Below are positions 1 to 64,000 of a DNA stretch of 64,000 bases, in pieces (position 1 is the first letter of the stretch; the number at the start of each line of letters is the position of its first letter). Under the pieces are notes generated by a model. It searched no databases, was not told where the DNA came from, and worked only from the letters and a program-made list of their open reading frames with translations. The DNA is from Gamsiella multidivaricata. Taxonomy: Eukaryota > Mortierellomycota > Mortierellomycetes > Mortierellales > Mortierellaceae. The stretch covers positions 1 to 64,000 of the forward strand of contig NW_026251812.1 of the NCBI RefSeq assembly GCF_025024155.1, written 5' to 3'. The position numbers were made by a program, and so were the translations under genes.

Positions 1-263
1 TTCTTGTAACATATCAGTGTAATTGCATGGCATGGCCAACGCAGGGCCGTAAGGTTCAAAGTCCTCTTCACAGTCACCTTTCATGCCTGGCGATGCCACT
101 TGAGTCACGCTTCGTGCACACACAATCAGACGGACAATCTTCATCCAAGGCTGCCCCGCACTTTCTCGCCTGTCCACAAATAAAATTGCTTACTTTCCTC
201 AACCTCCTCCTCCTCGTCTCTCACTCTCCACATCGCTTCTCATCCCTCACTCTCGTCCATTCG

Positions 264-2193
264 ATGTTGCGCCATTCTCTTCTCAGGACATCCAGGTCCC
301 TGCTCGTCCAGCACCAATCTAGGGCTACTGCCATGGCTGTAAGACACCTGATCAGGCCGTACCTGAGCACCTCGCCACTATTCACCGTCTCCTTATCACC
401 CATCACCCATCACCCATCACCTATTAAACTGAGCACCCATGCAAAACATACTCAATTATCCTCTATTGAACATTGTGAACATTAGTGCCGCGCCATGAGT
501 GCCAAGGCTGCCGCTACTCCCATCCAGAATCATGCTGTAAGTGGTCTCTATCTGGCTTTTATTAATCCTTGTCCATCAATTGAATGGAAAATCGCTCACT
601 GTCATGGTACCGATCACTGCTTGTCTCCCTCCAGTTGAGCCACGCCGATGTGGATGCGGATCCAAAGACCCTTGACATTATCGACAAGCACGCCAAATAC
701 ACCCTCACGACCTACGGCCGCCCTCCCGTAGTCTTCACCCACGGCAAGGGCTCTTACCTCTACGACGTCGGCCATCGTGAATACCTCGATTTCACCGCCG
801 GAATTGCCGTCAATGCCTTGGGTCACTCCGACCCTGAGGTCGCTCGGGTCCTGTTTGATCAGGCCAAACAGGTCGTCCATCTCAGCAACCTGTATTATAA
901 CGTCCCCGCAGGAGAGCTGGCTGAGCAATTGATCGAGGCTACCCGTGCCTCGGGTGGCTTCCAGGCCAGTAAGATCTTCTTTTCGAACTCGGGCACGGAG
1001 GCCAATGAGGGTGCATTGAAGTTTGCGCGCAAGGTTGCAAAAATGACGGCCAAGCCTGGTCAGGAGAACAACAAGTTCGGAGTGGTTTCGTTCAAGAACG
1101 GATTCCATGGTCGCTCCATGGGAGCATTGTCGGCGACGCCCAATCCCAAGTACCAAAAGCCGTTCTTGCCTCTGGTACCTGGATTCACGCATGCACCCTA
1201 CGACGATGTCGAGGCTGTCGATCAGTATGTGACCGATGAGACCTGTGCGGTGATTGTGGAGCCAGTCCAGGGAGAGGGCGGTATCAACGTCGCGTCCGAG
1301 GCATTCCTGAAGAAGCTGAGGACTCGTTGTGACGAAGTTGGAGCCATGTTGATCTTTGATGAGATTCAGGTAAAAGGATGGACGACGAGATGTATCTTGC
1401 TTTTTTTTTTTTCTTTCTCATTCTTCGTTCCCCAGGAACAAAAAAAAAAAAAAAAAAAAAACCGCATCTAACGACCTTATTTCTTCTGAATCTCCTCTAG
1501 TGTGGTTTGGGACGTACTGGAAAGCTGTGGGCCCATCAGAACTTCTCAGCCGATTGTGCCCCAGACATGCTGACGATGGCCAAACCCTTGGCCAACGGCT
1601 TTCCTATCGGAGCCATCATGATCACGGACAAGGTTGCCGAAAAGATTGTTATTGGTAGGTGGTCTTGATTGTCTACCCCCACGCCCTCTTTTGTACCCTT
1701 CTGCAAACACTCGCCCGAGTAAATTCCCAGGCTGAGCCCGGACTAACTGACTCACTCATCTACCTTTCCATTATCACGACTTTTTTTTACCGTTTTCTCC
1801 CAAACAGGTGATCATGGAACGACCTTTGGTGGTAACCCTCTGGGCTGCGCTGTCGCCTCAAGCGTTTTCCGCCGCATCAGCACCCCGGAATTCCTGGACA
1901 ATGTGCGCAAGAACGGCGACCATTTCCGGGAACAGCTGGAATCGATTTCTTCGCCCTTGGTCAAGGAGGTTCGTGCGAAGGGCATGATCTTGGGTCTCGA
2001 GTTCAAGGTCGACCCTGCACCCTTGGTCAACCTTGCGCGGGAACGTGGTCTGTTGATCATCACGGCTGCAAACAACACGGTTCGGTTTGTGCCAGCATTG
2101 AATATTTCGAAGGCAGAGATTGACCAGGGAGTGGCGATCTTGAAGCGGGCAATCGAGGCGTTTGAGGACAAGACCATGAATGTCGAGGCATAG
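264..2193 (+). CDS. ARG8: Acetylornithine aminotransferase, mitochondrial (5 exons)
   Basis: Class III PLP-dependent aminotransferase that makes N-acetylornithine from N-acetylglutamate semialdehyde in arginine biosynthesis, in the mitochondrial matrix. Exons 264-338, 486-536, 635-1369, 1501-1654 and 1808-2193 join in phase to about 466 residues, usual for the family. The N-terminus ([14 protein letters not shown]) is rich in Arg/Ser/Leu without acidic residues, as in a matrix presequence, which is why I start at 264. The class III core is clear: [47 protein letters not shown], then the PLP-binding lysine near residue 315 in [13 protein letters not shown]. Intron 3 (1370-1500) holds a poly(T) and a poly(A) run that can pair. 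Ornithine aminotransferase is the closest alternative; the presequence and the core motifs favour ARG8. Confidence 0.93.
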
Positions 2194-3804
2194 GATACAT
2201 ACACAAATATATATATTACATTTCAATAAATTCGCCTTGGTTTCATCTAGACTACGTTCAGACTACATCCTGGTGTATTTGTCCTTGTGGGAGAATGAAA
2301 AGGGGGTGGGTGAATGTTGCTGCACGCCGTCCTATTTCCTTATTCGGTAGTTTTCTCACGCTTTCAAAAAAAGAAAGGCTTGTCCATCTCTGAAACCTCT
2401 CAAACGGGTAAAAGGTTGCTGGACTATCCCTCCTCGAACGAATCACATCAAGCAGGACTCATCCTTTGCTTTTATTCTTCAAGCGCAGGAGCGTAGGGTG
2501 TCCTATATACCTAATGGGGAGGGGGGGATCAATTAAGCCAAGGACCAAGCATACGCGCACATTCACACTCCAAGCCATCAATTGCCACGCGAATAATGGC
2601 GATAAAAAGACACGTCAAGGACACCGCGAGTGCATTCGAAATATCAAAAGATTGTATGCGCCTGGTATTACGTCTTTTACTACTCAACCAACCGTATTCA
2701 AGAATTTTCTTCTGTAGAACACCATAATGCGTTTTTTTTTTTTATACAACAGCACCAGCAGCTTCTTTGACTCGCTCAATTACTTTGATGACTTCGTTCT
2801 CCAGAGTCTTTCATACCGTGAGATAAGTAGGAGAACTTGCTCACGTACGTGAACTGTCTCATCAAAACTCGAGGCAAAGGATCAGAACATGGACCAGCGT
2901 CTCCCAATGAATCCAACTAAGAGTTGGCTGAAAATGCTGCGCATGATGACCGTTGTAAACTCTGGGTTTCTTTTTGTATCGAATCCGATTCAAGCACCTC
3001 GATAAGTAACGTTGTCCATATTCGTCTATAGGACCATGTTTTGGCAGAAGGATTCATGCAGCGTTTCCTTTTTATAGCAGGCATGCGTGTACTTGGACAT
3101 CGCCTCCACATACAAAGCTATTGGGAATCGCATATCCACATGTATGCACGCATTCATAATAAATTTAATATTCTCCTCAGAAAAATGGACATGGCTGGTA
3201 AAACAGGGCTGAGCCAAATTGAGGGCAGGGTAAGCGAGGATCGAGGAATCCAAGCTCAGGGATGAAATCTCCGCCTTAGTTGTCATAGCAGCGCCAGATA
3301 ATTAGTATATTAGTATACAGATGCCGGGTGAAAAGGAGTTTTTCCTTTGGGGTTGTCGAGTGGACGTTTATTGTTGCTATGAGCCCGAGAAATAGCATGA
3401 GCATAGAGTAAAAATAACATGGACAGCTGCAGTGGACCCATCCCAAATGGATTGCACGTTTTGCTCTATTGCTCTTATTCTCCTTCCTCCATCCACTTTC
3501 ATCCCTGCCACCCTCTTCTTCATCTCGGTCATCCTTCATCATCTCCCATCCTCCATCCCCTTTTCCCTCATCTTCGTCTTCATCCACACCCACACCCACA
3601 CCCCTCCTGACGCCCACTGTCCAAGAACAAAAAAGAAAAAAACTTGTTTTCCGCCTATTTTTATTCATATTTCTATTACCATCATCATTTCCGATATTAG
3701 AACGCTTCTTTGTTCCGCCACTATCATACCTCCCCCGCTGCCATCCTACCTCCTCCCCACGTTTAGCTTGTTCTTCACGTCAATTTATTTCATCCTAATT
3801 ATTT
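2194..3804. other. Gene-poor interval between ARG8 and the secreted acidic protein
   Basis: No complete gene is recognised. On the minus strand, 2742-2807 could be a short last exon (ends ERVKEAAGAVV then TAA just before a T-run). The only upstream splice pair I see would need a 41-base intron, so this is weak. A minus-strand ATG near 3286 opens a frame starting MTTKAEISSL, but I could not connect it. 3480-3610 is a C/T-rich tract with CACACC repeats directly upstream of the next gene, a usual look for a fungal promoter or 5' leader. Confidence 0.3.
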
Positions 3805-5418
3805 ATGACAACCCCACGGCTTAGCATGTGGTCGACAGGGGTATCTCGAAAGCATATCGCCCATATCCTTCCATGGGTGGCAGCAATCCTGGCCTTGATT
3901 CTGGTCGTTTCAACCCCTGTACACTCAATACCCGTCTTACAATCAAGGGGTCAGGACGATCTTTATCGCCGGGCCGATCCTCTCACCCCCAATGCGCCCA
4001 AGAAACCCAATGCCACAGGGAAAAAGCCGCAATATAGCTTCGAGATCTTCAATCCAGAGCCTCACGATGTCTGGATATCCGGCACTATTCAGAGCTTCAG
4101 CTGGGCTGACCTATCACTTCCACCAGGTGCAACCTTCGACATCACCTTGATCCCAGTGGAAGTAGAAACAAACCCAGAGGCAAAGAAAATCACACGGCGG
4201 CCCATTCTGCGTTACGTTGACGCGATGACTCGGGTCCTGGATTTTGTGGTACCTTATGATCTGATCTCGAGGGACCAATTGATCCATGAACAGGAGGGCG
4301 ACGCCAAGGTCGTGTTGGAAAATGAACAGACAACTCCCGAACAAGACATATACGAAGACGCTCCATCGATAGCAAGGCCATCGGCAGTAGCAGCTCCGGA
4401 TGACACGACAACAGACGCACCTTCACCAACGCAACCGCCCAAGAATATCCGATCGTTGGCTCGACTCTATTTCACAGCGTATGAGGGTAGGACGAACAAG
4501 ATACTGGCGCAGATGAGCGTCTTTCCGATTGAGATTCAAAAGGACCACGTGCGGGACCAGCGGACGCTGTTAGCTCCGGCAGATTTGTCTTCGCCAATCC
4601 CAGGTGTTGACGAGACCACGGAGGAATTGTCGAAGAAGGATACGAAAATCACTCACTTCGGGGACCACACCCAAGGCGTCGACCAAAATCAAGGGACCGA
4701 GAGCGAGGAGGATAAGGACGAGGACGACGTTGATGATACCGATGATGAGGATGACCTGTTTTCGGAACTCAATGGTGACGATGACGATGTCACTGATACC
4801 CCTGCACCAGAACAAATGGAAAGCGGAGAGGATGAGAGCGTGTTTATGGAGAGTAACTCTACGGATATAGGGCACATGGGTCATGATTACCAAGATTTAG
4901 AATCCGAGGACGAGGACGAGGAGGGCGAGGGGGACGAGGACGAGGAGATGCACCATCACGGAGATCACATCATGGACCCAGACCATTTCGAAAACGACGA
5001 GGATGTCCAGCTTTGGCAGGATCACGCGGATGATCCAGGCTATAACCCGCCGATCAAGGTGATCGATGCAGGCATGATCGCGATCACACATTGGATCGAT
5101 AACAAAGAACGCTTCTTTGTAGGAGCACCCTATGTCTTTGGCTGGGAGTTCCCACAGGACGCTAAAGGATTGACGGGCGTAGTCAATGTTTATGTCGAGG
5201 ATGCATTCACTGCAAAGAGATACGACATTGCGGTGGGTAACTTGCCGAGTGATATCCGGTTCATGTATCTGCGTCCGACAGCGATCATGATGAGCGCTAG
5301 CCCCAAGAAGAGGGTCTATTTGCGTGCCAGAGTCGAGATGGATCTGTTCAAGGGGGGCAACATTCATCGGTACACGGGCTTTTCGAAGGTATTCTGGGTA
5401 GAGCGCGGGGCGCTCTAA
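3805..5418 (+). CDS. Secreted or membrane-anchored acidic protein with Kre9/Knh1-like motif
   Basis: Intronless, 537 residues. Residues 8-42 contain a basic start followed by a long hydrophobic run (WVAAILALILVV) and a possible cleavage site near THSI/VHS, so the protein enters the secretory pathway as a signal peptide or N-terminal anchor. The start is 3805 or the second Met at 3826. Around residues 72-130 FNPEPHDVWISGTIQSFSW recalls the beta-sandwich of Kre9/Knh1-type cell wall proteins (P..G..W..G....I.W pattern). The middle (about residues 290-400) is Asp/Glu-rich with a short His cluster (MHHHGDH). The last 120 residues look like a second beta-rich domain. No catalytic motif is seen. A wall-associated role is inferred only from the secretion signal and this motif; the gene itself is certain. 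Confidence 0.75.
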   Translation: MTTPRLSMWSTGVSRKHIAHILPWVAAILALILVVSTPVHSIPVLQSRGQDDLYRRADPLTPNAPKKPNATGKKPQYSFEIFNPEPHDVWISGTIQSFSWADLSLPPGATFDITLIPVEVETNPEAKKITRRPILRYVDAMTRVLDFVVPYDLISRDQLIHEQEGDAKVVLENEQTTPEQDIYEDAPSIARPSAVAAPDDTTTDAPSPTQPPKNIRSLARLYFTAYEGRTNKILAQMSVFPIEIQKDHVRDQRTLLAPADLSSPIPGVDETTEELSKKDTKITHFGDHTQGVDQNQGTESEEDKDEDDVDDTDDEDDLFSELNGDDDDVTDTPAPEQMESGEDESVFMESNSTDIGHMGHDYQDLESEDEDEEGEGDEDEEMHHHGDHIMDPDHFENDEDVQLWQDHADDPGYNPPIKVIDAGMIAITHWIDNKERFFVGAPYVFGWEFPQDAKGLTGVVNVYVEDAFTAKRYDIAVGNLPSDIRFMYLRPTAIMMSASPKKRVYLRARVEMDLFKGGNIHRYTGFSKVFWVERGAL

Positions 5419-5660
5419 GCCCTTTGCATTTAATAAAAAAAAAACATAATACCAATTTCGAATACGATCAGTTGTCTAATGAAGGGAAAATTTCCAGGTA
5501 CCGAAAAAGTTTTCAAGGCTGAAATCTTCCCAAGCAGCTGGGATGGTAATCCTTCATTTGTGAGGACATGAAGATAGAAAGACGAGCACTCCCAACAACG
5601 GTAGAAGGTGCGGGACAGCACTCTGAGGGGGACGCAGGAGGCAGGGACGGGGTGCAAAAG

Positions 5661-5734
5661 TGCTGAAACCAGGGTTCGAACCTGGGACCTTGCCTTAGTG
5701 AGAGGCATGTGATAACCAACTACACCATTCCAGC
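5661..5734 (-). tRNA. tRNA-Val (CAC), left arm of palindrome
   Basis: A 74-base cloverleaf can be folded by eye. Acceptor stem GCTGGAA/TTTCAGC has one G-T pair, the D arm is GTGT...TCAC, the anticodon stem TGCCT/AGGCA is perfect with loop CTCACTA (anticodon CAC), the variable loop has five bases, and the T stem CCAGG/CCTGG encloses TTCGAAC. The discriminator is A. Position 37 is T, where a purine is normal. The copy is identical to the tRNA in the right arm. No intron. A short T-run follows. Confidence 0.8.
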
Positions 5735-6620
5735 GATAGAGGTCGTATTTGACGAACAATGCGGAAAGCCAATTATACTCGGTTATCATACTTCGACCTT
5801 CGACCCCATTTTGGCTCCATTTTGGCCCCCGCGCGTTGGTTTCGCGGTCGAATTGGTATCCAAGGCCTCCCTTGGTGTCCTCTCGAGGCTCTGAGTGGAT
5901 AAGAGAGCCAGACAATTTGCTCCGCACTGGAACGTGGCGTAAAAACCGTGATAAATGGGTCAATCACCCACGACTGCTGTCTATCTGAACAAATTCGTAT
6001 AGAAGAAATCCACAGGTTAGTACCTCACAAATTATATAGGGTAGAGCACGCGTTTTTGTTTAAAGGCAGATCTAATCTTTTTGTTTTTTTTTTTTGTTTG
6101 ATTGTTTTGCGACGGGCGATGTATTACTGTAGCACTTTTTGGAAAACCATCTTACCATGAACTGGCTGCAGCACTCATGCTTTCGCTCCTTTCCAAGAGT
6201 ATATGTACTCTAGATCACTACTATGATGAGTAACGCATTAACTTGCAGTTTCTTAAAAAAAAAAAAAAAAAAAAAAAGATTAGATCTGCCTTTAAACAAA
6301 AACGCGTGCTCTACCCTATATAATTTGTGAGGTACTAACCTGTGGATTTCTTCTATACGAATTTGTTCAGATAGACAGCAGTCGTGGGTGATTGACCCAT
6401 TTATCACGGTTTTTACGCCACGTTCCAGTGCGGAGCAAATTGTCTGGCTCTCTTATCCACTCAGAGCCTCGAGAGGACACCAAGGGAGGCCTTGGATACC
6501 AATTCGACCGCGAAACCAACGCGCGGGGGCCAAAATGGAGCCAAAATGGGGTCGAAGGTCGAAGTATGATAACCGAGTATAATTGGCTTTCCGCATTGTT
6601 CGTCAAATACGACCTCTATC

Positions 6621-6694
6621 GCTGGAATGGTGTAGTTGGTTATCACATGCCTCTCACTAAGGCAAGGTCCCAGGTTCGAACCCTGGTTTCAGCA
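6621..6694 (+). tRNA. tRNA-Val (CAC), right arm of palindrome
   Basis: Reverse-complement twin of the left-arm tRNA with the same stems, the same CAC anticodon and the same T at position 37. The internal A-box (TGGTGTAGTTGG region) and B-box (GGTTCGAACCC) are intact, so it should be transcribable by RNA polymerase III. TTTT follows four bases after the 3' end as a possible terminator. A Glu-CTC reading was considered, but its stem would not pair. Confidence 0.8.
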
Positions 6695-6762
6695 CTTTTG
6701 CACCCCGTCCCTGCCTCCTGCGTCCCCCTCAGAGTGCTGTCCCGCACCCTCATCGTTTGGAA

Positions 6763-6905
6763 GAATATAATCTCACTCCCCTGTGAGATCTTATTCTCAC
6801 ACCCTCCGTGAGATTATCCCTCGTTTTGTCATCTCACAGGGTGTGAGCAGCATTTTTTTGTTCACGGGGAGGTGAGCGCTATATTCTCACGGGGATAGTC
6901 TGTGA
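6763..6905. repeat. Left subterminal cluster of CTCAC/GTGAG motifs
   Basis: Within about 140 bases, TCTCAC and GTGAG(A/C/G) alternate at least nine times, often as short palindromes such as CTCAC(N)4-10GTGAG. The first 60 bases match, inverted, the right end of the element at 9911-9972. Arrays like this are common binding sites for a transposase or host factor at element ends. The binding role is inference. Confidence 0.6.
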
Positions 6906-8024
6906 GGCCTCTTTTTTTTTAAAAAAAAAACACTCGTTTATTGTTCAAGGTCTGTTTCAGCAGGATGGAATCCTTTGGATGGTCGCGAACCAAGACCTGC
7001 TTCGTTGCCAGACGCGTCCTGTAGCTCCATGAGCCCCTGTCTCCGTTTCAGCGAGATTGAGAGGTTGTTGCTTCAAATATAGGTGTTATCCTGTTGCCTC
7101 TTGCCACGGTAGGCAGTGAGGCTGCTAGTCAATCAGAGATATTATTCAGAAGCCAGTTGCTACAAACGACCTTTCGTGCAGTGCCATACGCGTCGCTCTT
7201 GTCCTGTGCATCGAAAAATAATCCAACGTTTACAGTCCAATTGAATGAATCTCCCTAGTTCCTAGTTCTGGAGCGTCAAATATGTGAGTTAAGTCCAGAT
7301 GCACTTCTCAGTTCATCATGGAAGAAGGTTGAAAAAGCGAACGCGTGGTGGTACCTCCAAATGTTCCTCAATTGCAATGGCGCTTTGGACAATGCACAAG
7401 GTGAGCATCAAGAGCTTACTGATAGCAATTGTTTATGAGTATCTAGTCTATGAGTAAGGCGTACCTCAGGGCATTCTCCGGATACCCAGTCTGGATAGAC
7501 CATAGACTATAGCCTTGTATAACGGACTCTGATGAATATGTGGTGTTGCTGATGCTGCTGATGCTTATGACCGTTGATTACCCATCGTGATTTAGCAATA
7601 TCTCTCTTCTTTTCTTTCTACATAAGACAACCCCTAATCATCCTGACTTAAAGTCTAGCATTGCATACAAACAGCCTTGCACATTTCGAAAAAGAAAAGA
7701 GGACGAGCTGCAGATGGGCGTACAGGAGTGCGGCATAGACACAAGGACGAGCAAAAGGACGAGCAGAGAGAATGACACAACATGGCCGTTGCAGGGGATT
7801 GCCTGGCTATGGGGATATGGTCAAGAAGAGAATTTGTAGACTATGAGGCGAGTTATATACTCTATGCAAGATGAAGGACACGGTGAAATGCGCTCTTTCT
7901 CGCAACCTTTTCTCTGTGCACACTCTAACACTCTACAACCAGCATCACTGTTGCAAATTACCTTCCTCGCCAGCATTCCACTACACGCTACGCTAACTAC
8001 AATGATCAAGGCACAGAGAAACGA

Positions 8025-8642
8025 ATGTACATTCTGCAACTGTTCCAGGGACTGCTGGACAAGAAAGCGGCAATCCAGACACAGGAACACCGCATTGAAC
8101 AGGGTCTCCCGGTCAGGGACGAGGACAGACCTGTGCCATTGACCAAGTCAGGAAAAAATCATTTGATTCGGTCGCACTCAACAGTGCCAGTTCAAGTGAA
8201 AAACGTCCTTTTAAATGTGTTCGTCCAATTTGAAAGGCGCGAGAATAGAAGCATGGTTTTCGTCTGCGTCTGCAGAAAGCCATTCCTGACAAGGGATAGC
8301 CTGAGCAAGCATTACAAGCGGGTCTGCGCCCATTCCAACATTCCGACCAACGTTCCAAGGCTTCAACTTATTGACAGCGCTCAAGTTCTCCCTGATGATT
8401 TGGAGGTCGTCAATGCCTCAGGTATATCCGATGACGAGGTTGATGGGGAGAACGACAAAGGCGATGAAGCGTTTAGCGGCAGCAATGCACTCATATTCAA
8501 CACTAACGACACTTCGGCTACTTCAATGACATTTAATTTAAGAAGAGTGGTTGGTATAACTATCCGAGAGTTCATACAGGGCTTGGGCATTGCAAATACT
8601 CAACAGCAACATGCACAGCGCATGCAAATCATGGCGTTTTAA
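8025..8642 (+). CDS. Element-borne ORF with zinc-finger-like Cys/His motif
   Basis: 205-residue ORF inside the TIR-bounded element. Around residues 81-105, CVCRKPFLTRDSLSKHYKRVC gives Cys-x-Cys...His-x4-Cys spacing similar to a degenerate C2H2/C2HC finger, preceded by a basic stretch. Residues 125-160 are acidic (ISDDEVDGENDKGDE). After the TAA at 8640 the same frame continues open to about 8862 with low-complexity Ser/Thr sequence and a basic SRKRT, suggesting the original protein was longer or the stop is recent. I recognise no catalytic domain. It may be a DNA-binding accessory protein of the element or a captured gene fragment. The ATG at 8025 is the first in frame, but an upstream exon cannot be excluded. 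Confidence 0.45.
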   Translation: MYILQLFQGLLDKKAAIQTQEHRIEQGLPVRDEDRPVPLTKSGKNHLIRSHSTVPVQVKNVLLNVFVQFERRENRSMVFVCVCRKPFLTRDSLSKHYKRVCAHSNIPTNVPRLQLIDSAQVLPDDLEVVNASGISDDEVDGENDKGDEAFSGSNALIFNTNDTSATSMTFNLRRVVGITIREFIQGLGIANTQQQHAQRMQIMAF

Positions 8643-9380
8643 GAGGAACAACGCACGCTGTTCACAGCCATGGAGCAATGGATCCTGAGCTCTATTGCCC
8701 AGACTGCAGCAGGTCGAGGGCAGGTGCAAGCTGCTTCTACTTTTGTTTCTGACACCGGACCTTCCAGTCCGGTTTCTACAAGTAGAAAGAGAACGTGCTC
8801 TGACGCCCCTCACTTTGGAACATTCAGGCCCCCTAGTCGTATGTCTCCAACTGAAAATAAGTAAAATAAAAATGGCGGTTTGGTGGAGCGAGTGTAGATC
8901 GGTATAAAAATTGGGCAGATGTATAGACGAGAAAGCGCATGGTCTCGTCTTGCTTATCATTTTCCACGACAGTGAAGGCTAGGTAACTCCCTACGCGTCG
9001 GCATGCTTGCAAATGATTGGAGTATCTGGGGTGTCGAAGGATCTAGAGTGAATAGGGTATTTTATTGGGCGAATGCTGCTATGTGGTTCTATGTGTAGAT
9101 AGGGTTTATATACTAGTTGCATCGGTGTCAACAGTGCACTGGAATATTGTAGAAACTGGGCGAAGCACTGACGACACCAAAGCATACTAGATCTAGCGTT
9201 AAACCTTTGCAAAGATCCACGATAGTGATTTTGAGTCGTAAAGTACTACTCCAATATGATCACAAACGACTGTCTGTTTTCTCTTTTCCATAGCACCTTG
9301 TCATTCAACTTCGGAGTGGAATCTGGTTCAATCCTGCCTCTTATTGGATTGGACAAAGGGGTAGATTCTCCAGCGACGAG

Positions 9381-9750
9381 ATCACCGCACTACTGGTAAT
9401 CAGCAATTTAGTGCGTCGCCCAGGTGTGTCAAGAGTGTAACACACCTGGTATCAGAGAACGGAGCTGAACTACAGCCTATATCAAGGAAGCGATGGCCAA
9501 AAAGATCCGGATCCTTAAACGAATTGAGGTGATGGGAATAGATGTGTGATAGGAGCAAGAGCAATTTATTAAAAATTACGTATTGGGTACGGTGGCGCGT
9601 GGTCGGGGCAAAAGGAAAAAAAAGTGCGGGCTGGCATAGAGAGAGAGGTGTACAAAAGTGCGCACTGGTAGAGAGAGAGATGTACTAAGGTTTGCACTCT
9701 TGACACACCTGGGCGATGCACTAAATTGCTGATTACCAGAGTGCGGTGAT
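9381..9750. mobile_element. MITE-like element with 56 bp terminal inverted repeats
   Basis: 9381-9437 (starting ATCACCGCACT) and 9695-9750 (ending AGTGCGGTGAT) are inverted copies with only a few differences. The 257-base interior has no coding potential but contains two tandem GAGAGAGAG-plus-TGTAC blocks and a further copy of the inner TIR motif (ACACACCTGG). Size and structure fit a miniature inverted-repeat element. No convincing target duplication is visible. It lies inside the larger TIR-bounded element. Confidence 0.7.
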
Positions 9751-9845
9751 AACGGGGTGTCATACTAGGTGTGTCCAGGTGCTTAAGTACTTAGAAACCC
9801 AGGTACTAATCATAAAGCGTCCTTTATATGAAGGAAGGATGCCCG

Positions 9846-9972
9846 TGAGATTATCTTTGTTTCGCTATAATAACAGGGTGCGAGAAGAATATTTCACAAT
9901 GTGCTTTGGATAATCTCACGGGGGGTGTAAGAATAAAATCTCACGGGGGGTGAGGTTATATTCTTCCCTATT
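9846..9972. repeat. Right subterminal region with CTCACGGGG/GTGAG motifs
   Basis: Counterpart of the left subterminal cluster: CCCGTGAGATTATC, then TCTCACGGGGGGTG twice, then GTGAGGTTATATTCTTCCC. The last 60 bases match 6763-6823 in inverted orientation. Confidence 0.55.
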
Positions 9973-10453
9973 GTTGGTAGGAGTGCTCGTCTTTCTGTCT
10001 TCACGTCCTCCTCACAAATGAAGGATTACCATTCTAAGGTCGTTGGTACCTAAATTTTTGGTTTCTGGAGTCAAACAGTACGTCATATTGAAGCAAGATG
10101 GACTTTCACTTTGAGCACCAGTGCAAAAGGAATCTTTGCTTGGATAGCGTGGGCGGACGGTGGATATTTCAGATGGACGAACGAAAGAAGGATGCCTATT
10201 GGATAGGAGCGTCAGATACAGTCATTTCATTTGAATGTGTTGTAGTGCCGATGTCCTGTTCTAGGATGAGTGCCCTACCTAGTTTAGTGGCTCACGCGAG
10301 AGAGACGCGCCAAACTGCGCATCAGTTAGGCGCACGGCGGCTAAATACGTCATATTGGTTTGCTGTACGAACATCCTCCCACGCTTTCTTTATTCTCTCA
10401 CAACCTCCAACTCGCTAGTACTCATCCTCATCTCTCATCTCTCATTCTTCGTC

Positions 10454-11144
10454 ATGACCCAGTCGTCGCCAGATGCAAATTCGTTCCCAGACCTCGTCGA
10501 GCTCGATGCTTTGCGGCTCACAGTTATTGTCGACAACGAGGTCGACTTTATGAGCTCGTGTCCTAGGGAGTTGAACCACACCACCCAGGCTCAAACGCTG
10601 TTCAAGGACAAACGAAACATTGATAAGGAAAGGTCGACCGTCGAATCGGATACAAATGCGGGTGGTCATCACGGGCACTCTTCTCACGCGCATGACCATC
10701 ATGGGCATCCTTCTCATACGCATGGTAGTGACAGCGCTTTCAGGACCGTTAATTTCCACTTTCAAGACGTTTGCTGTGGAGCGCATGGACTCTCCATCCT
10801 TTTGGTAAGTATACCAACGATAGATCCGAATGAGCTCTTGGTATACTGTTACTATGTCCAGTACTTCATGCTGACGTCGTACTCTGCGCCCCCCATTATC
10901 TCGTTCGCTGGGAAACAGACAGGAACTAAAGACAATGTGGAGCACAGGGTCCTTTTTGACACAGGTCCACACTCGGCTATCTTCCTCGAGAACGCCAAAC
11001 GCCTTGAGGTCGAATTTGAGAAGATCGAGGTTATTGTGCTCTCACATTGGCATATCGATCATTCTGGGGGCATGCTGACTGCTGTTGATAAGATTCAGGA
11101 AGCGCGTAGTAAGGGTCAAGGTCTCGCGCCAGGTAATCAAAGCA

Positions 11145-11179
<35 letters not shown>

Positions 11180-12052
11180 GTGGTACACAACTATGCTAAT
11201 GTTATCTGCGACGACAGTTGTGGTGGATCTGCATCCTGACAGGCCAGATGAACGCGGTATTCGCCTCACAAGGCCATCCGGGTCCCATGAGCAACCGGAC
11301 GTGTTCGACTATGTTGCCTGGGGCAAGGATCCTTCCTTTAAAGAACTGGAGGATGCTGGTGCAAAGGTACAGAGCGCGCAAACAACAAATTCGCATCATA
11401 CTCTATCCAGAAACACGTCTTCCAGTAGTCTCATGAACGCTCTATGTCCCGTAGGTTTCCCAAAGCAGTCAGGCGCATACAGTCTGCGATGGATTCTTTG
11501 GAGTCTCTGGAGTGATCCCGCGTATGACAGCCTACGAGACCGGGCTCCCAAACCACGCTCGATGGTCGGTTGAGACGAAATTGTGGAAGCAGGAGCAGGA
11601 GATCATGGACGAGCGCTATTTGGTTGCGCGGGTGAAGTCTAAGGGAATCGTCGTTTTGACGGGCTGCAGCCATGCAGGCGTGATTAACGTGTGTCAGGAT
11701 GTGAAACGCGCTTTTCAACATGGGAAGGGCGCTGGCAACAACGATTTGCATTTTGTAGTGGGTGGGTTCCATCTTGCAGGCTTGTCTATGGAGACTAGGA
11801 TTAAAGGTATGTATGGATATTTTAATGGTGTTCCCTTCAGGTAGATACAATCAAGACTAACAAGCTCTCGTGGCGTAATTTTCTACCGCCACAGAAACCG
11901 TGAGCGACATGTTGGATCTCAATCCGTCGTTCATGGCCCCAGGGCATTGCTCGGGCTGGAGGGCAAAGGCGGCGTTGGAGCAGGCTATGCCTGGCAAGGT
12001 TGTATCTTTAGGAGTCGGAAGTGACTTCCTTATCAACCACCATGGGTCCTAA
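10454..12052 (+). CDS. Metallo-beta-lactamase-fold hydrolase (5 or more exons)
   Basis: Exons 10454-10804, 10862-11132, 11218-about 11366, one beginning near 11490 and ending 11806, and 11895-12052 (stop in ...INHHGS). The zinc signature is LSHWHIDHSGG (HxHxDH), preceded by VLFDTGP and followed by later ligand regions TGCSHAGVIN and GGFHL, then APGHCSG. This order fits the soluble MBL proteins annotated as dihydropterin phosphate synthase-like or MJ0937-like hydrolases; the substrate is unknown. A His-rich insert of about 20 residues (HHGHSSHAHDHHG...) occupies residues 71-92, before the catalytic core. The joint between about 11366 and 11490 is uncertain. The first intron (57 bases) is in frame without a stop, so retention would still give a protein. 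It is convergent with the polysaccharide lyase gene. Confidence 0.82.
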
Positions 12053-12292
12053 TTTTGTGGTGGTGACCAAGTCAGGACTTAGGCATAGAGAACGTTGACG
12101 AGGTCCTTTGGCAACAAGCATGTCTTTATCAAACATTCACAGTTGAATGACGGTAAAAAAATCAGATACAAATAAAATGATGTACAAATGCCTATTGGTG
12201 ATGAATGGTGGTACTATATTACAAAATATATAAATACAGGTGAACGTCTATGTGGTGCTCGGTCATAAGGTGGATCATAAGAGGAAGGATAT

Positions 12293-13582
12293 CTACTTCC
12301 AGATGTTGTTCACGCTGGTAGCCATCTTGAAGCCTTTCCAGGCGATCCACTGCGCGTTTGGAGTCGCGTACTTGGCGGTGTGACCACCAAAGAAGGACGA
12401 GAACTTGAACTTGACTATATTATCCTGCGTCTTGCTTTTGGGTTCGTAACCATTCTTGAGCAGTACCAGACCTTCCGCCTGGATCACCGGCTTGTTGTCT
12501 AGATAGACAGCCAAATAACCATCGCGGATAGCCTTGCCCTTCGAATTAAGCCGCACGATTTGAGTGATGTTGTGCCAGGTGCCCGCCTTAAACTTGAAGG
12601 AACCACCGCGACCGATCGAGACTCCAAAGGCTGGGTTACACAAGTTACGCGCTCCGGGGCTGATCTTGACGCCCATGCCTTGCAAGCAATCGTCGCTCAT
12701 AGCACGCTTAACGATTCCAGAAGAGCTGCTCTCGATTGAGAACTCGTCCTCGTCCTCGGGAATTCGGTAAGGATTGATGGCTCTCTGCTCCAATAGGAAT
12801 AGGGCCTTGGGAGACCTCTTGTCCAGACTTCGCTTACAAGTCTCTGCTTTTTCTTTCGGGAAGTAAACGGATTTGGCAGCATAGAGATAGAGCTCGCCCT
12901 CACCCTCAGGACGCCACATCATACGGGTCGAGAAGCAGTTATCGGCAGAGCCACCTCCGGAGCAGCCGGCATTGCATCCTCGCTCGCTTCCGAGAAGGAT
13001 TCCGGGCAGCTTACCACCGAGGACCCAGTTAAAGCCGGGCTTGAAGAGCATTTGGTACTCGAGTCGGATGTAGCGGCTCTTGGGCCCTGAGAAGGCCTCC
13101 TTGGGAAGGGGCTCCGCCGTGAAAGCAGCATGTTCATCACCTGAGTAGGCATAGGAGTGTGCTGGGTAGAGCGATCGGAGGACCCGACCTTTTGATTTCT
13201 TTAGGATGGGATCGGCGACAATGTCGAAAGGGTTCTTGCCAGGTATAAGTGAGCTGGTCAGATGAAGAGGTTTTCTCAGCTGTGCGATGGATGAAGGGAA
13301 AGAGTCGACCTCCCAATGAAAGATTTCGACCGGAGGTGAGGCGCTTGATGTTGCGTTGATAGTGACATTTGTATGCGTGGGGAGATCAAGAGGTTCTTTC
13401 AGCTGTGCGATGGATGAGGGGAAGGAGTCGACCTCCCAATGAAGGGGTTTGTCCGGAGGTGTGGCGCTTGGTGTTGCGTTGATAATGATATTTATACGCG
13501 TGGGGATTTGGGCGAGGGTCAGAGAGCAGAATAGGATGATGGCTACTAGTGCAGCGTGTATCAGGATGGCAGCAGGGTGCAT
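12293..13582 (-). CDS. Secreted polysaccharide lyase family 14-like protein
   Basis: Intronless, 429 residues. Signal peptide MHPAAILIHAALVAIILFC, with cleavage probably after LAQ (residue 25). The core from about residue 150 has YIRLEYQMLFKPGF, then GGKLPGIL, then SGGGSADNCFSTRMMWR and a C-terminal W-rich beta region; GGKLPG is the hallmark of the PL14 alginate/glucuronan lyase-like fold. Cysteines cluster at GCNAGCSGG. The expected substrate is an acidic polysaccharide outside the cell, but specificity cannot be read. Between signal and core, residues about 30-110 consist of a 41-residue unit present twice (each with HWEVDSFPSSIAQL), a tandem duplication also plain at DNA level (period 123 bases). 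A dibasic KR near residue 290 could be a processing site. Confidence 0.8.
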   Translation of the reverse strand: MHPAAILIHAALVAIILFCSLTLAQIPTRINIIINATPSATPPDKPLHWEVDSFPSSIAQLKEPLDLPTHTNVTINATSSASPPVEIFHWEVDSFPSSIAQLRKPLHLTSSLIPGKNPFDIVADPILKKSKGRVLRSLYPAHSYAYSGDEHAAFTAEPLPKEAFSGPKSRYIRLEYQMLFKPGFNWVLGGKLPGILLGSERGCNAGCSGGGSADNCFSTRMMWRPEGEGELYLYAAKSVYFPKEKAETCKRSLDKRSPKALFLLEQRAINPYRIPEDEDEFSIESSSSGIVKRAMSDDCLQGMGVKISPGARNLCNPAFGVSIGRGGSFKFKAGTWHNITQIVRLNSKGKAIRDGYLAVYLDNKPVIQAEGLVLLKNGYEPKSKTQDNIVKFKFSSFFGGHTAKYATPNAQWIAWKGFKMATSVNNIWK

Positions 13583-14001
13583 GTTATGGTGGATGTATAA
13601 GCGCTTAGGAGGAGGTGTGGGGTGGGGTAGTGGTGGAGGAGATGGATGAGGTTCGCGAGGCGCGGGGCGCGAGGTGGATGGAGAAGCAAAGGAGTACTGA
13701 GCGTTGGGTGAAGGAAGCTGTTCTCGCTGCGTGCTTATATGTAGAGACTCTTGGGCGTAAGCCTAACGGCCAACAAAGAAGACGAAACACCACATACCCA
13801 CACCCCCCTGCACTCTTTAATTGCCATTGTGCGTGCACCACTATAAAATCCCCGCTGAAATTGCCATGGAACTCTAAACATGACCGCGGAGCCAGCTCAT
13901 TCTTCGCTTGCCAATTATCGTGTAGCTGATTGAAATAATTATGGCCTAGGCTTGACCCAGCCCTCTCTAGGCCATCCTGTTTCCATTTTTGGCCACCTAT
14001 A
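13583..14001. other. Upstream region of the lyase gene
   Basis: No gene is supported. The first 130 bases next to the lyase start are G-rich on the plus strand (C-rich on the coding strand), as in a CT-rich fungal promoter. The rest is unremarkable up to the transposon end at 14002. Confidence 0.4.
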
Positions 14002-16300
14002 CAGTGTAGTCGTTTTTTTAGGTCGGGGTTTCTTAACAAAACGCGGCCAACAAACTAAATTTGAAATTGAATTGACCTCTCTGAGTGGGTTATTCTAAAG
14101 ACGAAAATACAGTCGCGTGTTCAGTCACATGTTGCGCTGCAAGCGTACTTCTTGCTCTCCATGGACACGTCTCTCATATTGCATTCTATACATCTCAACA
14201 CCATGACTACAAGAACCTCCCAAAAAAGACAATATGGGTCGCTCTCGACCCAGGCAACGACGTCAAGCAAAAAACAAAAACCAACTCTTGTACACCCTCC
14301 TGCCAAGAATCACAAAAATACACCAAGCGCGAACTTGAGGATACCGAGCGCACTCGTCGACTGAGATACAGATTGATTTTGGATTGTGCCAGGCACAAAG
14401 ATATGACCACATTCATTGCATTCCCTAACCCCAACCAGTTCGAGATCCCAATGGCCAGGGTCCCTCATACCCTGAAGAAGCAAGTCGAATACATCATTAT
14501 CTCCATGATCGGAAGGAAAACCTCAATATCAAGCTTTCGTACAACTCCTTCGGGCCTATGATAGGCACCAGTCTTCCGGAACGTACCTTTAGGCGCATGC
14601 TCAAGCGAGAAGACGAAATACGTGCTGCAGCCAAGGTGTCCCCTGTGGGTGCTTACTACATCGTCAACCGCAAGAACATACTGATCGAGGAGGTCCTATA
14701 TCAGTGGCTACAAGTTCAGCGGAAGCAGAACATCCTTGTCAACGGCAAGATGATCAAGAATGCAGGTATGATTCTCGTCGATCTGCAGGACGATTCAGGC
14801 CATACCGTGCCTGAGGCACCGTCGTCATTTTCAGTCTCATAGTTTAACGCCTTCAAGAAACACTATGGGATAACCTACTGCCAGCTTCATGGAGAGGCAG
14901 GATCGGTCGACCTGGAGGCGATTGAAGCAGAGCTTACCGACATCCGTCAGCATTGCGCCCGATACACTCCGGACAACATATTCAACTGCGACGAGACTGG
15001 TTTTTACTTGCAGGAGCTGGACAACAAGTCTTACACAATTCGAGAGTCAAAGTCGGGCACCAAGGCCAACAGGAGCTGCAGGGTCTCCATCCTGTTCTGA
15101 ATTAATGCTTCTGGTTCCTCTCTCACCATGGTAGACACCAAGGATTCATTGAGGCCGTTGGTCATCGATAATGCGTTGAACGTATGATTTATGTTGCAAT
15201 CGTTACCTATTTATCGGTGTTTTATATTTCATCTTGACCTTTACGACTCTGTGATGCTCTTTACATTAGGCACAAGTATTCCAAATCTTGAAGAAGATTC
15301 GGCGAAAGGGATGGATGAAGAACGACGTATTCGTAGGATGGCTACGAATGTTTGATGGCGATCTCTCGCAGCCAACCTTTCTCCTTCTTGACCCCGCAGG
15401 TGCGCACAACAACATCGACATGCGTGATCTACGGACCAACACGCCTTGGAAGCATCTTCACATACGGCGGCTCCCGAAAAACACCACATCAGTAGTGCAG
15501 CCTCTCGACGAGGGCGTAATTAGTCTTTTCAAACGGGCTTTCCTGGAGATGCTCAGCTATGAAGCCTATCTCGCTCGCAACTATCAAAAGAAATAATGTG
15601 TCTCCAACGAACTCGCTTGGACATTGATCCCCTATGCATGAAGTCGAGTGAAGCCTCTAACGCTGCGAAACTGCTTCGCCAAAACGCCAGTCCTTCCGAC
15701 GGAAATGCGTGAGCAGCTCAGGCGATGGCGGCCAACCCAGGCTGAATAATATCAAACACTTCAATACTCCTGACACGACCAATACGAAGAGCAGGAGAGG
15801 ATACATTTCGAGCGTCTGATCGCCGAGGCTACTATAGAGAACAATTGGAATTTCCAAGTAGTAGGAAAGAAGGATATGCAGGAGCTGGCCGAGGAAGTGC
15901 AACAGCAGGTGAATGCAGATGAAGAAAAAAGTGACCAGTCTGACACAAGCTCACCGATCGCAGACGAGGAATGGGACATAGCCGCTCAGACGCTGGAGGA
16001 TCTGGCCGGAGACCTTGTGAGTATCGAAGGCCTCAAGCAAATGAGACAGAGACCGAAGCAGAGGTCAAAGAATACGCTGGATATTCGACGGACAGTGAAG
16101 CAACTGGTGCGTGCTTTGCAGGACTGATATGAGAATAATAAAGGATTCCGCGTTATCAGTAGAGCATGTGACTGAATATGTGACTATATTTTTTCTCTTT
16201 AAAATAGTCCACCCAGAGAGGTCAATTCAATCTGAAATTAAGTTTATCGGTCGGGTTTTGTTAACAAAACCCGGCCGATAAACGAGTTTCGACTGTACTG
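14002..16300 (+). mobile_element. Pogo/Tigger-type (Tc1-mariner superfamily) DNA transposon, decayed
   Basis: Ends are CAGTGTAGTCG on the left and the inverse of CAGTACAGTCG on the right, typical of pogo/Tigger termini. Inverted similarity extends about 100 bases: each end also has a short internal palindrome GGGTTT(T)GTTAACAAAACCC-like, and ATTGAATTGACCTCTCTG. The left flank has TA immediately outside; the right flank has AC, so the expected TA target duplication is not intact. Length is 2.3 kb. The transposase inside is broken. Confidence 0.85.
14203..16127 (+). pseudogene. Pogo-family transposase, broken by stops and frameshifts
   Basis: Pieces in different frames keep the order of a pogo/Tigger transposase. 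A CENP-B-type helix-turn-helix is recognisable (RTFRRMLKREDEI, then EEVLYQWLQVQRKQNI). The first catalytic Asp sits in DNIFNCDETGF (about 14985-15000), the second in FLLLDPAGAHNN (about 15390), and the third in SVVQPLDEGVI (about 15500). A TGA at about 15098 interrupts VSILF-INASGSS, where an intact protein would read through; a frameshift follows. The C-terminal piece (about 15876-16127) is acidic then basic and ends with TGA. All three catalytic aspartates survive although the frame does not, so decay appears recent. It could not be translated as one protein. Confidence 0.85.
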
Positions 16301-17645
16301 ACAGGAATGGATACGTTTCACATTCCCCTCCCCTCCATAATTATCCTAACAGTCGGTGTCGCGTCCGAAGATTGGTCTAAATTTTCTGGAAGATTGCCGC
16401 CAAAATGATGCTGAAATTGCAATTCTAGGCACCACAGTAGGTTAATTCGCACACGAACCATCTTTTTTAATCACCATAACAATGAAATCACCGCAATAGG
16501 CCACCGACGATCGGCCCTGAGCCAAACAATAAAGAATGGTCGTATGTTTCAGAGTAAGCGAAAAGGGTGTTTGCTCTGGGGATCAGCCTGTTTAAGTGAG
16601 AGGATGCATCGTAGACAGGACAAACGAGGCAATCGATCCACCTTTCGTGCGCACACATGGTAGCTGCAAAGAAAACGACAAGGAGGATAAGATAAGAGAG
16701 CAAGGTTCATGAAAGAAAGAGGATCACGGCGGAAGGCAATAAATTGAGTCGGGGTATAGGGCAGCCAATGATGTCTTTCGAAATGAAATTACAAATACAA
16801 GGGCGCAGCGCTGAATATGGTACACTGCGACTCATGCTATGGTCCATTCCGCATACTCCAGTTGGACGCGCTTGAGGCTATGCGTTCTGTCTTATCTGTC
16901 TGTGCACATTATCACAACGCGTGTCATCATCTTCTTGTTCGACTAAGTGTCCCCGCCTTTCATAGTCGCAATAGATTATATCGGTGCATCAGGACTCACA
17001 GACCACTGAGAGCAGTACACTCAGCTATAAAACGGTTATCGTGAGACCACAGATGGATGATGACGGCAATTAGTGTTTCCCGTGGCCATATTTCTAGAAA
17101 AACCTTCCTGGGGGTTATGTGCTGCTATATGGAGTGAAGAAAAAATAAAATATAAAATATTAAATAAAGCACTTGCTGCTCCCTATATTCATTCGAACGA
17201 ACGAAGAAGCTTAGAAAGGAGCAAACAGAGACGGAAACTAGCTCAACGCGAATTGAGGTGAAGATGGCTGGGCGGGAGGAAGAGAAGGAAGCGCACGCCC
17301 TCGTAGAGCAGCCCACAGCTACTCCTTCTATCTATTTGAACTAGACCCCAATTCCACTCCTGTGCCAGTGACAAGTCGCGCAACAACCATATTTCCACTT
17401 ACCTGACGACCATCTTCCCTACCCCTGACTATGTCCTTTTATTCTAATCTTTAGCTAACTCGCATCCAGCCCCTATCCTTTCCCCTCTTTTCTTCCCTCA
17501 CTCACGTCGATTTGCACAACGATTTCTTTTTCACATCCCATCAACTGTGGGGACTTTCCAGTCAGGCGTGTGTGAAGAAATCTCCAACTCATCTAGTTAA
17601 TTTTCGTCTGCCTTACGATCAAGAAAAAAAACGAGCATTGGATTG
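16301..17645. other. Interval without recognised genes
   Basis: 1.3 kb between the transposon and the disrupted Cys-rich gene. Short frames only, none with domain-like sequence or plausible splice structure. 17330-17640 is C/T-rich and directly precedes the ATG at 17646, consistent with a promoter and leader. Confidence 0.4.
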
Positions 17646-20105
17646 ATGTTGCCTCGAGGCCACTTATCGCTTCGGCTGGTCTGTATCACACCTCTCATGC
17701 TCTTTACTTTCGCTGCGCATCTAGATCCCTTAGTGACCGCCGACCAAGCTGCGGTCAAAGTGGACGCTCCTGTTCTTGAGCGACGAGAGATTGATCAACG
17801 CATTCTTCCGGACGCTCACTAGTACCGCTTACAAGGGCAGGTCCAAAGTCAAGACTTCGAACACCACAACCATATTACTTCAAAGAAAGAAAAAGGATTA
17901 AGCCATCTCGGGGCGTTGACCTCGCATCGCCGCGATCGCCACGGTCATCATGGTTATTATCACCACGTCCACTACCGCAAACATGGCAACCATAACAATC
18001 ATGGAAAGCACTGCAAGCATGGCCACAATCCCAAACACCGTGATTACCGCTCTGGTAATTACGGCAACGAACATCGTCGCCGTAGTGATGGTGATGATTA
18101 CCAGCACAACTATCCGTACAGGAATGACCCCAACGACGGCACCAAGCCCAGATCTGGTAAGTAAATTTGGCTAAATACGCTGTGCCCCTGCGCTTGTGTG
18201 TGGGCGTTCCAAACTCTAAATTATAGTTTCGTTCATTCCTTGCAGCCTCGTTTAGCATCCTGATGGGACAATAAGACCATTGGCGCTGTGTACCGTTCTA
18301 ACGGTACCATGGCTCGCTCTGGCGGTCAGCTGGACTTCTTCCTGCAGCTTTGCGCTCTCAACAACAACAACAACCCCAAGCCCAGCAAGCCCAAGCCGCC
18401 GACCAATAATACATCCAGCCGGAGCCTTGCATTCTTGGACATCGTCTCCATGGACCCACTTTGTCCAAAGCCCAGCAAGAAGAACATCGACCATATCCTC
18501 AAACAAATCACCTGACGAAGCCAACTGGTGCCAATGTGCCTATTCTCATATGTCTCCGTAGATTTCTGCCAACGGTTTCCAGATAACTGCAGGTTCAATG
18601 AACATTCCGTATATCTGTGCGATAGCATGTTCAATCTTACTTTCGTCGATTGTAATCTCGGAGCTCGTATCCTTGAGAATAATACCGTCAACTGCAGGAT
18701 TGATAGACGCCTCTTCAAAGAGGGCTTAAAGGCAGTACGGAGCGTGCCACATTATTTGAAAGAGATGAAAGATGTCAGTGACAGATCCCATACTCACCAG
18801 CATTTTCTTGATTCTCCGGGACAAGACAAGCTTGCACTTCGTGCTCCCCGAGTCATACAGATACTCTATCAATCCAAAGCTACCATTCCAACAAACTGCT
18901 CTATCGCATGTGAGGATGGTATGCCGAAGGTGCCTGCGCAATGCAGAGTGGACCTATGCCCCTGTTATTCGATTGTGGTTGGAAACAAATTACGGAAAAT
19001 ACGCCACCCGTGCAACGATGTGTCCAGCAAGTTAACATGCCAAATTGACTCTATTATTGCTTTTTCAACACCAACTTATTCGTACGCAGTTGGAGTGCAG
19101 ATACTCAGATGACAAAGTTTATTGTTGCAGTATCCTCAACGATCGCCCTATAGAGATGGAAGACCGCCTACTACTCTCTGTATAAGGGGTCAACTTGGAA
19201 ATGGGCGAGTTTATCAGCAAAATTGACTATTATCTCTACTGCGATTTGGATGTGCAGCAAACAATTTGACGCGTCCTGCGGATATGAACAACCCAGCATC
19301 ATCTACACATACTCTGGTGCCGAACCCAACCTTGTAACTGGTAGGAAGTGTGGACTGGCCAATCTCTGTTATACAAATGGAGATATTAGCAGATCTCTTG
19401 GAGAGTGTCAACGCGAGGACGTTGGTTCTGTAAGCAGAGATACCCTTTCTATATCTTCATTAGGTCTACTTAGACTTTAACACACCTTTACTTCTTCTAA
19501 CAACTGTTTCTATTCTCGCTGTTTCTCAACCACTAGGTCTGTGAAGCTGCATTCTCAAAAATGCGCAAGCACAATGCAACTGCAATTACGCTCGGGACCA
19601 ATTCTCTAGAATGCGTTCTTGTTCAAGGGTATACAAGCGTAACTGGGGGTTTTGAGAATCGCTATTTGAGTTCCCCAGTCGGTCACTTTTCATTCCACCA
19701 GTCTTTTCTCCTTCTCTTCATCTCCGCCGAATATCGTCTCTGTCAACCGTTCGTCCTCTATGTCAGATCATATTTTTCACAGGCATCTCGATCCTATTGA
19801 TCTATGCAGCACAGGCCCTCAGGACCGGCAATACTGACCGCTCTTCTCCCAGATATGCTCTGTGCTCTTTTTTTTTTTTTAATAAGCGGTATAGCGTAGT
19901 ACTTTTTAAGCACATTCAGGAACGGTATTTATGATTCTCCCTCTATTCTTACGATCGCGTAGCGAAGAACAATATCACAGATCTCGCAGTCTGCAACGAG
20001 TTTTGTGTGAAACAAGGTGCGTTGTGCAAGATGGTCGGCGGAAAGAAGCATGCGAAAAAATATCGTTGCGAAGACATGGTCCAGGAATGCTATGCGAGTT
20101 GCTAA
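17646..20105 (+). pseudogene. Disrupted gene for a secreted His-rich and Cys-rich repeat protein
   Basis: It starts with a signal peptide (MLPRGHLSLRLVCITPLMLFTF) and a KR/ERRE-type region. An in-frame TAG at 17820-17822 follows, yet the same frame continues about 110 residues with extreme His/Asn/Gly content (HGHHGYYHHVHYRKHGNH) up to a good donor at 18157. After the acceptor at 18245, frame is lost (TAA at 18272) and resumes one base off with AVYRSNGTMARSGGQLDFFL. Downstream, separate exon-like pieces carry cysteine patterns that repeat: FCQRFPDNCRFN...YLCDS, CSKQFDASCGYE...TYSG...CGLANLC, CEAAFSKMRKHNAT...LEC. A last piece, AVCNEFCVKQGALCKM...CYASC, ends with TAA at 20103-20105. This looks like a multi-exon secreted Cys-rich repeat protein inactivated by at least two lesions. 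Sequencing error or unannotated introns are alternatives. Confidence 0.5.
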
Positions 20106-20381
20106 TCGCGGTACTCTCCATGACAACAACCTGGACATCCTTTCATTCCAATACGAATCAATACAACCATTGAACTCAATTCTGTGAGTCTATTTCGTTT
20201 TTGTTTCTTAATGGGAATGAGAATGATAAAAAAATGCTCCTAAAATATATACATGCACGAATAAACCCCTTGTCTTCCTATCCCCGCTATTATTGTGCTG
20301 TCCTTTATGGCTTAAAAGAAACCGCCCTTGGAGAACTCAGCCTCCTTTGCCCCTCGTCGGCAAATACGTCCTGAGATTGCT

Positions 20382-23300
20382 TTACAATTTGCTGTCGGCG
20401 CTCGCTGATGCACCCAGCTGAGGAGAACCATTGGAAGCAGCCGTCTGTGAAGTCTCTGGCCAAGAGTAGGTCTGTGCATGCCTCTCAAATCCAAATCGGG
20501 CAACGAAATCAGGTAGGTGCTTGGGACCCCTGGAGCCATAGGGGTAAATCTCCACAGGGACCTGTCCACGGTCGATCTTGTGCAACACAGGCGTAAAGAT
20601 CCTCCAAGCCTCATCCAATTCATCACTCCTGACAAAGTTGGACTGCTCGCCCATGATGGCGTCCAAGATCAGGTTCTCATACGCGTCAGGGACGGACAGA
20701 TTTGTGAATCTGGACGCATACGACAGATCGAGCTCTGACAAGACCGTCTCCATACCGAGACCGGGGAGTTTCTGGGTCATCTTCAGATAGACGGCCTCCT
20801 GGGGCTGGACACGGATCACGAGCTCGTTACGCGCAGCAACATCCTTCTGGAAGAGGTTCTTACCCATGTCCTTGAACTGGATGCGGATCTCGACCTTCTG
20901 CTGGTCCAGAGCCTTACCGCACTTGAGCACGAATGGAACACCCTCCCAGCGGGGGTTATTGATATGGAAGGCAGCCGCCGCAAATGTTGCGGTCTTGCTG
21001 CCCTTGGGTACAGTCTCGTCATCAAGGTACGAGGGCATAGTGCCATCCTCTGACTTGCCATACTGGCCCAACAAAACCTCAGATTCGACCACCTCGGGAA
21101 TTGCACGAAGAACATCGACCTACAAAGATGTGCACGTTTTGTGAGCTGCGATGTTCGAATTACAAAGCGAATCGAAGATACTAAAAAAAAATTTCCCTGC
21201 GGGGCCCGCCTACCTTAGCATTGCGAATGTCCTCGGCCTCCAAAGATGCAGGTGTCTCCATAGCGATCAAGGAGAGAATCTGGAAGAGATCTGTAGTGGT
21301 TAAAGCGTAGAGCGAACATTGAATTAGTTATCGCACTTCATAATGGATCCGTCTGTTGCAAGGGATACAAAGAGAAATGGCACTTACGGTTCTGCATAAC
21401 GTCGCGCATGATGCCAAACTCGTCAAAGTAGCCGCCACGACCCTCCGTGCCAATCTTTTCCTTGAATGTGATCTGGACGTTTGAGATGTGGTCCTTGTCC
21501 CAGCAGGAGCCGAAGATCTGGTTGGTGAAGCGCAGAATCATGATGTTCTTGACCATCTCCTTACCCAGGTAGTGGTCGATACGGTAGATCTACACGTGGA
21601 CACGTAGGTAGAATCATGGTTAACATTTACTATTTAATATACCTACACGCTCGTTTGGCACAACCTTGTGCTGTGATGCGTGAGTATTGGATGCACGAAT
21701 GTCGTCTTCAGAATCTTTATCTGAGGGGAGAAAAAATTCCAATCGCGCCAATCACATTTGCCGCCCTAATCAGTTATGGTATCTTTTTCATTTCAGCTAT
21801 AACCCCCCCACCCAAAAAATATAAGCCAGGTGGAGAGCCGAATGTTGCAGGCCATCTTCGGCTGCTACTGCAAATAGTCGTCGCTCGCAACCCATAGAGT
21901 GGGGCCGTCCGCCTTGTGGTCTAGTTATAGGCCAAATAAGGGCTCTCTTATCAAAGGTGCCATGGCTTCGCAATAGATTTCAGCGGCCCTGATAAAGGTA
22001 CAGTTCCAACTGAACACTATTCTGAACCTTGTCCCCCAAAGAACGAACAATCAGATCAAATTCAAGGAAATAAAGACAGCTTTTGGTGGTAAAATCATGA
22101 CAGTAATAAGGACCCTCAACACCCAACGCTTTATCCAAACAGACATCTTTTTTGGGTGAACCGGCTCACGCATTGCATTCCACCATCTCTTGCATAAACC
22201 CAGCAACGCCCACTGAAAGAAGATGAAGAGTACAAAAAAAAAAAAAAAAATTGAAATCCAGAAAGTAAAGAAACTACTCATCCATTCATGATGGTTACGT
22301 CGACCATCTCCCAGGAGATTGAATGAAAGGGTGGAGATTGATCACGACGGATCACGTCAGACGTGGGGGGAGGATCTCTCTGGGAGCCCCACCTCAACAG
22401 GTCGTCGCGATGCTGATAGGCCGATAAAAAAGAAAGTACATTGGGATGGTGCGCAGTAAAGCGTCCAGCAATGGGCTTAATCAGCAAATTCAAATTCGCA
22501 AAACGATCGATCTCGCCTATTTTCTTTCTTATCACGCAGCGATCGTTTGCTCTGCGCGCAATGGAACCGACGCGAAAAATTACCCATCGTCCCTTTCGAA
22601 GCGCGAACGAATCAAAAGCGTCTACGATGCGATGTCCTCAGCCGGTAAAGGACCCCGCTCTGCCCTTTGCTCAATCCTCTCTCCCTCACTTTTTGGGGCT
22701 GCCCATTTGAAATCTGATCGCTGAGCGCGTAGCTCGCACCCATGTGCTTCTCAAAATGCTTACCTCCCTTTTTGTGCGCCCAGCCGTGACCCCACATTAC
22801 TCATCCAATGAAAATTAGCCCAAAAGGAAGGGTTGTTTTATGGTTGCTTGGCCCACTTTCCCCCGTTAACATGAACGAACGTGCTGTAGTGCGCGTACTC
22901 CCAACAAAAAAGCAGAAAACAATGATCCAATAAACAGAATATTTTGTGCATAGAGCAAGCAAAAGAAAAAAAAAAAAAAGGCCAGCCAGTATTGCTTTTC
23001 CCAACAACACATTCCTTCAAAACCCACTGATGCCAGCACGAATTCGCTCTTACCTCGTCCTCCCTGTAAAGGGCGCCTAAGGCCTTCTGCAGCGTGCGCG
23101 AGCTCTCGAGATCCATTCCAAAGGGCTTCTCGACAATTAGGCGGTTGATACCCTTGGTGGTATAACAATTCTTCTTCAGACCATTCGCAACAGGGATAAA
23201 GACCGAGGGTGGCAAGGCCATGTAGAACAAACGGTCGTACGTCTTGATCTCCTTCTCGACCCGCTGTAACTCCTTCTCCAGATCTTGGAACCCAGAGTCC

Positions 23301-23715
23301 TGATCATAAACGCCTGAGACATAGGTGCACTGGTCCAGGAATTGCTCCAGCGCAGCCTTAACCTTGGGAGTGGTCTTGTTCTTGATATACTGCGAGATTC
23401 GCTTCAGGTAATCGGGCCGGTCCATCTTGGTGCGCGCATAGCCAATGATCCGGGTCGTTGGTGAGATATGGCCATGGAGAAAGAGGCCAAATAGGGCTGG
23501 GAAGGTCTTTTTCTTGGCCAGATCTCCTGAGGCTCCAAGGACTGGATAAGGGGATCGAAGAAGGAGAAAGGAGATAAGGGAGATAAATGTTAGGCGTGCC
23601 GTTGTTAATATGTGCAGTAGCGCAGCAGCGGATCAACTGGGGATGCTGTACACTCTCACTTGCCTACAATAGTGAAGACGGGCCGGCCGTTCTGGGCTGT
23701 AACGCTAGTGGTCAT
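20382..23715 (-). CDS. ZWF1: Glucose-6-phosphate 1-dehydrogenase (5 exons)
   Basis: First enzyme of the oxidative pentose phosphate pathway, cytosolic, makes NADPH and 6-phosphogluconolactone. Exons (minus strand) 23715-23664, 23541-23054, 21589-21388, 21290-21214 and 21119-20382 close exactly in phase to 518 residues, the family's normal size. Evidence: the NADP-binding [10 protein letters not shown] (residues 20-29), IVEKPFG, and the substrate/catalytic motif RIDHYLGK (183-190). The C-terminal half has [12 protein letters not shown] and SYASRF...PDAYENLI. The first intron begins GCAAGT, a GC-AG intron: the split Val codon at residue 18 requires it. The second intron (21590-23053) is about 1.46 kb, far longer than its neighbours. 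Divergent from PPX1. Confidence 0.96.
21590..23053 (-). other. Exceptionally long intron 2 of ZWF1
   Basis: 1464 bases between REDE and [10 protein letters not shown]. It begins GTAAGA and ends with TAG on the minus strand. Other introns in this window are mostly 40-150 bases. It contains A-runs near 22230 and 22965 and several short frames on both strands, none recognisable as a protein or RNA gene. It may house a decayed insertion or a regulatory region; I saw no terminal repeats. Confidence 0.7.
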
Positions 23716-24542
23716 TGTTACTTGTGGGTAGAATGGAAATGGTAGATGAAGGATGTGTTGAAAGAGCGAGAGAACGGCGAAGCGAACAGAGCGTGGAAAA
23801 GTACAAAAAAAATTGTGAGGTAAAAAATATAAGGTGCGAGGCAGAAGCGTGAAATCGGATAGTAAGGACGAAGAAAGAAGAAAAAGGAAGAGGGAAGCGA
23901 AGAAAGGAATGAGGAAGAAGGGAGATTGAGTTGATTGCGAATCAGATCGCTAGTGAGCAAGTCAAGGTGCTGAAGAGAACTGGGCTTATAACGCAGCCGT
24001 TTACTTGAATGTTACTCGACCATAATGAATGTCGTACGGCAGCCAAAAAAAAAAAAAAAATGAATCACACATGCCCATTGCAAATTCAAAGCAGAGTCAC
24101 GACTCTGTTTTTTTTTTTTTTTGTTTTTGTCTACTTACTGACCAAAACAGGGAACGCGAGAAACTTTGATGCTTTTTTCACGCGTTAGTCCAACTGCCTA
24201 AAGGCAATTGCCCGACGGTTAGGTTATTAATATGTTGCCACATCAAGCGATAAAACTGGGCAGGAATGAATAGTGTGCTGGTTAAGAAAGGCGTTTCGCG
24301 TGGTATCTATGGACTGTTCATTCTGTCAAGAGCTTGCAATTTGGCGGTTAGGTTCGTCGTTTCCTGTTGGCAAATTGCTGGTGGGCGGGCTGCTATCCTT
24401 TTCTTGTGTGTCATACCGTCCAAGTCCAAAAGGCCAGTAGTTCGTTGCTATCTATTTATTCTTGTTATCATTCCACACCTCCTTCCTCCACCTTTCTGTC
24501 TCGTTGCGCATAATAGGATGTCTTCCACTGCATAATAATGAA
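23716..24542. promoter_or_regulatory. Divergent intergenic region ZWF1/PPX1
   Basis: 827 bases separate two start codons that point away from each other. Adjacent to ZWF1 the coding strand is CT-rich (23715-23930). Further on are an A-run (24044-24060) and a T-run (24107-24121) that can pair, and AT-rich sequence. Probably both promoters lie here. No specific operator was identified. Confidence 0.5.
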
Positions 24543-24686
24543 ATGAACAGTCGCGCCTCGGCGCGTGCTTTTGCTGGCAGTTTTTGTCGTCATCATCGAT
24601 GCGCTCCCACAAATGAGCAATTTCCCTTTGGCACCTTGACCTCAACCTCCACCGTCGCCCTCTACGCAGCTAGAGCACACATCTCA

Positions 24687-26034
24687 ATGGACACCTTTCT
24701 TGCAACGATTCGCTCGCGGCTCGAGTCAGAGCCTGCTGCGAATGTCATCCTCGTCACAGGGAACGAATCAGCTGGTAAGGAATCGGAATGTTGGTGCGAT
24801 CGCATCCTTGAAAAGAGAAGTGTTCCCCTGGGACCGACTTTGGGCGAAGCAATTGAAGATGAAAACATAGCTGACGAACCTTCGATTCATATCGTTGTCC
24901 GACCTAGACCTTGACTCGATCATTTCAGCTTTGACCACATCTTTTTTCTTGTCGCGTCTCCAAGCCAACAAGAATACGATCGTCGTTCCGTTTCTCAACA
25001 TCCCTCAGGCCGACCTGGCCCTCCGGTCCGATGTCGAATACGTCCTCTCCGCCAATCATATCAACCGCGACCAGCTCTTTTTCAGAGATCAACTCCCGAT
25101 CTTTGAACAGCTTCTGTCCAAGGACCAGCTCTTGTTATTCCTAGTCGACCACAACAAGATTGCGGGCACCATGTCCTCATTGAAAGATGCCAAGGTCGTC
25201 GGAGTCATCGATCATCACGCGGACGAAAATCTGTACTTTGATACGGCCAATCCACGAAGGATTGAGATGGTTGGATCATGCACTAGTCTGGTAGCGGACG
25301 AGTTTTTCAAGAACGCCATTGCCGCGATCGACGAGGACGAGAAGGAAACTAGCAACGACAATGAGAAGTGTCCCTCCTGGGTACAGCAGGTAGCCAGATT
25401 GCTGCTGGGGCCCATTTTGATTGACACTATGAACTTGAACCCTGCCATGAAAAAGGTCAAGCCCTTGGACACCGCCATGGCGAACTTGATTTTCCCTTAC
25501 GCCCATCTGGAATCTATGGAGGAGCTCTATCGCAGGATCGACGATGCCCGAAAGGACACCTCCAGACTCTCATGCTACGATCTGCTGAGGAAGGATTATA
25601 AGGAGTGGACAGTAATCCAGCATCCCGGCAACCAAGAGGTCAAGGTCGGCATCAGCAGCGTCATTGGACTGATGGCCAAGTACGTTGACCGTGATGGCAA
25701 AGAGAGCATTCATCAGGCAATCGATCAATGGGCCAAGAACCGCACGCTCGACTTGTGCATCGTCCTGTTGGCGGATGATCCGGGCGAAGAGCATGGTGGA
25801 TACCAACGGCAGGTGATTGTGAACCCAATCTCAAGTTCAGTCATGGATATTCCGGGTCAGATGGAGAAGATTTCAGATTTGCAGCTGGAGCGGACAACTC
25901 TTGTTGATACAGCGGACCTTGTCAGCAGAGGCAGACGGGCTTATTTACAGCACAACAGCACATGCACCCGCAAGCAGGTCTGGCCCATGGTTGAGAAGTT
26001 GTTGACCCAACCTGCCCAGACCTCAAACCTTTGA
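24687..26034 (+). CDS. PPX1: Exopolyphosphatase, DHH family (2 exons)
   Basis: Processive hydrolysis of inorganic polyphosphate to orthophosphate. Exons 24687-24774 and 24908-26034 give 404 residues, close to yeast Ppx1. DHH-superfamily metal-binding motifs are in order: GNESADLDS (residues 25-33), LVDHNK (108-113), the DHH triad IDHHADE (130-136) and GSCTSLV, then ILIDTMNL. The second half has the DHHA2-type region. An in-frame ATG at 24543 would add 48 residues rich in Arg/Ala/Ser, with only one acidic residue, followed by SMDTF...: a likely mitochondrial leader for a second isoform. I annotate the internal start because it gives the conserved length. Convergent with COX16 (186 bases apart). 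Confidence 0.92.
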
Positions 26035-26219
26035 ATGATGGCGTTTAACAACTTCCAGAAAGACTTAGATTTCTATCCATCATGTGTCGTAGACATATAT
26101 ATGTGATCCCGATAGCTGGATTCAAGCAAAATTCAAGCGAGGAAGCATTGTGTTATGGATAATTGGTTTTTCTTTATCTGAACGATGGGTCTTCTGAAAA
26201 GATGGAGTGCCTGTGATAC

Positions 26220-26737
26220 TCATTTTGATGATGGTGGTGACGATGGTGCTGCTACTGGTGATGGTTTTGATGAGGAGGCCATTGTGGGCGAGGTGGTGAC
26301 CCCAGGCACAGGTTCGCTATCAACCCGCTTGATCTCCCAATTGTCGTCAATATCCTGTGCCTGTAGTCTCCAATACTCTTCCTTCAGATCCAGTCTTCTC
26401 CTGTTCTTGGACAGCTTGAGTCCTTCTTCCTTGGTCATCTATATTCCCGATCAGCGAAATGAGAGGAAAACGCGCGACAGGTGTTAGTGGGGAAGTTGCA
26501 CCATTATCAAGACTTATTGCGGAACAAATTCCCCTGCAGGCGGGGGTGACATACAGTTTTGGTCCGGTTATCATGGACATTATATTTCGTGGCGGTCAGC
26601 TCCGAGAGCGCAAACGACCCTGCGACTACTGTGAGCACAAAAGGCAGCCCAAAGTACAGAACGGGTCTCTTTTTGATGGACTGTGCGAACTTGTCCGCCG
26701 GCGTGGCGACTCCGTATGTCTTGTTAGCAAATACCAT
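26220..26737 (-). CDS. COX16: Cytochrome c oxidase assembly protein COX16 (2 exons)
   Basis: Small inner-mitochondrial-membrane protein needed for assembly of complex IV. Exons (minus strand) 26737-26555 and 26438-26220 give 133 residues. Features match the family: FAQSIKKRPVLYFGLPF leading into a single membrane segment (LPFVLTVVAGSFALSEL), then TKYNVHDNRTKTMTKEE, and the C-terminal signature LDLKEEYWRLQ with a WEIKRV tail. The C-terminal 30 residues are Ser/Pro-rich and extend past the usual end. The start at 26737 is the first Met before FANKTYG. An upstream Met in the same frame at about 26764 would add nine residues (MPNPGHRTT). Confidence 0.93.
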
Positions 26738-26962
26738 GGTTGTCCTGTGTCCTGGATTCGGCAAGTAATCTCAATGCAAATGTGAGGTCCTTCAAAGATC
26801 ACGAATCGTTTTGTGCTCGGTAAAAAGCCAAAAAAAAGATCGAGCCGATTGAATAGAACTGCGGTGGGAGAAAGTGGTTACAGAAGAACAATGCAAAAAG
26901 AAACTCTCTCTCTCTCTCCCTCGGGGAACCGGGCTGCCGGAATCGGCACAAAGCAAAAAAAG

Positions 26963-27035
26963 AGGTCTCGCCGAGACTCGAACTCGGATTGCAAGATTCA
27001 GAGTCTTGATTGCTAACCAATTACAACACGAAACC
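26963..27035 (-). tRNA. tRNA-Gln (CTG)
   Basis: 73 bases without an intron. Acceptor stem GGTTTCG/CGAGACC (one T-G pair), anticodon stem CAAGA/TCTTG with loop CTCTGAA giving anticodon CTG, T arm CCGAG-TTCGAGT-CTCGG, and discriminator T as usual for eukaryotic tRNA-Gln. A- and B-box elements are intact. A T-rich run (complement of AAAAAA at 26955-26961) follows the 3' end as Pol III terminator. Confidence 0.93.
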
Positions 27036-27153
27036 TTTCTGGGCACGCGCTGCTGTGGCCTATAGATCTACATATCACACCTATAGTTACTTTCCTTAAT
27101 TGCATAGACCCTTTATTGCACGCATTCCCTATATGCACATATCCTATAATTGC

Positions 27154-27368
27154 TGCAGGTGAGGAGCCTGCCAGCTAGCCGAGCGGATCGCAGGAGAAAG
27201 ACCTCGGGACGCTTAGGGAGGTTACAGTGAAGTTGTTGGAGATGGTGCGACTGCCACACTAGAAGATTTAGGGCCAGATAGACACAAGTCTCAGAGACTA
27301 TTCACTAGGAAACCAGCACTGATTGTTCTCTCTCGGAGGCCATGTTGAATAAAAAAAAAAAAAAAAAA
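27154..27368 (+). mobile_element. SINE-like retroposon with A-box and poly(A) tail
   Basis: A 215-base unit ends in a run of about 18 A and is flanked by perfect 19-base direct repeats GCACATATCCTATAATTGC at 27135-27153 and 27369-27387, a classic target-site duplication of LINE-driven retroposition. About 22 bases from the 5' end, TAGCCGAGCGG (27176-27186) is an excellent tRNA-type A-box. A B-box is poor (GGTTACAGTG near 27220). No ORF. It lies 120 bases from the tRNA-Gln gene. Confidence 0.8.
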
Positions 27369-27387
27369 GCACATATCCTATAATTGC

Positions 27388-28623
27388 ACAACTTTGCGGA
27401 CCATGTTAAGATGTCTACCTGAAACTATAAGGAAACGCGACTCATCGCTACATTTATTGTGACAGCTGTTTTGAGGTGTTCCAACAATGTCCGTACTTCA
27501 CTTCACTTCACTTTACGACGCGAGCGGTAGGGCCGCGTATCGTGATTTCCTGGACCCTATTGCACATTCCTTTGTAGCAGCTGTGGGTTAGCATATCTTT
27601 ATTTCCTACAACAGTTAAAAAAAAAAGGTCATGACAAAATGGGAAAATACCTTACCAATCTCTTCGTGCCGCGTATATTGCTGCAGCCTTATTTCTCTTT
27701 CCGAACCAACATGGATTGCCTCCATCTGTCCTGAGCCATTGTATGGGGATAAGTGAGAGTAGACCATCAGACCATCCGATAAAGTTGACTTGAGGGACGA
27801 ACGCAAGCAAAATCTAACCGTGTAAAAACGGAGTGCGTTTTGTTCGTGCTCCACTGACCTCGCGCCTCTAATAGCTGCTGGAAGTCATACGCGTTGAGGA
27901 GCACCATTCCTTGTACATCTTGCGTCCCTGGAAACCGGCCATCTCAAATATATGCGTTCTTTCACCTTTTAAAGTGACCCATCCGTCGCCAATTAATGAA
28001 TGTCGACAGAAAAGGGACTAGGCTTCTGTCAAAGGACAATACGCTATTATGAATCTGTATATGGCATCAGCCTTGTAAACATAGCCAATGTACCTCGTAT
28101 CGGGATGTTTGGGTTTGGTACAAATGCAACATCAATTCGAGGGACGAGTAGGTGCAGAGCAAGGGCTTGAAGAAAGGAAGAAAGACTGGGAGGGTCGGTT
28201 CAGTTGATGAGATGACGGAAAACGGCGGCCTTTATATACGCAGATCGTCAGTATCACCGTTTTTAAGCCAAATAGGCTATTTACGAAGGCTTTCCGAAGC
28301 ATACCACATTGGGTGTCTTGACAAAATCACAATTTTGTTGCACAGTATGGATGCGTTGATGGCCAGATGCAGGGCATAAATAGCAATGGATTTGACAGAA
28401 CTGAGATATCGTGGGGCACAAACAGTGGCTTCGTATTTCTTTCCACGATGAAGACAAAAAATAACCAATTCCGACTAACAAGAGCAAGAAGCACTTACGG
28501 GCATACTGGCAAGCAAATAACAAAGAGGGGGCTACATGGTTGGTATTGTACATCGTTCTTTATGGTTTTTTTATGGTTTTTTTTTTTTTTTTTTTTTGTG
28601 TTGTTGCCATCGTTGTTGTATAA
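27388..28623. other. Interval with possible minus-strand exons
   Basis: No complete gene. On the minus strand, around 27890-27990, DGWVTLKGERTHIFEM followed by AGFQGRKMYKEW reads like a short conserved domain with spacing reminiscent of SAND-type domains. 27660-27800 reads SDGLMVYSHLSPYNGS followed by GQMEAIHVGSEREI and is bordered by a donor-like GTAAGG. I could not join these pieces in phase. They may be parts of one small gene or a decayed copy. Confidence 0.25.
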
Positions 28624-31600
28624 TTACGTGGTAGAGCTAGAATCCTTCTGAGATTGGTCTGCGGCGGAGGACGTGGGTGGGGCAGTTGGAGGCGGAAGCC
28701 GCTGGGGATTAATTTCAGAGAGGGGCACATACTGGGCCATTTCGACAAGACGCTTACGGATGCTGGCAATCAGTCGTTCCAACAGCGCTTTTTCCTGCTC
28801 ATCTGATGTGGCTGAAGCAGCGTGAGTCGTCGCTGTAGATGCAGCAGCGGTCACCGAAGTCGTTGGTGAACCGGTTACACTTCCAGGCACAGGCGAGGGA
28901 GCCATAGATGTCGCGGCCAAGATAGCAGCACTCTTGGATTCAGGGACCTTCGTGGCCAGGAGTCGAACGACCTGTTTCATATCCTCCGAGTTCTGCTCCA
29001 GATATTCTCGCACCCATTTCTTACTCTCCTCCGAATTACCGCCAGTCCAGCTCTTACCCCACAGCACCTTCATCTCGTCTGCTGAGGCAGCTTCAATCGA
29101 CGGAGTAGAGCGCTGAGAAGCCAGTAGAAGGCTGTCCAGTTCGATTTTTAGCTGTCGCCAGGATTCATAGTCAGTCTTCTCGCGTAGAATCTTTGGCCAG
29201 GCACGAATGTCGCGCACAACTTGACGAATATCAATCCATTCTGATGTGGATGGTGAGACCGGGGCCTCCTCCTTTTCTTCCTTCATCTCCATATCGACTT
29301 CGCCATGAGAGCTGTTAAGTATCCGCTCCTCTTCCTCCACTGGATCTTTCGAAGCGCCATCCTGTTGGCTAGTGGAATCAACGCTCTTTGCTCCCTTCTG
29401 ATTTAAAGAATCCTGGACGTCCTCCATCTTTACTTCTGTTGAATTTTCCTGCCTCACACTCTGATCAGAATCTGTCATATCAGCATCCTTGTCTCCTTGC
29501 GAATCATCCATCTGCAGCGCTTTGCTGGGCTGAGCAGTGGGAGTCTTCTCGTCGCTCTCCTTTAACTCCTTACCGTCCGTAGATGCATTGCTGAACTTAT
29601 CATTGTCGCCCAGCTCCTGACGCCATAAATTTGTTGTCACACGGGTATCAATGGTAGAGGCCTTTCCAGTTCTTTCCTCGCGGACCACTGCTACGACCTT
29701 GTCGACAATTGTGCTCGCTCCTCTGGTGAGAGTTTCAACCTTCTTTCGCACGTACTCCTGGATCTCTAATAATCCTGCGGCGTCATCCTGACTCATCGTT
29801 GCCAATTCAGACTCGCTCACAATGCCATCCAGAAACATGGCCAGACTACGAACATAGGCCTCGCCCTTCTCGTCTCCGAAAACCATTCCTGTGTAGGCCG
29901 GTATGTTTTGCACACCAGAGGCGCCCCCCATATCTGGCGCAGGTTTTCCAAGAATCGCGTACGGTCCGTAGTCCTGATAAACAGCTGAGCGAAATGCGGT
30001 CCTCGGTGCCTTCCAGTAAGGGTAGTCGTCCAGGTACTGTCCATTGTAATTCGGATTCGTCTCGACGAGCGGGCAGACCAACGGTGCAGACCCAAAGTCT
30101 TGGACAACAGGAACAAGAGACCACGGGTCCGGATGAGATGCGGGGTCGATGGAGCCATCTGTGGCGTACGAGAAGGCAATAGTTCCGTCTCTTCGGTACT
30201 TGATCTTCTTGGTTTTCCTATACTGCTGCGGTGTATGAGACCGTCCAGAATCCGCAAAAGAGATTGGCGACTATTATCCAAAAAGTAAGCAGCGTCTGTA
30301 TTAAAATCACATAAAAGAAAAACAAAGGTTCAACCATGCCAGAATCAGGTTGATTACATCGAGAGCCGTATCGGTGCTGAGAAGAGGCCCGCGGCTTGAA
30401 GTTACAGGGGCATAGGTACTACTGCTGTTATTGTAGTCACCCATGCCGCCAACATCAACCGTCTCCTCGTCCTTGACAGTCCGCAACATCTCCTCGTCCT
30501 TGTCCAAAACTGACTTTCGCTCGCGTTCAATAGCTTTGGAGCCCCACTCCCATAACTTGTCCGCCTGTTTCCAGTAGAGTGTGTCCTTCGCATTATAGAG
30601 CCGAGCATTATCGCAGACCAGCTGGAAATCCTTGAGAAATTCGTCAATGTTGGGATAAAAATTCCGCTCAACTTTAGCTCGCATAGTGGAAAAGTCCATT
30701 GGATTTTTGATCACAGTCGAATAGTCGGATACGAGAATAGGGTCTACAGGTTCTGTAAACAAGACATAAACATCCTTCCTATGACAAGGCGAAAAGTGCA
30801 GTAACGTAATTAATGTCAGTATTCAATGTCGATAGCGGTATCAATTGCCCATTGATCTGCGAACGCAATGATCTATAATGTTACCTAATAAAGTTATCCA
30901 GCAACTTGTTACAGATGACTGAGAGCTCCTTCTTCTTTGGTATGGTTGGAATGGTTGATTTTGGTGTCGACGGTCGTTTCAGCGCCTTTCCTTTCCGCCC
31001 ACTCTTAGTCATAGCGGGCGCAGAACCCTCGCGAGCGGAATCATCCTTGGCCTCTGAAGCAATGATCGTGGACAATCCTGCTATTGTCTCGTTATCAGCA
31101 TCATCTTCCTGATCATCCTTCACGTCTGACAGCACTTCCTCTTCTTCCTGCAGTTCCTGCTCTTCCTGCTCCTCCTGCTGTTCCTCCTGTTTATCCTGTC
31201 CTCCCTGCTCTTCCTGTACATGTGACCGGTTCTCCTGCTCTCCATGCTTAGGGTGTCGATGCCTGTGTTTGTGCTTGTGCTTCTTCTTCTTCTTATGCAA
31301 GGAGGGTGAGTGCAGTTCCTGGTCGTCCTCAGAATTGTTGCCCAAGGATTGCTGATGGTGATGATAGCTCTCCGTTTCCTCCTGATCTTCGTCCTCATCG
31401 TCGTCAGAGACAATGCTGATCTGTTCAGATAACCTCCGCTTTTTCTTTGTCGAGCTACCGCTACCGCTGTGGGTCGGAGGCGAAGGAGGAATAATGGCCG
31501 GGCTGGCAGGCAGCCTTAAGGAGATCTTGATTCTTGGAAGTTTCTGAAGCGGCTGTTGCGGTGAGAGGGCTTCGTCGTGTCTGGCGTGGCCATTGTCCTG

Positions 31601-31816
31601 GTTATGGCGATGGTCGTAGTGGTCGTCGTTTCGGTCGTCATGGCGCTCCTTCTTGCTCTTCTTTTTCTTTTTCCTTGGCGCTGCTGCGGTGTCTGTGCTG
31701 TTGTCGTATAGGTCCTCTGGACTGACAGATGTTGATTTGCGCTTGCTGTGTGCGTGGGTATAAAGAGAATGGTGCTGATCCAGAGTGCTCGTGGATGGGG
31801 AACGTGTTGAACCCAT
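28624..31816 (-). CDS. Bromodomain protein, BRD7/BRD9-like (3 exons)
   Basis: Exons (minus strand) 31816-30885, 30778-30358 and 30270-28624 close in phase to about 999 residues. The bromodomain is at about residues 297-395: LFTEPVDPILVSDY, IKNPMDFSTM, then the acetyl-lysine-binding Asn in ARLYNAKDTLYWKQA. These wordings match the BRD7/BRD9/BRPF type, subunits of SWI/SNF-type remodellers in animals. The N-terminal 290 residues are disordered: basic KKKKHKHKHRH-type runs and an EQ-rich tract (EEQQEEQEEQ). After the bromodomain, a region (RKTKKIKYRRDGTIAFSY, VYQDYGPYAILG) seems conserved, followed by acidic and Ala/Thr-rich linkers and a C-terminal helix. The second donor (GAT|GTAATC) is chosen because it restores frame. 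Divergent from the METTL4-like gene, with 252 bases between starts. Confidence 0.88.
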
Positions 31817-32068
31817 GAAAAATAAGAGATGCAGTAACAAATAAAAAAAAAAACGAATTCTTTCGGTTGGAAGGGGAGGGTGGTGGTTGGAAATTCGAAA
31901 TGGTCGTCCTTTGGCGTAGAACAACTGCAGATCAGTGGGTTCGTCATTTTTTTTTGTTTTCAAAATTAGTGACTTGGAGACCTTGCACGTGATATTCGGC
32001 ACCCCCATCCACAGAGCAACTTCGCCCTTCTGAGACATGACCCCTGCCATCAGGACTAGAGAGATGCC
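31817..32068. promoter_or_regulatory. Short bidirectional promoter, bromodomain gene / METTL4-like gene
   Basis: Only 252 bases separate the two divergent start codons, so both promoters and 5' leaders must share this sequence. The bromodomain frame happens to remain open across it, but the sequence there is not domain-like. Confidence 0.55.
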
Positions 32069-33752
32069 ATGCAGATGAGAATCGTCCTACAACGTGGAGA
32101 CACATATCTTTTAGAGCCCATACAGGAGCTAGTTATAGGATGGCGTGTCCGCCCTGGAACCTTTCGTGTCGCTCAGCCCTATGACAGGCCCGCTCCTTCG
32201 ACAGAGCACAATCCGAACTCAGTGGACACAGATCCTATCGTCTCTTCTACTGATACACCAGAGCCATCAGGACCTTTCTCGACGTCAATTACGTCCCGGC
32301 CACACAAAAAGCTGAGGATCTCGAAGGACGATGTCAATGAAACGCATGTCCCTAAGCAGGACCTTGAGCTATGGATTCAGTCAGAGTTTCGCTCTCTCGC
32401 AGAACAGGATCACTATCGTTCTTTCGTCAGCAGCATGCGACATGATTACTTTTACGGGACATGCGTTGACGCACCAGTGAACGACACATTTACACTGGAT
32501 CTGGTTCAATTGCAGCCTACATTACGAATGCTCAGATCTGGATTCGCCTCTGCAACTGTTACTACGCCTGTTAAGGCGAGAAGGCATGGCAACGACGAAA
32601 GCACGATCAAGGACGATGTACCTGTATTTGACAACGTTCAATTGGAAGCTGGATTGCAGCATCTCGATCTGAGCGACATTTACGAGGCAGTGGTAGCGAA
32701 CAACCATTCTGAGCCAGCTCTTGTATCGTTTCCAATAAAAGGAGAACCGTTATATCTCATCCCTCCACGATCTGGGTTCGTGGTGTCCGATCTCGATAGG
32801 ATAGATGGTTTAAAGAGCGTAGGTATGCATCTCCTTCCTAGTTCAGTGGGACGTCAATTAGGTGTTCAAAACAAGCTTTTAATACGTTTTTATGTATCTT
32901 AGCACGGCAGAGAGGAGGGTTTGACGTGGTTGTGATGGATCCGCCCTGGCAGAATGCTTCTGTTGATCGAATGGAGCACTACAGGACGCTAGATCTCTAC
33001 GATCTATTCAGGATACCCATTCTAGATCTGCTTAGGACAGCAGAGGTGCGTGGTCAACCCGGTATAGTGGCTGTGTGGATCACAAATCGAGCCAAAATTA
33101 AGAGAGTGGTCATCGAAAAGCTGTTTCCAGCATGGGGACTTGAGTTGGCGGCACATTGGACCTGGCTGAAGGTAAGACACCCACGACGTACTTTCAAGCA
33201 GACCGCAAATGCGAAACACTCTTCACTTTCTAACCTGCACTTTTTTTTTCTTTTTTTTTTTTTTTTTGCTGGTAGGTGACAACGGGCGGTGAACCTGTTT
33301 TGAGCCTAAATAATAGGCACCGCAAACCATATGAAGGCATACTGATCGGCAGGCAAAAACAGCAGAAGGAGCAAATGTCTTCCGGTAAAGGACAAGCATT
33401 TGATTCAGGCTCCAATAAGAGATTGCTGGTAAGCGTTCCAGGCCAGCATTCGAGGAAGCCCTCCCTTATGAAACTTTTGGAGGAAGAGTTCTTCCCCAGA
33501 ACTGATACACCACCTTCCGATCTGGTCTCTTGTCCCGACTCAATCGTGGGCGATAATCAACCGAGCACAAGGATACCGTTGAATCAGCTAGAGCTGTTTG
33601 CCAGAAATTTAGAAGAGGGCGTTCTATCCTGGGGTAATGAGCCCATTCGACACCAGTATTGCGGGAGGACATCCAGCAACCCATATACTGTCCAAGATGG
33701 CTACCTCGTGACCCTTGACCCTTGTGCGGTCGGCCAATGCAATTCTGGCTGA
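32069..33752 (+). CDS. METTL4: METTL4-like adenine N6-methyltransferase, MT-A70 family (3 exons)
   Basis: Exons 32069-32822, 32903-33171 and 33276-33752 give 499 residues in phase. The catalytic motif is DPPW at residues about 264-267 in VVVMDPPWQNASVDR, followed by GIVAVWITNRAK and HWTWLKVTTGGEP. The METTL4-specific downstream wording is LNNRHRKPYEGILIGR, then HSRKPSL..LL. The N-terminal half (residues 1-250) lacks recognisable domains apart from a basic KKLRI patch. METTL4 enzymes methylate adenine N6 in U2 snRNA or DNA, depending on organism; early-diverging fungi are reported to carry abundant DNA 6mA. Which substrate this protein uses cannot be read from sequence. Intron 2 ends with a long pyrimidine/T tract before TAG. 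Confidence 0.92.
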
Positions 33753-34021
33753 ATAAACATCTTTCGGCGCCCTGGCGCATTATCCATGATCCAGCATTGT
33801 TCGCTGCCCAACTGTTCCTGCGATTGTTATTGTCCATGATGATTTAGTTTATTAAGCAGGAATGGGAAGATGAAGGATCCATGGCGGCAGCTTATCTATA
33901 GTCCGAGTGTTTGAATGGCGTATCCAGAAAATGTTTCAAAAGAGTGCGTGCTGCTGAATACTGAAAGTTGGGGCAATTGATGGCTGTGTGCTGGCCCTAC
34001 TCCTTCCTAAACCAATCCGAC

Positions 34022-34420
34022 TTATGCCTCGGTTGTAGCTGAGGGGCCGCGGCCCTTCATGTCCCGATAGCAGTGTGTGCAGAGATGGTGCATGAGCTTT
34101 GCTTGACCGCATCCAGGGCACTGGACAATATTCCGCTGTTCCTTGAGACCCTTGGTCGCCTGACGCATGCGCTTCTTGGAATGAGAGGTCTTGCTCTTGG
34201 GGACAGCGGCCCAGACGATTGATGGCAGCAGGTCAGAGATATATGAGCCGAGGCGGCCGAGAACCGTCGTAGAGACGCCTTGAGCAGCGAGGGCTGTGTT
34301 GCTGCTGTTGTTTGTTGAGTTAGGCGAAAGGTGAGCGAGCGAATACGAGCTGAAAGCACGAAGGGTGTTGAGGTTGCGAGCGGGCTGTGCTACCCTTGAG
34401 GCGGCTCTGAGAAGCGACAT
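34022..34420 (-). CDS. MRPL32: Mitochondrial large-subunit ribosomal protein bL32m
   Basis: Single exon, 132 residues. N-terminal presequence MSLLRAASRVAQPARNLNTLR, followed by about 50 poorly conserved residues. The mature bL32 part begins at AVPKSKTSHSKKRMRQATKGL, which is diagnostic. It ends with a zinc ribbon CPGCGQAKLMHHLCTHC (two CxxC pairs) as in bacterial-type L32. It belongs to the mitochondrial 54S subunit. The start at 34420 is chosen because the presequence begins there; upstream in-frame sequence is not leader-like. In yeast this protein is matured by the m-AAA protease; the long leader is compatible with that. Confidence 0.92.
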   Translation of the reverse strand: MSLLRAASRVAQPARNLNTLRAFSSYSLAHLSPNSTNNSSNTALAAQGVSTTVLGRLGSYISDLLPSIVWAAVPKSKTSHSKKRMRQATKGLKEQRNIVQCPGCGQAKLMHHLCTHCYRDMKGRGPSATTEA

Positions 34421-35018
34421 AGTGTGGGATGAGCTGTGCAAAGACGAATGAACGAAGTGGAGCTGGGTCGATTGTCCTTGGGAAGGGTTCAAGGAACCTA
34501 ACCACGGCGATTGTTTACATCAAGCCACCGCCTAGATCCACTTCAAAGATGAATGGATTTCCTTTCCGAGACAGTTATAGGTTTGTCATGCACTTCGCCC
34601 TTGCCTAGCACACGACCAAATACCAGGGACAACAAGGGTGTCGCATCTAAATAACGCATATCGGCTGCCGGGTGTTCTGCAGAGTGCTCGCAGCACACCA
34701 CTTGCCCCGTATTCCACCCTCGCCCTTCTCCGTCAAACATGTACGGACTAGGAATAGGGAATTACGCCTTTTTCACCATATCCTAGTAAAAGTGGAGAGC
34801 AAGAATGCGTTCCATTTATGGGGTGTTTACTCCCCTGCGCGTACTACCCGCCGCGCGAAAGACTGAGCTGCATTCAAAGGTCGTTGCGCAATTTCCATGG
34901 GGGTGAGATGATAGGTGGCTAATTGGCCAGGGAAGGATCCTTCCCCCTCCTCTCCTCTTTCTCTCACGCTATTCCTCATCTCATCCCTCTCTACATCGCT
35001 TCATTCCAACACCTCACC
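34421..35018. promoter_or_regulatory. Divergent region bL32m / carboxypeptidase
   Basis: 598 bases between divergent starts. 34930-35018 is CT-rich with TCTCC repeats immediately before the carboxypeptidase ATG. No RNA gene or ORF with support. Confidence 0.45.
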
Positions 35019-36340
35019 ATGAAAAAGTTTCTCAGCATCTCTGCGGTGCTCACACTGGCCTTGTTGGCTTCCAAGTCGACTGCACAGCGCTGCCATATGG
35101 GCGATAATCAGGTCTCTGTCATTGACGACTTAAGTATCGGCCCTAATGGCAACCCCAACGACAGAGTCCAAGTTGTCTTTGGCGGTCGTCGTCATGGAGG
35201 GCCTTTACGCATCGAGCACTTCGACGAGCCATTTGGCATCAGGAGAGGTACACCCATTGAGACCCTTTCTATGTCCTTTAAACGTTTTCTTAGAATGCAT
35301 GTTGATATTTGTGTGCGTGCTCCATCTTGTCAATAGTGACCTACCCACGCGAGCTTGAGAACCACGCCCTCGTTCGGTTCAATGCCCGCAAGCATCACAT
35401 TCAATTCCCAGTCCCCGATGAATTCGCCTCCTTGACTCCTGAGGATCCAATTGAGACCATGCTCGAATACCTTGATGTGTGGTCGCGCTCTCGTGAGTCG
35501 GAGATGGTCCTGGCTCACTTTACGGACAAGCAATTCGAGCAGTTCCAGCTGGCTATGCGTCGTAAGGACGTCCCTGAAGGAGAGGAGGACTGGCAGGTTG
35601 TCGAGAGAAACCTCCAGCAGGTCGCGGATGAAGATGCAGACAAGGTCTATATGACTGCAATGGATTTGCATCTCCAGAGCAGCTCCGACTTGAAGAAAAA
35701 GCATAAGAAGAGGGTAGACTTTGACACCTGGTTCAGCAATTACCACGAGCATACTGAGATCAAGGACTTTTTCCTGCAACTCGCGGACGATTACCCAGAC
35801 TTGATCACCTATATCCCCTCCATTGGTAAAACCGTTGAAGGCCGGGACATCTTTGCCATTAAGCTGACCGAAAAGGAGAAGGACGGCAGTGTTCGCGAGA
35901 AGCCGCAAATCTGGTGGCAAGGACTGTAAGTATCGCGGTCAATAACTTTTTTCGAGCGCCTTGAAAGAGGTGGTAGCATTGACTAACTATCAATATCCCT
36001 CATACTTTTGTGGCCAATAGCCAGCATGCCCGTGAATGGGCTGGTGGATCCACTGGTAAGCTATACGACATCCTCAATTTGCATTTGTGCATGCCGTGCA
36101 AAAGTTAACAACGCTTTGTCCCATTCTTTAATAGTGCAGTATCTTTCGCATCACTTCTCGAGTAATTATGGCAAAAACGACAACATCACTGCCATCTTGC
36201 GTGATACCGAGTTCATCATTGTGCCCATCATGAACGTCGATGGCTACGACTACACTTGGACTAGGAACCGCCTCTGGCGCAAGAACCGTCGTAGCAACGG
36301 TCTGGGTGCTTGGGGAGTAGATCTTAACCGGTAGGTTGCT

Positions 36341-36392
<52 letters not shown>

Positions 36393-36968
36393 AAAACTAA
36401 ACTATTCTAACACGATGTGTACTTCGCCTGCAGAAATTGGGATGATCACTTTGCTGAGGGCGGTTCTAGCGGTTTCCCATGGAGTGAGACCTACCATGGT
36501 CCTTATGCCGCCTCTGAGCCCGAGGTTCAGGCCATGCAAGACTTTTTCGGCCAGCAGAAGCGCATCGTCGGCGCCATCGATTTCCACTGCTACTCTCAGT
36601 TGGTTCTTCGTCCTGAGGGTTGGACGACCGATCCTTCGCCGCACGAGAAGGAACACAAGTTTGTCGGAGACAAGATTGTCAGCCTGATCAAGACCGTCCA
36701 CGGCAAGAAATACATTAGTGAACCCTCTGTTGCTTTGTACAAGACTACGGGTGCAGGCAGCGACTGGTTCTATGGCGAAAAGGCCACGGCGGCAAACAAT
36801 GGCCAGAAGGTGTACTCTTACACGATTGAGCTGAGGCCCTCAGACACGAACCCTGGTGGAAGGAGCGGTTTCATCTTGCCACCCGAAGAGATCATCCCCT
36901 TGGGCGAGGAGATTACCAAGGCAATGGAGTTCTTCGTTGACTATGTTGTCAAGAACCCATTGAAGTAG
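35019..36968 (+). CDS. Secreted zinc carboxypeptidase, M14A family (5 exons)
   Basis: Exons 35019-35247, 35337-35925, 36021-36055, 36135-36330 and 36434-36968 give 527 residues exactly in phase. Signal peptide MKKFLSISAVLTLALLAS. Residues about 75-230 form an inhibitory propeptide-like region. The peptidase domain has zinc ligands His275 and Glu278 (QHAREW), His401 (DFHCYSQL), substrate-binding DLNRNWDDHF, and the catalytic Glu482 (YTIELRP). It removes C-terminal amino acids from extracellular peptides. Exon 3 is only 35 bases but carries two of the three metal ligands. Intron 4 contains a T-run of over 40 bases. Whether it prefers hydrophobic (A type) or basic (B type) residues cannot be decided here. 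Confidence 0.95.
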
Positions 36969-37466
36969 GATTGCCTTAAACATATTATTTATTGTTGATG
37001 TAGACTGTGGTCAATGACTATCGAGACTATTATTGGTTAGAGTAACTTGTTTGGCTAACAATGATGTTGGAGCTTTGACGCCTTATAAGCTCGTAAACTT
37101 CGTCATTTGCTTAGGTCCGTTTGGATGACGGCCAGCCTTTGAGAAAGGGCTTCGCTCAGCGTCTGATCTTTGACTATACTATCGATGACCCTGAACTGAG
37201 TTAATGGCAACCGAAATGACAAAGGGGCGGGTTGGATTGCTGTGGCACGGCCATAAAACGTAAAACGAGAGCCATGCATGTTTGTATCTTGAATAAGCAA
37301 ACAGGCAATAAAGGCCATTACTTTTTTTCGTCCCGCTCACGTTCCACTCAGCATCCGCATCAGCATCAGCATCTTCATCCCCATCTTCATCTGACTCTGC
37401 TTCTTCATCCTCATCATATATCGCCTCCTACTTCTCCACATAACCCCCTCAAAAGCGCCACCAATA
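36969..37466. other. Interval between carboxypeptidase and expansin-like gene
   Basis: 498 bases. The second half (37330-37460) holds CATCAGCATCAG/CATCTTCATC repeats and CT-rich sequence typical of a promoter or leader. No gene is seen. Confidence 0.4.
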
Positions 37467-38514
37467 ATGGTTCGAGTCTCAAATTCAGGCACAAGAACCG
37501 AGAAGGTGGAATCTCACTCTTCAGCAGAGCCAGCTGTCCCCGCCCGCTCACAGTCGCGAGGTCATCATCATAACAGACTAGCAGACCTCCCTCCTATCCC
37601 GCCACCTCCTCCTCCACACGACGATGTCCCTCGCCTACAGGATTTCGAGAAAGCCGAAGGAAAATCACGCCCTCTTCCGGTCCCACCACCACCCCCTCCC
37701 TCAAAGTCCTTCTACAACCCTTCAAAGTTTTCGCGCTCTCGAAATATGTCCCCGACATTTCTTGAGACCTTCATGGCTCGACACCCGCGTGTCTCACGGC
37801 ACCGGCGGAGGTTCGCTGCGATCCTGTTTACAACTGCGACGCTATTAATCTTACTCATCGTCCTGCTCGCCGTCCTACTGAGTCGCAAGAGTAATCGTGG
37901 GGATGGCAACAACGGCGGATGGTATGGGTCTGGGAGCAGTGGCGGTATCGGCGGAGGAGGTGGTGGAGGGGGTGGTGGTTATGGTGATACTGCAACAGAA
38001 ATAGAGCTACAGAAACATAACCAGGGCATTCCGAAGCCGCCAATCAACTATAGCGATGCACCTGGATGGACGCGGAATGGTCAAGGCGACGCAACATTCT
38101 ATGGTAATAATACAAAAAATCTTGCGGCGCGACTCCTCTCTCGCTTCTTGTTTCTGAACGTCTCACCCTGACAGCATTCCGTTTTATCATTTATATTCCG
38201 CAGACCCTTCTGTTAAAAACAGCGTGGGCAAGTTTCAGGAAGGCGCATGCGAGTTCCTGTACATTAATTCGGTCCATGATATGATTGCTGCATTGAACAA
38301 ACCTGATTTTGGACAGTTTCCTATTGCAAGCAAATCGCCAGCCTGTGGACAATGTCTTCAAGTGGCAGGTCCCAATGGCACGGTGCAAGTCCAGATCGTT
38401 GACATGTGTCCAGGGTGCAAGTCCGGGTCCGTTGACCTCTCGCCTGGCGCATTCGCAAAAATAGCAGATTTGGATGCAGGACGTGTACGCATTCGCTGGC
38501 AACGATGCCCATAG
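37467..38514 (+). CDS. Membrane-anchored expansin-like (RlpA-type double-psi beta-barrel) protein (2 exons)
   Basis: Exons 37467-38103 and 38204-38514 give 315 residues. Residues 1-110 are predicted cytosolic: disordered, with two polyproline blocks (PPPPPP). A single membrane helix follows (FAAILFTTATLLILLIVLL, about residues 116-134) after a basic RHRRR cluster, so the orientation is type II. A Gly-rich linker precedes a C-terminal double-psi beta-barrel: GDATFYG ... ACGQCLQV ... VQIVDMCPGCKSGSVDLS ... FAKI...G.V.I.W. The Asp in VDMCPGC and the HFD-like position correspond to expansin barrel residues. Only the barrel is present, without the CBM63 domain. Role: possible wall loosening or wall binding at the cell surface. 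Fungal relatives are often secreted rather than anchored. Confidence 0.85.
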
Positions 38515-38700
38515 ATTGCGTTCCATATCTCATGAATTAACATCGTAAAGTCATTGCATTTGATAATGATACTGTGGATATTTATTGTACAAGATGATTG
38601 TGAAGAAGATAAAGCACAGGAGCAGCAAGGCACTCAGACTGAACTTTGGAGGGATACAGTGGCTCCCTCATTCTATGATATGGATGCGGAACGACAGTTT

Positions 38701-41200
38701 TTAGCAGATATCTGAGTTGCAGGCCCACTTGACTGTTCCACTCTGAACACCACCAAGAACCATGATAGCCTTGATGATACCAGCAACACCAACGCCTAAT
38801 CAGGTACAATAAAAAGCGGGGAATTAGAACCACAAGGATAGCATATACGGTGACCATGATATTATTGAACAGTTGGCGAGAAAGAACTTACCGGAGATGA
38901 AACCTCCGGCGACAGAGTACATCAACTTCTCATGGGCAACCCTGTTGATGCGCACCCAGATCTGACCACCGACCCAGCCGGTCAACATGGCCAGGGCCAA
39001 GGCGGGCGAAGGGTTAATCATACCCAGACCAACAGCGTTCAAGTTGATCCAGTAAGGACGGACCTTTTCAGGGACCAACTTGATGCGAATCACAATGTTG
39101 ACGATTGCAAGGACAGCCAGGACACAGGCTGTAATAACTGAGCCTCGGGGGACGGTTCCGCCAGTCTAAAAGCGATAAAGAATAGTAGGATTAGTTACCA
39201 GAATTCGTGAAGAGAGCAACAAGTTCAAAAAGTTGATATAGTGAGATTATTTACCGTCAAGATCTGGCACACTGACTGCCAGGTAACGACCGAGACCAGC
39301 CCAAACTCGCACTTCTCAATCGTAGCGTCGACAATGCAGTGATATGCCTCAGTGTAAAGAATAAACAAGGGGACAGCAGCAGCGATGGCGAAAACAGACC
39401 CGACGCACTGGGCGAAGAATTGGGAGCGAGGCGAGGCACCGAGTAAATGACCGGTTTTCAAGTCTCCGACCATATCGACAGCTTGGGCACAGATGGAGGC
39501 CGAGATGTTGGCGCACATGAGGTTGGTCTTCTGGACAACCTGGAGCTCACCAGGGAAACGCGAGAAGACAAGCTGGGTGACCTTGCCGATGGATCCCGTT
39601 GGGTTGATATCTGTCTCACCAGAAGCCTGTAGACCGACAAAGGCCAGCAGGAACGAAAGGATAATGGCAATTATGGTCGAATAGACCGGGACCTTGAAAT
39701 CGACCGCCATGAGGACGATGGTGAAGACAGCCGAAATCACAAGACCAGTGACCCACCAGAGCGTAGGGACTTGGAGATGAGGGGGAACGGGATCCTTGCT
39801 GACAAAGCCGCTCTGATCCACGAGTTCGGCGCGCTTTGTCAAGCGACGGATGAGATTGCGGGATTCTCTTACACCACTGGTAATTCCGTGCCAAAGCGAC
39901 TTTCCATTAACACCGAGCTCACCAAAGGCAGTGAAGACCATTAGGGCAATACCGGGCCAGAGGAACCACGACTGCGCGGTGCCATTGCGGGGTTTGGTGA
40001 ATCCGCGAGGACCCTCCAAGTATCCAGAATCGACCATCAGGGGACCAGCTAAACCATAAGCAATGAATTCTCCCAGCATGAAGGACCAGACGGTTGAGCC
40101 AGGGGTCATCATACCAGCACCAAAAAACGAGAAATCAAAGCTCCAAGCCCAGCCCCAAATCTGATCAGCGTGCTGCATCCTCATGTATCCAGCAGCGTGC
40201 CCGATCCAGTAGAGAATATGGATGGTATCAAAGATGCCGGGTATGAAGTTTCCGAGGAGCACAAAGACCAGGGCAACAAAGAACGCGCCAATCATGATCA
40301 GGGCTGTCTTCTGGGCATCCGACGCAGCCTTGGATCCGGTCTTGTGAAGGTTGCGAATAGTCTCTGCAGCGGCACGGGGGGTAGGGAAGACGAGATCTTG
40401 GTTGATGACAAAGTGCGTGCGCAGCGGGACGGCAAAGAACATGCCAAAGAAGGCAGCGCAGGTAGTCCAGAGAACAAGAGTCAGGGCATCGTCCTTGGGC
40501 ATTCGACCTTCACCCATCAAGCCCATGCGGTACATGGCTGGGATGGCGGTGACAAATCCGGTAGAGAGACCACCAGCGGTCGTGGCGGCAGCCTGGCAGG
40601 TAGCATTCTCGCGTGGTCCAAAAGTGCTGCCCATGAGGCGGGCGAGAGGCTTAAGGATGATGAATCCGAAAATGGCGCCCCAGAGTGAGGCACCGAATGT
40701 CCAGCCGATTTTGAGACCGACATATAGGTTACTGGCTGCGACCACACATCCCAAGAGAGAGCCGACGATGGCCGCACGCCTATGAGAATGAACATAATGA
40801 ACAAAGCACGCGAGGGGTTCAGAGTGAGCATGATTGTGATGGCAGGTGCCATGTATGGCTACGGATATGTGGATGTGGGTTGTTTGCGGGACATGGTCAT
40901 TGTGAGCTGTGCTCAGTCGAAACCGACACAACAACGGTTTAAAAGGGTGTACAGAGCCAATTCGAACATTTACCAGGTGAACTGATGCTCCTCAGGAGGG
41001 AACTCTTCATCGCCATCATTGATGTCCAAGGCGCCGCCATCTGAGCGCTTATCCTCGGTGAAGCTGATAGCATGATCGGGGTGGACATAGTCATCTGCTT
41101 TAAAGGAGGCGGGGTGACCCAGAGGATGATGACCCTCAAGGCTTTCCTGAGGACGGTGGCTCTCCATTGGACGAGGTTTTTCGTCAAATGTGTTCTGCAT
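38701..41200 (-). CDS. OPT-family oligopeptide / metal-chelate transporter (4 exons)
   Basis: Exons (minus strand) 41200-40974, 40779-39255, 39165-38892 and 38795-38701 join in phase to 706 residues. The N-terminal 75 residues are hydrophilic. Then follow about 14 to 16 membrane segments, beginning AAIVGSLLGCVVAASNLYVGLKI and including GLSTGFVTAIPAM, FGAGMMTPGSTVWSFMLGEF and the C-terminal INPSPALALAMLTGWVGGQIW. The overall wording is that of the YSL-like/bacterial-type OPT branch rather than the yeast Opt1 peptide branch. These proton-coupled symporters carry small peptides or metal-chelates across the plasma or vacuolar membrane; the substrate is not readable. The protein ends with a short exon coding WACNSDIC. 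Confidence 0.92.
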
Positions 41201-43588
41201 GTGTTGTATCTATGCTGATCAATGACTCGATTGTAGATGAGTTGGTGTGTAGTAAGATGGAGATCTGGGTACGAAGGAGTCCGGGCGGGGATGAGAGGGG
41301 AAGGAGAAGGTAATAGGAACTAGGATGTGGGTATCCGATTACAAAAGGAGACGCAAGGGTTGTGCGACCTTTGATGATATGGCAGAGGTGTGAAGAGATA
41401 ATACAGACCAAAAAAACACTTCAAAAGTGCGAAGGTGGGCTGTATTTGTATGGCGGATTCCCAGATGGCGAAAGCTGCAATCCTGCGCCGGCTGTCGTTC
41501 GATGGTTCCCCAGTTACGAGGGGACTAATCCTTTCACTCAGTTGCTAGTTCTCTGCATCAGCGTGGCAAGTACTTTTCGCTTTCTGGCCTTTTCTTTCCT
41601 GGCTGCGCATGAACTTGATAGCGACAGAGCACTTTATGAATAGACTAATGTGAGTCGATATAGCAGAAATGGATGTTCCCATCAAGGAAACCCTAAAATT
41701 AGGTCAAGCCCGCAAATGGGAACTCAGAGACGGATCAGTTTCACACGATGGCCCTGGTTGCTTGCAATGGCGAGCAAAACAAGATAAGTTGTCTGTAATT
41801 GGGGAACTGGTCCTATTGGACGGCATTGCAGGACCAAGGTGCTCATGTGGATTTATGTAAGTTTTTTCCTTGCTTTTTACTGCTAGTAGGCAGTCTATCG
41901 TGCATGGGTTAACAAAAGATACACTATCAGAGCCATATAATACAACATCTCTCTTATGGTAATATCGCTCCATCTGTTCAATTCCATAACACCTCGTGCG
42001 GTTTAAAGCACGCGGTACTTCGTTCACAGTACGTACCTCCAACACTTCGGTGTCACAAACAATTGCGCACAGTGACCCAAGCAAGAATGGTGAAGCGAGT
42101 ACTTGGTACTTGTAGATCTATAGACGGCCACAACCATGAACGCGTCCAGTAATAAATGAGAACCAAAGGATCGCCGGCAAATGACACTTGGCAGGCGACA
42201 AAGATAGCGGCCGTCCACTCAGGCCCGTAAAACAGTCGTATGATCACAACAGTCGCTTTGGTGTCTAAAATCCTCCTCTGCTGCATTGGTAACTAACGCC
42301 GAGTCCGACATACCAGCTTTTCGAATCGGAACCACTTCCACCCTCATCCGGGACGATTTATTACTCACCGGTCGATGACTTGTTTGCGCCCTACTTCTCA
42401 GGCACATCAGGTTCTCTTTCGTGTTGTGGCTCCGCTTAAAATAAATTAAGAGGTCTGTTCCAGCACGCCATCACAATATCGGATGTAAGTGCCATCCAAT
42501 GACTTTCTTAGAAACCTCAACATTCGAAGGCCGGCGCTGAAACAGCCTTTGAACGTAGGGCTCGAAGCATGCATCTATACACTATTTTTTCGTTTGTTCA
42601 CCTGGGAAATAATCTACAGTCTACCAACGCTATTCTCTTTCTCATTCTTTCGTGTTCCCGGCCATCTGCTACCTCTATCGTAGTTTCCATTCAAGGGACT
42701 GGCGGGGCCTAGACCTTGTGGAGCCAATGACCCGAGCTTGAGAACCAGCCCTTTATGGCTAGCATTTCTGAACAATTGCGTTCTAACTCTTCAGATTCGT
42801 CATTGATGCCCAAAAGAGGCATTTACTCACGCTCTCCTCCATCGTTCTCCGTACCGCCATTGGATTGTTTCTTTTGAGGATCCCATATTTCCGGACCTCA
42901 TACGAGCATTGCGCGTTCCATGAAGACAAATACGAAACCAGGCGCTCGTATGAAGCTGCTTTATTCCCACGGGGACACTAACACTCTAAATGCAGATGAT
43001 CACAATTTCATTACCGGGATACCTCCCCGACCTGGATTAGGCTCGCCTTTCGTTCTCTTTCGTACGTCCCCTCCCTCGGAAGAGTTCCTTATTGTCTCAT
43101 CAGCCAACAACAATTGAGCTGCACGGGTAATGGTTTTTAATTGAGGAGTTTGAAGTGCATCATGGGTAGACTCCAAGATGGCCAAGCAAAATGCACGTTC
43201 TGCACAGAGCACTGCGCTAACCGTAGGAAGAAGTTTGGCGAGGAAAAAAAAATCTACTCCATACATGGCATTCATTCTCCACTCCCAGCATGGCTCACGC
43301 GCCTCATATTTCCCACGCGCATAGTCCGCGATGATTACAGCCATTGAAAACTAGATGGATCTTTCCATGATGTCCCCCTAATCGCTTCCTCATAGACTAT
43401 ATGTGTCATCGACATCGTTCTTAATAGTCTTGTATATGATTTGCAAGGAGCACGGGTTCTTGTGTTGCAACAAGCGCCAATCGCCATTCATAGTAATAGT
43501 GCGTGGTAATACAATAATATTCTGTTCATAAATAGAATACTGCAATGGTATTCTCATGTTTAAGACATAATGATATCTAACATTATCC
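41201..43588. other. Gene-poor 2.4 kb interval
   Basis: No gene is supported. Two short plus-strand frames lie close together: 42755-42877 (40 residues, MASISEQLRS... with SRSPPSFSVPPLD) and 42920-43117 (65 residues, with ITGIPPRPGLGSPF). Their Ser/Pro composition is protein-like, but no domain or splice connection is evident. The rest is AT-balanced, without repeats or RNA-like folds that I could see. Confidence 0.3.
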
Positions 43589-46500
43589 CTATGGCGCACC
43601 AGCATTGGAGCTGGAACTAGGGGCAGAGCCAGGCGTTGGCGGGTTTGACCCCTTCCTGTGTAGAATTACATACGGTCCAGACAGAGGCGCCTCCGAATGG
43701 GTTTGATCCGCACTTGTTGACGTTGTCGGAGCTGATATAGTTGGTGTTGCCTCATTCGAGGCATTACTCGAGACCGAAGCCGCGTCCCCTTGCTTCGGCA
43801 AACTGCTCGATGACGAGGGAACAGACGGTGTCACTGCCTGCGCGGTGTTCGACATGAGGGTTTCCCTGTCCTCCTTCAACATATTGTTCTTGATGTACGC
43901 TGCCGACAATCGAAGACTTTTCGAGAGCGTCGCCTTCATCTTGTGGGCACGGCTGCTGGAGTAGTGCAGCGCAGAATGAGAGGACAGATTGTCAGCCCAG
44001 GAATGTTGTTGCATGGCTGGAGAGGATGGGACGGTCGCTGCGTTCTGCAGCTTGTACGATCCCGACTTTTTGTCTGACGATGATTCGGTTGTCTTGCCTG
44101 CAGCAGGCAGCGCTGGGCCGGATGCGCTGTCGCTCTCGCGACGCTTCTGGAATAAGGTTGAGATGTCTTGGTACGTTGAGCTGGGTTGACGGATGAGTGT
44201 TGTGGAATACGTTCCTGCAGGGGTAGGAGACGATGTGGCCGATGTTGGAGCAGAGATAGAACCAGGACCAGCAATGGGGTTCTGTGGACGAAGGCGAGGC
44301 GAAAGGGCATTGGGGGAGGTCGACAACATAGGGTCGTTATAGTTGATGGCGGGCGGCGATCCTAGCATCAGCTCCCCACGCGCTGCACTCTTGGCACGAA
44401 GATATTCCATTGCTGTTCCGCCTCCCTCGCCTCTCATGTGTACAACTTGTCCAAGACTTCGGCGGTTGCTCCTCTGTTGGTGGTTCCGGATGTCTTCTAG
44501 GTCGACCTGTGTCGAATCCCATCCAATTTCGCTACTAGGGGTCGTTGCGTCTGTCGATAAGAGAAGTGCGTTCTGTTGAGTAGTAGATGAATCGTCCACT
44601 TGCGCGCTTGTTCCATCTGATGAGCTTGGCTGCCCTGTTCCGTCAGTATCATCGTCAATAAGGCGCACCTCTACGCTTAGGTTGCTAGTAGCACCATTCT
44701 GAATCATAAACTCGGCCATAGGATACACTTCGTATTGCTCATCAAGACTGAATGGAACACCGTGCTGGAGGGCGAGCAGCAGTGGCGACGTCTGCATAAC
44801 CATGAACGAAGAGGAGCCATAGGGGTCGGTCGTTGAAGACAAAGACGAATCCTGGACGTCCACTGACGTCTGCTGTCCTTGCTGTTGCCCCTGTCCTGCA
44901 CCTGCACCTACTCCAGATGCATTCAAAATCATAGATCCGATTGTTGATCTCGACAAACGTGGAGAACCTTCTGTGCTCGATGTGAGGCCTTCCAGGCTCG
45001 ACTGCATCTGTCCATCGCCCAAGATCGAAGACCCCGTTGTTCCATCCGCTTCTGACGCTCCATGTCCAGTTCCTGAATGGATGGTCTCGCTTTCCTGCTC
45101 GTCGGACTCCTGTACCGCGTTGAGGTCCGCGCCGGCTGCGTATGCCGCAATGACATCGGGTATATTGTTGGTGATCGCAGCTTGGAAAAGTCCCTTTGTT
45201 GCAAGTATGGCCATGTTCTCTGATGGATCGGCACCTTCCATGTATCGCTGACGGTCAACAAAGGCGCGCTCAGCATACTTCTTTTGAATAAATGCAACCT
45301 TGTACTCTCGCATATCGTTCACAAGAGGCCTCCGGAAGACGACTTTGATTGAAGATTGATCTTCTGGGATCTCATGAGCAGATTGAACGAGGTTTGCTTC
45401 CCATATCCGATTCGAGATTTCATTGCCTACAGAGCGGATAAAATCAAAGAGATCCCGTGTGTATGAGGTAGTGTCCAGAGTGAATGATCGAACTTTTGAA
45501 ATGTGTGTTCCTAGACTTCTGTGAATCCCAGAGCATTCTATCAAATAGTATTGAATATGTTAAGATTTTCGTCAGTTGGGTGTTTTTTTGAGGTGGCTAT
45601 TAAATTGCTTGAAATTTAACTAAGGTAATACTTACCGATGCAAATCAGGATGCCCAGATTGATGGCACACCAGTCTGGGTTCTTGGCTCCACACTCAGCA
45701 CAGAAGTTGTTCGCTGGATGTGTTTCCCGCATGATCTTCAAGAGTCGAGTACCAAGATGATCAAAATAATAAGTCGGCTCTTGAGAACCCCAAATATCGC
45801 CAATACTTCCAGCTAGATTTCTGTCTGCGAATGCTACGTGCATTGCCTGGTCCATGCTTGACCGACCAGCGGCGCTCAGACTCGAGTTAAAACCGTCGAC
45901 ACCATAATTACTGCTAGCCCTGGGGTCCTTGCCGGAGGAGTACATGTCGAGACTTTGGCAGCTACTCGAGCCATTCAAAAGACTTTGAATTGCATTGGAA
46001 ATGACGCTGACCCAAGAGTTCATGTCCTCCGCGCTTGTCGCTTGGTAAACACGTCTGTATTTTGGGGTGATCACCTCGAAACAGAATCGACGGTCCTGAT
46101 TCCGACATGGCCGTACAGTTGAGATCTTGAGGTTGATAGGCTCGTTGTGCAGCATGGTGGCACCCTTTTTCCAGTGTGAATATTCGTGAAGGTGTCCCTC
46201 AGACACAACACACCAATATTTGTGCCAGTTGATGCTGGGTTTCTCGAGGACTGCCGAGTTGTTGTGCATGCTGGGCCGACTTGTAGCGAATAAAAAGCCC
46301 TCCTTGCGCCTTCCCAGGGCCGAGCTGGCATCAATGTCCTGATGCTCCAAATCACGAATGCCAGTAAACTTTGGTATGGTGTTGTTGACAAGTTGAGCCG
46401 AACCGAGCGCTGAAGACGAAGTGGGCGACGCACTAGTGGCGAGTTTCTGGTCTGCTCCTGCATTACTGTCTTGATGGTCCTCAGGGGATTCTTGGGTAAC

Positions 46501-48924
46501 ATTGGGAATATCAAGATTGCCGTCAGAGGGTGCATCGGAGCTGTTGGGAGGAGGAGTCGAAGTGGAGGCAAGATGGGAGCTGCTTCTTGTAAATGAGAAA
46601 GGAACCGACGAGGGACCGTCGTCGTGGCTATCCAGTAGTTCCTTCCTTCGTTCCTGGCGTTCCTTCCTGACGATTGCCGCTCGTTTGTGAGATTCTAAAA
46701 GTTCAGCTGCGAGCAGATCCAAGCCGGGCTTCAAATCTTCTGCTAGAAGTGCCGTATCCATCATGTTTCTGCAGTGCTTTTCCGAGTAGTTGGTTAGATG
46801 GTGCAAAATCTCGTCGCTCTTGCTGCCGCCGACTCGCATGTCGAGAAGGAATCCCCAGTACTCGAAGCGCTTGACCTCGAATTGCCGCCGTTTCTTTTCG
46901 TATTTTGCATCCGCCTCGCCCTTTTTCCGATTACTCTCCTGTTTCATGGCCATGTATCGAGACAGGAACTGGTAGTACTCCTTGCTCTCGTCGTCGAACG
47001 ACTTTCGGTGGACTTCCGCCGCTTTGATATCATTACTATAGAACCGAGAGAGCGGCTCGATCAATAGACTGCGCATCTGGTGTCCAAGAACATCAGCCGT
47101 CTCAGCAAGACACTGGGACATAGGTCGAAGATAGTTGTTGATTAGAGGCTCTGCCGGCTTGAACCCCTCCATCTCCTTGACAAAGGCTTCATCTGCGACC
47201 ACCAGTGCTTTCCGAGCCTCGAGAACCGTCTGCGCAGCCTTGATGATCCGTTTTGTCGATGCCTTCATGTCACGAATGTGGTTCTCACACTCTGCGACAG
47301 TCGCTCGGAAGAGCGGTCCGTCTTCAGTGTCTTGGGCGAGCGGTACCAGGTTTGGATTTGAGGATAATCCTGCAGTAGGCCCGAAGGCGTCTGCAGCCAG
47401 CCCTGGTGCGGCTGAGTTGGTACTAGCGTCAAGTAATGAGGCGTGGCTCGAGGGCACGGAGACACCCTTGGAATGAAAGGAGCCAAGTCGAGTGATGCCC
47501 CCAATTCTTTCTGGGATTGACGCCTGCCTCCAATGCCGGCTGTTTGTTGAAGACGGCCGATGTGGTTCAGATTGCTTATGCCCCGCATCCTGTCCAGCAG
47601 AAGGGGAGTCTGCGAAGTGTGTGTGTAGAGTTGGTCAGACTTCACATCCGTTTCTGCTCCAATGATAATATTTGCTATGGAAGTTAGTATGCTTTCCTTA
47701 CCAATGATCCAGAGCGAGAATTTTGAGAGAATATCTGCATTGCCAGTTGAAGGATTCCGATGTAGGAACTAGTAATACAATAAACATCCGTGTGTCAATT
47801 AATTTAAGCCCCTAGCCTATGTAGCATGCAGCAGACTTTACTCACAGCAAACACGGCTTTGTGGCCCAGCGGATCGTCCTGTGCGCGGTCTCTTGAATGG
47901 TCCCATGTCCAGTTGTATATCTGAGAGCCTCCCTGGTCCTTTAAGTCATGTTCTTCCATAATTGGTTCCACACTGACAACCGAACCGCCCTTTATCTAAA
48001 AGGAAGGTGTTGTTGGTCAAAATATCATCCCTGACAGACCATGTCACCGTCTCCTGCCCAAAATGTAATAATCACTTACCTGTTGCTCAAACTTGGTTTC
48101 AAGGCATAGGTCCAGTAATTCCTGCTCTGAGTTGACCTCTGCAAAGTATATGCTCGGCATGCGTACGTTACTGGCAGTGGTAATGTTGCTGCTGTTCTCG
48201 TCCCTGGCTACTATTGGGCCTGACTCTGGCGGTTCTGTGTGGTTATTTGCTAAAGATTTCCCGCGACTAGATGTAGGTCTCTCTGGGCAGTTGTCTTTAG
48301 ATTCGGCGCTATTTTTGTTGGTTGATACTGCTGAGGTCAACTTTCCCGACAACATTGAGTTTTGATCTCTAGTAGTATGAGATGCAGCACCTTGCTCTTC
48401 CACAGCGCTCTCCTTGTTCGCACTGTAAGTTGCTTCCCCGGAATCCACGGCGTTACTGCTGGCTGTCGGAGGCGTGGACGACATCGAATCGAAGATATGC
48501 CCTTTCAACCCAAAAGAGAGGCGGAGGCCCTCCCCTGCATGAACCTTGAGCAGCAAGGCAGCCGTTGGTGCCTCAGTTGCTGCGTCGGACGATGTGGAAA
48601 TGACATCTGTGTCCAGCACATACTCGACACGGTCCTGTGAGTGGCATTGGACTGCAAAGTTCGAGTTTGGCAGCACCGAGATAGTCAGTGCTGGCGAGGC
48701 TGTGGCATTGTGAACGGTGATGCTTGAGATGTCAACTGCAGTGGATAAATAAAATAAGATGAAACGTGGAAGGTTGGAAGGTTAGGGGTGTTGATATAAG
48801 TGCGAACATTCTTTTTGTTTGTTCAGTGCGAAGGCGATACACAACGGAGCAAATACTTGCATTGGGTGGTATCGGACTGTGTGAGAGAGGAGGAAGGGGT
48901 CTGGGAAGCGATGGAGGAGGCCAT
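43589..48924 (-). CDS. BAR-PH-ArfGAP-ankyrin protein (6 exons)
   Basis: Exons (minus strand) 48924-48861, 48735-48080, 47995-47846, 47768-47702, 47609-45636 and 45537-43589 total 4860 bases, about 1619 residues in phase. The N-terminal 350 residues are unfamiliar. A BAR-type coiled coil spans about residues 400-640 (VAECENHIRDMKAST..., KKGEADAKYEKKRRQFE). A PH domain lies near 745-855 (RKEGFLFATSR, WCVVSEGHL). The ArfGAP zinc finger is near 935-1050 (CAECGAKNPDWCAINLG, then CIECSGIHRSLG with the arginine finger). An ankyrin-like stretch follows (LFQAAITNNIPDVIAAYAAGADLN), then a 500-residue disordered Ser/Thr tail. It would stimulate GTP hydrolysis by Arf on curved membranes. The first intron requires a GC donor (GCAAGT), so exon 1 is less certain. 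Confidence 0.87.
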
Positions 48925-49779
48925 GGCATCGGCCTCGTCTATATCGTACGGGGAGTTGGGAATGACAATGGTGTTGACAGTGTGTTGTTTGAAGGGCGCT
49001 TGGCTTCTTGTTCAGGGTGCGACGTTGGGCGATAATGGTATGCAAGCAGTGTGCAGCAAGCGACGATCCCACTGTTGGAGTGAATGAGGGTCGGATGAGT
49101 GGAGATGAGTGGTGGAGAGAGGAGAAAGAGATGAGAAGCGATGATGAGAGTGAAGGATCGGGAGGGAGCTGCTTGCGGGGAACGAAGAGCTGGTTCTTGC
49201 TATATGGTGTTAGTGCCCTTGAAGTATGTTTCCTTGGGATGGCAGGCAAGTCATGCTGCTTTTTTTTGAGTTCCTTCCATTCTGTGGAGAGTCCAGGTGG
49301 AGAGAGCGCGCGCGCTTTCTTTTGCTTGCAAATACGGTGCAGGTTTAGACATACTCTTCTGCATGAGAGCCATGTTATATGCATAATATGTGTCTTCCGT
49401 GAGCTCTCACAGCCTATTTTATTTTAACCATGGGCCTACAGCACGACAATCAAATTCCAGAGCGAAGAGCAATTCGAGTAAGCTATCAGCAAACAGGAAC
49501 CGAGGCAGATTGCAATGGCCCAAAGGGTTTACTGACACATCCGTGGACAGGCCCTGCACATGCGCGGCGACTTTCCCCCTACGCGGCGGGATAGACAGAC
49601 ACAGTACGCGTCTCGGCCCATTGATCCGGGGTGCTCATCATTTCCTCACGCGTCGTCACTTCGCCGCAAAAATAAGGCATGTGACATTAGAGACAAACGA
49701 GGTCGTCCCCTCCTTTCCTACACACACTCTCATACCCGTTCGTTAACAACTACCTTGAAGCACGCCTACAGGAGAAGAC
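48925..49779. promoter_or_regulatory. Divergent region ArfGAP / Heh-Src1 genes
   Basis: 855 bases between starts of two divergent genes. On the minus strand, the sequence directly before the ArfGAP start is open in the same frame back to about 49000 (VIPNSPYDIDEADA) but without an ATG, so an upstream exon may exist. 49260-49320 has a T-run and a GCGCGCGC tract. No RNA gene is seen. Confidence 0.4.
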
Positions 49780-52449
49780 ATGGCATTGTCGGAACCGCCC
49801 CACTATCTCCATCCGGACTTCGATCCCTGGAAACTCAAGATGGATCAGATTCGCGACATTCTGATTCAACATCACGTCAAAACCCCTACTGGAATCGTCC
49901 GAAAACAGCAACTCGTGGATCTTTTCAACCAGCATATCCGGCCCCAGGTCCCCGAGATCAGCGAGGTGGAAAAGGACGCTGAGCTGAACGACCACGAGAA
50001 CAAGGCGTCCAGTTCCAAGACGCGTCACCAACTTGCTAAAAAAGAGGAGGAACAAACCACTGCTGAGACCGCTCCACCTAAATCGACTCGTGTTAAGCGA
50101 GCGAGCAGTAAACAGAGATTGGATCCTGAGGAGCCTGCTGAGGTAATACTCCGACACTCTCAGTATGCCTAGGTGCCATTATTACCCACTTATACCAGTG
50201 AACACTCAAACGCACCTTTAGGTCAAGCCCAAGATTGAGCGCGGTAGTAGTCGTGGCAAAGTATCGGCAGACAGGAGCGATGTAGAATCAAAAACTTCAG
50301 TAACCGGCAGGGGCAGGAAACCTCGCAAGACACCTGTACAAAGCGAAGATGATAGTGAACCCATTTCCAAATCTCTCCGTGTAAAGGTACGCCAGCTATT
50401 CATGGCATAGCTTTCCATTCAACTTCTTCGTCTTTCAAATTCAGCTGGCTTATCCCTTCGGCTTTTTATATACAAAAAAATAGCGGGAGGCCAAGGAGAA
50501 GAAGAAGGCTAGGAGCGCGAACTTTTCGGATGAGAACCCATTCCAAAGTGGAAGCGAATCAGAGCGTAAACGATCTCGGTCGAGGTCCCGCACACGAAAG
50601 GCCAAGGAGAGCGACAAGCGCGATCATGTCTTCAAAGTCCCCGCACAACCTGCCTTTTCCAAGTTTATGCATACGCCTCTACCTGAAAAGGGCGACCCCT
50701 CAAAGTCCTCAGCGCACCCCAAGCCAAGAAAGATCATGCCGGATGAATTCCCTACGCCCAAACCTCTCCACCTTAACGCGCCTCAGTCTGACATGCAGGA
50801 TCTGCTAAATAATTTACGCCGCAACATGGGACCTATTTGGCTGATTCTTTCAACCGTCCTCTTGGCATACGGCATTTGGTATCGACAAACGAGGATTGAT
50901 ATTGGCTTCTGCACGGAAGCTGAACTGGGGACACCGACATCCAGAGGTGGGTGTCATTTTTCAAGCCAAGGTTTATTATTGTGAAGGCATGCGAGATACA
51001 AAGTTGATTTAATATCATATTTATTTTAACACAATCGATCACTAGCCTGGTATTACCCTTCCTGCATTCCTTGTCCCGACCATGCCACTTGCCTAAGATC
51101 CGATACCGAGCCGATCTGCCCGCCAGAATACATTCTCAAGCCCCAACTTTTGAGTTTTGGCAACTTGATCCCGCTTTCGCCTGTTTGCGTCCTTAATAGG
51201 GCAAAGGAGTACCAAAGTCTTCAGGTCGCGGATGCTGTCGAAAAGATGCTGCATCTTCATGCCGGAAACATCGAGTGCAGCTTGTCCAGGGATAAGGCGC
51301 CTCTGAACAGTGTGGAATACAGAGCTCGCCGTGGCATTTCAGTGAACGACCTGCGATCTCAACTGGTGCAGCTGAAGGATGTATGCTATTGCCGCTGTGC
51401 TTCATTTTCTCGTTTGTGGAGTTGTGGAGTATGCAGATGTGCCTCAAAGACAAACAGTATCTCATTGATTTTTGTCTTCTTTCTATTTCTTTAGGACAAC
51501 GTGTCTGATGAGGACTTTGGTCAGTACTGGGATCTTGCTCTGAGAGAGCTTCGCCGACGATCGGACAGGGTCATTTTTGAGCACGGCCTAACAGGGTAAG
51601 ACCGGCCACCTGCATTCGCTATGTCTATTGGAGCAAACGTTTGTTTGAACTCGTACTCACGGCAATCTCTTAATTTTCTTTCATGTAGCGAGGAGCGTGT
51701 ACGCTCACTGAGGCCACAAAAGTCGCTGGGCTGCCGAATTCGACAGGCGCTTGTGAGCTGGGTTGTCAAGTTCAGATTTTTCCTCTTTGGTATGCGATGA
51801 TCGTCAATCTGGAATTTTTTCTTTTGGCACCTTCATATCTGGGACACCATCATCTAACTTGAACATTTGTAATAATATAGCCATGGTCGCAAGCGCTACC
51901 GGAGGTTTCGCCATTCGCTCTCAGGTTTTGAAGAGGCGCAAGGAGGGGCGCATTGTCAACGGTCTTGTCCAGAACGTTCTCGCCAAACTCTCGGACCAAG
52001 CCCACTATCATTATGTTGATCCTGCGCTCTTTTTAGATCCGTTTTTACCCCAAACACACCTGCGTGATGCACTTTTGGCGGATGTCCACTCTGCGGCCAG
52101 GCGACAGGAAATCTGGGACAAAGTCCAGGCGATTGTTGAGAGGAATTCGAATGTAAGGACGAGTTCACAAGAGGTGCATGGGGAGCTGCACAGGGTTTGG
52201 GAGTGGGTTGGACCATCGGGCGTGTTGAGCCAGCATGGCGCTGGTGAGGCGATCAGTCAAGTCGACAACCTTAATCATGGAGTGATGAGCGGAAGCACAC
52301 GTGGGAGAGGAGTACCCAAGGTCCCTCCACGCACTGGGCCGCATGGCAGTTTCTTTGGGTTGAGACGTCAGGACTCGGAGTTCCTCAACCCGGAAAACTC
52401 ACTCTACCCGTCGCTCTCTCAGGATTACCAGGGATACACGCAGGAGTAG
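49780..52449 (+). CDS. SRC1: Inner nuclear membrane protein Heh/Src1/Man1 type (7 exons)
   Basis: Exons 49780-50142, 50222-50386, 50484-50946, 51046-51380, 51495-51595, 51689-51789 and 51881-52449 give 698 residues in phase. Residues 12-53 form the helix-extension-helix DNA-binding motif (DPWKLKMDQIRDILI...VRKQQLVDLFNQHI). A long basic/Ser-rich nucleoplasmic region follows with KR clusters (ERKRSRSRSRTRK) serving as nuclear import signals. The first membrane helix is at about 292-310 (GPIWLILSTVLLAYGIWY). The lumenal part starts with paired cysteines (CIPCPDHATC, PICPPEY). A second hydrophobic stretch lies near 495-512, then the C-terminal MSC winged-helix domain facing the nucleus. Role: tethering of chromatin, including rDNA and telomeres, at the nuclear envelope. 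Confidence 0.92.
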
Positions 52450-52586
52450 AGCGGTGGAGGGCGGTAAACAAGTCGACTGGAAAGGCTGAACAATGTATGG
52501 ACAAAATGAGTGCAGAACATAATAACATAATAAAACGTGTTTTATCTTTTTTTTTTTTTTTTTTTTAACAAAAATTATACGGCTAA

Positions 52587-53784
52587 TTAATGCAGCTTGG
52601 CAGCCTTCTTTTGTCCGACGGGATCAAGCGTCAAGGCTGGTGCAAAGCCCCTCCAAAGATAGACGGCTGGCTGAAGACCCCTGGCGACATAGTGTTGATA
52701 AGCAACCAACAATGTGGAGAAGTAGACGCCAACAATGGAGAAGACGTGCCACCAGGCATGAAACTGCGGGTTCCACTTCAGGATTGATTGGGGCCCGACG
52801 CCATTGACAAATTCACAGAGATGCAGGTCAATCAACCATATGGCGACCGCGAAGAAATAGATACCCAAGGCGCGCTGGATCAGCCAAGTTGACTCGGACT
52901 TGCTGCCGCGGGCTAGGGCTTGGGCACTTTGTTGAAGGTGTAAGGTGGTAGTATAGTAGACGATGATGAGTTGAAGGACGCCAAAAGATGCCTGGAATGT
53001 GTAGAATTGGATCTTGCCGCCAGTGACCGAGACGAAGATGGTTGTCAAAGCTGATATGAAGAAGAGAATGGTTTCAGTATACACTGCATGAAGAATGTGG
53101 AATGTGCGAAAAGGGCGAGCTCACAGCTGTTTTGGTTTGCGGTGCATGTGGGATCGCTTTCTTACCAAGCCAAGCTGCAAGGCTCACAGGGAACCAGCGG
53201 CCTTGAGGTCCATTCTTGGACTCTACAGAGATGAATACGAGTGCTGTTGCTGCATAGATCATTGGTAGTTCATCTGATATGAATGGATCATGTGTAAAGA
53301 TTGATAAAGGAAGAGCTGTCAGCGCGTATCGTTCTCCATCATGGCATACTTTTGTTTTTTGTCAAGTCATCCATGAATGGTAATAGGTCGGACAATTCGT
53401 CTTACCAAGGAGCTGCATTTTGTGCCGAAGTGTTCCATGAAAGAGTGTCGATCCGATTCCTACGATGCTGATGGTCCTGAACGCAACTTTGAAGCGACGC
53501 TCTTTGGTCGGACACAGATACAGCCCTAGTTCCCCCAAAAGCACAATGAACAAGCTGGAGACTGTATTCCAGAACCTAAGGAAATCGTACAGAGGCCAAT
53601 AGACGTTAGCAAGCTCGTTTATTCAGCATGTTGATGCACTGCTTATGGGCGGAACAAAATTACGCCAGACGACTTACTCTGCGACGTAGTAACTGACCAC
53701 ATAATTGTTCTCACACCAGTCCACCGAGGCCGTGTTCGGGGACCAGTATCCAATCCGGTCAAATGATGCTGTTGATGGTGCCAT
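52587..53784 (-). CDS. Alkaline (dihydro/phyto)ceramidase (4 exons)
   Basis: Exons (minus strand) 53784-53678, 53575-53406, 53273-53166 and 53083-52587 give 293 residues in phase. Integral ER/Golgi membrane hydrolase of the CREST superfamily, releasing a fatty acid and sphingoid base from ceramide. Evidence: the N-terminus YWSPNTASVDWCENNY is nearly invariant in alkaline ceramidases. About seven membrane segments follow. Zinc-site residues appear in GSTLFHGTLRHKMQLLDE (His82, Asp93) and in the C-terminal HAWWH (near residue 235). Length is typical of yeast Ypc1/Ydc1 and animal ACER3. The N-terminus runs straight into the conserved motif, which supports the start. Confidence 0.94.
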
Positions 53785-54609
53785 AAATCGTTGCCCAAGT
53801 TAGTTGTCGAGAGCGAAGAAGTAACAGGAAAGCTGTGAAGCAGAGGGAGTGGGTGAAGATGGTGAGGAAACAGAGAGTTCGTCCAAACAAAAAAGTTCAT
53901 TGAATGGAGTAGAGTTTTATAGGGCATGTGCTCGGATCGGCAGACCACAAACCGAATTAGCGTTGACATGGATATTTTATTAGCAATGGCGCCGTGAAGA
54001 CGGTGGGAACGTGGGTACAGCCCTCTTCGGCTCTTCCTTTCCTCCCTCCATTCCTCTTTCCCTCGTGTTCTTCAATATTGAAAGCAGAGAGAAATCAAGA
54101 GAAAAAATATATCTTTAGTGCTGTTTGTGCCACAGTTTGCCCACGGCTCAATTCTATGTAATCAAAGATCTGTCAGTGCGGTCGTTTTGAGAGCATATGC
54201 TCTAATCAATGCCGGGTGCGCTTGGCCCATGCCAACTTGGACCTCTTTCTCCACCTTTGGCCACTTTTCTCCACACCCTAACTTAGCGCGACGATGGCTT
54301 TTAATCACTCGGTGCATCACATACCGAGCAAACAGCAACCCATAAAATTTATGGTTCACTGCTACCACCAGCACTATTCCTTCAAACGATCTGCTCCTTC
54401 GCCAGCGTGCATCCTGTTCGACTCGACAACGTGAGCCATTTTATTATCATGATTATGGAATAGGCAATATGTTGGGGAAGGGATATCAAAGAATGATAAA
54501 AGAGCGGATGAGAGTGGTAAGGAGAGATATGTTTGAGGGTGTTTATGGTATCAATTGATGCTGCAGACATTTTCTTTGAAGAGCATAGTCTATTGCGTAT
54601 ACGATCGCG
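53785..54609. other. Interval between ceramidase start and Rho gene end
   Basis: 825 bases. It contains the ceramidase promoter (next to 53784) and the Rho 3' flank. A CCTTTCCTCC-rich stretch lies at 54030-54065. No gene is supported. Confidence 0.4.
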
Positions 54610-55618
54610 TTAAAGGATGGAACATGCACGTTTGCGCATCTTTGAGATTCGAGACTGCATCGCTGCCTTGACAGCGGCCTGGAAGACCTCTTGAAGGCCT
54701 TTGCCGGTCTTTGCGGAGCACTCGTAGTATTTGCAATACAACGACGCCGCAACTTGTGCGCCCTACAGACATGCAAATCCAGGAACACGCGGGAAAAAAA
54801 CAGTTCGAGTGCGAATCAGCAACCACATTCGTTCACTCGTCCTTACGCTTTTGTAGAGAAGCTTAAGCTTACCCGCTCATATGACACGAACCGATCCTTA
54901 TCTTCTTCTGCTGCCTCGTCCCTCAGATCGGTCTTAAGCCCGACTACGATCTTGGGTACGCTTTCCAAGAAATGCGCCAGTTCCGGATGCCATTTCTCCA
55001 TCAAATTATCAAGACTTGATACAGAATCGACGGAGTAACACATCAGAACCACGTCTGATTCTGGGTATGACAGTGGTCGCAAGCGATCGTAATCTTCCTG
55101 TCCGGCTGTATCCCAAAGTGAGAGCTCGATCTGCTGCTTGCCGTGTGAAATCACCATGGTGTAGTTCTCAAAGACAGTAGGGACGTATTTCTAATGCGAG
55201 CCGCACGCGGTTGCCCATACAGGAGGAGGGAGGATCGTTTTGTTAAGATGCAAGTACATCCAAAATATAGGCACAGTTCCACATGGGGTTATAATCACAA
55301 AGTCCATGCCATGAGATCTAAATAGTGGTACTCTGTTCCAATGGGCACATGAGCAAAAGCAATGTGCAGATAGTCTTCGGAATTACCTTTGGGAACTCGT
55401 TTTTGGAGTGTACTATCAACATGCATGTTTTTCCACAGGCGCCGTCGCCAACAACAACAAGCTTCTTGCGGGTATCTGGCTGCAAGGACACATTCGATTT
55501 AGAGTGAAAACAATAGCGAGCATCGTTAATCATTCGTCGTATTTGCTATACGATGAAAAGATGTCCCGCCGGTCGTTACTGAACTAAAACGATAGTATAG
55601 TTCTCGACGCTTTACCAT
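54610..55618 (-). CDS. Rho-family small GTPase (4 coding exons)
   Basis: Exons (minus strand) 55618-55616 (only the ATG), 55479-55387, 55190-54873 and 54762-54610 give 188 residues. P-loop GDGACGKT (residues 12-19), switch I VPTVFENY, switch [34 protein letters not shown], a polybasic tail SKMRKR and CAAX box CSIL; the final Leu predicts geranylgeranylation. The wording is Rho1/RhoA-like, but [11 protein letters not shown] in place of the common FSKDQFPEVY marks a diverged paralogue. It acts at the plasma membrane in polarity, actin and wall synthesis control. The start codon is separated from the rest by a 136-base intron with donor GTAAAG and acceptor TTGCAG. Without it no Met precedes PDTRKKL in frame except MIND..., which would add an unusual leader. 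Confidence 0.92.
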
Positions 55619-57666
55619 AGTCGATCCTTATGTGCCTCTGCTCCGGGGAAGAAGGGTTATGCTATGATGCTGAGGCAGTATGCGGTGATAGGTAGGAAAA
55701 TGTAAGGTAGGACGCGCGTGTGTTACGTAGGTTGACAAGAGATGCCTAGAGCAATAGGCAAAATGTACTTTTCGTTAGATTGCATACGTCCCACGGAGGG
55801 CTTTTTTTTTCAGATCTGGAAGTAGTTGTGGGTATTACAGATCGGACCAAAGGGAGAAACGACAACGTTGCTGGGGGCTTTTGGGGCCAAAAAGGAGGAT
55901 GTAGGTGATAGACAATGCGTTGTGTTTGAGAAGGAAGATAAAGAGATGTGTGTTTTTACGGAGAAGTGATGCAAAGACAAGATCCAGGGGCCATTTCTAG
56001 GGAAGAAGAAGAATCTGCGAGCATTTTATACAGCACTGAGTGGCGGTGATGCGGCGTGGAATGCGAATGTGCTTTATATACGGTGTCGTCAAATGCATTA
56101 ATGCGATGACAAGGTAGTTGAACGCTGTCAACAATGGGCATGGGAGCCGAGAATCGCAAAGTCAGGAATAATAGTACGGAAGGTAGGGTAAGGCAAGGTT
56201 AAGAGGGCTAAGAGATGTTGAAGGAGCGGATGAGTGTGAGTGATTTTCGGCACCGCAATTGGAGGACTCAAATAAGGATGTAGCACTTGACCATATGGTG
56301 AGTAGATGGAGAGAGAGAACATCGAATAAGAAGAAATAGGAGAGATAGAGGGAGGAATGCGATATGTGCAGATGTAGACATGATGTACCATGGATCATGA
56401 AAAAGTATAGACTTGTGGTGAGAGAGAGGATGTGCTGTGTCAAAGAGAAAATAAAAACTGTGGATATTACGCAGAAGTAGGGCCGGGCATCATTCGGACG
56501 CGTCAATCCATCTGTCCTTTCCTACCCCTGAAACCAGAGTACTGGAGGGGCACGGTCTTATCATTTCTGTTCAGACAGAGTACGCGGCACAGTGGATACA
56601 GCAGCATTATATGTCGGGTAGCCACCCCCTACAGTGGCGTTGCAAAAGTACAGGGCGTGGTTCATAGGAGGAGTGGAAGAGCAATGCAGTGGATGGAATA
56701 GACGAGGGATGGTGCAAGAAGCGCGGAGCGGTTGTTGATCTTCACTTCTTACCTGGGTGGTGATGCTGCACACAGCAATGTAAAATAGAATGGAAATTAG
56801 AAAAGAAAGAAAGAGGAATTCTAGGAATGATGATGATCCTACTACACTCTTATACTTTCATTGTCCATCCATCCACCCATGCACTTTCCGAATATTGAAA
56901 GAAAAAAAAAGAAGAAAGAGAGAGAGAGAAAATAAAACATTGCTCAGAGTCCGTTGTGGAAGAAGCTACCTAGACGATAGCTAGAGAATCAGGAACTGGA
57001 CTGCAGCTGACGTCCTTTATTTTTTTCTTTTTTTCTTTTTTTAAGTCTGGGTACAGGTATATTCACTTAGTATCTCGTCTCTCTCGCTCATCTTCACGCT
57101 TCCTCTCGTTTCCCTTTCTTATGCCCATCCTTTATTCCCTTTCATCCCAGACACTGCACTTTGACCAGTGTAGACAATCTTTTTTTTTTCTTCCTCCATA
57201 CGGAAATCGGGACAGAAACGAAACAGATCGTCAGGACCGACAAGAACAAAGATACTTTCACACCTTTTTTAATGTTGCTTATATTTTTTTTTCTTCATGT
57301 GTAGTCGCCACCAGGCGAACAATATTACCCTAGCCGCACTGGCATCATGGTTATCATATCTATACCGGCACCTATCTTCGTCCCTGGGATAAAACAGACC
57401 ATCGACCCTGAAATCCAGTCTCTGAGTAGGGGGTTTCTCTCCTACTGTGCGGATGATCACTACTAAACCAATGCTGGAGTGTCTTTCTTCGAGTCTGGGA
57501 CCCGTAGTCCAAGAGGCCAGCATATATATATATAAACAGCACTATTGAATTTCTTTGCTTCATCATGTAGAGCACATAGTCTGTAGGCATTACGTTTTAC
57601 TCGTAAATAGATATCATCATACGATTAGGGTTGTATGAATAGTCGCGTCTGTATAAACTGTCAACC
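55619..57666. other. 2.0 kb interval upstream of the Rho gene
   Basis: It contains the Rho promoter (55619 onward) and, at the far end, the 3' flank of the giant protein gene. 55810, 57020-57040 and 57181-57190 are T-rich tracts; 56780-56930 is AG-rich (GAGAGAGAGA). No frame has domain-like sequence. Confidence 0.4.
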
Positions 57667-60600
57667 TCAGAATTTTTTAAAAGCACCTTTCAGCTTCATG
57701 AATGTTGAAGACCTCGTCGGTGGCTGCGGCTGCTGGCTTGAACTACTTCTGCTGCCAGATCCTTGCTGCGTCACCGACAAAGGCGATTGAAAGGAGGATG
57801 CTGTCGCAAAAGTGTTGATGTACGCTCCACTGAAAAGAACCGAGGTCGACGGACCCTGTGTAGAACGCGATATTCCCGCTACTGTTCGTCCTTTGCCATT
57901 ACGTCTCGTTTTTTCCTCAGTCTCATCCTTCTCCCCAAACTTGGCTGCCAGTCGCGTAATCTCAGCTCGATCCTCGTCATCGCCGCACTCTTCATTCTCG
58001 CCATCCCTTGTCCGGACAACGACCTTCTTAGCTTGTCCAATGGTGTTGGTTCGTAAGAGTGCTAGTCCCATTGAAGAGACATCGGTGTATCGAAGATCGA
58101 TTTCAAGATATTTCTGCGAGGGATTAGGCCTTGACGACGCAGGAGGTGGGATGACTACTGATGGTGTTGTGGACGAGGTTGAAGTCTTATTTCTATCCTT
58201 GTCCATAGATTTGAGTCCAGACGTTGGCGAGCGACTATTAAATAGCCTTGAGGATATAGATTCTCTCCTGCTGGCCCTTGGCGGTGACGACGACATCGAG
58301 CTCGACGTTGATGCAATAGAGGAAGAGGAAGAAGCGGCGACTGTTGGTTGAGCACTGTACTTTGGCAATGCTGCCTCTGGTGGTGCCACGTCGCCTTCAG
58401 AAGTAGCAGTCGTCCTTGGGTCCTCAGGCATCTGCTCCCTTACACGAATCCGTTCACCCAAGTACCTCGCACAGACATCATCATAGCCCGAGCTCACAAT
58501 CTCAATAGCCTCGACCCAACGAAAAGCAATCCTAGCCGTGATATCCATCCAGTCCTCGGACGTAACCTTGCGGAATCCGTGCAGACTGATAGTCGAAAGG
58601 TGCGTGAGCCGAGAGAGGAATTCCTGCATATGGGATACGCCTCTGTGCGACAATGCTGAACAACTGAGTCGGAGCGTCTGCAGGTGTAAGGGAGATGAGG
58701 GCGAAAAGAAGGCTGGTGGTGGAAGCGGTGCAGGTGGCGAGGACATGTACGAAGATGCAAACGTGGAAGACTCGCTGGTTGGAGAATGTGGCGGTGAGGG
58801 CAAGTCCAGTGCATCGCCAGAGTTGCCTGTTTTGGCAAGCATAGCCATGGCACGGTCGCCAAACCAAACGCCCTGCAGGTCGAGAGTGGTGAGTCGCTGC
58901 ATATTAAGGTCACTCAAAAGACTAGCCCAGTCCGAATCCGTTAATGAGTCAAGCGAGCACAATTCAAGGTGGATGAGGGTCGGCTGTTCCATCATAGCCC
59001 TGAAACAGAATGGCTCTGGGTGCTCGGCTGCCGTGGGCACAGCAGCGGGAGCGGAGACTATTACTTGAGCAGAGGAACTGGTGTTGATGTTGCTACTTCG
59101 ACCCTCCATTGATAACGCTTCGCTCAGTCGAGCTGGTTTTGTTGCCCGCCTTAAAACCCGCTTCAAAGCGTAGACGCCCCCGTGTTCGAGTCCGTTGCCA
59201 TGGATGACTAGGCGTCTCAAGCGACAACAACTGTCTCCCGGAATTGGTCTTGTGCCAAGCTCGAGTGCATGGGCGTGCTTATCGTTAAATCCCATAAACC
59301 GCATCTCCAGATCTTCAAGGTAAGAACTGTCGTCGGTCAAGAGCTCCTCCATGGATTCAAGCAACCTAGCCTTGCCTTCGCCAGTTGCCTTGCACTCTGC
59401 CATATACAGTCTTGTGATCCTTGAGCCCGAGATACTGGCAGAGAGCTCCAGTTTGCGGTTGATCCTTGTACCGCTACCAAAATTGATGCCGCCACCGTTG
59501 CCGCCTTTACTGCCGCTAAGAGTCCTTGCACCAAGCACCCTGAATAGATCGACTCGTTTCAGACTTGAAAAGCCCGCAATGCAGGCCTGCAAGATTCTGA
59601 TGTGTCCTGGAATTGAATTAGGGAATCCAAGTGAGAGTTCTGCAAGAAAACTACATGGTGGCACGAGTGAAATCAATTCTGGAATGTTTGTTTCCTGATT
59701 GCTGCCTCCGTTGGCGACTGGAATGATGTTGCCGCTCTCAAAATTGTCGTTGCTGCCAACGCTGCTGCTGTTGGCATTGCTGTATACATAGCCGCGGTTG
59801 CTGGTTCGCATGATGCTCAGGATATCCAGATTAGTAAAGTCCATAGTCCCGATATTAGGAACAGACATCAAGTCGATGTCGCCTTCCAGAATCAAATGCC
59901 TGATCCTCTGGTTCTTCATCAGGTTGATGATGGCATTAATGGGCTGCTGGTCGTCCCCGTTTCTCGCGAGAGTATTTTTTTTCCACGCCAACGGAGGCAC
60001 TCGCTTGGTGAGCCGCACAGCCAATGTGGAAACAGCTAATGCCTCTCCCCCCAACACATCCGCCAGGGTGATCAACTGCCTCTTGTCAAAGTTCCAGTCG
60101 ATCGTCAAGTCCACTTGAAAGAGTGCCCTGACCTTGGAGACACTGATGATCTTTGCATTAAGGTGGCTCTCGCTTGAAGCGACAAATACGGACGACCGGG
60201 TGTGAGGATCCAGGGTTGCCTGGTGATACTCGAGTTTGTTGGCAAAGATTTTGTCGAGGTTTTGGTGATGCATTTTGTAGAACTTGTAGCAAGCCCATCG
60301 CACTCGGCCGTCAGCGCTCTGCACCTTATGTAGTCCGCTGCCGCCGATGTGAACGTTGCCCATGGTCTGCTCGTGGTCAATATTTGGGACTGTGGGGCTA
60401 GTGAGCGAAAATGACGACGTTCCAGAAACAGTGGATTCAGTCTTGGTAGATTGGGCATAAGGCGGTCTCTTCACAATATAGTCCAGAACCCTGAAATCGT
60501 CCATGTCCAGGCCGCTGAGAGTCTCGGAGGCTTCCTCATCGTAGTTGACGCCAAGCAATACCTCCATAAATGCAATCGACCGTTCAATGTTTTGTTTCCG

Positions 60601-62044
60601 CTTGAAGAAAATTTGTGGATCCATACCAGACTTGCCCCCAAGATTCGCCTCAGTGACACTCATCAGTGGCGGCACGGGTCGGTCAAACGCTGCAGTAACA
60701 AATATGTTGTCGAGCGAGACGCCATATTTCATCATCCGAAGCAGGCTGAGTACATAGTTTCCAAACTTGACAAGTAGCACCTGGTCATGATATTGATCCA
60801 GCCGGATCTCGAAGCCTTTGGATTCGTCCATGTGTACATTCCGCTTGTTGGCAAGGGTTCGCTGTCCATGATGTGGGTCGTGGATGTAAATTTCATGCTC
60901 ACAGCAGTCGCACAAGAAATGGAGCCGCATTTTGTTGTGTAGGATGTTCTCAAAGGACCATTGAAGTGGGTTCTCGGGCAGCAGGATGAATAGTGGTGGA
61001 TGGGGACACGATTCGGCTTCATACTTGTGCGTGAGGATGGCCTGACTGACGCGTTTTATGATGCCCAGGCGGTCATGGACAAGGTAGTGCTCCGCTAGAT
61101 CGTCCATGGTGGGGAAAGGGGAGGAGGAAGTTGGGGCCATTTGGGAGATTAAACGCGAGGCGATATGTTGGTGCAAGCTAGGGTCAGTTACCTCATAAAG
61201 AGGGAGCGGGGTGGTGTCATGCTCTAGCTCTGTTTCTTCCAGTATAGCAAGGTTCTCATCAAATATTGGTGGTATGGTGCTGGTGGATGAAGGAGTGTGT
61301 TCAGGAGCCGCTTCAAAGGGTTCTTGGGGCAGGTTATTAAGGCTCTGCACCGTTCTCAATGTCCGTGTCGTGATGGTCGGATATGTTACTGGCGTTGCTG
61401 CTGTTGTTGTGAGCAGTGTGCGTGATATGGGCGCGATTGCTGCGCTGCTGAATTGTGGATGCAGACGCCTAGATACGAGCTGCTCCTCTTCCTCGTGGTC
61501 TGAGGACTCGGCCATGTCAACGAAGTCCTCGCTCTCAACGTGATCGGATTCGTTGCCTCTGTAGTCGATCCCTTCAATGCCTAGGTCCAGGAAGCCAGGC
61601 ACTGGAAGAGTGTGTACGGTATTGACGGTAGTAATAGATGCTGCGACGGAGGCAGCTGCAGCGGCAATGCGCGCAGCCGTTGCTTCTCGCGACCATTCCA
61701 GTGCACTGTTTTCAGATTCGACCTTCAGGACCCGGTTCTCAAAGTAGTAGATGCGGAGGGGCTGTTTCCTATTACCGATGTGCGTGGGAATCAAAGGGAA
61801 AGGATTAGCCATTTGCTCATGGATAGACATGAGTACCGTAGACTACATCGACAGCTTGTTCGTACGGGATGTTGGCGGAGTCCATGGCAAAGGGGACGCG
61901 CACGCCGCAAGAGGAGATGAAGGTTGTGTTGGGAAAGACGCGCTCGATGTCTCTGAGGAAGATGCAGGGCAGGCCGTCCTCGTCCACAGCCACCTTAACC
62001 AGCTCTCGGACACCATGTTGCTCCAGTGTCTGGTATTTGTCCAT
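57667..62044 (-). CDS. Giant LRR-like protein of a Mortierella-type family (2 or more exons)
   Basis: A 1387-codon frame (61830-57667) is preceded by a coding piece at 62044-61817 starting MDKYQTLEQHGVRELVKV. That N-terminus (GLPCIFLRDIERVFPNTTF) and the later PLRIYYFENRVLKVE read as one domain, so both belong together. I could not find a GT-AG pair that joins them in phase, so the joint may be a frameshift or unusual intron. Near residues 300-390 of the long frame lies a conserved block: PPLFILLPEN, NKMRLHFLCDCCEHE, SKGFEIRLDQYHDQ, FGNYVLSLLRMMKYGV. The C-terminal half has leucine-rich segments (LRRLVIHGNGLEHGGVYALKRVL; LTTLDLQGVWFGDRAMAML; LSTISLHGFRKV). I recall similar large proteins as a multigene family in Mortierella; the function is unknown. 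An NLR-like sensor is only a guess, and no NTPase motif is seen. Confidence 0.75.
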
Positions 62045-63514
62045 GGCTTTGGTTCGGCCGACTTCAAATTATGTTTGTTAAAGTAAGTTTTACAGTTCAA
62101 AGAAACAGGGAGGTGAGAGGACACAGTGTTGCTGGATTTTCAGTGGAAATGTGTGGTCAAAAAAAAGAAAAAAGAAAAAGAAAATAAAGTGGGCGATGGC
62201 GATGGGGATGAGGAATGAATGAGGCATGAAGTCAAGAGTTGTTTGTCGAGATTCCTTTTCTTTTTAAACCTGATTCTCGTCCGTTACGGCGCGATGCATT
62301 TAGTATTTGTCTTGCGCTGTTTGCTTATCTACGATGGCTCTGATGCAGGGCAAAGTCGATCCAGACCCACAGGTACAGGCACAACATGACCGTTACTGAG
62401 TATCTACCAAGGAAGCCGATGCGCTACAGCAGACTACTGTTGCAACTGTTCATGCTTTCACTACTTCTGCTCCTTTGGCTCGTTTCTTTCCCTTGGACTT
62501 CCCTCCGCTTCTGTCGCGCCGAGCGCCAGTAAACTGATGCCGTGTGGGGGGCCGAATTATAAGACTTTTTGAGTAGGGTGGCGAGTTTGCTGTTGTTCCT
62601 GAGAGACTCCAGTTGAAGTTGGCTATAGTCTATAGGCAGTTCATCCTTCTCCCTGTTCCCCCCGCATGATCGCCTGAAATCTTTTCTCTTGTTCATTTGT
62701 CGACTCGGTAGAACGTAACAGAGTCCATAAAATGAAAATGCTCAACAAATTCGTGCCAAGGAGTAAAGGGGACCAGCGGACACTCGTAACCTTGATTTTC
62801 TAACGTGGCACAAGTGTGGGACATCAAAGTGCCTTTTGTTTCCAAGCGAATGGGCTATGCTGACTAAAGAAACTACCTCTCAGTCAATGGGAGAGTGAGT
62901 TCGACCCATGTGCCCTATGCTGTGCGTGTGCTATGGAGCCAGAATCACCTCCCACAATAAATAGAGACACAGACAGCTCGCATATACATATTGGTCGTCC
63001 ATAGAGTCTAGCTTGATATCAGGAAGGGATTTATGACAAATTATCAACGCGTCATCTATGATCCCCATGGTATCAGGGCATAGAGTAGAGGGGAGGACGT
63101 GCCTAGATGCCCACAGCGGCGTAACCAAGGTTGGCTTCCCCTTCAATCCATGGCTGCGACATTTGCGAACACTTGAGTTGGACTCATGCATACAGTGATA
63201 ACACAGCGCGTGTTTGTACATGTATTGTGCAGGGGCCAATGACCGACCCTAATAATTTTCCACGGGACCCGTTGAACCGCTACCCTGGTGCCCTCTGAAA
63301 CACGCGTCGTAATCTACGCGATAAACACAGTCACCGCTTGCTGTGTTTGGTACGCAGAAGAAACATCCCTTATTCCACACACCCCTTTCTGCCTTCGTCC
63401 CTCTCGTCCATTGATCGCATCGGCCACTGCTCTCATCCGACTGCATCGCTCGATTCGACTTGCTACTTTTCTCCGCATCAGCCACAAAGGAACCTCCAAG
63501 CAACGTAGTCTACT
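62045..63514. other. 1.5 kb interval between giant gene and RPAP1
   Basis: It holds the promoters of two divergent genes. 62158-62190 is an A-rich tract. A minus-strand frame at 62424-62696 is basic and Ser-rich but not recognisable. 63370-63500, before the RPAP1 start, is C/T-rich. Confidence 0.4.
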
Positions 63515-64000
63515 ATGAGCTCAAGTCCAGTCGACGAGGAGAAGAGACGCCGCGAGCATGCGAGCGTTATCCGTCAACGACGACAACCGGTTGAAACCGA
63601 GGAAGAGCTCTTGGCCATGCAGGATGAGTTCTACAAGGCCAACGACAGACCCGCCGCAGCTGTTGTCAGAGTCAAGAAACCCGTAGTGAGCGGCAGTAGC
63701 ACCGGGAACTCTGGGGACACAACAAGGCACGTTACTGTTGAAGATAATGACGATGACGACATGCCTCCGCCTTTGGAAAAGGATATGGTCTCTCTTGACG
63801 GCGACCAGCTACCTCTGCAACCGCCCAGTATCCAGGCATCATCTTTCAAACTTCGAGGAGGGTCAAGATTTCTGCAGGATAGAGCCAGCAAAGGGCCTAG
63901 GACACATTTCCAGACACCCCCCAAAGGCGAGCGATTTCAGATTGACTTTGACGATGAGGATGACGGTACAAGCGTCCCTACAGCCGCAAGGACCGCTCAC
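63515..64000 (+). CDS. RPAP1: RNA polymerase II-associated protein 1 (Rba50/RPAP1), N-terminal part
   Basis: Open from the ATG at 63515 to the window edge, 162 residues with no stop. The N-terminal RPAP1 motif is ETEEELLAMQDEFYKANDRPAAAVVR at residues about 27-52 (acidic helix followed by a conserved P-x-A-x-V-V-R). A second RPAP1-like stretch is SSFKLRGGSRFLQDRA near residue 113. Between and after are acidic linkers (EDNDDDDMPPP). The protein helps assemble and import RNA polymerase II. The rest lies outside the window. The CT-rich leader before 63515 and absence of an upstream in-frame Met support the start. Confidence 0.8.
   Translation, partial: MSSSPVDEEKRRREHASVIRQRRQPVETEEELLAMQDEFYKANDRPAAAVVRVKKPVVSGSSTGNSGDTTRHVTVEDNDDDDMPPPLEKDMVSLDGDQLPLQPPSIQASSFKLRGGSRFLQDRASKGPRTHFQTPPKGERFQIDFDDEDDGTSVPTAARTAH

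What the first reader, a model, noticed from the sequence alone, without database searches (positions are those of the whole stretch)
5607..6748. Near-perfect 476 bp palindrome carrying a tRNA-Val gene in each arm
Arms 5607-6082 and 6273-6748 appear identical in inverted orientation, with a 190 bp spacer bounded by T- and A-runs. Two outward-facing tRNA genes inside a foldback structure is an unusual arrangement. Perfect identity implies very recent origin or active homogenisation. It could be a foldback transposon that hitch-hikes Pol III promoters, or inverted duplication driven by template switching at the homopolymers.
Basis: seen in the sequence. Interest (0 to 1): 0.78.

Follow-up and report, generated by a model that had tools for sequence, protein, structure and literature searches.

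The report
Transposon-split palindrome of two tRNA-Val genes
In a soil-fungus chromosome a valine tRNA gene sits in both arms of an old inverted duplication whose inner parts are letter-for-letter identical, most likely because one arm keeps being copied onto the other, although one arm was later cut in two by a jumping gene of a family that lands beside tRNA genes.

Summary
In detail: 5607-6082 and 6273-6748 are identical inverted copies (476/476), each with tRNA-Val(CAC), 190 bp apart. The search of the 37.5-Mb assembly finds the arm only here; only the tRNA recurs once. It is therefore not a multi-copy foldback transposon. The genome is a Mortierella-type fungus. The structure is larger than reported. 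The right arm is interrupted at 6759 by a 3.2-kb element with 61-bp terminal inverted repeats. Beyond it, 9973-10032 is an inverted copy of 5543-5599, with no third copy found. The outer arms differ (4 of 57 letters plus a 3-nt gap), the core at 0 of 476 (Fisher p=1.2e-4). So the duplication predates the insertion and the core was homogenised later; arm-to-arm gene conversion is the best reading. Four more tRNA pairs (Ile, Lys, Thr, Asp) lie in inverted repeats of 99.8-100% identity: in all 10 of 155 inventoried tRNA genes. Origin by fold-back template switching at the T/A runs is plausible but untested. In passing: a tRNA-headed SINE parked about 110 bp upstream of tRNA genes; the inverted-repeat element downstream (19 of 19 testable places).

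The parts
5540..5606 (+). left outer arm; diverged inverted counterpart at 9968-10035; also the uninterrupted (empty) site
5607..6082 (+). left core arm, 476 bp
   Evidence: identical to reverse complement of 6273-6748
5660..5734 (-). tRNA-Val(CAC)
6083..6272 (.). spacer, 190 bp, no second match in the assembly search; begins in a T-run and ends in an A-run
6273..6748 (-). right core arm, 476 bp
6621..6695 (+). tRNA-Val(CAC)
6749..6758 (-). right-arm stub between core and insertion, already diverged from the left arm (includes a degraded target-site copy, my reading)
6759..9967 (.). inserted element, 3.2 kb, 61-bp terminal inverted repeats (6759-6819 / 9908-9967, 90% identical), one 205-aa ORF of unknown function (8025-8642); family lies downstream of tRNA genes
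9968..10035 (-). right outer arm beyond the insertion
   Evidence: 9973-10032 matches 5543-5599 inverted, 88% with one 3-nt gap; the few letters at either end by the looser alignments

Best explanation
This is an old local inverted duplication of a tRNA-Val(CAC) locus, with arms of about 540 bp around a 190-bp spacer. A transposon of a family that lands downstream of tRNA genes later inserted into the right arm, 63 bp past the tRNA. Since then the 476-bp inner arms have been made identical again by arm-to-arm gene conversion, which stops at the heterology made by the transposon, so the outer arms kept their differences. Shown: the single locus, the identity of the core, the split right arm, the divergence of the outer arm. 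Inferred: the order of events and gene conversion as the homogenising process. Guessed: the founding event, a fold-back template switch between the T-run and A-run, perhaps at a replication fork paused at the tRNA gene.
For: Core 476/476 identical. The outer segment 5543-5599 has one other match in the assembly search, 9973-10032 inverted, directly after the inserted element. Leaving out the insert restores an alignable arm. 4 of 57 versus 0 of 476 differences, Fisher p=1.2e-4; at the outer divergence 33 changes would be expected in the core. The core border lies 10 bp from the insertion. The element's two terminal repeats differ at 10% and its flanking target copies are degraded, which suggests it is not fresh. 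The third tRNA-Val(CAC), on C79, shares no flank with the arms, so strong constraint on 400 bp of flank is unlikely. Four other tRNA inverted repeats of 99.8-100% identity show that the state recurs. Passages read: palindromes of ape sex chromosomes undergo arm-to-arm gene conversion (PMC11168930); yeast forks pause at tRNA genes (PMC8194067).
Against: Only about 57-70 outer letters carry the age argument. Two terminal repeats of one element can differ from the start, so the 10% is a weak clock. No reads, no second strain and no relative's DNA could be examined, so conversion was not observed as such. No diverged outer arm was found at C103, C49 or C68-Thr (within the stretches fetched), and at C94 none shows in the two 1.2-kb pieces, so those four may simply be young.
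Confidence: 0.72

Rival explanations
1. Very recent inverted duplication: the core was copied a short time ago by fold-back template switching, and the outer similarity is an unrelated older repeat.
For: 0 of 476 differences; sharp borders; homopolymers at the inner borders. The other tRNA inverted repeats are near-perfect too, without diverged outer arms seen.
Against: The outer segment is in register with the palindrome, was found only on the two sides, and 10 bp of diverged arm lie between the core and the insertion. A recent copy would have had to land exactly between the spacer's A-run and a diverged arm remnant.
Confidence: 0.15
2. Foldback or other mobile element that carries tRNA genes.
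For: Foldback anatomy; tRNA genes elsewhere in this genome attract or form mobile elements; two of the other tRNA inverted repeats do contain dispersed repeats (C68-Thr and C94-Asp share a 205-bp repeat at 97.6%).
Against: Arm, spacer and outer arm each found at this locus only; the C7 arm has no match of 100 bp or more in the other fetched loci and none to the other four arms; no direct repeat of 4 nt or more within 10 nt of the outer ends.
Confidence: 0.03
3. Assembly artefact (hairpin read or repeat mis-join), or polishing that made similar arms look identical.
For: No reads were available; the locus is 5.6 kb from a contig start; five near-perfect cases in one assembly could share a technical cause.
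Against: A hairpin read would mirror the flanks as well, yet the flanks differ on the two sides, the spacer is single-copy and the right arm holds an insertion. Arm and spacer sizes differ in all five cases, and one other pair is only 77% alike.
Confidence: 0.1

Closest known systems
Arm-to-arm gene conversion in ape sex-chromosome palindromes (PMC11168930, passages read)
   Same: Inverted arms with a spacer, near-identity kept by intrachromosomal conversion
   Different: There arms are at least 8 kb by that paper's definition; here 476 bp with a tRNA gene in a fungus, and conversion is inferred from one locus
Head-to-head / tail-to-tail tRNA gene pairs surveyed in 74 eukaryote genomes (PMC2888827, passages read)
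   Same: tRNA gene pairs in opposite orientation
   Different: That survey finds most adjacent pairs parallel, with head-to-head bias in some species; here same-type pairs within 10.5 kb are 8 inverted and 2 direct, and five have long near-identical flanks
Fold-back inverted duplications at double-strand breaks in yeast (PMC11724301, abstract and passages)
   Same: Short inverted microhomologies prime synthesis and leave an inverted copy
   Different: Reported sizes are 2 to about 150 bp, most under 14; here about 540 bp, and the founding event is not seen
Dada DNA transposons (PMC3706591, passages) and TRE3/Skipper-2 retrotransposons (PMC5006619, PMC5911963, passages)
   Same: Mobile elements that use tRNA genes as landing sites; TRE3/Skipper-2 lie downstream, as the element at 6759-9967 does
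   Different: Dada inserts inside RNA genes with 6-7-bp duplications; TRE3 and Skipper-2 are retrotransposons. The element here has terminal inverted repeats, lies outside the gene, and its transposase was not identified

Membership tests
Palindrome homogenised by arm-to-arm gene conversion | Near-identical inverted arms with spacer | tested here: met
   476/476, 190-bp spacer
Palindrome homogenised by arm-to-arm gene conversion | Arms older than their identity suggests | tested here: met
   Outer arms 4/57 differences plus a gap, split by an insertion
Palindrome homogenised by arm-to-arm gene conversion | Same substitution in both arms in one lineage but not in another | not testable with these tools
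   No strain or relative DNA is held for this genome
Foldback transposon | Several copies with the same ends | tested here: not met
   One locus in the assembly search
Foldback transposon | Target-site duplication at the outer ends of the arms | tested here: not met
   No exact direct repeat of 4-12 nt within 10 nt of the outer ends 5540/10035
Dada tRNA-targeting transposon (for 6759-9967) | 6-7-bp target duplication inside the RNA gene | tested here: not met
   Lies 63 bp past the tRNA; the degraded target copies fit about 8-9 bp (my reading by eye; the scoring there does not fix the length)
Mutator-like (MULE) transposon (for 6759-9967) | MULE transposase | tested here: inconclusive
   No Pfam transposase in three tested ORFs, two of them from related copies; long terminal repeats and a 9-bp target copy would fit, from recall

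The most novel reading that the evidence does not exclude
In this fungus tRNA genes are recurrent seeds of inverted duplication: stalled replication at a tRNA gene triggers fold-back copying, and the resulting tRNA palindromes (five near-identical cases, 10 of 155 inventoried genes) are then kept identical by conversion, so that tRNA gene families evolve in concert through palindromes rather than tandem arrays.
Probability: 0.28. Interest if true: 0.65.

Novelty: new member of a known kind. Interest (0 to 1): 0.48.

Why it matters
The transposon-split arm gives an internal clock that tells homogenisation from recency, which identity alone cannot do. If the pattern holds, small tRNA palindromes would be a route for concerted evolution of tRNA genes and a natural test of whether paused forks at tRNA genes create inverted repeats.

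Tried and rejected
Foldback mobile element: rejected, single locus. Similarity directly outward of the core border (5300-5606 against 6749-7060): none above shuffles; the arm was found again only beyond the insertion. Diverged outer arms at C103, C49 and C68-Thr: none found in the stretches fetched. A tRNA-upstream motif (TAARTGCA) as a shared feature: absent within 400 bp upstream of both tRNA-Val copies. The Rfam scan of the window gave three tRNAs and nothing else. Pfam gave no transposase for the three ORFs of the element family that I tested.

The only such control is the 64-kb window and the loci fetched around tRNA genes by then. There, inverted repeats of at least 200 bp and 98% were the tRNA-bearing ones at C7, C103 and C49, plus a 354-bp pair in L008 that holds no tRNA itself but shares the symmetry centre of the C68-Thr repeat. 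The loci were chosen around tRNA genes, so this is a weak control. No DNA of a related species was available: the collections on hand are prokaryotic, viral, phage or plasmid, and the assembly search offers no relatives; I did not scan those collections.

Full report
Observation. The two stated segments are perfect inverted copies, 476 of 476 letters, with one tRNA-Val(CAC) gene in each, facing outward. The search of the assembly finds the 190-bp spacer only here; a T-run and a 23-base A-run bound it. The assembly has 37.48 Mb in 180 contigs, and the window is the start of contig C7, 103.8 kb long. A 537-residue protein of the window finds 42 matches, one of them the window's own protein. Every match that bears a name is from Mortierella or kin (genera such as Linnemannia, Podila, Dissophora; kinship recalled), at 38-68% identity over the aligned part; several matches are unnamed (only the 7993 best candidates were scored). 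So this is a nuclear contig of a Mortierella-type fungus.

Copy number. The arm is found only at this locus. The single further match, 73 bp on C79, is a third tRNA-Val(CAC) gene without shared flanks. Arm, spacer and outer arm are each single-locus in the assembly search, which skips very common words and simple repeats. A dispersed foldback element is not supported.

The palindrome is longer and older than it looks. Directly outside the right core arm, 6759-9967 is a 3.2-kb element with 61-bp terminal inverted repeats, 90% alike. Just beyond it, 9973-10032 matches 5543-5599, the sequence just outside the left core arm, in inverted orientation. The assembly search finds no other copy of this outer sequence. 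When the insert and a short putative target copy are left out, the right arm aligns with the left arm through the insertion point. The left arm thus shows the uninterrupted site, and the insertion went into an already existing right arm. The outer arms differ by 4 of 57 letters and a 3-nt gap, and the 10-bp stub between core and insertion is also diverged. The core differs at 0 of 476 (Fisher p=1.2e-4; about 33 changes would be expected at the outer rate). Identity of the core is therefore not explained by youth of the duplication. Gene conversion between the arms, bounded by the transposon heterology, explains all of this. The weak points are the short outer arm and the lack of any second genome.

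Other tRNA pairs. I built an inventory of 155 tRNA genes and 25 SINE heads from the Rfam search and four A-box/B-box patterns. Labels and the removal of rows that did not look like tRNA genes were by eye, the patterns fit only some tRNA genes, and the Rfam search scored 63 of 1149 candidates, so the inventory is incomplete. Same-type pairs on one contig are 3 inverted and 0 direct within 1.5 kb, 8 and 2 within 10.5 kb, and 16 and 17 at any distance.

Of the 8 close inverted pairs, five have near-identical arms. C7 Val has arms of 476 bp. C103 Ile has 375 bp, 100%, spacer 207. C49 Lys has 1058 bp, 100%, spacer 5160. C68 Thr has at least 1895 bp with one substitution and one single-base gap, plus a further 354-bp stretch at 99.7% about the same symmetry centre; arms of about 3.75 kb are inferred, as part of the right arm was not read. 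C94 Asp has 563 bp with one difference, spacer about 2.0 kb. The other three (C68 Lys, 77% over a 322-bp self-complementary stretch; C52 Pro and C108 Pro, about 110 bp) share little beyond the tRNA.

Are the five one element? The C7 arm matches none of the other four and no other fetched locus over 100 bp or more. C103 likewise has no match of 100 bp, though it holds a 78-bp repeat found in four other loci. The C49 arm has an 840-bp relative at 98% on C92. The C68-Thr arm holds many dispersed repeats (54 matches of 100 bp or more), and one of them, 205 bp at 97.6%, is also in the C94 arm. So two of the five arms include dispersed repeats; this weakens the case that a single tRNA-driven process made all five.

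Direct pairs. Of the two direct pairs within 10.5 kb, C159 Arg shares only the tRNA and C111 was not fetched. A direct pair 14 kb apart, C46 Met, does share 857 bp at 99.8%, so duplication of tRNA neighbourhoods is not only inverted. The inverted excess at close range is suggestive, not proven. In other eukaryotes most adjacent tRNA pairs are parallel (PMC2888827, passages).

Mechanism. Shown: structure, single locus, split arm, diverged outer arm, identical core. Inferred: the order of events and gene conversion. Guessed: the founding fold-back. The inner borders lie in complementary homopolymers about 160 bp apart, which could have primed a snap-back. Yeast fold-back insertions use inverted microhomology (PMC11724301, abstract and passages), and yeast forks pause at tRNA genes (PMC8194067, passages).

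The insertion in context. The terminal repeat of the element gives 38 matches, 24 places after merging neighbours. 19 of the 24 have an inventoried tRNA gene within 6 kb, and in 19 of 19 the repeat is on the downstream side; both ends of some elements count. The remaining five have no inventoried tRNA within 6 kb. In the palindrome it lies 63 bp past the tRNA.

Literature. In the capped listings of ten library searches I saw no paper on tRNA palindromes in Mortierella, or on a SINE or inverted-repeat transposon parked beside tRNA genes in this group. The library holds open-licence papers only, and no paper was read whole.

Noticed in passing
L021:2146-2969 (C68); 31 head matches genome-wide: A tRNA-headed SINE of about 824 bp with a poly(A) tail and, in L021, a 17-bp target duplication. 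23 of 31 head matches lie 105-137 bp upstream of an inventoried tRNA gene and face away from it; 29 of 31 do so within 3 kb. Matched parts of the heads are 99-100% identical, so it looks young. I saw no printed description in the listings.
   Followed up: partly
window 6759-9967; 24 places, among them L025, L036; also L035, L039: An element with terminal inverted repeats GGAAGAATATAA... that lies downstream of tRNA genes, 19 of 19 testable places of 24. Its transposase was not identified.
   Followed up: partly
upstream of tRNA genes in L005, L006, L009, L010, L019-L024, L034-L036, L038, L039, L042, L044: Motif TAARTGCA, mostly two or more times, 57-133 bp upstream of 20 of 48 fetched tRNA genes (one further copy at 339); 64 occurrences in 319 kb of fetched sequence in all. 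Possibly an upstream Pol III promoter element; the SINE of L021 inserted into it.
   Followed up: partly
C165:40795-40933 and C166:5954-6092: tRNA-Val(AAC) followed on the same strand by tRNA-Gly(TCC), pattern matches 30 bp apart, twice in the genome (types by eye): possible co-transcribed pair.
   Followed up: no
C27, C93, C104: Second SINE heads about 950 bp from the tRNA, behind a first SINE: apparently repeated insertion at the same parking site.
   Followed up: no
L009:5280-7800 (C49): The spacer of the Lys inverted repeat holds gene-like sequence (by eye) and a diverged inverted copy of part of it (71% over 262 bp).
   Followed up: no
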